In this document: in pieces, positions 1 to 53,228 of the stretch | How positions within the stretch are numbered: position 1 is the stretch's first letter | How the letters are laid out: each line of letters opens with the position of its first letter | IMG/VR virus record: IMGVR_UViG_3300048029_000117 | Span: 1 to 53,228 of that record | Length of the DNA: 53,228 nt | Reading direction: 5' to 3' (one strand) | Source of the DNA: a virus | Notes under the pieces: generated by a model | Seen by the model: only the letters and a program-made list of their open reading frames with translations | Told to the model about the DNA's origin: nothing | The model's database searches: none | Translations under genes and position numbers: made by a program

Positions 1-1
1 A

Positions 2-436
2 TATAATGATGATGATAGATTTATTAAGTTTAGAAAAGTCGCAGAATGGTTTGAATTAGATAAAACTAAAAATCAAACATGGAAGTTTCATGACCAAAAA
101 CCAAATCAACAGTTAATGTTTCATATCGATAATTTACCAGGTGAACCAAGAAAAGAAAGAATTGAAAGTAAAGAATTTAAATATGCTAGAGACAAAACAA
201 GATTTCTAGTTTTTCTTGAAGATTGGGAACCAGGGCAGATATTTCAATTTGGTAATCATATACATACACAATGGAAAGCAGGAGAAGTTGTCACTTGGGA
301 GTGGTCAACTTTACCACATGCAACATGGAATGGTTCATGGAAAAAAAGACCTGCACTACAAATTACAGGTACTGCAACTGCAAAGACTTGGCAAAAAATA
401 AAAGAAGGAGACAAAAAATGCACCCTGGTTCACTAA
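2..436 (+). CDS. 2OG-Fe(II) oxygenase-like protein, 5' end cut by window
   Basis: The reading frame is open from base 2, so the true start lies left of the window. The visible part shows the signature of the double-stranded beta-helix dioxygenases: a His-x-Asp iron triad start (HID, just after the Met at base 116) and a distal His followed about ten residues later by Arg (PHATWNGSWKKRPALQITG), which would hold iron and 2-oxoglutarate. The substrate cannot be read from the sequence. It is followed directly by a methyltransferase whose start lies inside its 3' end, so the two are probably co-translated. The family call is by motif only. It does not look like the TET/JBP branch. Confidence 0.6.
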   Translation, partial: YNDDDRFIKFRKVAEWFELDKTKNQTWKFHDQKPNQQLMFHIDNLPGEPRKERIESKEFKYARDKTRFLVFLEDWEPGQIFQFGNHIHTQWKAGEVVTWEWSTLPHATWNGSWKKRPALQITGTATAKTWQKIKEGDKKCTLVH

Positions 437-969
437 AAAATATGGAATGGATGGTTGAAAAACTAGCACCATACTTAGAAAAAGAAAATGACATTCTAGA
501 TGTAGGTGGTGGTGGTAAACTAGAAAGAAGTTACAAAGAAATATGGACAAAATATACTAAAGACTATTATGTTGCAGATATAGTAGATGCACCAAGTGTA
601 ACTCATTTTATGGAACACAGATATTACATACCAGCAGAGAGTGAAACATTTGATGTCGTTGTTTCAGGACAATGTTTAGAGCATGTTGCAAATCCATTTA
701 AGATGTTTGATGAAATGTGTCGTGTTTTAAAAACAAATGGCATCATTATTATCATAGTACCAAGTGCAGGACCTAGACACGATGTAAAAGACCATTGGAG
801 ATTTATGGACGATGCATTTGAAGGTATTGTCGAAGATTCTAAATACGAAATAAAAGTTATTGAAGATTATATTGATACTTTTCATTCAGGTGACCAAAGG
901 TCAGGTAAATGGAGAGACCACATATTTGTTGGACAGAAATTAGAAGACTACATAGAAGTGAAAGTATGA
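418..969 (+). CDS. Class I SAM-dependent methyltransferase
   Basis: 183 residues. The start at 418 is chosen because AAGGAG lies 8 bases upstream (405-410) and because the protein then begins just before the fold. Motif I is DVGGGG (residues about 27-32). A later block, SGQCLEHVANPFKMFDEM followed by a run of Ile and a Pro-Ser, is typical of Methyltransf_11/UbiE-like small-molecule methyltransferases. No DNA-methyltransferase catalytic motif (PPY or PCQ) is visible, so a sugar, peptide or small-molecule substrate is more likely than DNA. It overlaps the upstream oxygenase and its stop overlaps the next start (ATGA). Role inferred: modification of a glycan or metabolite together with the glycosyltransferases that follow. 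Confidence 0.75.
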   Translation: MHPGSLKNMEWMVEKLAPYLEKENDILDVGGGGKLERSYKEIWTKYTKDYYVADIVDAPSVTHFMEHRYYIPAESETFDVVVSGQCLEHVANPFKMFDEMCRVLKTNGIIIIIVPSAGPRHDVKDHWRFMDDAFEGIVEDSKYEIKVIEDYIDTFHSGDQRSGKWRDHIFVGQKLEDYIEVKV

Positions 970-1694
970 TAAAAGGTTATATTATAACAATGGTGAACAA
1001 TCACGAATCTACGTTAGCAAGTAGACAGGTAATAGGTTCTATCAAGCAAACAAAGTCTGAAATAGACCCATTAATCTTTCCTGCGACTACACCAGATACT
1101 GTCCAACAAGATTTAAAAAAGATAACGAGTATAGATGCACAGTGGTTAAAATATAGTTATCCACAAGTCGGTGAGAAGTATGACATAGCAACTGGACTAA
1201 GACTTCGTGCATATGAGACTGGTAATATACAAAATAGAATTGCCTGCATGGTATCACATATGAGACTTTGGCAAGAATGTATTGACTTAGGAGATAAGAT
1301 TATTATACTAGAACACGATGCACTTTTTACTCGACAGTTTATTGAAAACGATATTGATAAAAGTCACAAATGGAGAGGTGAAGTTGTTGGTCTAAATGAC
1401 CCTAGGGGCATGACTCGTAAATCACAGGTGTATCACGACTTAGTATCAAAACAACAAGGCGTACAAGACGTGCCTTATGTTGATGAATCAAAAGACTATC
1501 CCCAGGGTCTTGCAGGTAATTCTGCATACATTATGACACCAAAAACTGCAGAACAGTTATTGATTAAAACAAAAGAGATTGGTATGTGGCCAAATGATGC
1601 GATAATGTGCAAACAATTGTTTCCATCTTTACAAGTTGTTTATCCTTATTACACTACCATACAACAAGGACTAAAGAGTACAACAACTCAATGA
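966..1694 (+). CDS. Glycosyltransferase family 25-like protein (copy 1)
   Basis: 242 residues. The start at 966 forms an ATGA overlap with the methyltransferase stop. The protein begins with a hydrophobic strand and a hypervariable loop, followed by the family hallmark of a conserved Ser-His before Leu-Trp (MVSHMRLWQEC) and then a nucleotide-sugar site reading IILEHDALF. In the GT25 lipopolysaccharide galactosyltransferases this site is normally EDDA, so the second acidic residue is His here. It is a diverged paralogue of the next gene, which carries the same EHDA variant. Likely role: transfer of a sugar to a surface glycan or phage component. The acceptor is unknown, and loss of the acidic residue may alter metal use. 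Confidence 0.55.
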   Translation: MIKGYIITMVNNHESTLASRQVIGSIKQTKSEIDPLIFPATTPDTVQQDLKKITSIDAQWLKYSYPQVGEKYDIATGLRLRAYETGNIQNRIACMVSHMRLWQECIDLGDKIIILEHDALFTRQFIENDIDKSHKWRGEVVGLNDPRGMTRKSQVYHDLVSKQQGVQDVPYVDESKDYPQGLAGNSAYIMTPKTAEQLLIKTKEIGMWPNDAIMCKQLFPSLQVVYPYYTTIQQGLKSTTTQ

Positions 1695-2350
1695 AATATA
1701 ATATGAAAGCATTTGTTATCACTATAATGAATCACCAAGGCAGTCTAGAGACTTCTTGGAGATGCATCGAATCTGGTTATAAGTATGACTTAGACATAAA
1801 AAGATTCGAAGCAATCACACCGAGAGACGAACCACTAACGTTTTTAGAACAAGAAGGTATACCAAGAGAAGGTTTTGAAGAACAATACTCTCGTAATTTA
1901 AATTGTATATCTGCATTTTGTTCGCATTACTCTTTGTGGCAGAAGTGTGTAGAGTTAGATGAAGAGATACTTATCTTTGAACACGATGCAGTATTAACTG
2001 CACCTATACCAAACGTACCATATACTTTTATCTGTAGTTTTGGTAAACCTAGTTATGGTAACTTTAATATACCACAAACATTAGGTCTAAATCCGTTAAC
2101 TAGTAAAAGATATTTTCCTGGCGCACATGCATATGGTATCAAACCCGCAGGTGCAAAATTACTGATTGACCAAGCAAAGATAGATGCTGGACCAACTGAC
2201 ACGTTCTTACATCTAGATAGATTTAACTTTCTTCAAGAATACTATCCATGGCCTGCAGAAGCAAGAGATAACTTTACAACTATTCAGAACGTTAATGGTT
2301 GTCTTGCTAAACACAATTACAACGAAAACTACGAAGTGTCCGATGTCTAA
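1691..2350 (+). CDS. Glycosyltransferase family 25-like protein (copy 2)
   Basis: 219 residues, starting at 1691 with an ATGA overlap to copy 1. It shares with copy 1 the N-terminal strand (FVITIMNHQGS), the Ser-His-x-x-Leu-Trp-Gln-Lys-Cys block and the EHDA site (IFEHDAVLT). The C-terminal half (PGAHAYGIKPAGAKLLI) also matches the GT25 layout, where a small-residue loop and helix close the donor site. The two genes look like an old tandem duplication. Its stop overlaps the start region of the GT8-like gene, giving a tightly coupled chain of transferases. Activity is inferred only. Confidence 0.55.
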   Translation: MKYNMKAFVITIMNHQGSLETSWRCIESGYKYDLDIKRFEAITPRDEPLTFLEQEGIPREGFEEQYSRNLNCISAFCSHYSLWQKCVELDEEILIFEHDAVLTAPIPNVPYTFICSFGKPSYGNFNIPQTLGLNPLTSKRYFPGAHAYGIKPAGAKLLIDQAKIDAGPTDTFLHLDRFNFLQEYYPWPAEARDNFTTIQNVNGCLAKHNYNENYEVSDV

Positions 2351-2990
2351 TGTTTTTGTAACAGGGTGTGACCACAATACAGAATGGCAATTACCCTGGT
2401 TTATTAAAAACTTTAAAAAATTTAATACTACAGAATTAGTTATTGCTGACTTTGGCATGATGAATTACCCTGATGGTGATTTTACTTACATCGACATGTC
2501 ACAAAACAAAGCAGAAGGTTGGTTTAAAAAACCTTCTAGTCTTATCAAAGTCGCTGAACTAGGTTATAGCAAAGTTTGTTGGTTAGATACAGACTGTCAA
2601 GTGTTAGAAGATATCTCGGATATATTTAATTATGCTGAATCAGATAAACTTGGTATGATAGAAGACAGACCATGGAGTAAAAGAAGACCAGAAATGGGTG
2701 CATGGTATAATAGTGGTGTTATTTTGATTCAGGGCATACCATTAGTACTTCGAGACTGGGAAAAACAATGTATCGAAAACCCACAACAAGGTGACCAAGA
2801 AGTTTTATATTTAATGATGGAAGGTAATGCAATCAAAAAACTTGGTGCAATTAATCCTTTACCACATGAATACAATACGTTACGCCTAGACTACATAGAT
2901 AACATAGACGTAAAAAACCCAAAAATAATACATCATACAGGAAAGAAAGGAGACGATGTTATCAAGGAGCAAATAAATGCACGAGTATAA
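2343..2990 (+). CDS. GT-A glycosyltransferase, GT8-like
   Basis: 215 residues. The start at 2343 gives a protein beginning with the first strand of a GT-A fold (MSNVFVTGCDHNTEW). The metal and nucleotide-sugar site is the DxD in VCWLDTDCQVL (about residues 80-90). It is followed by WYNSGVILI, the asparagine-serine-glycine strand found in GT8 enzymes, and a late IIHHTG motif close to the end, matching the C-terminal His-x-x-Gly-x-x-Lys of that family. All key residues appear present, so it is probably active. It sits between the GT25-like pair and the thermonuclease-like gene, whose start it overlaps by 14 bases. Confidence 0.7.
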   Translation: MSNVFVTGCDHNTEWQLPWFIKNFKKFNTTELVIADFGMMNYPDGDFTYIDMSQNKAEGWFKKPSSLIKVAELGYSKVCWLDTDCQVLEDISDIFNYAESDKLGMIEDRPWSKRRPEMGAWYNSGVILIQGIPLVLRDWEKQCIENPQQGDQEVLYLMMEGNAIKKLGAINPLPHEYNTLRLDYIDNIDVKNPKIIHHTGKKGDDVIKEQINARV

Positions 2991-3399
2991 AGTAAATGTT
3001 TTAAGAGTCGTTGATGGAGATACTGTTGATGTTGATATAGACTTAGGTTTTTCTACTTGGTTAAAAAAGCAGAGAATAAGACTATATGGTATTGATACAC
3101 CAGAAACCAGAACGAGAGACTTAGACGAAAAGAAGTATGGTAAAATGGCAACTAATTTTTTATCAGATACAATCAAAGATGCAGAAGTTGTCGCATTACG
3201 TACATACAAAGATAAGAAAGGTAAGTATGGTAGAATACTTGGCGAAATCATTTGTGATGGAGTAAATATGAATCAAGTCATGGTTGAAACTCACCTTGCA
3301 GTTGCATATTTTGGCCAATCAAAAGAAGATGTTGCAGAACAACACTTGCAAAACAGAGAACTTATTGACCATAAGACTTTATTCGGATATAATGAATGA
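2977..3399 (+). CDS. Staphylococcal nuclease (thermonuclease)-like protein
   Basis: 140 residues. AAGGAG lies 6 bases upstream of the start. The fold signature is clear: VVDGDTVDVDIDLGF (calcium-binding Asp and first OB strands), RIRLYGIDTPET (catalytic Arg and Asp-Thr-Pro-Glu), and YGRILGEI (second catalytic Arg region). These enzymes cut DNA or RNA with calcium. No signal peptide is seen, so it would act inside the host or be packaged. Length matches a single SNase domain. It could degrade host nucleic acid for nucleotide salvage. Coupled to the next gene by an ATGA overlap. Confidence 0.85.
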   Translation: MHEYKVNVLRVVDGDTVDVDIDLGFSTWLKKQRIRLYGIDTPETRTRDLDEKKYGKMATNFLSDTIKDAEVVALRTYKDKKGKYGRILGEIICDGVNMNQVMVETHLAVAYFGQSKEDVAEQHLQNRELIDHKTLFGYNE

Positions 3400-4028
3400 C
3401 AAAAAGAATTAACATTCTGGGTAATGGCAATCATGCTGGTCTTTTTCAGAGAGGTTCGCCTGGGACTTTACTTATTTGTAACATGCCTCCCATGGAAATA
3501 CCACCAGAAGAAGTATATGCAACATGCATGGTAGATTACAAAATGATGAAAGCACTTCAAGAAGGTAAGTTTGCTCTTGACCAATATGACTGGATTCTTG
3601 GCACTAGACCAAGACATTGGATGGAGATGCAAGGTAGTTTCTATTTAAAGTATTCTCATAAAGTAAGAGGTTTCTATCCACACGTTCCTAAGTATGCTGG
3701 TAATGCCACAAACTTTAACTGTGGACATTTTGCAGTTCATTATGCATGTAATAAAATGAATGCAGATGAAGTTCATATTTATGGGTTTGATTCTATCTTT
3801 GAAATGGACATTACATCTTGGACAGACACAATTCTAGAGTCTGATAGAAGCACAGAAAATACTGTCAGACTCGCCAACAATTGGCGTCCAATATGGACCG
3901 AAATGTTCAAAGAATTTCCAGATACTACTTTCTTCTTGTATCATACTCACAATAATATAAAGATTCCGATACAATCAGATAATGTAGAAATTGTTGTCAC
4001 AACAAGTAAAGAATCAAAGCAAGTTTAA
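3396..4028 (+). CDS. Putative sugar/sialyltransferase-like protein (weak, DUF115/GT42-type pattern)
   Basis: 210 residues, starting in an ATGA overlap with the thermonuclease-like gene. The N terminus (INILGNGNHAGLF) is a Rossmann-type glycine loop. The middle has GHFAVHYACNKMNADEVHIYGFDS, a Gly/Ala helix followed by a strand ending in Gly-Phe-Asp. That order resembles the CMP-sialic-acid transferases and the DUF115 family (glycine loop, then helix, then hG[IF]D). The match is by pattern only and the overall identity is unclear. Context is consistent, since it closes a chain of four other sugar- or methyl-transfer genes. It is the last plus-strand gene before the strand switch. Confidence 0.35.
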   Translation: MTKRINILGNGNHAGLFQRGSPGTLLICNMPPMEIPPEEVYATCMVDYKMMKALQEGKFALDQYDWILGTRPRHWMEMQGSFYLKYSHKVRGFYPHVPKYAGNATNFNCGHFAVHYACNKMNADEVHIYGFDSIFEMDITSWTDTILESDRSTENTVRLANNWRPIWTEMFKEFPDTTFFLYHTHNNIKIPIQSDNVEIVVTTSKESKQV

Positions 4029-4047
4029 TTCTTTCTTGTCCATAGTC

Positions 4048-4215
4048 CTAGTACATCGAAAGATGCATGATAACAAACGGTATAGAAATAGGTGCGGTTA
4101 AGAATGCTACGAATTTACAGACTTCACAGACATGGCACACGGTGTCATTATCTTTTAGGTTTTCAATTTTTTGCACTACAATCTTCGCACCAACTCTTAG
4201 TTGTGCAGTAGTCAT
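4048..4215 (-). CDS. Small Cys-motif, membrane-tail protein (55 aa)
   Basis: 55 residues on the minus strand, filling what would otherwise be a 280-base gap. AGAGGAAA lies about 8 bases upstream of the ATG at 4215, and a perfect T4-type late promoter lies 43 bases upstream (4258-4265). The N-terminal part is charged and contains CHVCEVC (Cys27, Cys30, Cys33), a possible small metal site. The last 20 residues are almost entirely hydrophobic and could insert in a membrane. Function unknown; the late promoter suggests a virion or lysis-phase role. Promoter, ribosome site and a complete frame together make it more likely than the antisense frame that overlaps it. Confidence 0.65.
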   Translation of the reverse strand: MTTAQLRVGAKIVVQKIENLKDNDTVCHVCEVCKFVAFLTAPISIPFVIMHLSMY

Positions 4216-4257
4216 AGTGACTTTCCTCTTATTACTTTACGTTATAAAAAACACGAA

Positions 4258-4265
4258 TATTTATA
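4258..4265 (-). promoter_or_regulatory. T4-type late promoter for the 55-aa gene
   Basis: Minus strand reads TATAAATA, the T4 late-promoter core recognised by the gp55/gp33/gp45 system. Expected transcription start is about 6 bases further on, giving a leader of about 37 bases with a ribosome-binding site. Confidence 0.7.
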
Positions 4266-4308
4266 ATATAAATATCGTTGACATTAGTATATATAAGAAT
4301 CTTATTTT

Positions 4309-5403
4309 CTACCAGATTTTGATTATATCTGACCAATCATTTTTGTTTACCATATCAGATAAGTTTTTGTGTTGAAGTTTAAATGTCTCTTCTATACCAA
4401 CTTTATCAAATAAATCATGAACACTTACCTTCTCGCCATTTGAATCAACTGTGTCCCAAACAATTGGATTTATTACTCCTCTTCTGATTCTATGAGGAGT
4501 GTGATTTCCTTCAGGGTCTGCATCTGTATCAAATACTCTTCTTCCTTTATTTAAAGTACTTAAAGATACTGCGCCGTCACCTTTTCTACTTACTAAACTA
4601 GACTGAATTACTTTTTCAAAGTTTGTTATTCCTTCTGGATTTTCTGGTATATCGCTAGTAATACCTCGATAAGTCATTAAACCTTGCTCTAAAGACCTAT
4701 TCATCGGTCCACGAGGAGTATAAACATCTTGAAGAACAAAGTCAGGTTTACAATAATGTGCAAAGTCTCGTTTAATATCAGATGCTTTATATGTCATACC
4801 TTCTTCGGGTCTATCGTGATTAAGTAATACAACTGCATCAAATTTAATATCTGAAGGAACATTAATACTATAACCACTAAAAACATTTTCGCCAAGAGTA
4901 TATGGTTTTGATGAACTAAGCATTTTTACTTTATATCGTGAGTACAAATAGTGAAATAGACTATCACCAGGAGGCATTGCCACATGTAAATTTAAAGGAC
5001 AATTTAACAGTTTTTGCCAAACAAGACTAAAGTGCTGAACTAAAGTGTGTGTTGGACAGAAACTATCTGTTCTTGTATCTAAAAATGGTATTGTTGTAAA
5101 GTCTCTATCGTATAAATGATTGTGTTTTCTATCATTCCAGTTTGGTATGACTAAGATATTATTTCCACCAATAGTGTTTGCTAAAGATAATAACATGTAA
5201 TGTGGAATTTGACCACCTCTAAACATAACTCTAGCAACTATCTGATTTGGTATAACTTGTGGGTCTAACCAAGATGCATTATGTTTACAGTAATATTCTA
5301 AATGTGTATTTAATATATCTGTTTCAAAACTTATGGCATCTAATGAAAGATATTGGAAACTGAACTCGTCTCCATCAAAGTTATTCATTACCGATATTTT
5401 CAT
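4309..5403 (-). CDS. Late protein of unknown function (364 aa)
   Basis: 364 residues. The start is taken at 5403 because AAAGG precedes it and because the neighbouring gene stops at 5405; an upstream start at 5448 would overlap that gene and has no ribosome site. No family was recognised. The protein is rich in aromatic residues, begins MKISVMNNFDGD and contains a conserved-looking Gly-Asn-Asn turn after a hydrophobic strand, with several His-Asp pairs (YDRDFTTIPFLDTRTDSF). No transmembrane segment or signal is evident. It is the third gene of a minus-strand late unit (42-aa, 87-aa, this one), so a structural or assembly role is possible. Confidence 0.7.
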   Translation of the reverse strand: MKISVMNNFDGDEFSFQYLSLDAISFETDILNTHLEYYCKHNASWLDPQVIPNQIVARVMFRGGQIPHYMLLSLANTIGGNNILVIPNWNDRKHNHLYDRDFTTIPFLDTRTDSFCPTHTLVQHFSLVWQKLLNCPLNLHVAMPPGDSLFHYLYSRYKVKMLSSSKPYTLGENVFSGYSINVPSDIKFDAVVLLNHDRPEEGMTYKASDIKRDFAHYCKPDFVLQDVYTPRGPMNRSLEQGLMTYRGITSDIPENPEGITNFEKVIQSSLVSRKGDGAVSLSTLNKGRRVFDTDADPEGNHTPHRIRRGVINPIVWDTVDSNGEKVSVHDLFDKVGIEETFKLQHKNLSDMVNKNDWSDIIKIW

Positions 5404-5404
5404 A

Positions 5405-5668
5405 TTAACCTTTGTATATTTTTTGAATATGGTCCTCAAATGCCTCAATCTTTTCTAAACGATTTGGCCATTTAATTAATTCTTTTTCAGGGTTTGCTTT
5501 TAAATTATTAAGTAATGGTTGTATTGCACCAAATAGTTTATCAAGTTTTTCTTGAGTTGCTTCTACACTCGATGAGGTTTCAGATACTTTTTTTTCAATC
5601 TCTTGTACTGTATCGAGTTCGTCTTCATCTACTAACGTAAATCCAAAATCAAATATTTCGTCTGCCAT
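5405..5668 (-). CDS. Small acidic coiled-coil late protein (87 aa)
   Basis: 87 residues with AGGT upstream of the ATG at 5668. The N terminus (MADEIFDFGFTLVDEDEL) is strongly acidic and aromatic. Residues about 20-55 are Glu/Lys/Ser-rich with heptad-like spacing, suggesting a coiled coil. Small proteins with this type of beginning occur among structural-region proteins of marine T4-like phages, but no function is known to me. It ends two bases before the start of the 364-residue protein and starts 4 bases after the stop of a 42-residue membrane peptide, so the three form one translation unit. Confidence 0.65.
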   Translation of the reverse strand: MADEIFDFGFTLVDEDELDTVQEIEKKVSETSSSVEATQEKLDKLFGAIQPLLNNLKANPEKELIKWPNRLEKIEAFEDHIQKIYKG

Positions 5669-5672
5669 AATA

Positions 5673-5801
5673 TTACCTTGTCCATTTATTTATATATCGG
5701 ATTATTGTATATACAATCAATCCACCTACCACATAAATTATACCTTCAACCCAACCAGTGTTAGTTAATAGTTGTTCTAATGCACTAAAATCTATGTCCA
5801 T
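5673..5801 (-). CDS. Single-span membrane peptide (42 aa)
   Basis: 42 residues on the minus strand, found by reading the gap. It has a strong ribosome site (AAAGGAGAG) a few bases before the ATG at 5801 and a perfect late promoter just upstream (5823-5830). The first 17 residues are acidic and polar, followed by about 19 hydrophobic residues (WVEGIIYVVGGLIVYTIIR) and a short basic tail, so one transmembrane helix with an outside or periplasmic N terminus is predicted. Size and timing would suit a lysis accessory or a membrane-linked assembly factor. No homologue is claimed. Confidence 0.7.
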   Translation of the reverse strand: MDIDFSALEQLLTNTGWVEGIIYVVGGLIVYTIIRYINKWTR

Positions 5802-5822
5802 GTTTCTCTCCTTTGATGTATC

Positions 5823-5830
5823 TATTTATA
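5823..5830 (-). promoter_or_regulatory. T4-type late promoter for the 42/87/364-aa unit
   Basis: Minus strand reads TATAAATAG. It points left into the 42-aa gene with a short leader carrying AAAGGAGAG. It lies one base from the -35 box of the divergent early promoter at 5832. Confidence 0.75.
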
Positions 5831-5831
5831 C

Positions 5832-5860
5832 TTGACATTATCTGTATGACCATGTATAAT
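5832..5860 (+). promoter_or_regulatory. Sigma70-type early promoter
   Basis: Perfect consensus: TTGACA (5832-5837), 17-base spacer, TATAAT (5855-5860). The expected transcription start (about 5867) is within two bases of the next ATG (5869), so the mRNA would be leaderless or nearly so. Confidence 0.8.
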
Positions 5861-5868
5861 TATGAACA

Positions 5869-6225
5869 ATGACTCAAATATTTAATAGAGGTGGTTCTCT
5901 ACGATACGACATGAAGGGTAAAAAACGTAAGAATCATCTAGCAAATCCAGTCAAAAAACCCACTAGAGTACTCGCAAAACAGAAAGAAGTATCTCCAGAA
6001 GTATTAAAAGAAGTCAAAAGAAAACAAGAAGAACGAGAACTTGCAAAGCAAGATTTCTTTGAAAGACTTAAAAAGTCAGTAGGTAATACTGCTAAACAAG
6101 AAACAAAAGTATATTCTGGTGAGAGAAAACTTATGGGCATCGCAACGATGCATAAGTCTAATGCAGTACCAGTATTCGAAGATGATAAAAAACTTGCAAA
6201 AGATATCGCAAAAATGCGAAGATAA
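5869..6225 (+). CDS. Small basic protein of unknown function (118 aa)
   Basis: 118 residues, very rich in Lys, Arg and Glu, with a long helical stretch in the middle (about residues 45-75) and little hydrophobic core. This could be a nucleic-acid-binding or host-takeover protein, but no family is recognised. The start at 5869 is the first ATG after a perfect sigma70 promoter and has no Shine-Dalgarno sequence; an alternative ATG at 5911 also lacks one. The upstream start is preferred because it is at the predicted mRNA 5' end. First gene of the early block. Confidence 0.6.
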   Translation: MTQIFNRGGSLRYDMKGKKRKNHLANPVKKPTRVLAKQKEVSPEVLKEVKRKQEERELAKQDFFERLKKSVGNTAKQETKVYSGERKLMGIATMHKSNAVPVFEDDKKLAKDIAKMRR

Positions 6226-6228
6226 GGG

Positions 6229-6257
6229 TTGACAAATGTTGTTAGTCTTGTTATAAT
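6229..6257 (+). promoter_or_regulatory. Sigma70-type early promoter, extended -10
   Basis: TTGACA (6229-6234), 17-base spacer, TGTTATAAT with the hexamer at 6252-6257. It drives the 63-aa gene at 6283 and probably the following chain. Confidence 0.85.
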
Positions 6258-6282
6258 AACAACATAAATTAGAGAGGTAAAA

Positions 6283-6474
6283 ATGTCAAATCAATTTAAC
6301 GAAGCAATCAAAGACAACATTGAAATGCAAGTCTTGAGTGCAAATTATACAATCGAAGAATTATTAGATGAACTTCAAATGACTTATCAAGAAGCAATTG
6401 AAGAAGGGTTTGATTACGATAAGTTATTAGATTTATTAATTGAAAAGAGATTCGATGAATCTCCACAACTTTAA
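6283..6474 (+). CDS. Small acidic protein of unknown function (63 aa)
   Basis: 63 residues with AGAGAGGT upstream. Strongly acidic and helical (EELLDELQMTYQEAIEEGF), without cysteines or membrane segments. No function recognised. Small acidic early proteins of phages often bind and redirect host enzymes, but nothing here shows that directly. Driven by the consensus promoter at 6229. Confidence 0.65.
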   Translation: MSNQFNEAIKDNIEMQVLSANYTIEELLDELQMTYQEAIEEGFDYDKLLDLLIEKRFDESPQL

Positions 6475-6493
6475 CAGAGATAGAGAGGTAAAT

Positions 6494-6913
6494 ATGTCAG
6501 TTAGTTATAGAGAAAGAAAGTTATCAAAAGTACTTAATCTTTTGAAAGGCGAAAAAGAGAAAGAATATTTTCTTTCACTTTATAATAGTCTACCAGCAAT
6601 ATCTAAAACATATATGAAAGATGCTTTAGCATTTCAAGTATATGAAAGATTTCAAAACGAAGAACTTGACTCTTTGGGTTATGGTATTCTTAGTGATTTT
6701 TCTCCACAAACAGATATCATTGAATCATTTTATTACGAATGCAGAGATAAAACTGATTTTGTAAAATCATTTCATTCTGCAATCACTAGATTAATTTGGA
6801 GAGAAAGACTTGAGAATCATAAAGCATTTTATCTTTATGATAGTAATTCTCCAATGTTGTTTCAAGAACGACATGGTTTACATGCTAAATCTGTAAAAGA
6901 AGGTGCATCATGA
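6494..6913 (+). CDS. Early protein of unknown function (139 aa)
   Basis: 139 residues. The start at 6494 is chosen because TAGAGAGGT precedes it; the frame extends to 6440 but that start has no ribosome site and would overlap the upstream gene. Predicted mostly helical, with several Tyr and Phe and a basic N terminus (MSVSYRERKLSKVLNLLKG). No known domain. Its stop overlaps the start of the next gene (ATGA). Confidence 0.65.
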   Translation: MSVSYRERKLSKVLNLLKGEKEKEYFLSLYNSLPAISKTYMKDALAFQVYERFQNEELDSLGYGILSDFSPQTDIIESFYYECRDKTDFVKSFHSAITRLIWRERLENHKAFYLYDSNSPMLFQERHGLHAKSVKEGAS

Positions 6914-7476
6914 TTGACGGTGTAAATTTGACAGATTGTAAAACATTAGAAGAATACTGCGAAAAGAAAACTGCAGAATACAAAGCAAATGGTTGGTCAA
7001 CAGTCAGTTGTCAAATAGAATTTTACAACGATGCTGGTGTGTATACTCTTGAAGATGCCATCAAATGGGAACTTTATGGTACGTATTCAGACATACATAA
7101 AGATGCTCGTGGGTTTAGACCTAGATTTAACTTTTTAGAGTATACTGTAAACGAACTTGAAGAAATGATTGACGATGTTTCAGAAGAAGCAAAAGAAATT
7201 GCAGAAATGGAACGAAGAGAAGAAAGACGTGCATGGGTAAATCTTAGAAAAGAAATTATTGACCATGCAGAGTATTTTAATATTTCTTTGAAAAAATCAT
7301 TAGAAGAAAATATCATAAAAGCAGATGTTATGTATGGTGACACTGGTCAAGTAGATTTAGGGTATTACTGTTATAAAAGAGGTATACCTTTTTCAAAGTA
7401 CAAGATTATTACTAAAGTCTTAGAGCAAAAAGTCGAAGAGAAATATGGTGATAAAATAGTAAACATAGAGGTGTGA
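6910..7476 (+). CDS. Early protein of unknown function (188 aa)
   Basis: 188 residues, ATGA-coupled to the upstream gene. It has an N-terminal part with scattered aromatics (WSTVSCQIEFYND), a very acidic middle helix (about residues 75-105, ELEEMIDDVSEEAKEIAEME) and a Lys-rich C terminus. No catalytic motif stands out. Translational coupling suggests that it works in fixed ratio with the 139-aa protein. Confidence 0.65.
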   Translation: MIDGVNLTDCKTLEEYCEKKTAEYKANGWSTVSCQIEFYNDAGVYTLEDAIKWELYGTYSDIHKDARGFRPRFNFLEYTVNELEEMIDDVSEEAKEIAEMERREERRAWVNLRKEIIDHAEYFNISLKKSLEENIIKADVMYGDTGQVDLGYYCYKRGIPFSKYKIITKVLEQKVEEKYGDKIVNIEV

Positions 7477-7480
7477 TAAT

Positions 7481-7666
7481 ATGAAACTTGTTTTAAAAAC
7501 ATACAAAGGTGATATCTTATCAAGGGTTGAACAAAAAGAACCCTTGTCAAAAAGATATTTAATTGAAAGAGAAAGTGGCGAAGTGATTCAGTTAAACTGT
7601 TATCATTATGGACCACATCAAGCAGAAGCAATATTGAGAGGTGAACCATGGGTTATACACAAGTAG
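7481..7666 (+). CDS. Small protein of unknown function (61 aa)
   Basis: 61 residues with AGAGGTG upstream of the ATG. Beta-rich pattern (LVLKTYKGDIL, YLIERESGEVIQL) followed by a short helix, suggesting a compact SH3-like or swapped-hairpin domain. Its last 19 bases overlap the start of a 26-residue membrane peptide in another frame. Confidence 0.6.
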   Translation: MKLVLKTYKGDILSRVEQKEPLSKRYLIERESGEVIQLNCYHYGPHQAEAILRGEPWVIHK

Positions 7667-7728
7667 TCTTGACAATTTTTGTTTCATTGTATATAATACT
7701 ACTTTTAACATATATGGGTATAGTATAA
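7648..7728 (+). CDS. Tiny membrane peptide (26 aa)
   Basis: 26 residues, too short for usual gene callers. GAGAGGTG lies 6 bases before the ATG, and the stop overlaps the next start (TAATG). After MGYTQ almost all residues are hydrophobic, forming one transmembrane helix. A consensus sigma70 promoter (7669-7697) lies wholly within this frame: TTG ACA are two of its codons. Either the peptide is real and the promoter is nested in it, or the frame is fortuitous and the promoter explains the sequence. The ribosome site plus exact coupling favour a real product. Confidence 0.5.
   Translation: MGYTQVVLTIFVSLYIILLLTYMGIV
7669..7697 (+). promoter_or_regulatory. Sigma70-type promoter nested in the 26-aa gene
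   Basis: TTGACA (7669-7674), 17-base spacer, TATAAT (7692-7697). Expected start about 7704, giving a leader of about 24 bases for the gene at 7728. Confidence 0.8.
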
Positions 7729-7961
7729 TGATTATAATTGATTTATTAATAATTGGTGGTTTTATTGGTATTGGCATCATCATAGCATCTTTGATAGTTA
7801 AAGATGTACGAAAAAGTCTTAAAGTGAAAAAACATATTGATAATCTACCAGAAAAAAGAGAAGATAGACCAGGTGTTGCAATAAGTAATAAACCACCACT
7901 TACTGGTAAAGGTCAATTTGATAAACAAAGAACTACGTATACAGAAGGTGACAATACATGA
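7728..7961 (+). CDS. Small membrane-anchored protein (77 aa)
   Basis: 77 residues. The start at 7728 gives an N-terminal hydrophobic helix of about 24 residues (MIIIDLLIIGGFIGIGIII) followed by a basic and polar tail, so it should be anchored by its N terminus with a cytoplasmic tail of about 50 residues. There is no strong ribosome site; TAATG coupling to the 26-aa peptide or the promoter at 7669 would supply translation. The ORF extends to 7641 but that start lies inside the other two genes. Function unknown. Confidence 0.6.
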   Translation: MIIIDLLIIGGFIGIGIIIASLIVKDVRKSLKVKKHIDNLPEKREDRPGVAISNKPPLTGKGQFDKQRTTYTEGDNT

Positions 7962-8542
7962 ATGTTTTTTATTTAGACCACCACACACAGAGGTGTGCAA
8001 AGCAACATGTAGATAAACATGTTGTCAAAATGATAGTTGAGTATGCTCAGTTATTATCAACTGCTCACAGAGTTTTAGATGGTGAAGAATATGAAGGCAG
8101 AACTGCAAACAATCGCAGAATTCGTAGATTTAAAATGGCAGATTCAAACATAGAAAATACATTGTATAAAGCAAGTCATATTAATCACCCAAGTGCAATA
8201 TGGGTCAGACAGAGTTCTCAACATTATCGATGGTTGTATCGTTTGTTTATGTGGTTGTGTGTTGAATATACGTATCGATATGGTAAAATTCATTCTACAG
8301 AGAGATTACTAGGTAAATTACTAGGTAATATTCCTAAGAATATAAAAGACAATGGGTTCGTAGAACCTCCACAAGCAATGCCAGATTATTGTAAAATACC
8401 TGGTGATTCAATCAAAGCATATCAAAAATATTATGTTGAAGAAAAGATTGGGTTTGCAAAGTGGACTAAACGTGATATACCAAATTGGTTTGTCGCAGAA
8501 GCATATGCAGGATTTGGTGAACCCGCTGGTTATGCCAGTTAG
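7958..8542 (+). CDS. Conserved phage protein of unknown function (194 aa)
   Basis: 194 residues, ATGA-coupled to the 77-aa membrane protein. It has the recognisable pattern of a widespread but uncharacterised phage family: FYLDHHTQRCAKQHVDKHVVKMIVE at the start with repeated His, then NHPSAIWVRQSSQHYRWLY in the middle and PPQAMPDYCK near the end. The cluster of conserved His and Asp residues suggests a metal-binding enzyme, but no reaction is known to me. Length is normal for the family. Confidence 0.7.
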   Translation: MNVFYLDHHTQRCAKQHVDKHVVKMIVEYAQLLSTAHRVLDGEEYEGRTANNRRIRRFKMADSNIENTLYKASHINHPSAIWVRQSSQHYRWLYRLFMWLCVEYTYRYGKIHSTERLLGKLLGNIPKNIKDNGFVEPPQAMPDYCKIPGDSIKAYQKYYVEEKIGFAKWTKRDIPNWFVAEAYAGFGEPAGYAS

Positions 8543-8579
8543 GTTTTAATTTAAATGTCAAACATACGAGAGGTATAAA

Positions 8580-9275
8580 ATGGCGAGACAAATAGGTAAA
8601 GAAGCACTTCCATCAATGATGAAGTATGCTTTTAATGATGGTAAGATACCAGAGAAAGAAAAACAGTATATCAAAATGATATTGACTGGTGGTAGTTCAT
8701 CTGGTGTATATAAAGAAGAACTAGTTCTTCATAAGTTAGGTTATGAGTTAAATGAAAATACTCATGATTATGATGGGTATGTGGACGGCAGACCAGTAGA
8801 AGTAAAATCTGAGTCTTATATTCCTTTATCAGAAACAAATAAGACAAAAAAAGCATGTAGTGGTGCTATTGCATTTGGTTCTCCAGCAAATCCAAAACAA
8901 AAAGCAAATCAGTTTAGTAAAGATGACATGTTATGTGTAGTAACTAGTTGGACATCTAATGGTAAATGTATTGCTATATTTGAGTTTGATTGGAAAGATT
9001 CTGAACTTCACAGTAAAATGAAAACATACAAACCAAATTCATCTTCTGCATTTAAAGGAACTGCAAACGATTTTAAAGATTGTAAAAGTTTGACAGTTAG
9101 TTATGCAAATCCTAAATATTTTAAATATTTAAGTTCAACAATGCAAGAAATTGTAAAACCTAGTATCATGGCAGATATAGATGCTTTATCTAAAGAAGAA
9201 ATTCTAGCAGAAGTTTGTAAAGGTAAAGGTGAACAACTTAAGGAAATGTATTTCGAATGTCTCATATCTTCTTAG
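8580..9275 (+). CDS. Putative PD-(D/E)XK-type endonuclease
   Basis: 231 residues with GAGAGGT upstream. Residues about 41-78 give the core pattern of restriction-type nucleases: a helix with Glu46-Glu47, then YDGYVDGRPVEVKSES with Asp65, Glu74 and Lys76 (D-x8-E-V-K). Conserved Ser/Gly loops precede it. No partner methyltransferase of the DNA type lies beside it. Possible roles are host DNA breakdown, exclusion of rival phages or a homing-type function. The call rests on the motif alone. Confidence 0.5.
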   Translation: MARQIGKEALPSMMKYAFNDGKIPEKEKQYIKMILTGGSSSGVYKEELVLHKLGYELNENTHDYDGYVDGRPVEVKSESYIPLSETNKTKKACSGAIAFGSPANPKQKANQFSKDDMLCVVTSWTSNGKCIAIFEFDWKDSELHSKMKTYKPNSSSAFKGTANDFKDCKSLTVSYANPKYFKYLSSTMQEIVKPSIMADIDALSKEEILAEVCKGKGEQLKEMYFECLISS

Positions 9276-9538
9276 AGTTAGAAAGAACTACAGTAGTTAA
9301 AACTCTTATAAATAACATTGTAGATATCAAATTTCTTAAAGAGAAAGATGGTGGTACAAGAGACATGAAATGTACTCTTATGGAATCTGAAATACCAGAT
9401 GATAAAATGCCAAAGTCAGAAATGCTTTGGCACTATCAAGATACAGATAGAGTTATCAAAGTATTTGATTTAGATGTTCAACAGTGGAGAGCATTTCGTC
9501 TAGAGAATTTAATAAAGTTTGATATTGACTTTACTTGA
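9257..9538 (+). CDS. Small SH3-barrel-like phage protein (DUF2693-type)
   Basis: 93 residues, overlapping the nuclease gene by 19 bases. The layout matches a small phage family: a short helix, then FLKEKDGGTRDMKCTLMESEIP, a gap, and a C-terminal FDLDVQQWRAFRLENLIKF. In that family the final Trp-Arg-x-Phe-Arg closes a small beta barrel. Function unknown; possibly nucleic-acid or protein binding. A consensus-like promoter for the next gene lies over its last codons. Confidence 0.6.
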   Translation: MSHIFLELERTTVVKTLINNIVDIKFLKEKDGGTRDMKCTLMESEIPDDKMPKSEMLWHYQDTDRVIKVFDLDVQQWRAFRLENLIKFDIDFT

Positions 9539-9553
9539 TTCTCCTGATATAAT
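9525..9553 (+). promoter_or_regulatory. Sigma70-type promoter, extended -10, for the TAGT-like gene
   Basis: TTGACT (9525-9530), 17-base spacer, TGATATAAT with the hexamer at 9548-9553. It lies over the end of the upstream gene. Expected transcription start about 9560. Confidence 0.75.
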
Positions 9554-9583
9554 ACAACGAATACAAATAATACGTGAGAATAC
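9551..9583 (+). promoter_or_regulatory. AATAC-repeat leader shared with gp32
   Basis: Four AATAC copies at 9551, 9560, 9569 and 9579, the last touching the ATG. The first 17 bases are identical to 12898-12914 upstream of gp32. There is no good Shine-Dalgarno sequence (only GTGAG). Candidate unstructured RNA operator; the function is inferred. Confidence 0.45.
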
Positions 9584-11116
9584 ATGGAAGAAGTAAAAGA
9601 AAGTGCATCGTATGATAATTATCTAGATACAGATAATAGAATTCAAGATGACTACAAAGCAACATTAGATAAGTATGTCGGCGAAGAACTGACTACTGCC
9701 CTCCCCGATAAAGTTTTAACAAGAGAAGAAAAAGCAGGTGTGCATAAAGTTTTGTATGTGCATTTTCGTAATGTCGATGACATGGTAGAATACTGCTCTT
9801 TGATTGGTCAATGTATAGACTACAAAACTAAAGTTGCATTTTATCCACAAGCAGACCCTGAGACTTCACTATTTGGTGAAGAAGAAGAACCTACTGGTAT
9901 TAAGATTGATAAAAACTTATTACTTCCTCGTTCTAAAAACAAGAGTGAGTCTGCATTAGATATTGAAGTCAATGAAGGTGTGACAGATGTAAATGCAAAA
10001 TGGAAAGAACATTGGGTTGACATGCCAGAATATGTGCAAGAAGATAACCCATCGTTTCGTACAATACATATGCATTTTCGTACAGAAAAACATTATCAAG
10101 ACTTTGCTAAACGTATTGGTCAAGAACTTACAGAAAAAACAAATGCTATCTGGCACCCTAAGTTAGATATTACAAAGAATAGATTTCTTCGATGGGTAGA
10201 TGACGGGTTTACTTTTCCACTCAGACACCCAATGTATATTGTCTCGAAAGGTCGTGCAGATTCAATGATTACATCTAGGTCTTTATCACGTATGAAGATA
10301 CCACATTATATCGTAGTCGAACCACAAGACATGCAAGACTATGACAAAGCACTTGACACGTTTGATATTCGTGAATATGTGACATTATTAGAAGCACCAT
10401 TTTCAAATCATGGTGATGGACCAGGTCGTGCAAGAAACTGGGCATGGGACCACTCAATTAGTATTGGTGCAACAAGTCATTGGGTACTAGATGATAATCT
10501 AGCAGACTTCTACAGATTACATAACAATGAAAGAATACGATTCGAAAGTTCTACAGGTTTTCGTGTCATGGAAGATTTCGTTGACAGATACGATAATGTT
10601 TATATTGCTGGTCCTCAGTATCGATTCTTTATCGCACCAAATCAAAAGTATCCACCATATGTTGCAAATACTAGAATCTATTCTTGTTTGTTAATACGTA
10701 ACGATTGTAAACACAGATGGCGTGGTAGATACAACGAAGATACAGATATTTGTTTAAGAGTTATGAAAGATGGCGATGTTTGTTTGCAGTTCAATGCATT
10801 CATGCAGGGTAAGATGGCAACTCAAACAGTTAGTGGTGGTAATACTGCAGAATTCTATCATGCAGAAAATACAGATGCAATGAAAGAAGGTTACAATACT
10901 GATGGTACTATTAATAAGTCTCAGATGCTGGCAGACATGCACCCAGACGTTGCCACGGTCGTCTGGCGATACGGAAGATGGCATCACCATGTAAACTATA
11001 ATCCATTTAAGAAAAACAAACTTAAATTCAAAGACAACATACATCTATCTACAGGTGTGAATAATTACAATATGATTCTCGATAGAAACTTTCAAGACCC
11101 GAGATTCAGTAAGTGA
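9584..11116 (+). CDS. TAGT-like (TET/JBP-associated) glycosyltransferase, candidate DNA-base modifier
   Basis: 510 residues. The C-terminal part (from about residue 215) has the pattern I associate with the TAGT glycosyltransferases of phages: PMYIVSKGR, then YIVVEPQD, PGRARNWAWDHS, HWVLDDN (metal site, residues 303-305), NTRIYSCLLI, RGRYNEDTDICLR (383-388) and a late RWHH. In that family the enzyme is thought to place sugars on hydroxylated pyrimidines in DNA. The N-terminal part holds a duplicated motif, VHFRNVDDMVEY...LIGQ near residue 60 and MHFRTEKHYQDF...RIGQ near 164. No TET-type dioxygenase is seen in the window. It is coupled by overlap to a second glycosyltransferase. Confidence 0.6.
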   Translation: MEEVKESASYDNYLDTDNRIQDDYKATLDKYVGEELTTALPDKVLTREEKAGVHKVLYVHFRNVDDMVEYCSLIGQCIDYKTKVAFYPQADPETSLFGEEEEPTGIKIDKNLLLPRSKNKSESALDIEVNEGVTDVNAKWKEHWVDMPEYVQEDNPSFRTIHMHFRTEKHYQDFAKRIGQELTEKTNAIWHPKLDITKNRFLRWVDDGFTFPLRHPMYIVSKGRADSMITSRSLSRMKIPHYIVVEPQDMQDYDKALDTFDIREYVTLLEAPFSNHGDGPGRARNWAWDHSISIGATSHWVLDDNLADFYRLHNNERIRFESSTGFRVMEDFVDRYDNVYIAGPQYRFFIAPNQKYPPYVANTRIYSCLLIRNDCKHRWRGRYNEDTDICLRVMKDGDVCLQFNAFMQGKMATQTVSGGNTAEFYHAENTDAMKEGYNTDGTINKSQMLADMHPDVATVVWRYGRWHHHVNYNPFKKNKLKFKDNIHLSTGVNNYNMILDRNFQDPRFSK

Positions 11117-12171
11117 AAATAGTTTTACCCTACTCAGCACATAAAGGTTTTGATGTCAATTCAACCAAGATGGTTGGTGGCATAGAAAAGTTTATTAAAG
11201 ATGTCGCAGATAATTTTGATGTCTTACCTGTTCGTGTGACAGAAGAAGATAAGAAAGCAAACAAGATAAGACAGATAATTGAATCAGCAATTGGTCGACA
11301 CGAACCAGATATGCTTATGTTAAATCAATTGGGTATGGGTAATTATCTTTCGAAACTAGGCATACCAATCGTTGCAATCTGGCATGAACCACTGATTAGA
11401 ACTATTGCACTTGAAAACAAATGCAACTATTTAAAACAATTGCAATCGTTAAATGCTCATGTTTATATGGTAAGTGAATATCAAGAAGAATGGTTTAGAG
11501 AGCAATCAATTAGAACTACTGGGTCAGACTTCGATGAAATACATGGTCACATTCACCCGTCTTATTTAAAAGGTGATGAAGTAGTTTATGCTAAAAAACC
11601 TTATGACGTTGGCACGATTGGGTCTGCATATGAAAGCAAGAATCCATTCTACGTTCACAAACAATCTGTTAACGAACTAGACAGTTTAGTGTTAACAAAT
11701 GATATTGCATATAAAAGTAATGCAGAATATTTAGATAAGAATAGACATTGGCAAGAACCACAGACAACTTTGTTTGACTTAGACCATAATGTTGTTCTTG
11801 AAACAATAGCAAAATGTAAAGTATTCTGTTCAACATGTCCAGAAGAATCATATGGTATTACTGCTCAAGAGGCATTGGGTCATGGATTACCTGCAATATT
11901 AATTACAGATAAATCTAATAAACATGCAAGTGAATCAATAGCAGTACATAAAACTCACTATCGTAAACTACCGAAGAGTTGTAGTAAAGCAGACTTCGTT
12001 GCAACAGTAAAAGAGTTAAGTAAATTACCACATACAACTAGACTAGACATTTCAGAAAAAACTAAAGAAAAACATAGTCTACAAAATTGGAAACAACAAC
12101 TGAAAAATATCTTCGATAAACGTCTCGCAGACAAGAATGTAAAAAATTCACTGGTTGACTTTTTCGTTTAA
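11113..12171 (+). CDS. GT4-like (GT-B) glycosyltransferase
   Basis: 352 residues with a GTG start at 11113 that overlaps the stop of the TAGT-like gene (GTGA). The N terminus has the GT-B layout with a glycine loop (MVGGIEKFIKD). The C-terminal domain has the donor-site signature TCPEESYGITAQEALGHGLPAIL, with the Glu-x7-Glu spacing of GT4 retaining enzymes. Tight coupling suggests that it acts on the same acceptor as the TAGT-like enzyme, perhaps extending a first sugar; this is inference. A promoter for the next gene lies over its last codons. Confidence 0.75.
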   Translation: MKIVLPYSAHKGFDVNSTKMVGGIEKFIKDVADNFDVLPVRVTEEDKKANKIRQIIESAIGRHEPDMLMLNQLGMGNYLSKLGIPIVAIWHEPLIRTIALENKCNYLKQLQSLNAHVYMVSEYQEEWFREQSIRTTGSDFDEIHGHIHPSYLKGDEVVYAKKPYDVGTIGSAYESKNPFYVHKQSVNELDSLVLTNDIAYKSNAEYLDKNRHWQEPQTTLFDLDHNVVLETIAKCKVFCSTCPEESYGITAQEALGHGLPAILITDKSNKHASESIAVHKTHYRKLPKSCSKADFVATVKELSKLPHTTRLDISEKTKEKHSLQNWKQQLKNIFDKRLADKNVKNSLVDFFV

Positions 12172-12183
12172 ATATGTTATAAT
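12155..12183 (+). promoter_or_regulatory. Sigma70-type promoter, extended -10
   Basis: TTGACT (12155-12160), 17-base spacer, TGTTATAAT with the hexamer at 12178-12183. It overlaps the GT4 gene end and drives the gene at 12211, which has ACGAGAGGT as ribosome site. Confidence 0.8.
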
Positions 12184-12210
12184 AGCATTTTAGACGAGAG
12201 GTATATAAAT

Positions 12211-12600
12211 ATGAATAGAGAACTATTTGTGAAAAAAAGAAAAGTATATAAACAAAACCCGAAACCATTTGAATGGGAACATGGTAGTTATAATGCTGGT
12301 GAAATAATAAATGGCAGTTGGGTATACTACGACTACTATGGCAAAGACGTTGACAATCCAGAAAATAATAGATACGAAGAAAATCCCCATACTTTTAAAT
12401 GGGCATTTACAGACGATAAGTATAATAATTATACAAGTCTTATCATAACTTGGAAACACATAAAGATAATCGAGAACAATGCACCTGTCACACCCTATGG
12501 TTTGAAAAGGTGGATATGTGACGTAATCTTAAAGGAACAAAATGACGAAACAAGAGAAAGAAACAACAAAAAAGCAAGAGAAAGAAGAAGCAGTAAATAA
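12211..12600 (+). CDS. Early protein of unknown function (129 aa)
   Basis: 129 residues, rich in Trp, Tyr, Asn and Lys, with a basic N terminus and a very basic C-terminal tail (RERNNKKARERRSSK). No family recognised; RNA or DNA binding is possible from the charge alone. Its 3' end overlaps the gp33 start by 59 bases in another frame, so the tail codes for two proteins at once. Confidence 0.6.
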   Translation: MNRELFVKKRKVYKQNPKPFEWEHGSYNAGEIINGSWVYYDYYGKDVDNPENNRYEENPHTFKWAFTDDKYNNYTSLIITWKHIKIIENNAPVTPYGLKRWICDVILKEQNDETRERNNKKARERRSSK

Positions 12601-12814
12601 TAATTTTCTGACAAAGAAAAAGTTTACTGAAATGATTCTTGAATCTGTTAAGAATGATGGACATGGATACATTGATGCTATTGTCCATATATGTGAAAAG
12701 AACAACATAGAATTAGAAGACATAAAAAAATATATATCTCCAGCAATCAAAGACCAAGTTGAAGCAGAAGGTATGGATTTGCATATGTTACCTAAAGGGA
12801 ATACATTGTTTTAA
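12542..12814 (+). CDS. 33: gp33-like late-transcription coactivator
   Basis: 90 residues, AAAGGA upstream. After a charged, disordered N terminus the body reads FLTKKKFTEMILE, YIDAIVHICEKNNIELEDIKKYISP and ends GMDLHMLPKGNTLF, the pattern of T4-type gp33 from marine phages. In T4, gp33 links RNA polymerase (with the late sigma gp55) to the gp45 sliding clamp and so allows strong late transcription. Its presence fits the many TATAAATA promoters here. gp55 and gp45 are not in the window. Placed directly upstream of gp32. Confidence 0.75.
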   Translation: MTKQEKETTKKQEKEEAVNNNFLTKKKFTEMILESVKNDGHGYIDAIVHICEKNNIELEDIKKYISPAIKDQVEAEGMDLHMLPKGNTLF

Positions 12815-12821
12815 ACAATGT
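12803..12821 (+). other. Perfect 9-bp palindrome at the end of gp33
   Basis: ACATTGTTT and AAACAATGT separated by one base, overlapping the gp33 stop. There is no T-run after it, so it is not a classic terminator; it may be an RNA 3'-end stabiliser or weak terminator before the gp32 promoter. Confidence 0.4.
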
Positions 12822-12831
12822 TAAATAATGC

Positions 12832-12860
12832 TTGACTTTATTTGTGCAAACAAGTATAAT
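12832..12860 (+). promoter_or_regulatory. Sigma70-type promoter for gp32
   Basis: TTGACT (12832-12837), 17-base spacer, TATAAT (12855-12860). Expected start about 12867 gives a 58-base leader. Confidence 0.8.
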
Positions 12861-12897
12861 GACAGCAATTTTATATTATGTGTAAGTGGACAAAAAT

Positions 12898-12924
12898 AAT
12901 ACAACGAATACAAAGGAGAAATAC
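12898..12924 (+). promoter_or_regulatory. gp32 leader with AATAC repeats, candidate autogenous operator
   Basis: AATAC at 12898, 12907 and 12920, with AAGGAG between the second and third; 12898-12914 is identical to 9551-9567. In T4, gp32 represses its own mRNA by binding an unstructured leader that covers the ribosome site. This A-rich repeated leader would suit that role; inference. Confidence 0.5.
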
Positions 12925-13851
12925 ATGTCATTCGCAAACTTAAAGACCAATAGAACAGATGTCTCAAAACTCGTTTCAGCGGTGCAAGAAGCATCGGGTG
13001 CCACAACTCAGAAGAAATCGTATGAAGACGAAAGATTCTGGAAACCAACTGTCGATGAATCAGGTAATGGGTATGCCGTTATTAGATTCTTACCAGCAGG
13101 TGAAGGTCAAGAATTACCATGGGTAAGATACTTTGACCACTTCTTCAAGGGCCCTACAGGTCAATGGTATGTAGAGAAGTCTCTTACATCTATTGGTCAA
13201 AAAGACCCATTGGGTGAATTGAATTCTAGATTATGGAATTCTGGTATAGATGCAGATAAAGAAACTGCAAGAAATCAAAAACGTAGACTACACCATGTAG
13301 TAAACATTCTTGTTGTCTCAGACCCTGCAAACCGTGCCAATGAAGGTAAAGTCTTTTTATATGACTTTGGTAAAAAAATCATGGACAAGATTATGGACGT
13401 GATGCAACCTCAATTCCCTGGTGAAGAACCTGTCAATCCGTTTGACTTTTGGAATGGTGCAGACTTTGAACTAAAGATTACTAATGTTGCTGGTTACAGA
13501 AACTACGATAAATCTTCATTCAAACCTACTACATCATTATACGATGCAGACGAAACAAAACTAGAAGCAACATATAATGCTATGTTTGATGTTGCTGAGT
13601 TCGTTGAACCTACCAACTATAAAACATATGATGAACTAAAACAGAGATTATCTGTAGTTCTGGGTGAAGCAGTTGGTGAAGGTATGACTCAAAAAAGTGA
13701 GGACTTAACTAAGACCGCAGAAGCAGTTGAACCATCTTCGATGGAAACACCTGTCGTATCTGCAAGTGCGCCAGCACCAGAAGTTAATGCTACTGAATCA
13801 GATGATGAAACTTTGAGTTATTTTGCTAAACTGGCAAATGACGAATCGTAA
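12925..13851 (+). CDS. 32: gp32 single-stranded DNA-binding protein
   Basis: 308 residues. The start at 12925 follows AAAGGAG by 6 bases and gives the usual N terminus (MSFANLK...). Core blocks include YAVIRFLPAGEGQELPWV, WYVEKSLTSIG, SRLWNSG and NPFDFWNGADFELKI, matching gp32 of marine T4-like phages; the C terminus is acidic (ESDDETLSYFAKL), the part that in T4 contacts replication partners. The protein has no cysteine at all, so the structural zinc site of T4 gp32 is absent. It coats single-stranded DNA in replication, recombination and repair. Has its own promoter and is closed by tandem terminators. Confidence 0.9.
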   Translation: MSFANLKTNRTDVSKLVSAVQEASGATTQKKSYEDERFWKPTVDESGNGYAVIRFLPAGEGQELPWVRYFDHFFKGPTGQWYVEKSLTSIGQKDPLGELNSRLWNSGIDADKETARNQKRRLHHVVNILVVSDPANRANEGKVFLYDFGKKIMDKIMDVMQPQFPGEEPVNPFDFWNGADFELKITNVAGYRNYDKSSFKPTTSLYDADETKLEATYNAMFDVAEFVEPTNYKTYDELKQRLSVVLGEAVGEGMTQKSEDLTKTAEAVEPSSMETPVVSASAPAPEVNATESDDETLSYFAKLANDES

Positions 13852-13878
13852 AACTTGTTAATATAAAAACAAGTTTTT
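13851..13878 (+). terminator. Intrinsic terminator 1 after gp32
   Basis: Stem AAACTTGTT (13851-13859) with AACAAGTTT (13868-13876), followed by T residues. Weaker of the two. Confidence 0.6.
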
Positions 13879-13879
13879 A

Positions 13880-13918
13880 AGGGCGATACTAATTACCTCT
13901 CAGTATCGCCCTTTTTTT
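13880..13918 (+). terminator. Strong intrinsic terminator 2 after gp32
   Basis: Stem AGGGCGATACT (13880-13890) with AGTATCGCCCT (13902-13912), 11-base loop, then seven T. It separates the plus-strand early block from the converging minus-strand tail genes; the tape-measure stop lies within the T-run. Confidence 0.9.
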
Positions 13919-15476
13919 ATCCCCTACTTTTTTTTCTAGGATTTACTGCTGGTTCTGGTGGGCCACTCATTGCTAGTGTGTCACCACTTGTAGATGTATT
14001 AGTATTTGTCGATGCATCTATTACTGTTGTGCCACCACCTCTAGATGCTTTTCTACTTGCCGCGGCCTGAATAGATTTTTGTCTTTCTTCTGGTGTTACT
14101 TTGTTTAAATCAGTTTCGTCTAAGTCTGCACCACCTGTACCACTTCCTCTATCTGCTCTTGTAACGTTACCACTTCCACCTGCCATGACTTCTTTATATT
14201 TTCTAGTAAATGCTTCGCCTGGTGATTCGCCACCTGGTAATATTGCACCTAAGGCCGCTAAACCACCCGCTATAACTGCCAGAAAAAATTTACCTACACC
14301 TGCAATAATTTTTCCAATACCACCTAGACCTTTTTTAATTGTCTCTCCATCAAATGTAAATATACCTACTATGATATCTTTTATACCTGTTACAAAACCT
14401 GTGATGCCATCAAATATAGTACTAAACAAACCAGCAAAAGAAAAACTATCTAACAGTTCTGCAAAATTTTCAAACCCAAGTTTACCTGCTATGAAAGATA
14501 CACCTTTTTTCAATAAATCTAATGGCATACTAATTAATGCATTAAAGGCACCTTTTACAAATCCACCTAATCCTGCAATTAATTTATCTCCAATAGTTCC
14601 TTCTGTGTTTGTAAAATCTTTAATTGCCTGTGTGATACCACTAAAAAGACCAATAACTACTTGTAATGGTATTAATAACTTACTACCAATTAATGCAAAA
14701 CCACGAAAAAAACTACCAATAGTACCAAAGAATTTTGATAAAACACCACCACCTTTTGCAACTTTACTAACAATACCAAAAACACTTCGTATAGTTTTAT
14801 TTAAATCAGCAAATGCTTTTATTATAAATCTAAAAGGTTTAAGGAGTGTGTTAAAAAAACTACCCATTCTACCAAAAAATCCTAACTTCGTAAACTGTCC
14901 GACAGAATTTCTTGCAACTTTTAAACTATTAAAACCTGCTTTAAATTGTTTTGTTATATTAGCAAAAGTGTTACTAATTGCTCTAAAAAATTTACCTACT
15001 TCTGGATTCAATCGATTAAATTTTCCAACAAATGCTTTTGATAAGTTTCGTATTCCAGCAAGTGCTTTGTCAAGTCTAAATAATTTACCAATTGCTCCTG
15101 TAACTAATGCAATTTGACCTGCTATAGCACCAACTAAACCTGTTGCCAGACCAGCAATTGCACCAGCAATCATGGCAAAATAATTACCACCAAAATCTAG
15201 TGGTTCTATATCACTACCAGTTGCGGCACCCATTGCGCCTTCTTTCGTGACTTGACCTTGTTGTTCTCTAGATGCTTCTAACTTATCACTTTCTTTATCT
15301 CGTCTTTCTGCTTTAAAAAATTGCTTGAAAGTTTCAGTTAATTGGTCAACTGCCAATGCAGTATCAAGTTGCGCCGTAAGTGTTGCACCCGCAATTTCGT
15401 CTTGTTTTGCTAAGTCGGTAATAAATTTTGAGTTTTGTACTCTCAATTCTTGAATTTCGTCAGTTAAATCTGCCAT
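13917..15476 (-). CDS. Tail tape-measure protein (gp29-type position)
   Basis: 519 residues. The N terminus is helical and acidic. The middle is a long series of Gly/Ala/Phe-rich hydrophobic stretches alternating with KxFxxFxx helices (for example MIAGAIAGLATGLVGAIAG), and the C terminus is polar and Gly/Ser/Thr-rich. This composition, plus a position directly after the gp26/gp51 chaperone genes, is typical of tape-measure proteins, which set tail length and pass through the tube at infection. T4 gp29 is 590 residues. The late promoter core lies only five bases before the ATG and no ribosome site is present. Confidence 0.7.
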   Translation of the reverse strand: MADLTDEIQELRVQNSKFITDLAKQDEIAGATLTAQLDTALAVDQLTETFKQFFKAERRDKESDKLEASREQQGQVTKEGAMGAATGSDIEPLDFGGNYFAMIAGAIAGLATGLVGAIAGQIALVTGAIGKLFRLDKALAGIRNLSKAFVGKFNRLNPEVGKFFRAISNTFANITKQFKAGFNSLKVARNSVGQFTKLGFFGRMGSFFNTLLKPFRFIIKAFADLNKTIRSVFGIVSKVAKGGGVLSKFFGTIGSFFRGFALIGSKLLIPLQVVIGLFSGITQAIKDFTNTEGTIGDKLIAGLGGFVKGAFNALISMPLDLLKKGVSFIAGKLGFENFAELLDSFSFAGLFSTIFDGITGFVTGIKDIIVGIFTFDGETIKKGLGGIGKIIAGVGKFFLAVIAGGLAALGAILPGGESPGEAFTRKYKEVMAGGSGNVTRADRGSGTGGADLDETDLNKVTPEERQKSIQAAASRKASRGGGTTVIDASTNTNTSTSGDTLAMSGPPEPAVNPRKKSRG

Positions 15477-15480
15477 ACTT

Positions 15481-15675
15481 CTATTTATACTTTGACTCTT
15501 CTTTTTTCTGTCTTTCTTCTTCTTTTTTTATCCAGTCTAATAATAATGTAATGTAAATTTCCCTTTCCCATGGTATCATATTTTCTAGTTCTGTCAAACT
15601 GTACTTATGATGTTGCATCATTGCAAAATTAGTCTGATAATAATTTGTCAGACTATCATGCGAAAGGTTTAGGAG
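15481..15675 (-). CDS. 51: gp51-like extension, probably made by -1 frameshift from gp26
   Basis: An open frame of 64 codons with protein-like sequence throughout (SLTNYYQTNFAMMQHHKYS, then LTELENMIPWEREIYITLLL and a charged tail). The block before the only ATG pair (15621) is as protein-like as the part after it, and that ATG has no ribosome site. The frame joins gp26 exactly at a T_TTT_TTC slippery heptamer (15681-15675), which lies in the correct phase. The fused product would be 300 residues. The 'MIPWEREIY' block resembles the T-part of tail-assembly chaperones. Alternative: a separately started gp51 of about 46 residues. Confidence 0.65.
   Translation of the reverse strand, partial: LLNLSHDSLTNYYQTNFAMMQHHKYSLTELENMIPWEREIYITLLLDWIKKEEERQKKEESKYK
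15482..15489 (-). promoter_or_regulatory. T4-type late promoter, leaderless arrangement (tape measure)
   Basis: Minus strand reads TATAAATAGAAGTATG, with the ATG of the tape-measure gene starting five bases after the core. The same 16 bases occur at 17758-17773. The promoter core overlaps the last codons and stop of the gp51-like frame. Confidence 0.75.
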
Positions 15676-16382
15676 AAAAAATCAGAAATACCTTTAAGTT
15701 TTCTGTTGTTTTCATGCCCACAGTTAGAACAAGTAAAGTTAACAGTATCTTCTAATTGTGGCATATTTTGTACATAGTCTGCAATAGATTGAAATTGTTG
15801 AGAACTCATTGACTCAATAAATTCACTTAACTCTTTTACTGAGACTTCATCTGCACTAATTCTAGTTTCTCCATTAATTACTGCATCAATACAATTATTA
15901 ATTACCATATAACTAAACTCAGTTTCAGTTTGGTCTTTACCATAGTTTTTGATAAATGCCTCAAAAGATGGATACTTTAATTCTACAGAGATATTATCTG
16001 TTAATTCAATAACATTGTTTATCTCTGGAACTTCAACTTTAAGTTCTGCTAAATTAATTGTTTGCTCATTATTTGTTCCACACTCAGAACATGCAACATT
16101 AATTTTAGTTGTTTCACCTACAGATTTACTACGTATTTGTGTAAACATATATTCTACATCAAATGAAGTAAATGTTTTAGGATTTAGTTTTTCGTTAACA
16201 CATGCAATAATTGTATCTACCATTGCCTGCATCGCCTGTTTTTCATCTTGAGACTCAAATGCAAGAAGAAGTATTTTTTCTTCTTTCACTAAGTAAGGAC
16301 GATAACTCACTTTTTGCCCCGATGACGGAATTGTCAACTCGTGAGTTGGGGTTGCATTTAATTTTGGTAATGCTCCACTCAT
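15669..16382 (-). CDS. 26: gp26 baseplate hub/tail assembly protein
   Basis: 237 residues, AGGAGAAT upstream. The T4 gp26 pattern is seen in VSYRPYLVKEEKILLLAFES near the N terminus. Two CxxC pairs (CSECG near residue 100 and CSNCG near 222) could bind one zinc ion. It ends GISDFFS just after a slippery T_TTT_TTC site. In T4, gp26 is a hub assembly factor; in this genome its place between a tube-like protein and the tape measure is that of the lambda G-type chaperone. Confidence 0.8.
   Translation of the reverse strand: MSGALPKLNATPTHELTIPSSGQKVSYRPYLVKEEKILLLAFESQDEKQAMQAMVDTIIACVNEKLNPKTFTSFDVEYMFTQIRSKSVGETTKINVACSECGTNNEQTINLAELKVEVPEINNVIELTDNISVELKYPSFEAFIKNYGKDQTETEFSYMVINNCIDAVINGETRISADEVSVKELSEFIESMSSQQFQSIADYVQNMPQLEDTVNFTCSNCGHENNRKLKGISDFFS
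15675..15681 (-). other. Predicted -1 programmed frameshift site (T_TTT_TTC)
   Basis: In the gp26 frame the codons are GAT TTT TTC TCC TAA, so both tRNAs can slip back by one onto TTT TTT. After slipping, the frame continues CTC CTA AAC and stays open for 64 codons. The zero-frame stop is two codons downstream. Heptamer phase and the downstream frame are seen directly; the slip itself is predicted. Confidence 0.65.
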
Positions 16383-16396
16383 AATATTCTCCTATA

Positions 16397-17182
16397 TTAT
16401 AATCTATCTATAAGTGTACTTGTAAACCCACCAAGCATTTTATCTTTGAGTTTATCTTTCACTTTTTCACCGACAACATCAATTGCTTTATCGATAATTC
16501 TATCTTTCAAATTACCTTCAACTATTCTAAAGTTTTTGTATGATAATTGAACGTTCACTTCTAATAAACCATCTAGTTCATTATTCATTTCGAAACTATT
16601 TATAGTAGTAGGATATGCTTTGTCTAGTCGACAAGAATATGTCACACCTTCTGCCATATACCTCAAACCTGTATCACCTAATAAACCTAAATCAAAAGTA
16701 CCATTTGCTAAGTCAAGTGGACCGATTGGCGGTATTATATCTTTTAGTGCATCTGGTAGTTTATTGTCAAATAACTTTTTAGGTTGTAACAGTGGATTTT
16801 CTGCACCTTTTTTAAGTGCTTGAATGATTACTGGATATGTATAATCATTTAAATAACCGACTTCTTGTTCTTCTTGATTGACTGCTTTTGATTGCCAAGC
16901 ATGAAAGTAATCTATGATTCTCATGTCATTTAAACAATAAAAAGTTAAAGTCACGTCATCACTAGCATAACCATTTGCAACTTTCATGGTTGACATACCC
17001 ATAAATCTTTCTGTTGATAGTATTTGCCTACCTGGTATTTGTGCGGCCTTACAGAGAATATCCATGTCTTGTGTTCTTACACCAATAATTGGTGGCAAAA
17101 AGACACGATAAAGGTTGGCCATCGCAAGACCGCCACCTTCTGTTATTCTACTCTTGAACGTATCTATCATGTTAGTTGTCAT
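16397..17182 (-). CDS. Tail-tube-fold baseplate protein, gp54-like
   Basis: 261 residues; start in an ATGA overlap with the upstream gene, and AGGAAAA before it. The pattern follows the tube-protein family: GGLAMANLYRVFLPP, ILCKAAQIPGRQILSTERFMG, VTLTFYCLNDMRIIDYFHAW, then a late YPTTINSFEMNNEL and VNVQLSYKNFRIV. In marine T4-like phages this fold serves gp19 (tube) and gp54 (tube initiator on the baseplate). Its place beside gp26 and the tape measure, and not beside a sheath gene, favours gp54. The C terminus is a Lys/Asp-rich helix. Confidence 0.6.
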   Translation of the reverse strand: MTTNMIDTFKSRITEGGGLAMANLYRVFLPPIIGVRTQDMDILCKAAQIPGRQILSTERFMGMSTMKVANGYASDDVTLTFYCLNDMRIIDYFHAWQSKAVNQEEQEVGYLNDYTYPVIIQALKKGAENPLLQPKKLFDNKLPDALKDIIPPIGPLDLANGTFDLGLLGDTGLRYMAEGVTYSCRLDKAYPTTINSFEMNNELDGLLEVNVQLSYKNFRIVEGNLKDRIIDKAIDVVGEKVKDKLKDKMLGGFTSTLIDRL

Positions 17183-17760
17183 AGCATTTTCCTACTGTCT
17201 GCATATATTTTTTGTTTTGTTGCTTTTTCAAATTGTGCAAGTGGTAAAAACGTAGCAATCTCCCATTCTGGTGCCTTGACTTCTGCGAATTTAGTTGCAA
17301 CTTTTTCACTTAAATAATGTTTAATACATGGTTCGTAATACTTTAGTTTGCTTGTACTTGCTAATAATCTTACTGTTAAGTCAAACTTTGCATTATCACT
17401 TTTCTTACTTGTAACGTTGTCCATCAATGCATCAAGAAACTTTGCACGAAGTATTGGTGGTAAGTAATGTAAATTCAAACCTAGAAACCCACCTTTTGCA
17501 GGTTTTACAATGATTGCTAAAGGAAATCTATCGTAATATGGTAAAGTATCTTTGTGTTTTGGGTCATAACCAAACATTTGCATTGACCCAATAATTCTTC
17601 TACCACTTCTACTGAGTGGTTCTTCTTTCATGAGTTCTTCTCTATTAATACCTCGCATAGTTTTTGCTTTGTTCATAAACCATGCTCTACTCTCGTCTGT
17701 TCTTGGAGTAATTTGATTACGAAATGCCGCAAGTTCTAGTTTCTGAAAGATATTTGACAT
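17179..17760 (-). CDS. Conserved structural-region protein of unknown function (193 aa)
   Basis: 193 residues. The middle block reads LPYYDRFPLAIIVKP followed by GFLGLNLHYLPPILRAKFLDAL, a pattern that recurs in tail/baseplate regions of marine T4-like phages without a clear T4 name to me. Its ATG comes five bases after a late-promoter core, with no real ribosome site, and its stop overlaps the next start (ATGA). Likely a baseplate or tail component by context. Confidence 0.6.
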   Translation of the reverse strand: MSNIFQKLELAAFRNQITPRTDESRAWFMNKAKTMRGINREELMKEEPLSRSGRRIIGSMQMFGYDPKHKDTLPYYDRFPLAIIVKPAKGGFLGLNLHYLPPILRAKFLDALMDNVTSKKSDNAKFDLTVRLLASTSKLKYYEPCIKHYLSEKVATKFAEVKAPEWEIATFLPLAQFEKATKQKIYADSRKML

Positions 17761-17765
17761 ACTTC

Positions 17766-17773
17766 TATTTATA
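17766..17773 (-). promoter_or_regulatory. T4-type late promoter, leaderless arrangement
   Basis: Minus strand reads TATAAATAGAAGTATG ending in the start codon at 17758-17760; identical over 16 bases to the tape-measure promoter. Confidence 0.75.
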
Positions 17774-17774
17774 C

Positions 17775-18254
17775 TTATTTCTTACGTCCTGTAAAAGGTT
17801 TTAAAGGTTTTGTAGATTTAGGCAGAATACCCATAGAATTAAGTGTCTTTTCTGTCCAGACTTGAAACTCATAACCATTGTCTTTTGCATATTCATCTGC
17901 CGCTTCCCACTTATTCATGTTTTTCACATATGTCGTTGCTTCGGTAATATATCGTCTAGTTCTTCTATTACCTGTAGGTGGTTTAGTTTCTTTCTCTGGT
18001 TTTATCTCAACAAGTATTGTTTTACCTTCTTTAAATGTTATTTTCAAATCAAGATAATACTTATGATATCTTTTGTCTATCTCATAGTAATATGGAACAA
18101 CAGTTTCTTCTGAACTCCAGTACTGGACTTTAGGGTTTTCATCACACCACCGAAAGCAATGCCTTTCCCACAAAGACCTATAGATGACACTCTCATAGTC
18201 ACCTTTATACTTTTTTGTATTTTTTACTCGATATCTTCCTTTGTATGTCTTCAT
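17775..18254 (-). CDS. 4: gp4 head completion protein (TnsA/PD-(D/E)XK-like fold)
   Basis: 159 residues (T4 gp4 is about 150). Strong match to the gp4 pattern: YRSLWERHCFRWCDENP, YWSSEETVVPYYY, YYLDLKITFKEGKTILVEIKP and MNKWEAADEYAKDNGYEFQVWTEKTL. The Asp-x(n)-Glu-Ile-Lys arrangement (LDLKI ... VEIKP) is a nuclease-type core. In T4 it acts in completing filled heads before tail joining. Transcribed from a minus-strand late promoter (AATAAATA, 18282-18289). Confidence 0.85.
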   Translation of the reverse strand: MKTYKGRYRVKNTKKYKGDYESVIYRSLWERHCFRWCDENPKVQYWSSEETVVPYYYEIDKRYHKYYLDLKITFKEGKTILVEIKPEKETKPPTGNRRTRRYITEATTYVKNMNKWEAADEYAKDNGYEFQVWTEKTLNSMGILPKSTKPLKPFTGRKK

Positions 18255-18259
18255 TTCAG

Positions 18260-18267
18260 TATAAATA
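18260..18267 (+). promoter_or_regulatory. T4-type late promoter for gp48 operon
   Basis: TATAAATAG on the plus strand, 32 bases before the gp48 ATG. Interlocked with an opposing late promoter at 18282-18289. Confidence 0.75.
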
Positions 18268-18281
18268 GAACTATAATAAAC

Positions 18282-18289
18282 TATTTATT
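18282..18289 (-). promoter_or_regulatory. Late promoter (AATAAATA) for gp4
   Basis: Minus strand reads AATAAATAG, one mismatch from consensus, 27 bases before the gp4 ATG. Forms an 8-bp inverted repeat (ATAAATAG/CTATTTAT) with the plus-strand promoter. Confidence 0.6.
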
Positions 18290-18299
18290 AGAGTAACAT

Positions 18300-19313
18300 A
18301 TGGCAGATTTCGGTAAAACATTGGTAAATTTTGGAAAAGAAGTTCTTTTCGATTCACTTCCAGAAGCAGTACCAGTTCTAAAAGGTAGAAAAGATTTAGA
18401 ATATCCACTTAATAACCCAGACGATTACAAAGGTAGACTCATGTTTAGTATCTTCGAAGAAGAACCTTTAGACATGGCCGCACTTGTAGGTTTATCTGGC
18501 ATATTCGCTAAAGATTCAGATACAAGTGAAATTACAAATGATGGAGAACAAACAGAAGAGTTTAAGGGTGAAGGTGTAGCATATCAAACTAAAGAAGGTT
18601 CTGGTTCTAAATTATCGCAAATAGATAAATCAGTAAAACTCTTTACACCTGTTGCATTGCAGTTTAGAGATAACGTTGCATATGATAACGCAGATTTAGG
18701 TTTTGGTGGTGGTATAGGTGAGGCCGCAGGTAAAAGTGGTAAAAATATTTTAAGTTCACTTCTTGGTGGTGTAGGGTCAACACTTTCTGCTGGTCTTCAA
18801 GGTAATGCTGGTGGTGATTTAGGTAAACTTGCAATGACACAAGTGAGTGTAGCAAAAGTGGCAGGTGAAGGTGCCAATCTAGCAGTAAAACAGGCCGCTG
18901 GTGTAACAATGAATCCAAATACTCGTGCATTATTTAAGTCAGTAGCACTTCGAGAGTTTGCATTTACATTTAAATTTATTGCAACATCTGAACGAGAAGC
19001 AGACGAAATAGATGAAATCATTAAGTTTTTTAGAACAGAATTATATCCAGAAGATATTCTTGTTGATATTGGTGGTGTCGATGCATCTATTGGTTATCGT
19101 TTTCCAAACAAATTCAATATAGCAGTAGTATATGATGGCAAAGAAATAGCAACAAAGATTCAACCTTGTTTTCTTCGTGACATTAGTATTGTATATAATC
19201 CAACAAACTCAGCAATGCATAGTGGTGGTAAATTTACTGAAATAGATATGACTTTAGCATTTACTGAAACATCGACATTGAGTAGAAAGAAAGTTGAAGA
19301 AGAAGGTTATTAA
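18300..19313 (+). CDS. 48: gp48 baseplate tail-tube cap
   Basis: 337 residues (T4 gp48 is 364). Diagnostic blocks are LEYPLNNPDDYKGRLMFSIF near the N terminus, LFTPVALQFRDNVAYDNADLG in the middle and NPNTRALFKSVALREFAFTF followed by IIKFFRTELYPE. A Gly/Ala-rich linker separates them. In T4 it sits on the central hub and starts tube growth together with gp54. First gene of the long plus-strand late operon; only a weak ribosome site. Confidence 0.85.
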   Translation: MADFGKTLVNFGKEVLFDSLPEAVPVLKGRKDLEYPLNNPDDYKGRLMFSIFEEEPLDMAALVGLSGIFAKDSDTSEITNDGEQTEEFKGEGVAYQTKEGSGSKLSQIDKSVKLFTPVALQFRDNVAYDNADLGFGGGIGEAAGKSGKNILSSLLGGVGSTLSAGLQGNAGGDLGKLAMTQVSVAKVAGEGANLAVKQAAGVTMNPNTRALFKSVALREFAFTFKFIATSEREADEIDEIIKFFRTELYPEDILVDIGGVDASIGYRFPNKFNIAVVYDGKEIATKIQPCFLRDISIVYNPTNSAMHSGGKFTEIDMTLAFTETSTLSRKKVEEEGY

Positions 19314-19315
19314 AC

Positions 19316-20092
19316 ATGACAACAAAATATTTTAAAAACTTTGAATCATTAGCATATAGATTTGGAAATTTAGAAGACCCAGTACTGTTTAATAATCTAA
19401 CTCAATATGTAGATTTAATTGATGAAATAAAATCAAACGTAGCATTTTTAAACAAATACACAATACTTTCTGGTGATAGAGCAGACTCATTATCACACAA
19501 GTTATATGGCACGACAGATTATTATTGGACATTTTATTTGATGAATGACCACTTAAGACTTAGTGGTTGGCCAGTGGACACAGGTGATTTATTAGCAACC
19601 GCGGCATCAAAGTATCCAAACAGATTTATCACGTTTACTAATAGAACTACAATTGGTGGTGCAAATGAGGATATTGCAGTAACATTTCCTGTTGGACAAT
19701 CTGTTACTGGTGCATCATCGACAACTGTTGGAACAATTGTAAAAAGAAATTTAGATTTAGGACAATTGTTTATAAAGATTACAAGTGGGACCAAGTTTTC
19801 TGTTGGTGAACAATTGCAGTTTACTAACACAAGTGGCGATGTAATTTCTCTTGTAATAGTAAGTGAAGGTGAACAATACAATGCAGTACATCATTATAAA
19901 AATACAGATGGTAAACAAGTTGATATTGACCCTTATCCAGAATCTGGAACAGTAAATACATCTGGTTTAATACCTGTTACTTATCGTGATAGACTTGAAA
20001 GTAGAAACGATGAACTAAAAACAATTATTGTTATTAGACCAGACAGTATAGACAAAGTAGTATCAGATTTTAATAAAGCATTGAAGTCATAA
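19316..20092 (+). CDS. 53: gp53 baseplate wedge protein with inserted beta module
   Basis: 258 residues against 196 in T4. The gp53 signature is LSHKLYGTTDYYWTFYLMNDHLR (about residues 60-83), followed by GWPVDTGDLL. At about residues 100-195 there is an extra beta-rich module with GQSVTGASSTTVGTIV and FSVGEQLQFTN, similar in design to a segment in gp8. The C terminus (DELKTIIVIRPDSIDKVVSDF) matches the family again. gp53 joins the wedges to the hub during baseplate assembly. AAGG upstream. Confidence 0.85.
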   Translation: MTTKYFKNFESLAYRFGNLEDPVLFNNLTQYVDLIDEIKSNVAFLNKYTILSGDRADSLSHKLYGTTDYYWTFYLMNDHLRLSGWPVDTGDLLATAASKYPNRFITFTNRTTIGGANEDIAVTFPVGQSVTGASSTTVGTIVKRNLDLGQLFIKITSGTKFSVGEQLQFTNTSGDVISLVIVSEGEQYNAVHHYKNTDGKQVDIDPYPESGTVNTSGLIPVTYRDRLESRNDELKTIIVIRPDSIDKVVSDFNKALKS

Positions 20093-20093
20093 C

Positions 20094-21455
20094 ATGGCAA
20101 ACCCAAAGAGTCAACAATTTAAGTTAACTAAGGCGCATATTACGGCAGATAGATTTGGTGGTTTTGAGAATAAATTTTTTGATGTTAAAAATCAAGTTGC
20201 AGAAATAAACATCTACGAAAGTATTGAAGAACCATCTTTATCTGGTACGATTGCGATTGTAGATGATAAGTCTTTGTATGAATTAATTAATTTTAATGGT
20301 ACAGAACGTATTAGATTAGAAATGGCAGGACTAGGTAAAGAAACTGACCCTGTGTTTGAAAAGACTTTCATCATGACAAATATAGTCAGACAACTAAAAG
20401 GTAATGATAAGTCTAGTATATATGTGTTTGATATTATCGATGAACATGGTTTTATTTCATCGGCACAAAGACTTCGTAGTGCTTATCGTGGACGTATTGA
20501 TGATATTGTCAAAGGAATTTGTTTGACACGATTAAATAAAAGTGTTGATATCTCATATCAACTTTTGTTTGGATTTAGAAGTAAAAAAGTTGATGCGATT
20601 CAAGATGATATACGTGTAATTATACCTAATCTTTCACCTATAAATGCAATTAAATGGTTATTGTCAAGAGCAACAACACAGACAGGTTCTCCTTTTTATT
20701 TATGGGCAACAATACATGATGAAAATTTAAGAATGGGTAATCTAGATGTTATGTATCGTCAAGTGCCATTTAATGATAAATTACCTTATACTTATAATCC
20801 ATCAAACGTAAACGTTGCAGAAGATAAAAGTGAATTCGAACAAGGATTTACTATTAAAGCATTAGGTTTAGGTGAAATGGGTGATACTCTTCATATGGTA
20901 ACAAATGGAACTGTCGGCGCATCACAAGGTATAACTAATTTAAATACTGGTCAAATAACACAACAACACTATGACGTACAAAGAACAATTGATAATTTAG
21001 ACAAACAAGATATAATTATAAGAAGAAATCAAAATGTTTTTGATAATAAATTAAAATTAAAAGATAAATTTATTGGTGATTATGAAGCACAACATATTCA
21101 TCAAGTAGTTTCTACAGGAACTTACGGTAAGTTTAAATCATATCACGATGAATTTGAAGAAGCAAAACATCTTAAAAAATTAGAGTCTAATTCAATTAGA
21201 GATTTACTAGTTAAAAACATGATGTCTATTACAGTTCCTGGTACTGCATTCTTTCTTGGTAAAGCGGCAGTAGGCGATACAGTAAATTTAAATGTTGTCA
21301 ATGATAATTTAGAAGTTGGTAAACAATCAAATGCAGATGATATGCTTGATAAAAATAAATCTGGTAAGCATTTAATTTATGACTTACGACACACATTTAG
21401 AGGCACACAACATGACGTTACAATGAACGTTTGTAAATTAGAAAGAGAACCATGA
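20094..21455 (+). CDS. Baseplate hub protein (gp27-like)
   Basis: 453 residues. The N terminus (NKFFDVKNQVAEINIYESIEEP followed by a Gly-Thr-Ile-x-Ile strand) and the middle (INAIKWLLSRATT, then PFYLWATIHDENLRM) fit the hub proteins related to T4 gp27 and VgrG N-terminal domains. It is followed at once by the OB-domain protein that would sit under it, as gp27 and gp5 do. The sequence is far from T4 gp27, so the name rests on order and pattern. ATGA overlap with the next gene. Confidence 0.65.
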   Translation: MANPKSQQFKLTKAHITADRFGGFENKFFDVKNQVAEINIYESIEEPSLSGTIAIVDDKSLYELINFNGTERIRLEMAGLGKETDPVFEKTFIMTNIVRQLKGNDKSSIYVFDIIDEHGFISSAQRLRSAYRGRIDDIVKGICLTRLNKSVDISYQLLFGFRSKKVDAIQDDIRVIIPNLSPINAIKWLLSRATTQTGSPFYLWATIHDENLRMGNLDVMYRQVPFNDKLPYTYNPSNVNVAEDKSEFEQGFTIKALGLGEMGDTLHMVTNGTVGASQGITNLNTGQITQQHYDVQRTIDNLDKQDIIIRRNQNVFDNKLKLKDKFIGDYEAQHIHQVVSTGTYGKFKSYHDEFEEAKHLKKLESNSIRDLLVKNMMSITVPGTAFFLGKAAVGDTVNLNVVNDNLEVGKQSNADDMLDKNKSGKHLIYDLRHTFRGTQHDVTMNVCKLEREP

Positions 21456-22336
21456 ACGAGAAATTTTTAAATCCAGTGCCTTATGAATATTATGGAGATA
21501 ATGTTCGTTGGTTTATTGCGACAGTTATTGATGCATCACCACCATTTGGATTTGAAGGTCGTGTAAAGATAAGAATTCATGGTTTACACTCAGACGAAAT
21601 ATACGAATTGCCACAACAAGACTTACCCTGGGCGCAATGTGTTCTTCCAACAACAGAAGGTGGTATTTCTGGTATAGGTAAATCACCAAAGTTGCAACCA
21701 AATTCATTAGTCTTTGGTTTTTTTATGGATGGTAATCACTCACAAACTCCAATTGTTTTAGGTTCTTTGCCACATTTAGAGTTTGCGACATTAACTCAAA
21801 ACAATCAAAGATTAGAAGACATTGGTGATGACAGTAAACCAGAAGGTTTGTTTTCGATACTGTCAAACATAGTTACACCAATAGATAAAGGCATAGAAAA
21901 TGATAATACACAAAGTAATCCACGAAAGTTTTCTAAAACAACCAGAGATAAAAGAGTAAAACACTCAGTACAATTTTTATTAAATTTAGGTTATACAGAA
22001 AATCAAGCAATTGCAATTACTTCTGGTTTATTTATTTCATCTAGAATGGTCACTGGTAAAACTGGACTTGCAGATTTTTCTAAACAAAGATTTTCAAACT
22101 TAATTGCATTTAGTTCGGCATTTAAAAAGTTTACAACACAATTAGAGTTTGTTGTTTTTGAACTAAGAGGTGAAAAACAAAATGCTAATATAAAAATATT
22201 ACAAACTGACAGTTTAGAAGGTAAAAATTCTTTACCAGAAATTGTGACTAAATACTATTTAGAAAACAATGCATCTGGTTTTAAAGATGAAGTAGAAGCA
22301 AAGGCACTAGAAATCAAGGAGAGTATTGGTGGGTAG
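21452..22336 (+). CDS. 5: gp5-like hub protein: OB domain plus degenerate lysozyme-like domain
   Basis: 294 residues. Residues about 18-110 form the gp5 OB fold: WFIATVIDASPPFGFEGRVKIRIHGLH, LPWAQCVLPTTEGG and IVLGSLPH. Residues about 165-260 follow the phage tail-lysozyme layout (FLLNLGYTENQAIAITSGLF, then QRFSNL and QLEFVVFELRG), but where that family has a catalytic Glu-Ser the protein reads Ser-Ser (196-197), so it is probably inactive. The beta-helix needle of T4 gp5 is encoded separately at 24987. Coupled by overlaps on both sides. Confidence 0.7.
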   Translation: MNEKFLNPVPYEYYGDNVRWFIATVIDASPPFGFEGRVKIRIHGLHSDEIYELPQQDLPWAQCVLPTTEGGISGIGKSPKLQPNSLVFGFFMDGNHSQTPIVLGSLPHLEFATLTQNNQRLEDIGDDSKPEGLFSILSNIVTPIDKGIENDNTQSNPRKFSKTTRDKRVKHSVQFLLNLGYTENQAIAITSGLFISSRMVTGKTGLADFSKQRFSNLIAFSSAFKKFTTQLEFVVFELRGEKQNANIKILQTDSLEGKNSLPEIVTKYYLENNASGFKDEVEAKALEIKESIGG

Positions 22337-24281
22337 AGAAATTAAATCACGAATTAATTCTCAATTAAAAAGATTAAAAAGAGAAGATATAGAGCAAGAG
22401 TACATTAAAGTAAACTTGCCAAAAGCAAGTGACCAACTTCGTGCTAAATTAGATACAACTATTGGTAGAGATTTAACAGAAATTGGTGGTATAAAACCTT
22501 TAGATATAGTACAAAATGCAAAAGGTGATGTCATACAAGGTGAAGGCGTTGCTCTTATTACTGAAAACTTACCTAGTATTACTGGCATTAATGACCCTGG
22601 AACAATCACATTGCCATATTCTGCTGGTAGTTTGACAACTAATTTTGGTGGTTCTGATTCTGGTTTTAATTCATCGTTTAATGTTAGTGCAACGAAAACT
22701 GGTGGAACAACTGCTCAACCTATTTCTACAATATTAGGTGACATAACAGGTGCTCCTGCTTTAAAATTATCTCTACCTAAACTTAATTTAAATATTGCAG
22801 GTGGTGGTAGTCCAACAAGTATAGCAGAAGGTATTGATGGTGCAGTTGCAAAAGCAAGTGCTAAAGCATCATCAATTGCAGATGCTGCCAGTGGTATTGC
22901 ATCTTCTCAAGAACTAAGTGAAATAGCAAGTGTTACTCAAAATCTTGATGCTGGTACTGCGGTAGAGGCAGTAACTAAATTAATATCTGGCATACCTGAT
23001 TTAAAAACTACAACTAATCCAGAAGACGTTTTGGGTAACGTTCAAAATCAAACAGGTGTAGAGGCACTTCAAGCAAAGGCAAAAGTTACTAAACTTAAAC
23101 TTGCATCTTTTCCTAGTGTTGCAGGTTTTGTTGGTAAAATTAAAGACTTAGCAGGAGATATAGGTGAACTTGTTGATAAAGCAACAGATGCCATAGCAAC
23201 TGTAATAGCAACAATTGCCACAGGTTTAGATGGTGTATTACAAAACATTACAGAAAAAATAACATTAAACACAGAAAATAAAGTAAAAGGTATTACTGGT
23301 GGTGCAGTAGAAAGTGCAGTATTAAAAGATATTACAGAAGACGTAGCAAAGAAAACACCAGAAGGTGATGCAAATGCAATTAAGTCAATACTTGGAAATG
23401 CAGATATTGGTGGTTTTATGAAAGGTATTGTAGACAAAGTAAAATCTTTTACAAGTCCTTTAGACTTTAAAAACAAAGTAAAAGACGAAGCAGAAAAATC
23501 AGGTATATCAAAAGATGAAATAGAAAATACAACAAACACAATTGATAGAGCAGATAAAGAAATAAAATCATTAAACACAACAATTGCTGGTCAAATGATA
23601 CTAGATGAACAATTTTATTCATTACCAAAACCCATTGGTGAAGAGATTACAAAGTGGTCAGGTAGAAACAGTGGAGATGAAGTGTTTACTTTCGTATCTT
23701 CTGTTGAAGAATTAAATTCAGAAATACACGCAATTACAAGACCACTATCAGAAGTGGTAATTCATGCGACTGAAACTGCAACTGATAAAGACATAGGCGC
23801 AATAGAAATAAATAATATACAATCAAAATTAGGACATGATGGTATTGGTTATCATTATGTTATACGAAGAGACGGAAGATTGCAAAGAGGTAGACCACCA
23901 GATAGAGTTGGTGACCATACGTCTGCAAATGGTCATAATAATCATTCTCTTGGTATTGTACTTGTTGGTGGTATAAATGTTGCTACTGGTGATGTAGATG
24001 CACTTGGTAATAGGTCATCATCTTCATTTACAAGAGAACAGTATACAACACTTGAAAGATTTTTAGAAGCATTTTACATTAAATATCCAGGTGGTAATGT
24101 TTTCGGGCACAACGACTTAGATGCAGAAGAAACAGACCCTTACTTTGACGTGCAAGAATATGTCGAGACAGTATTTAGAAAACAATTAAATGGTATAGGA
24201 GACCCACTAAACGAAGGACCAGTTGACCCAACAAAAGACCTTCTTAATATAGTATTAAAAATATTACAGGTACCAAAATGA
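22329..24281 (+). CDS. Tail-associated cell-wall amidase (Amidase_2 / AmpD type), GTG start
   Basis: 650 residues from GTG at 22329, seven bases after AAGGAG; TTG at 22326 is also possible. Residues 1-470 are low-complexity and helical, Ala/Thr/Lys-rich. The C-terminal part is an N-acetylmuramoyl-L-alanine amidase: VVIHATET (zinc His near 480), GIGYHYVIRRDGR, NNHSLGIVLVGG, VFGHNDLD (His near 595) and TDPYFDV, where Asp replaces the Cys of T7 lysozyme, as in AmpD. It probably opens peptidoglycan at infection, taking over the lytic role lost by the gp5-like protein. ATGA overlap with the next gene. Confidence 0.8.
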   Translation: MGREIKSRINSQLKRLKREDIEQEYIKVNLPKASDQLRAKLDTTIGRDLTEIGGIKPLDIVQNAKGDVIQGEGVALITENLPSITGINDPGTITLPYSAGSLTTNFGGSDSGFNSSFNVSATKTGGTTAQPISTILGDITGAPALKLSLPKLNLNIAGGGSPTSIAEGIDGAVAKASAKASSIADAASGIASSQELSEIASVTQNLDAGTAVEAVTKLISGIPDLKTTTNPEDVLGNVQNQTGVEALQAKAKVTKLKLASFPSVAGFVGKIKDLAGDIGELVDKATDAIATVIATIATGLDGVLQNITEKITLNTENKVKGITGGAVESAVLKDITEDVAKKTPEGDANAIKSILGNADIGGFMKGIVDKVKSFTSPLDFKNKVKDEAEKSGISKDEIENTTNTIDRADKEIKSLNTTIAGQMILDEQFYSLPKPIGEEITKWSGRNSGDEVFTFVSSVEELNSEIHAITRPLSEVVIHATETATDKDIGAIEINNIQSKLGHDGIGYHYVIRRDGRLQRGRPPDRVGDHTSANGHNNHSLGIVLVGGINVATGDVDALGNRSSSSFTREQYTTLERFLEAFYIKYPGGNVFGHNDLDAEETDPYFDVQEYVETVFRKQLNGIGDPLNEGPVDPTKDLLNIVLKILQVPK

Positions 24282-24982
24282 TTTATGCAAATGAATATGG
24301 CACAGTAGACTTGTTATCAGAACAATTTTTACAATCATTAAAAAGTGATAAAGGCACTATTGGTGTAAAACTATCAGGTGGTGCTGACACGGCATTATTG
24401 TTACATTTACTTGCAAAAGAAATATCAGAAAGAAATTTAAACTTTAGTATTGTACCATACACTTTTAATGATAAACCAGATAGATTTATTGTTGCTCAAA
24501 ACATTATTCACGAAGTTGCAAAAACGTTTCCAAAAGTTAAGTTTGAAAAACACCAGTATGATGAAATATCACCACCATATAGAAAAGTATTTGATAAATG
24601 GGCACTTAAATTAACAAGACAATATGACATTGTTTTCTTTACAAATGGTGTAAATTTACCAGCACCAGAAGAAGCAATCACTATAAACAAAGAGTTAGCA
24701 AAGTTTGTTGGAACACGAGAAGCACCAAGAAACTATGATACTCAAGACTTAGAACGAATTGGAATACAAGACATACCAGAGTATTCACCATTCAAAGATG
24801 TTGATAAAAGATTTACTGCTCAATTATATGAGGATGAATTTTTGCTAGAGACATTGTTTCCATTGACTAGGTCATGTTTAGGAAGTGCAGAAGTTACTGA
24901 CTATCATGAGAAACCATGCAAGATATGTTACTGGTGTGAAGAAAAATATTGGGCATTTGGTCAATACGATGCAATAGGGTAA
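24278..24982 (+). CDS. QueC-like PP-loop ATPase with zinc-type Cys cluster
   Basis: 234 residues. The N-terminal VKLSGGADTALLLHLL (SGGADT at 33-38) is a PP-loop for ATP pyrophosphate. The C terminus has RSC (Cys200) followed by PCKICYWCEEKYWAFG (Cys214, 217, 220), the four-Cys zinc pattern of QueC, the 7-cyano-7-deazaguanine synthase. Spacing between the first two Cys is longer than in QueC. It lies in the baseplate operon, far from other deazaguanine genes, and none is seen in the window. It could be an adapted PP-loop enzyme acting on another substrate. Coupled by overlap to the amidase. Confidence 0.65.
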   Translation: MIYANEYGTVDLLSEQFLQSLKSDKGTIGVKLSGGADTALLLHLLAKEISERNLNFSIVPYTFNDKPDRFIVAQNIIHEVAKTFPKVKFEKHQYDEISPPYRKVFDKWALKLTRQYDIVFFTNGVNLPAPEEAITINKELAKFVGTREAPRNYDTQDLERIGIQDIPEYSPFKDVDKRFTAQLYEDEFLLETLFPLTRSCLGSAEVTDYHEKPCKICYWCEEKYWAFGQYDAIG

Positions 24983-24986
24983 TTAA

Positions 24987-26480
24987 ATGACAACTAAAAA
25001 AGATAATTTTAAATTAAGAACTCAAAAACTAGGCACTGGTTTAGAAGAAAGTCTTGGAGTACCACAGAAAGGTTTTCAAGACCCAACTGGTGAGTTTCCA
25101 AAAAGAGAATACAATTTTGGGTCATCAATAAATCATGCGGCAAGAGGAATTAAAATCAATAATCTCTATACGAGTGGTGGAGATATTGGTGTATCACTTA
25201 ACATTGCAGACCAAAGACCTTCAGAGTTTCCTTTTAATCAAGTAGACGAGACTACATCTGGTCATGTTGTTGAATACGATGACACACCAGGTGGTGAAAG
25301 AATTTTAATTAAACATCGAACTGGCGCTGGTGTGGAAATGAGAGCAGACGGGAGTGTTGTCGTTTCTTCAACAAATAACAGAATCGAAGTCACAGGTGGT
25401 GACCAAACAACTATAGTCGAAGGTGCTGGTAATCTAGTCTACAAAGGTAATCTTAATTTAGTAGTCACAGGTGACTATAACGTTGATGTTGGTGGTAATT
25501 ATAATGTACAAGTTGCTGGTAATATGATTGAAGGTATTTCGGAGAATCATCGTACTTTTGTTACAAAAAACTCAGAGTATGTCACAAAAGGTACTAAATC
25601 CACTAAGACTATTGGTAATCATACTGACATTATGTTAGCAGATAATCATCAATATGTCAAGGGTAATCAAAACAATTGGGTACAGGGTGACATTGAAATC
25701 GCAACAGAACAAGATATGTTTGTATCTGCAAAATCTTCACTAGCAATGACAAGTGAAGTCTTTAATGCGACAGGTGTTAAACAAGTATCAATCTTTGGTA
25801 TGAAAGGTTCTATTGGTGGTAAACAAGTTGACTTTACAGGTCAAGTATTTCAGGGTAATGAAGGTCCAGCACCATTTACTAGTGGTGCCGCATTCTATGG
25901 TTCGTTTCATGGTCAAGCAACTGAGGCGATGTTCTCAAGAACTGCATGGACGGCAGAAAAATCTAAGTTTGCAGAAACTTCTGGTGTAACAGAATCGCAA
26001 AACTATGCAGAAAATGTAACAAGTAGTGGAGGTAGTGTCCCACCTGGTGGTGCACCAGAAATTGTTCTGAATCAAGAAATCAAAACACCAATTGGACCAC
26101 CACCAATTCCAAGTATTGTTGCCGCATACGGTAGTATGGGTGATTTTGCAATACGTGACGTAGTAATCGATGAAGGTGATAAACTAAAAAACAGATTAGA
26201 CTTATCAGATGACTATAAAGGTATTTTTGATAAACACCCAACAACACAAGAAATACGTTCAAGATTGAGAGGCACTCTTAGAGAAAGATTAACTAGAAGA
26301 GGTACTAGAGAAAACTTACTTGGACAATTAATCGCAGAAGGACGAGTAAGTGATACTGCATATAGAACAACACCAGATAAAATAGGTAGAACTGTTGGTA
26401 AAGAACCAACTTCTAGATTTGGTTATACACCAATTGGTAATGCAATAGAGAATAGAGGTAAGAGGTTTACACCAAAATGA
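24987..26480 (+). CDS. Central spike / beta-helix needle protein (gp5 C-terminal-type)
   Basis: 497 residues. Residues about 85-250 run as short beta repeats (ILIKHRTGAGVEMRADGSVV, IEVTGGDQTTIVEG, NLVVTGDYNVDVGGNYNVQVAGN), the VgxG-like pattern of the gp5 and VgrG triple-stranded needle. The C-terminal part is polar with Pro/Gly and a basic helix (RSRLRGTLRERLTRRGTRE). With the OB and amidase genes it makes up the functions of T4 gp5 in separate chains. Only a weak ribosome site (GGTAA). Confidence 0.75.
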   Translation: MTTKKDNFKLRTQKLGTGLEESLGVPQKGFQDPTGEFPKREYNFGSSINHAARGIKINNLYTSGGDIGVSLNIADQRPSEFPFNQVDETTSGHVVEYDDTPGGERILIKHRTGAGVEMRADGSVVVSSTNNRIEVTGGDQTTIVEGAGNLVYKGNLNLVVTGDYNVDVGGNYNVQVAGNMIEGISENHRTFVTKNSEYVTKGTKSTKTIGNHTDIMLADNHQYVKGNQNNWVQGDIEIATEQDMFVSAKSSLAMTSEVFNATGVKQVSIFGMKGSIGGKQVDFTGQVFQGNEGPAPFTSGAAFYGSFHGQATEAMFSRTAWTAEKSKFAETSGVTESQNYAENVTSSGGSVPPGGAPEIVLNQEIKTPIGPPPIPSIVAAYGSMGDFAIRDVVIDEGDKLKNRLDLSDDYKGIFDKHPTTQEIRSRLRGTLRERLTRRGTRENLLGQLIAEGRVSDTAYRTTPDKIGRTVGKEPTSRFGYTPIGNAIENRGKRFTPK

Positions 26481-27076
26481 TAGTAGTAGTTGACCCAGTA
26501 TTTAATCCTAACGGAGTAGACAATGTTAGTTCTGCAACTAAACTAGGACCAGGAGTAACAATTGCTAAGTTTCTTGGTGCATATGGAGATAGAACTGCAT
26601 TTAATCATGTCGGTAGCAATGATGAAAGAAAACAAATTGCAAGACAATTGTATTTACAAGCAGAAATGATGCGAGTAATTCAAGGTAATACTGAACTATT
26701 TAATGATGTTCGTTTAATCGTAAGTGAAGGTATCTATCGTGCAGGTCCATCAGAAACACTTGTTGACGATACTCTTGCAAAAAGTAAAGGTGAATTGGTA
26801 TACTATCAAGTGATTGGTAAAGATGGAATAATAGATTTTGAAAAAACATTTGACATAGCAGAATATTGGAAAGATTATACAAACTATGATGAATTACGTT
26901 TAGATTACGATACTTATAATCCAGATGGAACTCTTACTGCATCAATAGGTGTATTGATGCCAGTAGTAGACCAAACGTTTGAAGTAAACTTTAAAAATGA
27001 TGTAAAAACGTTTTTTAACAATTCATTACAGTCTAGAGACGAATTAGTAGAAATAAAACAAGAATTTCTAACATAA
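26477..27076 (+). CDS. Baseplate-cluster protein of unknown function (199 aa)
   Basis: 199 residues, ATGA-coupled to the spike gene. It starts with a Val-rich strand (MIVVVDPVFNPNG), contains AEMMRVIQGNTELF and a Tyr/Asp-rich stretch (YWKDYTNYDELRLDYDTY). No known domain. Placed between the spike and gp25, so it may be a spike tip, tail-fibre-like cap or wedge-attachment protein. Confidence 0.6.
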   Translation: MIVVVDPVFNPNGVDNVSSATKLGPGVTIAKFLGAYGDRTAFNHVGSNDERKQIARQLYLQAEMMRVIQGNTELFNDVRLIVSEGIYRAGPSETLVDDTLAKSKGELVYYQVIGKDGIIDFEKTFDIAEYWKDYTNYDELRLDYDTYNPDGTLTASIGVLMPVVDQTFEVNFKNDVKTFFNNSLQSRDELVEIKQEFLT

Positions 27077-27101
27077 GTTATTAAAAATTAAACAAGATTA
27101 G

Positions 27102-27109
27102 TATAAATA
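27102..27109 (+). promoter_or_regulatory. T4-type late promoter, leaderless arrangement (gp25)
   Basis: TATAAATAGACATATG: the gp25 start codon begins five bases after the core. No ribosome site before the ATG. Confidence 0.75.
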
Positions 27110-27114
27110 GACAT

Positions 27115-27567
27115 ATGGCAACAAGAAGAGCATACTCTAGAGAAGACCAGGGTGATTTAAACACCACTAGTATTGCTACGAGTAGGAATGTTGACTTTAA
27201 AGATATTGATTTATCTTTTAAAGTAACAACAACTTCTGGTGATATATTTAAAAAACAATCAACTGCCGCAGTAAAACAAGCAATCAAAACTTTATTACTT
27301 ACAAATAGATTAGAAAAACCTTTTCTTGCAACTTTTGGAGGAGACTTACAAGGTCAACTATTCGAATTAGCAGACAGAGACGGTTCTACTATTATTCGCA
27401 ATAACATTATAGCAACAATTGAAAGATTTGAACCAAGAGTTAAAGTTTTGAATGTTATAGTTGCTCTAGAACCAGATAGAAATAGATTGGGTGTGACAGT
27501 AGAATTTAAAGTAATTAATACACAAGAAACAGTTGTTTTCGAAACAACAATAAACAGGTTAAGATAA
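27115..27567 (+). CDS. 25: gp25 baseplate wedge protein
   Basis: 150 residues (T4 gp25 is 132). The gp25 pattern is seen in NVDFKDIDLSFKVTTTSGDIF, AAVKQAIKTLLLTNRLEKPF and the C-terminal IIATIERFEPRVKVLNVIV. It joins gp6 and gp53 in the wedge and is related in fold to a type VI secretion sheath-initiator. Start at 27115 is fixed by the late promoter just before it; there is no Shine-Dalgarno sequence. Two-base gap to gp6. Confidence 0.9.
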   Translation: MATRRAYSREDQGDLNTTSIATSRNVDFKDIDLSFKVTTTSGDIFKKQSTAAVKQAIKTLLLTNRLEKPFLATFGGDLQGQLFELADRDGSTIIRNNIIATIERFEPRVKVLNVIVALEPDRNRLGVTVEFKVINTQETVVFETTINRLR

Positions 27568-27568
27568 C

Positions 27569-29416
27569 ATGGGACAAACAACAATTAAATCAACTGCATT
27601 AGACTTTACTGCAATAAAAAATAATTTAAAAGTCTTTCTTTCACAACAAGACGAATTTACAGATTATAACTTTGAAGCATCTGGTTTGTCAAGTGTTTTA
27701 GATGTTCTTGCATACAATACACACTATAATGGACTAATTGCCAACTTTGCACTAAATGAATCATATTTAGGAACTGCTCAACTTCGTAGTTCACTTGTAT
27801 CACTTGCAGAAGGTATTGGTTATATACCAGATTCAATGAATGCATCACAAGGTATTGTTAATTTATCTTTAAATTTAGAAAGTTTGACAAACAGACCAAC
27901 TACAGTTTCATTGGCGAGTGGTGTGAAATTTAATGCAGTAGTAGATGGTACAACATATGTTTTTCAAACTCAAGAAGAAATAGTTGCAACAGATGACGGT
28001 GCTGGTAGTTACTCATTTACAACTGCAGACAATGTTGCGGATATAAAAATCTTTGAAGGTACATCAACAACAAAAACATTTAATATCACGGCGCAAACAG
28101 AAAATGCCGCATATATTATTCCAGACCAAACTATTGATATTGATACTGCTATTGTTCGAAGTTTTGAAACTCCATCAAGTTCTTCGTTTACAACATTTAC
28201 TGATTTAAGAAAAGCAACATCGTTAACATCTAACTCAACAGTTTATATATTAAAAGAAACACCTAAAGGTGACTATGAAATTACTTTTGGTAACAAAACA
28301 GTTCTTGGTAGGTCACCTGTTGCTGGTAACAAAGTTACAGTTGAATACTTATCTGTTGCTGGTGCAGATGCAAATGGTGCCAAAGTATTTACACCTCAAA
28401 GTCAAGTGACAGTAAACAATGAGAATTTTGCACTACAAGTATCAACAGTATCTAATTCATTCGGTGGTTCTGAAAAAGAAACAGAAGAATCTATCAGAAC
28501 GACTGCACCATTTCAATATGCAACTCAAAATAGAGCAGTTACCGCAGAAGATTATGCAACTCTAGTACAAAGAAACTTTGGTTCATTATTAAATGATATT
28601 TCATCATTTGGTGGTGAAGATGCACTTGAACCAGAATTTGGCGTAATATTTTTGTCATTGCTGTTTAGTAGTGCAATAGAAAATGATACTGTCTCAGGTG
28701 AAGCAATCAAACAAGCAACAAAAGACAGTATTGTAAGTTTATTTAAAGATTTATCTGTTGCATCTTTTGATATAAAATATACTGACCCAGTTATTTCATT
28801 TATTGAAACAAACGTTTTCTTTCAATTTAACCCGAACTTAACAACTCTTACAGAAAACACAATTAAAAATAATGTACAAAGTACAGTATCACAATACTTT
28901 GCAGATAACACTGGTAAATTTAAACAATCATTTAGACGAAGTAATCTATTAACATTAATTGATGCAGTAAGTCCTGCTATTCTATCATCTAGAATGGATG
29001 TAAAAATGCAAAGACGATTTACACCAACATTAACTGCAATTCAAAACCATACATTAAGATATCCACAAAGTATTGCACGAGCAGATGATGAAAACTTTAG
29101 AGTAACTTCAACACCTTTTACTTTTAATGGTAAGACATGTATTATTAGAAATCGATTAAGTTCAAATATACTTGAGGTATTTGACACAGTAAATACAGAA
29201 GTTGAAGTAGATAATGTTGGTTCTTATGCAGAAGATATTGTCTCAATCGTAGGTTTGCAAATAGATGCAATACCTAGTGGTGATTCATTTATAAAAGTTT
29301 CTGTAGTGCCAGATAATCAATCATTTGTTACGCCTTTAAGACAAGATGTGCTTAATCATGACATAGGTAAATCACTTGTAGAAGTAGTAGAAGTAGATAC
29401 AAACGTATTAAACTAA
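27569..29416 (+). CDS. 6: gp6 baseplate wedge protein
   Basis: 615 residues (T4 gp6 is 660). N-terminal region: VLDVLAYNTHYNGLIANFALNES then AQLRSSLVSLAEGIGYIP, the hallmark of gp6/GpJ-type wedge proteins. Middle: EESIRTTAPFQYATQNRAVT with EDYATLVQRNFG, the second family block. It forms the ring that links neighbouring wedges and moves when the sheath is triggered. Directly follows gp25, as in T4-type phages. Confidence 0.92.
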   Translation: MGQTTIKSTALDFTAIKNNLKVFLSQQDEFTDYNFEASGLSSVLDVLAYNTHYNGLIANFALNESYLGTAQLRSSLVSLAEGIGYIPDSMNASQGIVNLSLNLESLTNRPTTVSLASGVKFNAVVDGTTYVFQTQEEIVATDDGAGSYSFTTADNVADIKIFEGTSTTKTFNITAQTENAAYIIPDQTIDIDTAIVRSFETPSSSSFTTFTDLRKATSLTSNSTVYILKETPKGDYEITFGNKTVLGRSPVAGNKVTVEYLSVAGADANGAKVFTPQSQVTVNNENFALQVSTVSNSFGGSEKETEESIRTTAPFQYATQNRAVTAEDYATLVQRNFGSLLNDISSFGGEDALEPEFGVIFLSLLFSSAIENDTVSGEAIKQATKDSIVSLFKDLSVASFDIKYTDPVISFIETNVFFQFNPNLTTLTENTIKNNVQSTVSQYFADNTGKFKQSFRRSNLLTLIDAVSPAILSSRMDVKMQRRFTPTLTAIQNHTLRYPQSIARADDENFRVTSTPFTFNGKTCIIRNRLSSNILEVFDTVNTEVEVDNVGSYAEDIVSIVGLQIDAIPSGDSFIKVSVVPDNQSFVTPLRQDVLNHDIGKSLVEVVEVDTNVLN

Positions 29417-29417
29417 G

Positions 29418-30455
29418 ATGACACATAAAGTAGACGATACACTAAGAGACGATGGTAGAAGAGAAATATCTCAAGTTACTGGACGAGAGGTTGATAAAGT
29501 TGTTCCAGAACATTTTAAAACAGACTATCCAAAGTTAGTCTCGTTTTTAGAACAATACTATCATTTTGAAGATAGTGATGGTTCACCAAGTAGATTAGTA
29601 AATGATTTATTTTACACAAGAGATATTAATCAGGTAGATGAATCTTTATTAACTTATATTGAAGACGAGTTATTATTAGGACAATCTTACTTTGAAGGAT
29701 TTGCAGATAAAAGAACTGCCGCAAAATTTTCTAATAACTTGTATCGTGCAAAAGGTACAAAGTTTTCAATCGAACAATTTTTTCGTATGTTCTTTGAAGT
29801 TGATATAGACTTAGAATATACAAAAGAACAAGTTTTTAGAGTTGGTGTAGCAGGTCATGATATTGGTGCAGAATCAAGAAAATTTATCACAAATGCTGAA
29901 TTGTTTCAACAGTTCGCATTACGTATTACAAGTGAATTACCATTTAAAAGATGGCAAAGACCATACAAATTATTTGTTCACCCTGCAGGAATGTTTGTCG
30001 GGTCTGCGGTAAGATTAGAAGGAGTCGTACAGAATGACATACTTGCACCAATTAGTTTTGTTGACTCAGACTTAGGACAGATTGATGTGGTAGGTGCAAC
30101 TGCATTTGGTTTTGATGAAGTAACACAATTTTTACCTGAGGTAACTGGTATCGCAAGAGATAGTGGAGATAGTGACGGTATATTTAAAAGAGTTATTATT
30201 GATGATGGTTTACTTACATCTATTGGTAGCACAAGTATTGTTGATATTCAAAAACAATATGAAACACTACGTGCCGCAGAATTAAGAACATCACCAACAT
30301 TTGATGCAGATTCTACTGGTCTTGCGAATAGTGTAAACATAGACTTTAGTAATGCATTTACTTCTGAAACTATGGACCAAGATAGATTTGAGTTTTTTAG
30401 TGCAGATAGTGATGTATATTATTCAAAATTAAGTAATCCTGCACACATAAGTTAG
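29418..30455 (+). CDS. Baseplate wedge protein, gp7-like N-terminal region
   Basis: 345 residues, one base after the gp6 stop. The N-terminal half reads PEHFKTDYPKLVSFLEQYYHF, then DLFYTRDINQVDESLL and NNLYRAKGTKFSIEQFF, which is the layout of gp7-type wedge proteins following gp6 in marine T4-like phages. T4 gp7 is over 1,000 residues, so this is either a short version or a different peripheral wedge protein. The second half is Asp/Ser-rich. Ends just before a late promoter. Confidence 0.5.
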   Translation: MTHKVDDTLRDDGRREISQVTGREVDKVVPEHFKTDYPKLVSFLEQYYHFEDSDGSPSRLVNDLFYTRDINQVDESLLTYIEDELLLGQSYFEGFADKRTAAKFSNNLYRAKGTKFSIEQFFRMFFEVDIDLEYTKEQVFRVGVAGHDIGAESRKFITNAELFQQFALRITSELPFKRWQRPYKLFVHPAGMFVGSAVRLEGVVQNDILAPISFVDSDLGQIDVVGATAFGFDEVTQFLPEVTGIARDSGDSDGIFKRVIIDDGLLTSIGSTSIVDIQKQYETLRAAELRTSPTFDADSTGLANSVNIDFSNAFTSETMDQDRFEFFSADSDVYYSKLSNPAHIS

Positions 30456-30465
30456 GAATAATTTG

Positions 30466-30473
30466 TATAAATA
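30466..30473 (+). promoter_or_regulatory. T4-type late promoter
   Basis: TATAAATAGAG, 21 bases before the ATG at 30495; the leader carries AGGAAAAAG as ribosome site. Confidence 0.75.
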
Positions 30474-30494
30474 GAGACATAGGAAAAAGAAATT

Positions 30495-31499
30495 ATGGCA
30501 AAATTAGTAATCGCAAATGGAACGACTGCAAACGATGGTACGGGTGATACTCTTCGTTCTGCCGCTACCAAGATAAATTCAAACTTTTCTGAGATTTATA
30601 CAATCTTAGGTGGTGATTCAACTGCATTAACTTCTAAAATTACATTTGGTGATGGCACAATCATCTTTGAAGGTACAACTGCAGATGCAAATGAAACTAC
30701 AATAATAGCAGACGACCCTGGCGCTGACAGACAAATAGTATTTCCAAATGCTAGTGGTCATGTATTACTAGATTCAAGTACTGCTACATTAACAAACAAA
30801 ACACTTACAAGTCCTGTTTTAACAACACCACAAATTAATGATACAAGTGCGAATCACCAGTATGTTGTTGGAGTATCAGAATTGGCCGCAGACAGAACAA
30901 TTACATTACCTTTACTAACTGGTGATGATGAAGTGACATTTAATGCACATACACAAACACTAACCAATAAGTCACTTACAACACCAACATTAAATGCTTC
31001 CACAGTAACAGGATTAAGCGGAGCGGGTGTATTTAATGATTCTGCAGGTAACGAAGCATTGGTTTTAACAAAGACTTCAAGTGCAGTAAACCACATAGGT
31101 ATTAAAAATAATGCAACTAATAATGGTCCTATTGTTGAAGCACTTGGTACAGATACAAATATTGATGTTCAATTAACTGCAAAAGGTACAGGTGGTGTTA
31201 AATTAAATAGTCCACAAATATTAACTCAAGAAACTAAAAGTACTACTGGTGCAATATCAAATACAGTTCCATTTACAGAATTTACATCGGGAACTGCTAA
31301 AGCAAATTCATTGGCAGATGGTGCCTCAGTCGGACAAATGAAAACACTTGTAGTTTCAGGAGCAGGTACAGTAACACTTACACCTGCAAACTTTGGACCA
31401 GGAACAACATTAACATTAGAACAAAACGAATCTGCAGTTTTAATCTGGGAAGGTACAAACTGGCAAATACTTAGCACATATGGTGGCGCAGTAGCATAA
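30495..31499 (+). CDS. Virion structural protein, fibre-type (gp9/gp10-like position)
   Basis: 334 residues. The start (VIANGTTANDGTGDTLRSAA followed by NSNFSEIY) is the common opening of marine T4-like baseplate or fibre proteins. The centre is Thr/Asn/Leu-rich with repeated LTNKTLTSP and LTNKSLTTP segments, as in trimeric fibres. The C-terminal domain ends in a Trp-rich strand (LIWEGTNWQILSTYGG). Probably peripheral baseplate or fibre. Has its own late promoter and ribosome site. Confidence 0.6.
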   Translation: MAKLVIANGTTANDGTGDTLRSAATKINSNFSEIYTILGGDSTALTSKITFGDGTIIFEGTTADANETTIIADDPGADRQIVFPNASGHVLLDSSTATLTNKTLTSPVLTTPQINDTSANHQYVVGVSELAADRTITLPLLTGDDEVTFNAHTQTLTNKSLTTPTLNASTVTGLSGAGVFNDSAGNEALVLTKTSSAVNHIGIKNNATNNGPIVEALGTDTNIDVQLTAKGTGGVKLNSPQILTQETKSTTGAISNTVPFTEFTSGTAKANSLADGASVGQMKTLVVSGAGTVTLTPANFGPGTTLTLEQNESAVLIWEGTNWQILSTYGGAVA

Positions 31500-31511
31500 G
31501 GAGAATAAAAA

Positions 31512-32978
31512 ATGGTAGCAATAGTAACAGACCCGCTAAAACAATTAGTTGCGGATTTGATTAAAATAAACGATAGTGATGCAAATAATAATTACTATGC
31601 GGCGATTGGTCGTTCTGAACAGTGGAATACGACAGATACACCACCAACTCCACTAAGAAATTTAGCGGACGAAATAAAGTTTAGAAATTCTATGCAATCA
31701 GTAAAATTAATTGGTGATGTTTCAAGAGTTGTTCCTAGAGCAAACTGGACATCTGGTTCAGTATACGATGCATACGATGATGCATCAATAGGATATCCAA
31801 CAAATACTTATTACGTACTAAACAATAATCAACAAGTATACATGTGTCTTCGTCAAGGTAAAAGTGCGACTGGTGTAGTGCAAGTATCAACAGTAGAACC
31901 TAGTGGTGGTACAAATGGTACTCCATTTAGAGGAACTGATGGATATGTATGGAAGTTTTTGTATTCAATTAGTTCATTAGATGCAAGTAAGTTTCAATCT
32001 GCAAACTTTATACCTGTAAAATTAGTTGAAGGAATAGATACAAACTCTCCTGTTTCTGACCAAGAACAAAAAGGTGTGCAAGATGCGGCGATTAAAGGTC
32101 AAGTTGTAGGTTATGATATTATTACACCGGGTAATTACACTAGTACACCAACATTAACAATTGAAGGTGATGGTACTGGCGCACAAGCAACTGCGGTTTT
32201 GAGTAACAATCAAATTGTTGATGTAAAAGTTACAGATAGTTCAGACAACACTTTTAAACTTGCAAACATGGGACAAAATTATAACTATGCAAGTGTTAAA
32301 ATTACTGGTGGTGGTACTGTATCTGCAAAAGCACAGATTAGACCAATACTTTCACCTCCATTGGGACTTGGACATGACCCAACAGACGATTTAAAATCAT
32401 CATCATTGATGTTTAATGCTAAACCGACAGGTGAAGAAAGTCTTGACTTTATTATTGGACAAGATTTTAGACAAGTAGGATTATTAAAGAATCCAAAAGT
32501 TGATTCATCAGGAAATGTATTTAGACAGTTAATGGTTCAAGGTAGACATTATTCTGGTGATTCAGATTCTGGTGGTGGTACACTCTTTACTGCATCTACA
32601 GGTAGAGCAGTAAGAGGATTACAGTTAGCATCGCTTTCTAATAATTTTACAGAAGATAAAACAATTGTTGGTGGCACATCAGGCGCAAGAGCAATCGTAG
32701 ATAAAGATTCGGGTTCAGGTAGTGGAACTGCATTGTTCTATCATCAAAATGACTCAACAGGATTTGCAAACTTTATTGCTGGTGAGGCATTAACAGAATC
32801 AGATGGAACAGGTGGCGGTAACATAGAAGCATCATCTGGATATGATAGTGGTACTGCCGCATTTATAAAAGCAGAAGTGAATCCATTTACTGGTGATTTA
32901 CTGTATATTGATAATCGTGCGGCGATTACAAGGTCTGCAGAACAAACAGAAGATATTAAAATCGTAATACAGGTATAA
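31512..32978 (+). CDS. 8: gp8 baseplate wedge protein, enlarged
   Basis: 488 residues (T4 gp8 is 334). The family start YYAAIGRSEQWNTTDTPPTP and the C-terminal GDLLYIDNRAAITRSAEQTE are diagnostic. The middle contains an added module: GGTSGARAIVDKDSGSGS with FANFIAGEALTE, resembling the insert in gp53. T4 gp8 is a dimer joining wedge arms to gp10. AAGGAG upstream. Confidence 0.85.
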   Translation: MVAIVTDPLKQLVADLIKINDSDANNNYYAAIGRSEQWNTTDTPPTPLRNLADEIKFRNSMQSVKLIGDVSRVVPRANWTSGSVYDAYDDASIGYPTNTYYVLNNNQQVYMCLRQGKSATGVVQVSTVEPSGGTNGTPFRGTDGYVWKFLYSISSLDASKFQSANFIPVKLVEGIDTNSPVSDQEQKGVQDAAIKGQVVGYDIITPGNYTSTPTLTIEGDGTGAQATAVLSNNQIVDVKVTDSSDNTFKLANMGQNYNYASVKITGGGTVSAKAQIRPILSPPLGLGHDPTDDLKSSSLMFNAKPTGEESLDFIIGQDFRQVGLLKNPKVDSSGNVFRQLMVQGRHYSGDSDSGGGTLFTASTGRAVRGLQLASLSNNFTEDKTIVGGTSGARAIVDKDSGSGSGTALFYHQNDSTGFANFIAGEALTESDGTGGGNIEASSGYDSGTAAFIKAEVNPFTGDLLYIDNRAAITRSAEQTEDIKIVIQV

Positions 32979-32982
32979 TACT

Positions 32983-35900
32983 ATGGCAACAACATTTACT
33001 AAAAATACATTCGGAGTTACCTATAAAGATGACTTCGCAGATAGTGATAATTATCATAGAATATTATTCAATTCTGGTAGGGCAGTCCAAGCAAGAGAAC
33101 TTACACAAGCACAAACTATAACTCAAGAAGAACTTGCAAGACTTGGTAGACATGTATTTAAAGATGGTGCCGCAGTTAACCCTGGTGGTCCAACAATTGA
33201 TAACTCATATGAATTTGTTAAATTATCAAGCACTATTACAGATGACCAAGTTACTTCACTTGTTGGATTAGAATTTACTGGTGCTACATCAAGTATTAAA
33301 GCACGAGTTGTTCGAGTTGCACAAGCAGTTACAGACACTTCTTTAGCAGAATTATCTGCAAGTGTATCGGCAACTGGTGACCCTGCAACTCTTTTTGTGC
33401 AATATACCGAAAGTCCTAGTAATTTATCAGGTACTACACCTGTAAGATTTACTCCAGGAGAAAACATTACTTCTGGTGCAACAACTCTAACAGTTCAGTC
33501 AACAAACACTACTGCTAACCCGTCAACAGGACAAGGTACATTAGTCAGTAATGGTGCTGGTGATTTCTTTGTAAGAGGACATTTTGTTTTTGCTAAAAAC
33601 CAATCTATTTTATTAAGAAAGTATTCTAAGTTTCCAACAGAAGTAGTTGGTTTTGTAGTTACAGAAGATATAGTCACGTTTGCAGACGATGCCGCATTGT
33701 ATGATAATCAAGGTGCAGTACCAAATACCACTGCCCCAGGTGCAGACCGATATAGAATTAATTTAACACTTACAAGAAGTTCAGATGTTACAGGAACACA
33801 AAACTTTGTTTTCTATTGTGACGTAGTTGCTGGTGAGATAGTAGAACAAGTAACAGGTACAGATGACTATAATAAAATAGGTGATGTTCTTGCTTTGAGA
33901 ACAAGAGAAGAGTCAGGTAATTACATTGTTAATCCATTTAGATTGAGTTTAGAAGCAGATTCGGCAGGAGCATCTACAAATTTAATTGCAAACGTATCTT
34001 CAGGAACTGCATACATAAATGGATATCGTTGCAATAAAGAAAAACCAACAAAACTTGTTGTACCAAAACCAAGAACAACAACTACAATTAATAATGAAAC
34101 TGTTGGTGTAAATTATGGTTCATTTGTTACTTGTGATACTATTGAAGGTCTTATTCCTGTTGATGGTTCACGAGTAAATTTATCAACATCAACAACTAAT
34201 CCAGGTGCTAGTATTATTGGTACCGTAAGAGTTCGTTCAATAACAAAAGATGGTGCTAATTTCAGAGCATATCTTTACGATATAAAAATGAACTCTGGAG
34301 AAAACTTTAGAAGCACAAGAACAATTGGTACAGGCACGACAGACTTTTTGAAAATATTACTGACAGGTTCTCAAGCAGTATTAAAAGAAGGTAATAATAG
34401 TGCAATAGTATTCCCTACACCTAGAGTAAGGCCAAAAACTTTATCTGATATTAACTTTGAGGTACAGAGAGTCTTCGCTGGTACAGTAAGTTCAGGAACT
34501 GTTACGTTAACTGCATTAAGTGGAGAGACTTTTGTAAATACTGCTGATTGGATTGTTACTACAGATTCAAGTGGTGACAGAGTTGCTAATCCAACTTTTG
34601 GGTCAGTAGGGTCACAGTCATTAACTATTTCTGCATTGCCAGATGGAGCACACACAATTTATGCAAAAGTAAACAAAAGCAATGGTTCATCAAGAACAAA
34701 AACACTTGCAGAATCAACTGTCACTAGAGCGCCTATTACAAATGGTATTGCTGATGGAACTGCAGGACAATTAGTTTATGTAAAACTAGACCACCCAGAC
34801 ATTTACACAATTGAAGAAATAAAAGATGGTAGTTCAAGTGGTGCTGATATAAGTGCAAACTTTGATTTAGATAATGGACAAAGACCAGCATTTTATCAAA
34901 CTGGTAGAATTATTTTAAAATCAAGTGCAACTGCACCAAGTGGTAATGTTTATGTTAAATACAAACACTTTACACATGGTGCAACAGGTGACTTCTTCTC
35001 AGTAAATTCATATACTGGTCAAGTAGAATATGAAGACATTCCTGATTACAGACCAGACCAAAGAACAATTGTAAATTTAAGAGACGTAGTTGACTTTAGA
35101 GGTATAAAAGCATCTGATAGTGGTTCGTCTGCAGGTGCATTTACTCATACTCACGATTTACCTTCAACAGGTGACATTGTAAATACAGATATTGAATACT
35201 ATTTACCAAGAGCAGATAGAGTTGTTGCAAGTACTGATGGAACATTACAACTTATTTCGGGTCAGGCAGGTTTTGCTAGACAACTGCCACCTGTACCTGA
35301 AAATACTTTAAATTTATTTGAAGTAAATATGAATGGTTATGGTATATCAGATTCAGATGCTAGTGTAAAAACACTTAAGTATAAAAGATTTAGAATGCAA
35401 GACATTGCTAGACTTGAAGAAAGAATTGATGGATTAGAAGAAACAACTGCACTATCATTTTTAGAAGCACAAACAGAAAACTTATTAATTACTGATTCTG
35501 GTGGTACTGCCAGAACTAAGTCTGGTTTCTTAGTAGATAACTTTAACGATAGAGGTTTATCTGATGCTCAAGACCCAGATTATCGTGCATCTGTTGACCC
35601 TAGTACAAACACTTTACACCCACACGTTTCAACACAAAACATACCTTTAATATATGATTCTGGTAAATCTACAAATACTATATTAAAGGGTGATAATGTT
35701 TACTTGACACATACGGAAACTGATGCTATAGTACAAACACAAATTTCTGGCACAGAAAATATTAACCCATTTGCAGTAATAAGTAATGAAGGTCAAATCA
35801 GACTTTCTCCTGCATCTGATACATGGACAGATACTAAATATGACCCTGCAAAAGTTGTTAATCAAGAAGCAACTATTGACATTGGTGATGTTAATGGTCA

Positions 35901-38226
35901 AGGAAATCAAAATGCTCAAGCATTGAGAATGATATGGAATAGTGTTAGACTTAATGGTATTGTCGGTGGTGTTGGTAATTTAGACACAACTCCTTGGTTT
36001 GGTAACTGGGTATGGAACTGGGCAGGTATTGAAACTGCGACAACTACAAGTGTAACTGAAAGATTTACTTCTCAACAATCTCAAAATTTAGGTGGTGGTG
36101 GAGCATTACTTAGAACTACAGAAACTTTCTCACAAAGACAAGTTGTTGGTTCAGGAACAATAAATGAAATAATAGGTGACAGAACTGTATCGTTAACATT
36201 TATACCTTTCATGAGACCAAGATTAGTGTTCTTTAGAGCAGAAGGTTTAAGACCTGCAACTAGATACTATCCATTCTTTGATGGTGTGTCATTTGATAAT
36301 TTTGTAAAAGCAGAAACTTTTAAAGATGTTAGTGGACAAGAGTATAGAGGTAATCAGTATCAAAATTTAAATGCTCACCCTAATACTTCATCGACTTTAG
36401 TGACTGATGCTTCAGGTAAAGTAGAAGGTTCATTCTTAATACCATCTTCTGATACAAATAAATTTAGAGTTGGTGAAAGAGAATTTAAGTTATTAGATAT
36501 TTCTGTTGATGATGAACCATCTTCAACTTCTGTTGCTTCTGCAATCTTTACTGCTAAAGGCACATTAGATACTAGACAAGAAACTATACGTTCAACTAGA
36601 CTAACTGTTACTGCGACAAGACGTTGGGACACAGTCACATGGCATGACCCACTTGCACAATCATTTAGGGTAACTGCGCCAAATGGTATGTTTATAACTA
36701 AAGTACAATGTTATTTTGCTACTAAAGACGATGCTATTCCTGTACAATTACAAATAAGACCAATGGTTAATGGTCACCCAAGTTCATCACAAATTTTCCC
36801 AGGGTCATCTGTATTTGTTAATCCTGGAAGTGTAAATACTGCGACAGGTACTCAAGCAAATGCTCTTGCGGCACCAACAGATTTTGTTTTTGACGAACCA
36901 ATATTCTTAAATGCAGACACAGAATATGCAGTTGTACTGCTTTCAGATTGTACAAGTTATAATGCATATGTTGGTAGAACTTATGAATTTGAACTAGGTA
37001 GTACTGAGAAAAGAATTAACAAACAACCTTCAATGGGTAGTTTATTTAAATCACAAAATGGTACTACATGGGAACCAGACCAAACACAAGACTTGGCATT
37101 TAAAATATCTAAAGCACAATTTACGACTGCTGGTGGTACTGCAACATTTGAAAATGCAAGTGTGCCAAAACAAAAATTAATTAATAACCCAATACTAACT
37201 ACTGCAAGTAGTAAAGTCATAAATGTATTAATGCCAGACCATGGATTACATGTTAATGATACTGTCATGATTGAAGGTGTCAGTATTACTAATGGACAAA
37301 ATGGTATTGATTCTTCAGGTACTTTGAACCAAGGAAGTCTTCACGCCAAACATACTGTAACTGCAGTAGATGGTAATGGTTTTCAATTCAATGCGCCTCA
37401 GTCAGGAAATGCAAGTGCATCTGGTTATATAGGTGGTGATAATGTTACATGTACTAAAAACATAGAATTTGATATAGTTGTACCGACTATGGACACACTT
37501 TTACCAGAAGATACTACATTTAATTTAGGTGCGAAGTTTACTACAGGTAAATCTCTTGCTGGTTCAGAAACAAGATTTAGTAAAGATGATAATTTCTCAA
37601 ATGATATTAGACTAGGTGACGAGAACTTCTTCGATGCTCCTAGAATGATAGCACACGACTCAGATGAAGATGTTGAGTTAGGTGTAGGAACAGGACACGG
37701 TAATAAGTCTGTAGAATTACGAGCAACTATTGATACAATTAGAGCAGACGTTTCGCCAGTAATTGATACACAAAGATGTTCATTGACTACAATTCATAAT
37801 AGAATTGATAAACAAGCAAGTGGTGCCACAACAGGGTTTAATGTTCCGTTGTTTTTTACTGCTGAAACAGAACCTCAAGGTGGGTCACATATCAGTAAGC
37901 ATATAACTAGACCTATTACTTTACTAGAAGATGGAGTGAATTTAAAAGTAATATTTAATTCTCGTAGACCTGCAGAAGCAGATTTTGAAGTTTACTTTAG
38001 AACTGCAAATGAAGGTGTAAATATACACGAAGAACCATATACACTTATGCCATTAGAAAGTCCTGTTGGTGCAGACGAATCTAATTTCTTAGAATACAGA
38101 TATAATGCTCACCCTAATGAAATAGAAGCATTTAATCAGTATCAAATAAAAATTGTGTTTAGGTCAACAAACTCGTCTAAACCACCTTTATTTAAAGATT
38201 TAAGAGTTATAGCAGTTTCTACATAA
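32983..38226 (+). CDS. Giant virion structural protein, DUF4815-type (1,747 aa)
   Basis: 1,747 residues. The N terminus is characteristic: FGVTYKDDFADSDNYHRILFNSGRAVQARELTQAQ. Several hundred residues of Gly/Thr/Ser-rich beta sequence follow. Further blocks are FMRPRLVFFRAEGLRPATRY and WHDPLAQSFRVTAPNGMFITK with VQLQIRPMVNGHPS, which occur in the large structural proteins of marine T4-like phages. By position after gp8 it should be part of the outer baseplate or a fibre root. No sign of frameshift or internal stop over 5.2 kb. Stop overlaps the next start (TAATG). Confidence 0.7.
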   Translation: MATTFTKNTFGVTYKDDFADSDNYHRILFNSGRAVQARELTQAQTITQEELARLGRHVFKDGAAVNPGGPTIDNSYEFVKLSSTITDDQVTSLVGLEFTGATSSIKARVVRVAQAVTDTSLAELSASVSATGDPATLFVQYTESPSNLSGTTPVRFTPGENITSGATTLTVQSTNTTANPSTGQGTLVSNGAGDFFVRGHFVFAKNQSILLRKYSKFPTEVVGFVVTEDIVTFADDAALYDNQGAVPNTTAPGADRYRINLTLTRSSDVTGTQNFVFYCDVVAGEIVEQVTGTDDYNKIGDVLALRTREESGNYIVNPFRLSLEADSAGASTNLIANVSSGTAYINGYRCNKEKPTKLVVPKPRTTTTINNETVGVNYGSFVTCDTIEGLIPVDGSRVNLSTSTTNPGASIIGTVRVRSITKDGANFRAYLYDIKMNSGENFRSTRTIGTGTTDFLKILLTGSQAVLKEGNNSAIVFPTPRVRPKTLSDINFEVQRVFAGTVSSGTVTLTALSGETFVNTADWIVTTDSSGDRVANPTFGSVGSQSLTISALPDGAHTIYAKVNKSNGSSRTKTLAESTVTRAPITNGIADGTAGQLVYVKLDHPDIYTIEEIKDGSSSGADISANFDLDNGQRPAFYQTGRIILKSSATAPSGNVYVKYKHFTHGATGDFFSVNSYTGQVEYEDIPDYRPDQRTIVNLRDVVDFRGIKASDSGSSAGAFTHTHDLPSTGDIVNTDIEYYLPRADRVVASTDGTLQLISGQAGFARQLPPVPENTLNLFEVNMNGYGISDSDASVKTLKYKRFRMQDIARLEERIDGLEETTALSFLEAQTENLLITDSGGTARTKSGFLVDNFNDRGLSDAQDPDYRASVDPSTNTLHPHVSTQNIPLIYDSGKSTNTILKGDNVYLTHTETDAIVQTQISGTENINPFAVISNEGQIRLSPASDTWTDTKYDPAKVVNQEATIDIGDVNGQGNQNAQALRMIWNSVRLNGIVGGVGNLDTTPWFGNWVWNWAGIETATTTSVTERFTSQQSQNLGGGGALLRTTETFSQRQVVGSGTINEIIGDRTVSLTFIPFMRPRLVFFRAEGLRPATRYYPFFDGVSFDNFVKAETFKDVSGQEYRGNQYQNLNAHPNTSSTLVTDASGKVEGSFLIPSSDTNKFRVGEREFKLLDISVDDEPSSTSVASAIFTAKGTLDTRQETIRSTRLTVTATRRWDTVTWHDPLAQSFRVTAPNGMFITKVQCYFATKDDAIPVQLQIRPMVNGHPSSSQIFPGSSVFVNPGSVNTATGTQANALAAPTDFVFDEPIFLNADTEYAVVLLSDCTSYNAYVGRTYEFELGSTEKRINKQPSMGSLFKSQNGTTWEPDQTQDLAFKISKAQFTTAGGTATFENASVPKQKLINNPILTTASSKVINVLMPDHGLHVNDTVMIEGVSITNGQNGIDSSGTLNQGSLHAKHTVTAVDGNGFQFNAPQSGNASASGYIGGDNVTCTKNIEFDIVVPTMDTLLPEDTTFNLGAKFTTGKSLAGSETRFSKDDNFSNDIRLGDENFFDAPRMIAHDSDEDVELGVGTGHGNKSVELRATIDTIRADVSPVIDTQRCSLTTIHNRIDKQASGATTGFNVPLFFTAETEPQGGSHISKHITRPITLLEDGVNLKVIFNSRRPAEADFEVYFRTANEGVNIHEEPYTLMPLESPVGADESNFLEYRYNAHPNEIEAFNQYQIKIVFRSTNSSKPPLFKDLRVIAVST

Positions 38227-38441
38227 TGAATAGAGAAAGGTATATACAAGTTGAAGGTAATTCTGGACTTGTGAGAGACAGAACGACTGGCGCTATTTTA
38301 AATGCAAACTCAACTGAAATACAAAAAGCACGATTAAAAAAGAATAAGGAAAAACAACAAGAACAAGAAATACAAGAACTCAAAAAAGATGTTTCTGAAA
38401 TTAAAGTTCTGTTAACAAAATTAATAGAAAGAAATGACTGA
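38226..38441 (+). CDS. Small coiled-coil structural-operon protein (71 aa)
   Basis: 71 residues, TAATG-coupled to the giant structural gene. N-terminal YIQVEGNSGLVRDRTTGAIL is a conserved-looking block; the rest is a Lys/Glu/Gln-rich helix with heptads (EIQELKKDVSEIKVLLTKLIE). Similar small proteins lie in structural operons of marine T4-like phages. Might be a fibre chaperone or linker; function unproved. It overlaps the next gene by 8 bases. Confidence 0.6.
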   Translation: MNRERYIQVEGNSGLVRDRTTGAILNANSTEIQKARLKKNKEKQQEQEIQELKKDVSEIKVLLTKLIERND

Positions 38442-39846
38442 TAGTAATTTTACAAAAACTCTTACTACTGATAACTTTACACAGTTTATTAATAATACAA
38501 ACACAATTGGTAAAGAAGTTGGTGGTCTTGCAAGATTAACAACTACAGTTGATTCTGATTTAGTTGGTGCGATTAATGAGTTAGACTCAGACATTGGTGC
38601 CAGACCTCATACTAATTTAAATACAAACACAAAGAATATAACCGCGGCCATAAATGAAATACATACTGCTGGTAATGCCTCATTAGTCGGATTAACACCA
38701 GATAGTGCAAACAAACTTGGTGGTTTTAATGATAGTGCAGAACGAACCACTGTTGGTGGTGCATTAAACTCTTTATCTGCAGATGTTAGAACATTAGATT
38801 CTGACGTAGGTTCTTCTCGTGCAAAAACTACACTTACAACAACATCTAAAAATATTGTTGGTGGTATAAATGAATTAGATGCAGAAATAGGTGATTCTGC
38901 ATTAGATTCTGGATTCACTGGTATGACTATAAGAAGGGCAATAAATGCACTTGACTCAAACCATGATTCTGCAGTTACACAATTGAAAACAGATATTGGT
39001 AATGTCTTTAGATATCAAACAATAAGTGGTGATACTGGAAGTGACACGGTTGATAGTGCAAATGGTTCAATCGCAATTGTTGGAGACGGTATTATTCAAA
39101 CCACTATGTCAGGTAATAGATTACTTGTTGACCATACAGTAGTTGGTGCAACAGATGTTAATAATAGTGGTAATACATTTGTTCAAGATGTCACTATGGA
39201 TTCTGCGGGACATGTTACTGCAGTTTCAAGTGGTGCAGTTGCTATTACAAATACCGATGTATCTGCAGGTGCGGCGATTAATGCAGAAAAAATTCATGAC
39301 GGAACAGTATCGAATACTGAGTTTGGTCACTTAAATGGAGTGACTTCTGCGATACAAACTCAATTTAATGCGATTAGTTTTGACTCTTCGGGACTACAAA
39401 CCCAACTAAATGCATTAGATACTGCAAAAACAACTTTAACTGCAGTTTTCTCCGTGATTTATCCAGTGGGTTCAATTTATATCAATGCGGGTGTTTCTAC
39501 AAGTCCAGCAACTTTAATGGGTTTTGGAACTTGGTCTCGATATGGAGAAGGTAGAGTATTAGTAAGTCAAAGCGTTTCTGATACTGAATTTGATACTTTA
39601 AACGAAACGGGTGGTTCAAAAACACATACACTAACAGTATCAGAATTACCTTCTCACACTCACACTCATACAGTAAAAACAGGTCGTAGTTATAGTTCTT
39701 CAATAGGAGGGCCGCCTATTGTCCAAGGGAGTAATAACGTACTTTTAAACAGTTCCGAAGAAACAACATCAAGTACAGGTAGTGGTTCTGCTCACAACAA
39801 TTTACAACCGTATATAGTTGTATATATGTGGAGAAGAACCGCGTAG
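38434..39846 (+). CDS. Short tail fibre-like protein with tail-collar domain (gp12-type)
   Basis: 470 residues. The N terminus (DNFTQFINNTNTIGKEVGG, repeated VGAINELDSDIGARPHTN) is shared with the next gene. The C-terminal domain is a tail-collar/gp12 type: FSVIYPVGSIYINAGVST, GFGTWSRYGEGRVLV, SELPSHTHTHTV and a late HNNLQPYIVVYMW. The HTHTH cluster would bind metal between chains, as the His pair does in T4 gp12. Likely trimeric and receptor binding. Confidence 0.8.
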   Translation: MTDSNFTKTLTTDNFTQFINNTNTIGKEVGGLARLTTTVDSDLVGAINELDSDIGARPHTNLNTNTKNITAAINEIHTAGNASLVGLTPDSANKLGGFNDSAERTTVGGALNSLSADVRTLDSDVGSSRAKTTLTTTSKNIVGGINELDAEIGDSALDSGFTGMTIRRAINALDSNHDSAVTQLKTDIGNVFRYQTISGDTGSDTVDSANGSIAIVGDGIIQTTMSGNRLLVDHTVVGATDVNNSGNTFVQDVTMDSAGHVTAVSSGAVAITNTDVSAGAAINAEKIHDGTVSNTEFGHLNGVTSAIQTQFNAISFDSSGLQTQLNALDTAKTTLTAVFSVIYPVGSIYINAGVSTSPATLMGFGTWSRYGEGRVLVSQSVSDTEFDTLNETGGSKTHTLTVSELPSHTHTHTVKTGRSYSSSIGGPPIVQGSNNVLLNSSEETTSSTGSGSAHNNLQPYIVVYMWRRTA

Positions 39847-39848
39847 AA

Positions 39849-39856
39849 TATAAATA
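39849..39856 (+). promoter_or_regulatory. T4-type late promoter, leaderless arrangement
   Basis: TATAAATAGAGATATG: the ATG at 39862 begins five bases after the core. Confidence 0.7.
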
Positions 39857-39861
39857 GAGAT

Positions 39862-41547
39862 ATGGGCAGAAATACATCAATTAAAACATCAACAACTGAT
39901 AACTTTACTCAGTTAGTTGATAATATGAATAATCAGTCACTTGATGTAGGTGCAACTGGTAAGTTGACAACAACGGTAGATTCTGATATAGTAGGTGCAA
40001 TTAACGAACTTGATAGCAACATGGGTGCGAAAACAAGTTTGACAACTACGAATAAGACTAGTATAGTAAATGCAATCAATGAACTAGATTCAGACTTAGG
40101 ACAGTTATCGACACTAGCAAGTGATATTCGTGACTCTAATTTTGCAGTAAGCATAAACAAATTAAATACAAATGTTAGTCAACTTCTTGGTAGTTTATCT
40201 GGTTTAGATAGTGCTGGTGGAGATAGTGACACTAGGCGTGGTGGATTTGATGTTGCTGAACAAGTGACAGTAGTATCTGCCTTAAATGCTATTTCACAAG
40301 ATATTCAAAGACTTGATTCAGATATAAATCGAGAAGCGAGAATGACAACAACTGCAACCACTCTTCGTGGTGCAATCAACGAACTTGATTCTGATATTGG
40401 TGCAAGACCGCATACAAATTTAAATACTACTGCAAAAAATCTTGTTGATGCAATTAATGAAAACAAAGCATCATTAAATGCACTTGCAGTATTTAGAAAT
40501 ATTGCAACAGATAGTGGTTCTGGTTCAATTAGTGTTACAGTAGATAGTGCGAATGATACTTTGTCAGTTCTTGGTGGTAGTTCATTAAAAACTCTTGGGA
40601 TTGGTGGTAATAAAATACAAATAGACCACGATGTTACTGGCGCAAGTTCAGTAAATAATTCTGGCAATACTTTTATTCAAGATTTAACAATTGATGCGAA
40701 TGGCCATGTTACTGGTACTGCAAGTTCCGAGGCAGTAATCAATAATGGTACACTTACAGTTCAAGGTGGCACTAACATATCAGGAAGTGGTACTTTTACT
40801 GCAAATCAATCTGGTAATACTACAATTACACTTAACAATGATATCACAAATAATAATCAGTTGGCAAATGGTGCTAATTACATTACATCTTCGTCTGTAG
40901 GAAATGGTACACTTAGTATGTCTACTGGAACAAACTTAACTGGTTCTGCTTCATTTACTGCGAATCAGGGTGGTAGTTCAAGTTTTTCTGTAGGTATTTC
41001 TGCCACTCCTACTTTTACACAAGTATTTGCTCAACAATATAATAATTCTACAGTAGGTTATCTTTCAACTTCTAATAGTACTTATGCAAATAGGGCACCA
41101 GATGTTTGGAAAGAAGATAGAATAAGTGGTAGTGCATTTTCTGTTTCTTTGACACCTAGTGGTGGTACTACTCACCCAACTGCAACTGTTATTAGGGCAG
41201 GTGCAAATGGTACTAGTCACAGTGGTAATTATATTTATATAGGGTCTGGTACTTATTGGGTTTCTGCATGGTGTACACTAGCAAGAGTGGCAAGTGATAC
41301 TGCAGATAATTGTTCTATGTGGATAGGAAAAAGTACTAACTTAAATGGTCAATATGTTGTCGGTTCTGCAAATGCAATTGGAGACTGGAGTACGTCTATC
41401 TTTAAAGCAGAAGGTATTCTCTCTGGAGCAGGTTATTATGCAATAAGATTTTATTCAAATGAAACAATTAGATATAGGTATGCTAATGCTGGATATCCAG
41501 GCCATACTTATTGTTTTGCAAGAATAATGGCATGGAAAATGTATTAA
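39862..41547 (+). CDS. Tail fibre protein, paralogue with different C-terminal tip
   Basis: 561 residues. N-terminal and middle parts are clearly related to the upstream fibre (DNFTQLVDNMNNQS, VDSDIVGAINELDS, IDHDVTGASSVNNSGNTFIQ against VDHTVVGATDVNNSGNTFVQ). The C-terminal 130 residues are unrelated: Gly/Ser/Tyr-rich strands with SGNYIYIGSGTYWVSAWC, ending RIMAWKMY, likely a different receptor-binding tip. Has its own leaderless-type late promoter, so the two fibres can be expressed separately. Confidence 0.75.
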   Translation: MGRNTSIKTSTTDNFTQLVDNMNNQSLDVGATGKLTTTVDSDIVGAINELDSNMGAKTSLTTTNKTSIVNAINELDSDLGQLSTLASDIRDSNFAVSINKLNTNVSQLLGSLSGLDSAGGDSDTRRGGFDVAEQVTVVSALNAISQDIQRLDSDINREARMTTTATTLRGAINELDSDIGARPHTNLNTTAKNLVDAINENKASLNALAVFRNIATDSGSGSISVTVDSANDTLSVLGGSSLKTLGIGGNKIQIDHDVTGASSVNNSGNTFIQDLTIDANGHVTGTASSEAVINNGTLTVQGGTNISGSGTFTANQSGNTTITLNNDITNNNQLANGANYITSSSVGNGTLSMSTGTNLTGSASFTANQGGSSSFSVGISATPTFTQVFAQQYNNSTVGYLSTSNSTYANRAPDVWKEDRISGSAFSVSLTPSGGTTHPTATVIRAGANGTSHSGNYIYIGSGTYWVSAWCTLARVASDTADNCSMWIGKSTNLNGQYVVGSANAIGDWSTSIFKAEGILSGAGYYAIRFYSNETIRYRYANAGYPGHTYCFARIMAWKMY

Positions 41548-41556
41548 GGAGAAATA

Positions 41557-41874
41557 ATGGCAATTAATAGAACTGGGACAAATCCAACAAATGATGTAAA
41601 ATTACCGACAATTGATATAGAACCAGAAATAATGTTTCATATGTGTTCACTTTGGGAAACTGGTGCTATTGATAGTAATGGTGCAGTTCTAGATTCAGAA
41701 CAACTTGCAGATAAATCGACTTTAAATGAGAATTTAGAATTAATGTTTGAAATAACAACAAATCAAAGTGCAAGAATGATATCAGAATTTCAAGCAATGG
41801 ATTCAGATGCAAAATGTATGATTATTAGACCTGCTCATTGTTCGACTTATATTATGCCTGACTCAGACGGGTAA
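41557..41874 (+). CDS. Small protein of unknown function in fibre operon (105 aa)
   Basis: 105 residues, AAGGAG upstream. Acidic, mostly helical in its C-terminal half (LNENLELMFEITTNQSARMI), with Cys in IMFHMCSLW and AKCMIIRPAHCS. No known domain. Placed between two fibre genes, so it may be a fibre assembly chaperone; unproved. Confidence 0.6.
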   Translation: MAINRTGTNPTNDVKLPTIDIEPEIMFHMCSLWETGAIDSNGAVLDSEQLADKSTLNENLELMFEITTNQSARMISEFQAMDSDAKCMIIRPAHCSTYIMPDSDG

Positions 41875-41879
41875 TGTCA

Positions 41880-41887
41880 TATAAATA
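41880..41887 (+). promoter_or_regulatory. T4-type late promoter, near-leaderless
   Basis: TATAAATAG with the ATG (41895) eight bases after the core end, so the predicted start is about two bases before the ATG. Confidence 0.7.
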
Positions 41888-41894
41888 GTATATT

Positions 41895-43277
41895 ATGGGC
41901 GATGTATCACTAAAACTAGAAGGAACAAATGGTGACTTAAAACAAGTCACTACTACCGAAGAACAATACTTTGCCTATCAAGCAGGTCTACAATTAAGTA
42001 CTGCCGCAGACACAGACCCTGGGTGTTTAAAAACTGCAAGTTCTGGTAGTCCAGCAACAGTCGGTACTTTTACTGATACTCGATTCAATGAAGCAATTGG
42101 GTCACACGGAACTTTAACAACTTCATCAACTGCAACAACTCTTTATCAATCAGAAGGTACTGCCGCAGAAGATGGTGGTGACTTTAGATATCCTATTGAG
42201 TTTGTCAGTAATAGTGGTGCAGAACTTCACGAAATGACAGATGCAGAAGTTTCTGCTTTAGTTGATAGATTAAATTTAGTAATATTTGCAAACGATTATC
42301 CCGGTACGTACAAACTTGCCACGTCTGCACCGAGTGGCGATTATACAGAAAAGATTGCAGGACTATTTACAGATACTAAAGTAAATTCAAGTGGTAATGC
42401 AGAAACAGTAAATACATACAATCTTTATCGTAGAACTGCAATGACGGCACCAACTGCTATCAGACCTGTAGCATTAAAAAGAAGTAGTGGTGGTTCAGGA
42501 ACATTTCAAGGTATTCAAGAAATGTCAGATGCAGAAATCAAATACACGTTTGGACAAAGAGCAAAAACAAGAATCATGAATGGTAGTCTTGGTGTAGGGA
42601 CATACTTAATCAAAAGTGCTACTCAAGGTGCGCCGACTGATACTGGCACATGGGTTGCAAAAGGTGCCGCAGTTGATACTAAAAACACTACAACAAATAC
42701 AGATTATACACAAGATTTTGTTGGTGACTTTGGTGGTAATTTTACTCAAGACTTTGTTGGTAATTTTACTGGTAACTTTGAAACAACATTTACTGGTGAC
42801 TTTACTAATACATTTACACGTAACTCAACTCAAAACTTCACACGTAACTCAACTACAACATTTACTGGTGATTTTACAGGTAATTTTGCATCAACGTTTA
42901 CTGGTGATTTTACAGGTGATTTTCTTGGTAGAAATCCTAGTTTAGAAACAGGAGCATTTGATATTAATGCAAATTATAATTCTTTGAATTATACACGTAA
43001 CTCAACAACTAATTTTGTGGGTGATTTTACACGTAACTCGACAACTAACTTTGTAGGTGATTTTACAGGAGATTTTGTGGGTGATTTTACAGGTAACTTT
43101 GCAAATAACTTTACACAAGACTTTGTTGGTACATTTACACAAGATTTTACACAAACATTTACTGGTGATTTTTCAACAAATTTTACAACAACGTTTACTG
43201 GTAATTTTCTTGGTGCATTAATTAACAATGCGACAGAAACTATTGAAACATATACACTATATGTAAGAACTGCTTGA
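41895..43277 (+). CDS. Tail fibre-like protein with period-4 repeat region
   Basis: 460 residues. The N-terminal 260 residues hold two similar blocks with small fold-like features (LHEMTDAEVSALVDRLNL against IQEMSDAEIKYTFGQRAK, each preceded by a Tyr-Asn-Leu-Tyr-x-Arg-Thr-Ala or Tyr-Pro segment). The rest is a run of tetrapeptides of the form Phe-[Thr/Val]-[Gly/Gln/Arg]-[Asp/Asn]. The protein ends IETYTLYVRTA, echoing an internal TYNLYRRTA. Likely a fibre with a repeat-built shaft. An early-type promoter for the next gene overlaps its stop. Confidence 0.6.
   Translation: MGDVSLKLEGTNGDLKQVTTTEEQYFAYQAGLQLSTAADTDPGCLKTASSGSPATVGTFTDTRFNEAIGSHGTLTTSSTATTLYQSEGTAAEDGGDFRYPIEFVSNSGAELHEMTDAEVSALVDRLNLVIFANDYPGTYKLATSAPSGDYTEKIAGLFTDTKVNSSGNAETVNTYNLYRRTAMTAPTAIRPVALKRSSGGSGTFQGIQEMSDAEIKYTFGQRAKTRIMNGSLGVGTYLIKSATQGAPTDTGTWVAKGAAVDTKNTTTNTDYTQDFVGDFGGNFTQDFVGNFTGNFETTFTGDFTNTFTRNSTQNFTRNSTTTFTGDFTGNFASTFTGDFTGDFLGRNPSLETGAFDINANYNSLNYTRNSTTNFVGDFTRNSTTNFVGDFTGDFVGDFTGNFANNFTQDFVGTFTQDFTQTFTGDFSTNFTTTFTGNFLGALINNATETIETYTLYVRTA
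42702..43215 (+). repeat. 12-bp (4-residue) tandem repeat region in fibre gene
   Basis: Degenerate 12-base units encoding F-[TV]-[GQR]-[DN] (for example TTTACTGGTGAT), in two arrays (about 42702-42930 and 42985-43215) separated by a short unique segment. The phase of four is kept even where Phe is replaced by Ser (FTRN-STQN-FTRN-STTT). Seen directly. Confidence 0.85.
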
Positions 43278-43302
43278 CATTTTTAAGTAAATGATATATA
43301 AT
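43274..43302 (+). promoter_or_regulatory. Sigma70-type promoter for the GT/2OG cassette
   Basis: TTGACA (43274-43279), 17-base spacer, TATAAT (43297-43302). The TGA stop of the fibre gene is inside the -35 box. Unlike the flanking genes, this cassette should be transcribed early. Confidence 0.85.
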
Positions 43303-43322
43303 AGTGAGAAGGAGAATAAATA

Positions 43323-43766
43323 ATGGCAGATGTTAAAAGAACTTGGATAAAAGATGCTTTTTGGGAAACACCGAGTAAAGAGTTATTGAATTGTATATCT
43401 GAACACAAAGAAGGTTTTAAAGATGTTCGTCAAGTTCACAAGTTAAAACGTGGTGACCCTTTGTTTGATGAATGTGTAGAAGAGTTAACAAAAGAATTTA
43501 TTGATAAAAATACAGATGAAAGAGTCAATAGAAAATTTAAAGAACAAGAACAACAAAGACAACTTGAAATAAACAAAAGAAAAGCAGAAAGATTAGAGCA
43601 ACTTTTTAATTATAAACTTGAAACTTTTGAAGTAGAAGACATAAAAGAATCAAAAAATAGAATTCTTAAAAGTAGGTTAAGACGAGCAAAATCTATTCCA
43701 GAAGTTAACTTGTATGCAATTATGATAATACAAGATAAGTTAGAGAATGATAAAGAAACCGAGTAA
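43323..43766 (+). CDS. Charged helical protein of unknown function (147 aa)
   Basis: 147 residues with AAGGAG upstream. N-terminal WIKDAFWETPSKELL, then a long Glu/Lys/Gln/Arg helix (about residues 60-105), suggesting a coiled coil. No domain recognised. It overlaps the next gene by 20 bases. Confidence 0.6.
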   Translation: MADVKRTWIKDAFWETPSKELLNCISEHKEGFKDVRQVHKLKRGDPLFDECVEELTKEFIDKNTDERVNRKFKEQEQQRQLEINKRKAERLEQLFNYKLETFEVEDIKESKNRILKSRLRRAKSIPEVNLYAIMIIQDKLENDKETE

Positions 43767-44481
43767 AGGATACTTAGTAGTAGCATCAAGAAAACCTAAT
43801 TTTTATTCACTAGCAATCAATTGCATCGAATCAATCAAAGATTACTATCCTGATGCAAAGTGTTGCTTAGTTACAGAAGAAAAATTTCTAGATGGACGTG
43901 AAGATATTGCAGATGATTTAATTTTCTGCGATGACCATTATCGTGCCAAACTATGGGGCATGGCAAACTCTCCTTACGACATTACAATGTATATTGATGC
44001 AGATAGTGAAATAGAACACGAAGATATTGCAACTGTATTTGATGAACTTAATAATAATGATATGATGTTTCATAAACTAGATGAAAAATACAAAAAAGTT
44101 TATGCAATTACTTCTTTTACATACGAAAATGTAAGAGAATATTATACTTATTGTGGTGGTGTTTGTCTTTATGATATGAGAAATCCACTTGTTAAAGATT
44201 TTATGAATGATTGGAATGACTTGTTTCGAAAACAATATTCTAAAGAATTAATTTTACCTATGGATCCATGGCAAGAGTTATGGGATTTTGACCAAACTAC
44301 ATTATGGTATTTGTTGAATAAAGTTGATAAATACAAAAACATAAAAGTTGATAGTTTTAAAGATAATTTACGTTGGAATTATTTTCCACATTATGAAAGA
44401 TATTTTAATGCTTTTCCAAAAGACCCTGTTGTGATAAGACATTATTCTTCATATGCACAAAAAGATAAATCATATGCTTGA
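43747..44481 (+). CDS. GT-A type glycosyltransferase-like protein
   Basis: 244 residues. N-terminal strand GYLVVASRKPNFYSLAINCI, then ITMYIDADSEIEHED with the DxD metal site (Asp-Ala-Asp) and a later YCGGVCLYDM strand and FDQTTLWYLLN, the order found in nucleotide-sugar transferases of the GT8-related type. A late IRHYSSY motif stands where such enzymes hold the donor phosphate. Acceptor unknown. Overlaps the 2OG oxygenase start, so the two probably act together. Confidence 0.6.
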   Translation: MIKKPSKGYLVVASRKPNFYSLAINCIESIKDYYPDAKCCLVTEEKFLDGREDIADDLIFCDDHYRAKLWGMANSPYDITMYIDADSEIEHEDIATVFDELNNNDMMFHKLDEKYKKVYAITSFTYENVREYYTYCGGVCLYDMRNPLVKDFMNDWNDLFRKQYSKELILPMDPWQELWDFDQTTLWYLLNKVDKYKNIKVDSFKDNLRWNYFPHYERYFNAFPKDPVVIRHYSSYAQKDKSYA

Positions 44482-45121
44482 TATACCTATAAACAACACA
44501 GATGTTTTAAATTCATTAAATAATTTTTTGTGGTTTTATGAGAATAGAAACAACAAAGATTGGAAAGTGGGTGGCAGAAGTAAGCATAGAAATCATTTTG
44601 TTGGAGATTCACATAAAAACACTATTATCAACATGGGTAGAAATCATGATGGATATCCAGAAAGTGGATATTACTACAATTTTAAAGCAGATGGCAATCG
44701 TGGTAAAGATTTACCAAAAGAGATAATACAACAGTATAACATAGTTAATACAGAATTGCAAGAAAAATTGTGTACTAAACATAATGCTTTATGTGTTATG
44801 TACCCACCTGGTGGATTTATAAGTTGGCATAACAATGCAAATGCAAGTGCATATAATTTGATTTTCACTTGGTCTGAAACTGGTAATGGATATTTTAAAT
44901 ATATTGACGGTGAAACAAAAGAAGAGATTGTTATTAAAGATAAACCTGGTTGGCAATGTAAAGCAAGTTATTTTGGAGCATACATAGAACCAGCATATAA
45001 ATTAGTCTATCATACTGCATCTACTGACTGCTGGCGCATAACAGTATCTTATGTCTTTAATAGAGAAGAAATGTCTCTTGGTTTACAAGAAGATGTAATC
45101 GAAGAAATAAAATCTAAATAA
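44474..45121 (+). CDS. 2OG-Fe(II) oxygenase-like protein with HxN in place of HxD
   Basis: 215 residues from the ATG at 44474 (an ATG at 44453 is less likely because it deepens the overlap with the upstream gene). The fold is shown by PPGGFISWHNNANA (His119), FTWSETGNGYFKY, GWQCKASYFG and a distal VYHTAST (His180) with WRITVSYVF (Arg188). The iron-binding Asp is replaced by Asn121. This may weaken iron binding or mark a subfamily. Possible substrate: a sugar or protein handled by the adjoining glycosyltransferase. Confidence 0.65.
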   Translation: MLDIPINNTDVLNSLNNFLWFYENRNNKDWKVGGRSKHRNHFVGDSHKNTIINMGRNHDGYPESGYYYNFKADGNRGKDLPKEIIQQYNIVNTELQEKLCTKHNALCVMYPPGGFISWHNNANASAYNLIFTWSETGNGYFKYIDGETKEEIVIKDKPGWQCKASYFGAYIEPAYKLVYHTASTDCWRITVSYVFNREEMSLGLQEDVIEEIKSK

Positions 45122-45145
45122 ATACTTGTCTTAAATCTTAATTCA

Positions 45146-45153
45146 TATAAATA
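45146..45153 (+). promoter_or_regulatory. T4-type late promoter
   Basis: TATAAATA, 38 bases before the ATG at 45192; restarts late transcription after the early cassette. Confidence 0.7.
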
Positions 45154-45191
45154 AAGCATATACAATAGACTTTACTTATATGGATTAATTC

Positions 45192-45566
45192 ATGGCGCAC
45201 ACACAAAATTACGAAGACATAGTTATACCACAAGGGACAGACACCGCAATAGAACTACATTTAGTTAAAGAATCTGACGGAACTGCATTTGATTTAACAA
45301 ACTATTCTGCAGAAGCAAAGATGAAACGTAGACATGGTGATAGTGCCAATGACCCAAATACTGTAACATTCAATGCAATCATACCAACACCTGCATCGTC
45401 AGGTATTGTCACATTAAGTCTCTCTAGCGATTCATCGCAGGGTTTAAACACTCGAGGACGTTATGTATGGGATTGTGAAGTGTCTTTTGTAGATTCAGAT
45501 GGTAAAACAATAGTACAAAGAGTCGCAGAAGGACAAGCAGAAATAAGTCCGTCTGTAACATATTAG
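45192..45566 (+). CDS. Small beta-sandwich fibre-associated protein (124 aa)
   Basis: 124 residues. Opens IVIPQGTDTAIELHLVKESDGTAFDLTNYSAEAKMKRR, then a middle strand set and ends IVQRVAEGQAEISPSVTY. This is the layout of the small Ig/BppU-like proteins that accompany fibres in many phages (ordered strands D-L-T-x-Y, then RYVWDCEV). Weak ribosome site; led by a late promoter. Directly upstream of the giant fibre. Confidence 0.6.
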   Translation: MAHTQNYEDIVIPQGTDTAIELHLVKESDGTAFDLTNYSAEAKMKRRHGDSANDPNTVTFNAIIPTPASSGIVTLSLSSDSSQGLNTRGRYVWDCEVSFVDSDGKTIVQRVAEGQAEISPSVTY

Positions 45567-45574
45567 GATTTTAA

Positions 45575-48500
45575 ATGGCAGTAAATAAGATTACGTTAAA
45601 AAAAGTAGTAGTCGGTACTCCGATAAAAACTGTAACTGCTGGTAGTTTTGGTATTAATAACTTGGGTGGTGTTACAACTACAGGACAAGCATCGGGTACC
45701 ATACTAGCATTTAATCTTTCATCTGGTAATTACGAAGTTGCTCAGTTTACGGGCGACAGTAATATGTTTGTCACTTACGATAGTAGTGGTTCTCCAGATT
45801 CATTTAAAATTAATTTTACAAACGATTCTATCTCTGGTAATTTAGTACCAAGATTAGATTCTGCTCAAGATTTAGGGTCTGCTACAAAGAAATGGAAAGA
45901 CTTATTTTTAAGTGGCGGAACAATCAATATCGGTTCTCTTAAAGTTAAAGATGAAAATGGAAACTTTGTTGTTAGAGATAGTGATGGTGGAACAGTATTA
46001 ACTAATCCAAAATTTATCACAGTAAATGGTGATACAGATATTCTTGCATACGATAGTAATACTTCAACTTTTACTTTTAATGATTCAGACATAGCAAGAA
46101 CAGACGAAAATGAAACATTTCATAAAAACGTTATAATTGCTGGTGATTTAACTGTTCAAGGTACAACAACGACTGTTAACACAGAAGAAATTAATCTAGC
46201 AGATAATATAATTCGAATTAACTCTAATGCTACAGGTGTTCCAACAGAAACTGGTGGTATTGCAATTGAACGTGGTGACTCTGATAATAAACTATTTGTC
46301 TGGGACGAAACAAATGATAGATGGACAATTGTTTCAGAAACATTTTATACACTTGGTTTAATTCGTGGTGGTCAACTAGTTGGTGATTCAGGTACAATTA
46401 CTAGTTTAGCATCAACAACACATACTGCTAATACAATTACTGCAAATAATACAACATCTGTAAACGTTACAAGTACAAACTTAATTACTGGTGCTAATGC
46501 AAACATAGATTCTGCAACAATAGGTAATCTATCGATTACCAATATGTTAGCATCATCTGGTGATAGTGCCACATTTACGAACATAGCAAACACTCAGTTT
46601 ACTGGTAGTCAAGCAACAATTGATTCTGCTACTATTACCAACTTAAATGCAGACAGTTCAGATATTAGGCAGTTGTCAACTGAATTTATTAATTTTGATT
46701 CGGCATTCGGTGATAGTGCAACAATCACAAATCTAGCAAACACACAATTAACTGCAAGTCAAATAACTGTAGACTCTGCTACCATTAATACTTTAAACGT
46801 AGATAGTTCAGACGTTAGACAGATAAGTACAGAATTCATAAACTTTGACTCGGCATTTGGTGATTCTGCGACCATAACGAATATAGCAACTACACAGTTA
46901 ACTGTTGCAAATGCAAACATAGACTCTGCTCATGTTACAAATTTATCTGCCGCTAATTTTTCAATGTCTTCTGGTGACTCGGCAACTATAACGAACATTG
47001 CTAATACACAGTTAACAGGAAGTCAAGCAACTTTAGATAGTGCAACTATTACAAAATTAAACGTAGATAGTGCAGACATAGACCATTTCTCTACTGAGAA
47101 TATAAACTTTGATAGTGCAACTGGTGACTCTGCGACTATAACAAACATAGCAAGTACAAACGTAAATGTTGACCAGTTATTTACAGATTCGGCAACAATT
47201 ACAAACATAGCAAATTCTGTTCTTACTGCAAAAGCAATTACAAATACAAGTCAAGTTGGAGATAGTGCAACTATTACAAACATTGCAAACTCAGTTTTAA
47301 CTGCGAAGGCAATTACAGGTACAAGTGCAAATATAGATTCTGCAACGATAGGTAATTTAGCAACAACACAAATAACTTTATCGCAAGTTACGGCAGATAG
47401 TGCCACAATTAATACAATTAATGCAGATAGTTCTGACATACGACAATTTAGTACAGAATTTATAAATGCAGATAGTGCCTTCATTGATTCTGCAACGATT
47501 GGTGGCATTGCTTTAGGTAATAATGATTTAGTTACAACAGGTAAACTTTACTATGCTAACGTCTTTGGTTCAGAAGGAGATTTACCAGATGCAAATTCGC
47601 ATCATGGAATGTTTGCTCACGTACATGGAACAGGTAAAGGTTACTTTGCTCATGCTGGTGCATGGCATCAATTATTAGATAAGTCTAGTGCGAATGATTC
47701 TGCAACAATTACAAATTTAGCAAGTACTCAATTAACTGTTGATAATGCAACTTTTGATAGTTCTGCTCACAATACAATACATGCAAGTGCAGTAACAATT
47801 GATTCTGCAACAATTATAAATTTAGCAAATACACAGTTTACATCTTCACAGATTACATCTGATAGTGCAACGATTAATACTTTAAATGCAGACAGTTCTG
47901 ATATCAGACAATTTTCAACTGAGTTTATTAACTTTGATTCTGCTTTTGGTGATAGTGCGACAATAACAAATATTGCAAACTCTGTATTAACTGCTAAAGT
48001 AATTACAGGTGATTCCGCAACTGTTACAAATATAGCGAGTAGTCAATTAACAATTGACAATGCTTCATTTGATTCTGCGGCCGCTAACGTGCTTCATGCT
48101 GGCGACTTAACTGCAGATTCGGCAACACTTAAAAATGTAGCAGTCACAACTCAATTGACTGGTAAAGATGCTACTTTTGATTCTGCCGCAACAAATAAAT
48201 TACACTCAGGTACAATTACAAGTGACTCTGCTACAGTAACAAATATAGCATCGACTAGTATCAATACCGATAATTTATTTGTAGATTCTGCGACAGTTAC
48301 AAATTTAGCGAATACACAACTTACTGCGAGTCAGGCAACAATAGATTCTGCAGATATAGGTAACTTAAGAACTACAGGTGTATTACAAGCAGATTCAGTA
48401 AATGCAACTCAACTAGAATTATTAACAGGTGTTACAAACGTACCTGCACATAAAGAAGGTAGACTTTTCTACGATGATAGTAATAAAACGATAGGTTTCT

Positions 48501-51085
48501 ATAGTGACGTTAGTGGTTTAGTTCACGAAGTAGGTATTGAAGAACATCAAAGAGTTTATAACAATAGTGGTGCAACAATCACAAAAGGTAAACCAGTATA
48601 CTTCTCTGGTAACTACACGGGCGGTGCAGTAGATGTACCAACAGTAGCACTTGCAGATGCAACTGATACTGCAAAATACAATGCACAAGGTTTAACTGCA
48701 GTAGCAATACCAAATAATTCGTATGGATATATTCAGACTTCTGGTCAGTTATCAGGACTAGATACTTCTGGTTTAACTGCAGGTCAAAAAGTCTTTGTTG
48801 GTCTAGGTTCTGGTTTATTATCAAATTCTACACCACTATATCCAAACTATCCAATATGTTTAGGTTGGTGTGTAAGTTCGAATGCTTCAACGGGTGTAAT
48901 TTTACTTAACAGACAAGCACACACAATTGACTCATTAAGAGTTGTGACTTCGGGTCACATAGGAAGTAATTTACAGATTGACGGAAACTTAACAGTTCTA
49001 GGGTCAACAACCTCTGTATCGTCTGCAGACTTAACTGCTGGTACACCAATGTTCAGATTGAATGAAGGTAATGCAATCGGTGAGGCAGGAACAACTTTTT
49101 CGGGTACAGGATTAGATGATGCCTTCTATTCAGGATTCTTTACTGGTACTGCGAATCAAAACTATTATGTTAGAATTGATGGTGTTGGTACAGGTGCAGG
49201 TGGCGTAGATACATTTGAAGTAGCATTTGCCGCAGATAGTACATTCTCTTCACCAGTATTAACTAAGCAACCAATTACTGGTTCTGCTCAGATGATTCAT
49301 TCAACTGATAACATTTCAATCAACTTTGCATCAACTACGGGTCACGATTCGGGCGCAAGATGGGCAGGTACTGCTGGACCAATTAATGTCGATACTGGTT
49401 TCTTCTCAAACAGAAACACTGGTTCTTCAGGTGTAGGATTTACTTATGTTGGTATTTACTATGATGTTTCAGATGATAAATGGAAACTAATAGATGAATA
49501 CGATTCAAACCCAAGTGGTAGTATTAATGAAGCAGATGCTTCTTACAGTTTAGGTACATTAAAACTTGATACTCTAGAAGGTAATGTTACAGGTAATGTA
49601 ACTGGTAATGTATCAGGAACTGCCGCTACTGTTACAGGTGCCGCACAGTCTAATATTACAAGTGTTGGTACTCTTACTGGGTTAACAGTTGGTGGTGATT
49701 TAACTCTTGACTCTGCGGGTGCAGTAGTTTACGATAAGTCTGAAAAAGCATTAACATTCGGTGATAAGCATTTTATAAAATTTGGAACTGGTGGTGATGC
49801 AAACATAAGACATGACGGAAACAATACTAAATTTACACATACGGGTACGGGTGGATTATATATTGGTGCAGATACTTTTGCACTTCAAAATGGAACACAC
49901 GATGAAAACTATATTGTCATGGGAGACAATAGTTCGGTAGAATTATATGAAGATAATGTTAAAAGGTTAGAAACAACCACAACTGGTGTCTCTGTCACTG
50001 GACTTATGGCAAGTACGACTGCGACTGCAGACTCGGCCACAATAGGTAATCTTGCTTCTAGTTCAATAAACACAAATGCATTACAAGTAGATGATATCAC
50101 GATAGATGGCACAGAAATAGATTTATCTAGTGGTGACTTAACATTAGATGTTGCAGGAGATATTATCCTTGATGCTGATGGTGGAGATATAAGATTTAAA
50201 GATGGTGGTACAGAAATTGGTGTTATAGAAAATTCTAGTTCTGATTTACAAATAAAATCTGCTGTACAAGATAAGGACATAATATTTAGAGGTAATGATG
50301 GTGGTTCTGGGATTAATGCACTTACTCTTGATATGTCTGCAGGTGGTGCGGCAATATTCAGCGACCAAATAACTCTTGGTGGTAATTTAATCCATGCAGG
50401 AAACCTTACTGTAGATGTAGGTGGTGATATAACACTTGATGCAGATGGTGGAGATATTAAATTAAGCAATGGTGGTACTCAGTTTGCAAACTTTGGCGAC
50501 GCCACCGGTGCTGTACATATAGATGCTGTAATTTCAGATGATGATATTAAATTTAGAGGTGTTAGTGATGGCACTACATTTACTGCATTGACATTAGATA
50601 TGTCTGATAGAGGTAATGCAACCTTTGGTGCTGGTGCTACCTTTAATAGAAGAACTGAAATATCAACTGATTCTGATTATCAACTTAGAATTGACAATGG
50701 TAGTAATATTTGGTATAATCGAGTTCAAGGTGATGGTACTTTTGCTTTACACTTAAATGGTACTGGAAATATTCTCCATGCAACTTCAACTGGTATAGGT
50801 GTCACGGGTAATGCAGATATATCTGGTACATTATCAGTTGGTAATTTAAATGTAGACTCTGCAGACATAATTAAGATTGCAAGAGATAATTTATCTACTG
50901 GTCAAGCAGGATTAACTTACGATAGTTCTGGTGGTCAGTTTGGACTAAATGCAAATCATGTAATGGCACTAATACAAACAGTTGACTCAAATGGTAGTGG
51001 TCTAAATGCCGCAACGTTAGATGGCCAAGAAGGTACACACTACAGAATTAACGTATACAATAACTCAGGAACTCTATTGAATTAA
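45575..51085 (+). CDS. Giant repeat-rich tail fibre protein (1,836 aa)
   Basis: 1,836 residues. N-terminal 300 residues resemble fibre attachment regions (SAQDLGSATKKWKDLFLSGG; DRWTIVSETFYTLGL). Residues about 300-930 are built from many copies of DSATITN[LI]A-type units with longer blocks such as SSDIRQ-STEFINFDSAFGD. A compact domain follows (HQRVYNNSGATITKGKPVYFSG to GVILLNRQAH), then further beta units (DITLDADGGDI and DIILDADGGDI repeats). Probably the long distal fibre that finds the host. No stop or frameshift over 5.5 kb. Confidence 0.75.
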   Translation: MAVNKITLKKVVVGTPIKTVTAGSFGINNLGGVTTTGQASGTILAFNLSSGNYEVAQFTGDSNMFVTYDSSGSPDSFKINFTNDSISGNLVPRLDSAQDLGSATKKWKDLFLSGGTINIGSLKVKDENGNFVVRDSDGGTVLTNPKFITVNGDTDILAYDSNTSTFTFNDSDIARTDENETFHKNVIIAGDLTVQGTTTTVNTEEINLADNIIRINSNATGVPTETGGIAIERGDSDNKLFVWDETNDRWTIVSETFYTLGLIRGGQLVGDSGTITSLASTTHTANTITANNTTSVNVTSTNLITGANANIDSATIGNLSITNMLASSGDSATFTNIANTQFTGSQATIDSATITNLNADSSDIRQLSTEFINFDSAFGDSATITNLANTQLTASQITVDSATINTLNVDSSDVRQISTEFINFDSAFGDSATITNIATTQLTVANANIDSAHVTNLSAANFSMSSGDSATITNIANTQLTGSQATLDSATITKLNVDSADIDHFSTENINFDSATGDSATITNIASTNVNVDQLFTDSATITNIANSVLTAKAITNTSQVGDSATITNIANSVLTAKAITGTSANIDSATIGNLATTQITLSQVTADSATINTINADSSDIRQFSTEFINADSAFIDSATIGGIALGNNDLVTTGKLYYANVFGSEGDLPDANSHHGMFAHVHGTGKGYFAHAGAWHQLLDKSSANDSATITNLASTQLTVDNATFDSSAHNTIHASAVTIDSATIINLANTQFTSSQITSDSATINTLNADSSDIRQFSTEFINFDSAFGDSATITNIANSVLTAKVITGDSATVTNIASSQLTIDNASFDSAAANVLHAGDLTADSATLKNVAVTTQLTGKDATFDSAATNKLHSGTITSDSATVTNIASTSINTDNLFVDSATVTNLANTQLTASQATIDSADIGNLRTTGVLQADSVNATQLELLTGVTNVPAHKEGRLFYDDSNKTIGFYSDVSGLVHEVGIEEHQRVYNNSGATITKGKPVYFSGNYTGGAVDVPTVALADATDTAKYNAQGLTAVAIPNNSYGYIQTSGQLSGLDTSGLTAGQKVFVGLGSGLLSNSTPLYPNYPICLGWCVSSNASTGVILLNRQAHTIDSLRVVTSGHIGSNLQIDGNLTVLGSTTSVSSADLTAGTPMFRLNEGNAIGEAGTTFSGTGLDDAFYSGFFTGTANQNYYVRIDGVGTGAGGVDTFEVAFAADSTFSSPVLTKQPITGSAQMIHSTDNISINFASTTGHDSGARWAGTAGPINVDTGFFSNRNTGSSGVGFTYVGIYYDVSDDKWKLIDEYDSNPSGSINEADASYSLGTLKLDTLEGNVTGNVTGNVSGTAATVTGAAQSNITSVGTLTGLTVGGDLTLDSAGAVVYDKSEKALTFGDKHFIKFGTGGDANIRHDGNNTKFTHTGTGGLYIGADTFALQNGTHDENYIVMGDNSSVELYEDNVKRLETTTTGVSVTGLMASTTATADSATIGNLASSSINTNALQVDDITIDGTEIDLSSGDLTLDVAGDIILDADGGDIRFKDGGTEIGVIENSSSDLQIKSAVQDKDIIFRGNDGGSGINALTLDMSAGGAAIFSDQITLGGNLIHAGNLTVDVGGDITLDADGGDIKLSNGGTQFANFGDATGAVHIDAVISDDDIKFRGVSDGTTFTALTLDMSDRGNATFGAGATFNRRTEISTDSDYQLRIDNGSNIWYNRVQGDGTFALHLNGTGNILHATSTGIGVTGNADISGTLSVGNLNVDSADIIKIARDNLSTGQAGLTYDSSGGQFGLNANHVMALIQTVDSNGSGLNAATLDGQEGTHYRINVYNNSGTLLN
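46500..48370 (+). repeat. DSATI-repeat region of the giant fibre gene
   Basis: Degenerate coding repeats with the core GATTCTGCAACAATTACAAA-like unit (Asp-Ser-Ala-Thr-Ile-Thr-Asn), nested in about 50-residue super-units that carry SSDIRQ-STEFINFDSAFGD. One unrelated insert of about 50 residues with several His interrupts it near 47570-47690. Confidence 0.8.
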
Positions 51086-51087
51086 TA

Positions 51088-51095
51088 GATAAATA
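51088..51095 (+). promoter_or_regulatory. Late promoter (GATAAATA), leaderless arrangement (gp13)
   Basis: GATAAATAGTAATATG: one mismatch from consensus; gp13 ATG starts five bases after the core. Confidence 0.6.
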
Positions 51096-51100
51096 GTAAT

Positions 51101-51874
51101 ATGGCAAAAATAAGTAACAGAAATGATTTTAGAGACTACGTACTACGTAGACTTGGATATCCAGTTATAGAAATAAATGTAGACGATGACCAAATCGAAG
51201 ATAGAATTGATGATGGTTTACAGTTATTTCGTGAGTATGCCGCAGATGGTCAGTTAAGAGTTTTTCAACCTGTATTAATTACTCAAGCAATGGTTGATGC
51301 TAAAAGTATTGATTTAAACACCGCTTTGCCAGCAGTTGCAAATAGAATACTAGATGTTGTAAAAGTTTTTATGATAGGTGATTCAACATCAAATGTAAAC
51401 TTCTTTGATATCAAATATCAAATGCGATTAAATGACCTTGCAGATTTGGCAACAGGTGTAGGTGATTTAGCATATTACGAACACATGCAACAATATCTTT
51501 CTATGATTGATTTAAAACTTACTGGTCAACCTCAAATACAATTTAGTAGACACAGTGGTACATTGTTTATCGCTGGTGATTTACGTGATGGTGGCGATAT
51601 AAAGGTTGGCGATTACATCATGCTTGAAATGTTTGTTGAAGAAGCAGAAAGTGTTGGTGGTGTTTACAATAATTTATTCATGAAAAATTATGTAACTGCG
51701 ATATTGAAAAAACAATGGGGAGAAAATATAAGTAAATTCGAAGGTATGACACTCCCTGGTGGTGTGACGTTAAATGGTAGACAATTGATTGATGATGCTA
51801 AAGAAGAAATAGAAAGAGAAATAGAAAAACTAAGAAACGAGTATGACAATCCACCTAATTTCTTTGTAGGGTAG
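51101..51874 (+). CDS. 13: gp13 neck protein
   Basis: 257 residues (T4 gp13 is 309). The family pattern is clear at the N terminus: DYVLRRLGYPVIEINVDDDQIEDRIDDGL and LQLFREY. Middle: YYEHMQQYLSMIDLKL with MLEMFVE, and C-terminal LPGGVTLNGRQLIDDA. gp13 and gp14 form the neck ring that closes the filled head and takes the tail. No ribosome site; leaderless-type late promoter. Confidence 0.9.
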   Translation: MAKISNRNDFRDYVLRRLGYPVIEINVDDDQIEDRIDDGLQLFREYAADGQLRVFQPVLITQAMVDAKSIDLNTALPAVANRILDVVKVFMIGDSTSNVNFFDIKYQMRLNDLADLATGVGDLAYYEHMQQYLSMIDLKLTGQPQIQFSRHSGTLFIAGDLRDGGDIKVGDYIMLEMFVEEAESVGGVYNNLFMKNYVTAILKKQWGENISKFEGMTLPGGVTLNGRQLIDDAKEEIEREIEKLRNEYDNPPNFFVG

Positions 51875-51877
51875 GTC

Positions 51878-52750
51878 ATGGCAACAAACCAGTATTTTAA
51901 ACAGAAAGTTCGTTCAGAACAACAACTCTTTGAGGATTTAGTTATAGAATCTTTACAGATGTTTGGACAAGATGTCTATTATTTACCTAGAGAAATAGTT
52001 AACAAAGATAAAATCTTTTTAGATGACGTTCCATCTAGATTTTCAGATGCATACAAAGTAGAAATGTATATTGAAAATGCAGAAGGGTTTGAAGGTGAAG
52101 GAGATTTATTTACAAAGTTTGGTGTAGAGTTAAGGGACCAAGCAACATTTATTGTTTCAAGAAAAAGATGGGTGCAATTAGTTGGTAAACGATTAGAGGT
52201 AGCAAACTTTAGACCAAGAGAAGGTGATTTAATATATTTACCAATGTCTGAATCTATGTTTGAAATACGTAGAGTTGAAACTGAAACACCATTTTATCAA
52301 TTAAAAGATTTACCAACATTTAGATTACAATGTGAATTGTTTGAGTACAGTGGTGAAGACTTTGATACTGGCGTAGACACAATACAAGATGTTGAAACAG
52401 AAGGTTCTTTCAAATATAATTTATCACTTGATTCAGGTGGTGGTAGATTTATTCAAGGTGAAACTGTCACACAAGTATTCGATACTTATAATATGATTGG
52501 AGAAGTTGCATTTGCATCTGATTCTGGTAATACTTTACAACTAATTCACAGTGGCGCAACTGATGGATTGTTTCATGAATGGACTACAACTAGAAGTATT
52601 ATTGGTAACCAAAGTCAACACGTGGCAACACCGACTTCAATAAATCAAATAAATGATATATTGAGTGATAATCAGAATAAAACTTTTGACGATTTTGAGT
52701 CAGACTTTCTAGACTTTAGTGAAGGTAATCCATTTGGAGATATGTCGTAA
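51878..52750 (+). CDS. 14: gp14 neck protein
   Basis: 290 residues (T4 gp14 is 256). Begins NQYFKQKVRSEQQLFEDLVIESLQ and continues GQDVYYLPREIVNKD and FSDAYKVEMYIEN, the gp14 signature. Later REGDLIYLPMSESMFEIRRVE is also typical. Works with gp13 in head completion. Its stop overlaps the gp15 start (TAATG). Confidence 0.9.
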   Translation: MATNQYFKQKVRSEQQLFEDLVIESLQMFGQDVYYLPREIVNKDKIFLDDVPSRFSDAYKVEMYIENAEGFEGEGDLFTKFGVELRDQATFIVSRKRWVQLVGKRLEVANFRPREGDLIYLPMSESMFEIRRVETETPFYQLKDLPTFRLQCELFEYSGEDFDTGVDTIQDVETEGSFKYNLSLDSGGGRFIQGETVTQVFDTYNMIGEVAFASDSGNTLQLIHSGATDGLFHEWTTTRSIIGNQSQHVATPTSINQINDILSDNQNKTFDDFESDFLDFSEGNPFGDMS

Positions 52751-53228
52751 TGTTTGGTACTCATTTTTATCACAAAAGAGTTCGAAGTGCAGTAAGTGTC
52801 TTTGGGTCGTTATTTAATAATCTTTATGTGCTTAGACAAAACTCTGCAGGTGAAACTATTTCACAAGTTAAAGTGCCACTATCATATGCGCCAAAAAGAA
52901 ACTTTCTTGCTCGAATAGAACAAATGACAAATGGCGAACAAAATGAAAGACTCGTTGCAATTAAATTACCACGTATGTCTTTTGAAATAAATGGTATAGC
53001 GTACGATGAAACAAGACAATTAAATAAGATGAATAACTTAAATAAAGTTCTTGCTGGTTCAACAATATCAAGACAAAAGTTATTTACTGCAACACCATAC
53101 AACATTAATTTTGATTTAAATGTTTATGCTAAGTCTCAAGACGATGCACTACAAATAGTAGAACAAATATTTCCATTCTTTACGCCACAATATACTGTTT
53201 CAGTAAAACCTTTTAGTAATGTTGCATT
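52750..53228 (+). CDS. 15: gp15 tail sheath stabiliser / completion protein, 3' end cut by window
   Basis: First 159 residues only. Begins MFGTHFYHKRVRSAVSVFGSLFNN, then IEQMTNGEQNERLVAIKLPRMSFEI and the tail-terminator-like strands TATPYNINFDLNVYAKSQDD with QIVEQIFPFFTPQYTV. This is the gp15 pattern; T4 gp15 (272 residues) caps the tail tube and sheath and joins the tail to the head. TAATG coupling to gp14. Confidence 0.9.
   Translation, partial: MFGTHFYHKRVRSAVSVFGSLFNNLYVLRQNSAGETISQVKVPLSYAPKRNFLARIEQMTNGEQNERLVAIKLPRMSFEINGIAYDETRQLNKMNNLNKVLAGSTISRQKLFTATPYNINFDLNVYAKSQDDALQIVEQIFPFFTPQYTVSVKPFSNVA

Follow-up and report, generated by a model that had tools for sequence, protein, structure and literature searches.

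A probable -1 frameshift cassette joining gp26- and gp51-type reading frames in a T4-superfamily phage

The gp26-type gene of an uncultured marine virus of the T4 superfamily very probably yields a TAC-N/TAC-NC pair of proteins by programmed -1 ribosomal frameshifting, as judged from sequence comparison. The window is the whole source record, 53,228 bases in length. The gene ends in an in-phase slippery heptamer that is kept throughout the relatives with a single gene of this type, and the -1 frame behind the heptamer is conserved as coding sequence and is devoid of a recognizable start site of its own. The paralogous proteins of T4 are encoded by two separate genes.

Slip site, reading frames and neighboring genes

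The minus-strand reading of positions 15300-16600 places the start codon of gp26 (ATG) at 16382 and the zero-frame stop codon (TAA) at 15671-15669. The zero frame ends with ...TCT GAT TTT TTC TCC TAA, and one codon (TCC) separates the heptamer T_TTT_TTC from the stop. The original prediction had placed this heptamer, in phase, at 15681-15675 within a gp26 end of GAT TTT TTC TCC TAA, and its sequence, phase and coordinates were confirmed. Translation of the -1 frame gives FF followed by LLNLSHDSLTNYYQTNFAMMQHHKYSLTELENMIPWEREIYITLLLDWIKKEEERQKKEESKYK, with the -1 stop codon at 15483-15481. The predicted fusion of gp26 and the extension has 236 + 64 = 300 residues, where the 64 codons are counted after the two slippery Phe residues, and the predicted peptide across the slip junction is SDFFLLNLSHDS. 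The 64 open codons and the 300-residue fusion had both been predicted, and both numbers were reproduced. The coordinates of the features are collected in Table 1.

Table 1. Features at and around the gp26-type gene of the window
Feature	Position	Strand	Evidence or remark
Tail tube protein gene (gp19-type), upstream	16397..17182	-	phrog_45, 3.8e-31
gp26-type gene, putative short tail assembly chaperone (TAC-N)	15669..16382	-	237 aa; PF12322 and phrog_150
Internal Shine-Dalgarno-like AAAGG	15691..15695	-	9 nt 5' of the heptamer; probable stimulator
Slippery heptamer T_TTT_TTC	15675..15681	-	in phase, X_XXY_YYZ
-1 frame extension (T / TAC-C domain, gp51-type)	15481..15675	-	64 codons past the slip, then stop TAG
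Predicted RNA hairpin, possible stimulator	15623..15661	-	-10.8 kcal/mol; 3' of the slip site
Candidate independent start of the extension (-1-frame ATG pair), judged unused	15616..15621	-	anti-SD +0.4 kcal/mol
Tape-measure-like gene, downstream	13917..15476	-	519 aa; phrog_58, 3.7e-7, and position

The frequency of the heptamer was dropped as evidence in its own right: in this AT-rich window TTTTTTY is rarer than expected, with 35 occurrences observed versus 88 expected from shuffles. The heptamer by itself says little, and the case for frameshifting therefore rests on conservation.

The protein encoded by gp26 matches the Pfam family T4_baseplate (PF12322) with an E-value of 1.9e-60 and 204.7 bits, versus a curated cut-off of 24.5. 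The match spans profile positions 2-218 of 219, so that gp26 is a full-length member of the family. A second match, to phrog_150 ("baseplate hub"), covers profile positions 4-232 of 282 at 1.1e-60. Positions 232-276 of the same profile correspond to the extension and continue where the gp26 match ends; a further match of the extension is phrog_634 ("baseplate hub assembly catalyst", 8.1e-29). A single gp26-type match appears in the 53 kb record, and the absence of a second full-length paralogue is provisional, as the record is a fragment.

The gene order is tube, gp26/extension, tape measure, which is the location of a G/GT-type chaperone, and the ATG of the tape-measure-like gene directly follows the -1 frame stop. 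Genes for a DNA end protector and for head closure lie beyond the tube gene. At 13851-13936, T-rich stretches surround the short gap between the convergent ends of a single-strand binding protein gene and the tape-measure gene and may form a terminator. Elsewhere in the window, the reading frame at 9584-11116, which neighbors another at 11113-12171, matches phrog_842, a beta-glucosyl-HMC-alpha-glucosyltransferase (2.2e-42), and a 651-residue reading frame of the baseplate region at 22326-24281 carries a C-terminal amidase domain (phrog_822, 2e-35).

AlphaFold2 models were obtained for gp26 (pLDDT 87) and for a T4-type gp51 (pLDDT 84.7), the C-terminal part of the latter being helical and less certain. 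In the PDB, the gp26-type model matches the HK97 tail assembly chaperone 2ob9 with the highest probability, 0.85, but with a weak E-value of 0.35 and TM-scores of 0.25/0.49. This model-based match is a hint of a chaperone fold and not a proof of one. The structure search with the gp51 model gave no match of the HK97-chaperone type, and a search by sequence for solved structures found none.

Conservation of the heptamer and coding in the -1 frame

In all 80 closest viral-contig loci, an in-phase TTTTTT[C/T/A] precedes the gp26 stop by 7 or 10 bases and is accompanied by a conserved -1 extension. A set widened by a distant alignment and by Sinorhizobium and Vibrio proteins holds 246 complete single-gene loci, including the window and nine GenBank phages, and in-phase T_TTT_TTN is kept in 246/246. 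Conservation in relatives had been put forward as a test of the original prediction, and every sampled phage whose gp26-type gene is single retains the heptamer. In blastn, the alignments of several cyanophages start precisely at query base 820, corresponding to position 15681, the first base of the heptamer.

Codon-level statistics were calculated for 137 non-redundant loci with expectations derived from the codon use of each gene. The residue before Phe-Phe varies among these loci (Ser, Asp, Asn, Ala, Thr, Gly or His), and its codon ends in T in all 137 (mean expectation 0.59; nominal log10 P of -33.6, uncorrected for kinship). The first Phe codon is TTT in every one of the 137 loci (expectation 0.675; nominal log10 P of -25.8, again uncorrected for kinship).

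Transcriptional slippage on the T run, by which mRNAs of altered length would give the fusion in place of ribosomal frameshifting, is extremely improbable. Runs of 7-8 T, which would suit this explanation, occur in 53/137 relatives, but only T6C is found in 80/137, this phage included, and T6A in 4/137 (L139, L146, L050 and L055), where the second slippery Phe is replaced by Leu and the X_XXY_YYZ pattern is retained. The Shine-Dalgarno-like element at a fixed spacing 5' of the site also suggests slippage of the ribosome. Such an element upstream of a slip site is a known sign of ribosomal slippage, for example in dnaX.

The extension is also backed by a tblastn search in 495 phage records. It is conserved from its first codons, and neither a conserved start codon nor a conserved ribosome site accompanies it. 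For close pairs, the first 50 bases 3' of the heptamer have 719, 551 and 1835 substitutions at -1-frame codon positions 1, 2 and 3, respectively, a pattern that is, at the sequence level, the mark of a translated -1 frame. The conserved C-terminal domain in a shifted frame without its own start is a characteristic of G/GT-type chaperones.

The same data bear on the alternative that gp26 and gp51 are two separate genes, with gp51 initiated at 15621-15616 or by re-initiation and the heptamer a by-product of Phe-Phe in an AT-rich gene. GenBank records in which gp51 is annotated as a separate gene agree with this alternative, but the annotated starts vary and several annotators found none and left the region empty. 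In some relatives (L082 and L088) an ATG stands beside the gp26 stop; about 20 of the 135 loci compared have an ATG close to that stop, and re-initiation is conceivable there. The position of the first -1-frame ATG is scattered among the 135 loci, usually at codons 20-21, and 11 have no ATG within the first 24 codons. Candidate starts are without a Shine-Dalgarno sequence: the median anti-SD energy is +0.5 kcal/mol at the first -1-frame ATG versus -6.4 at gp26 starts. The ATG pair at 15621-15616 had been described originally as lacking a ribosome site, and its value of +0.4 kcal/mol corresponds to no anti-SD pairing. The codons before this pair, proposed at the outset for comparison, encode residues that are strongly conserved upstream of the candidates (L10, 96%; N17, 96%; F18, 99%). 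Conservation at the codon level also exceeds what Phe-Phe would need. Independent initiation at 15621, named in the original prediction as a finding that would refute it, did not emerge in the form of any well-supported start, and the two-gene alternative is highly unlikely for this phage.

In the marine phage records examined, gp51 is either missed or given as a gene of its own whose start is arbitrary, and it should be annotated in such records as a ribosomal-slippage product of gp26. The cyanophage GenBank records L082, L083, L084, L089, L270 and L271 have inconsistent gp51 starts or no annotated gp51, and S-SSM4, ACG-2014i and ACG-2014d carry no annotation for the frameshift extension.

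Candidate stimulators around the slip site

A purine-rich element lies 9-10 nt 5' of the heptamer; it reads GGAGGG in the strongest relatives and AAAGG in this phage. The pairing energy of the element with the 16S anti-SD sequence has a family mean of -6.4 kcal/mol versus -5.06 kcal/mol in synonymous shuffles (z of -10.9; 0/200 shuffles). In this phage the element is weak (-3.9 kcal/mol). In the 137 relatives the excess is restricted to roughly positions -15 to -10 relative to the heptamer, and eight other offsets within these genes show either no excess or a depletion. A consistent SD-like excess was not seen in nine gp26 genes from two-gene phages. Within the aligned sequences, the SD-like element is enriched beyond what the protein sequence explains, and it may be a new detail of these genes.

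The stretches around the predicted hairpin of the window have folding z-scores of -2.9 to -4.35. For the family, the mean folding z of 45-nt windows that start 4-10 nt after the heptamer falls to about -1 versus shuffles. Covariation in support of a downstream hairpin was sought across the family and was not found. A common stimulatory hairpin was rejected, as hairpins are present in most loci at varying offsets and the alignment of near relatives breaks the stem of the window. Pairing of the upstream purine element with downstream pyrimidines (CCUUUC/CCUCUC) was also rejected; there is no covariation, and own versus swapped pairing partners give a z of -0.9, the same as controls. The SD-like element of this phage is a probable stimulator of slippage and the hairpin a possible one.

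Two-gene relatives and comparison with known systems

The gp26 (208 aa) and gp51 (249 aa) proteins of T4 are both full-length members of PF12322 (8.8e-64 and 3.9e-52). T4 gp51 matches phrog_150 over positions 13-280 and also phrog_634, and it carries the C-terminal domain; T4 gp26 ends with ...KEFFELL at the junction. The two T4 genes are paralogous, divergently transcribed and without the slippery heptamer. The two-gene state is found in T4, Acinetobacter phages, Aeromonas phage 31, Proteus phage phiP4-3, a Krischvirus, Stenotrophomonas phage IME13, three further viral contigs and RB43, and a search of the two-gene phages, T4 and RB43 included, found no T_TTT_TTN site. RB43 (L261:2501-3794) has a gp51-like long-form gene and a gp26-like short-form gene in tandem on one strand. 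A single gene with T_TTT_TTC and the extension is found in KVP40 and its relatives, Aeromonas phage ZPAH1, Cronobacter phage S13 and Agrobacterium phage OLIVR5.

In an unrooted maximum-likelihood tree the two-gene proteins fall on one side (100/99) and the frameshift proteins on the other (100/99). The gp51 proteins form one group, as do the gp26 proteins except that of RB43, which adjoins the gp51 group on a long branch. KVP40, S13 and ZPAH1 share the family Straboviridae with T4, so the simplest reading would be the replacement of the frameshift by a single duplication in the lineage of T4. We lean slightly toward a broader account that combines this single duplication, giving one gene per form with the RB43 tandem as a variant, with a three-part cassette in which the ratio of short to long form would be set partly by the internal Shine-Dalgarno element that is conserved 9-10 nt 5' of U_UUU_UUN.

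By the frameshift mechanism proposed for this phage, most ribosomes would stop at the end of gp26 and release the 237-residue short form. Some would slip back by one base at U_UUU_UUC, where the two Phe-tRNAs would re-pair, and pass the gp26 stop in the -1 frame to give the 300-residue long form, whose C-terminal domain would be helical. If gpG/gpGT of lambda is taken as a guide, the short form may coat the tape measure protein, the added domain of the long form may recruit tube subunits, and both forms may leave the finished tail. The gene had been predicted to be the T4-branch counterpart of lambda G/GT. The position between the tube and tape measure genes and the short/long architecture bear this out, but T4 itself uses separate paralogous genes. 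The likeness to lambda that was observed is one of position and architecture; the slip site here is T_TTT_TTC and the short protein has 237 residues.

The gp26 and gp51 proteins of T4 are full-length homologues of the gp26 of the window, and T4 gp51 also has the C-terminal domain; T4 differs in its two divergent genes and in having no heptamer. T4 gp51 is absent from the final particle (PMC3004832), and according to a 2016 review, G-T frameshifting is conserved widely among long-tailed phages, "except T4" (PMC5009743). Another two-gene chaperone has its short and long forms made from separate genes, as in T4 (PMC2147016); it belongs to an unrelated lineage, whereas the phage of the window would use a frameshift.

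An SD-like element, a heptamer and a hairpin follow one another here in the same order as in a dnaX-type cassette and at about the same distances. In contrast to that cassette, the heptamer here is U-based, the hairpins are lineage-dependent and the SD-like element of this phage is a weak one.

The study of Vladimirov et al. from 2022 reportedly describes frameshifting for several groups of T4-like phages and, for T4, two separate genes (26 and 51). Tail assembly chaperone genes of T4-like phages were identified in that study (Vladimirov, Gautam & Davidson, Virology 2022, 566:9-15, via PMC12846349), to which polyT slippery sequences in T4-like TAC-N genes are credited (PMC12846349, its ref. 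76). As far as it is represented there, the study concerns the same 26/51-type genes with the same short/long scheme. It precedes the present work on the paralogy of T4 gp26 and gp51, and a claim that this paralogy was unreported was dropped. To the same extent it agrees with what the window and its relatives indicate, namely that much of the T4 superfamily uses the frameshift, T4 being the two-gene case. A frameshifted chaperone in T4-like phages is of an already known kind, and the internal Shine-Dalgarno element is the feature most worth following. Apart from the phage itself, the points derived here are the codon-level statistics, the SD-like element near the slip site and the tandem genes of RB43.
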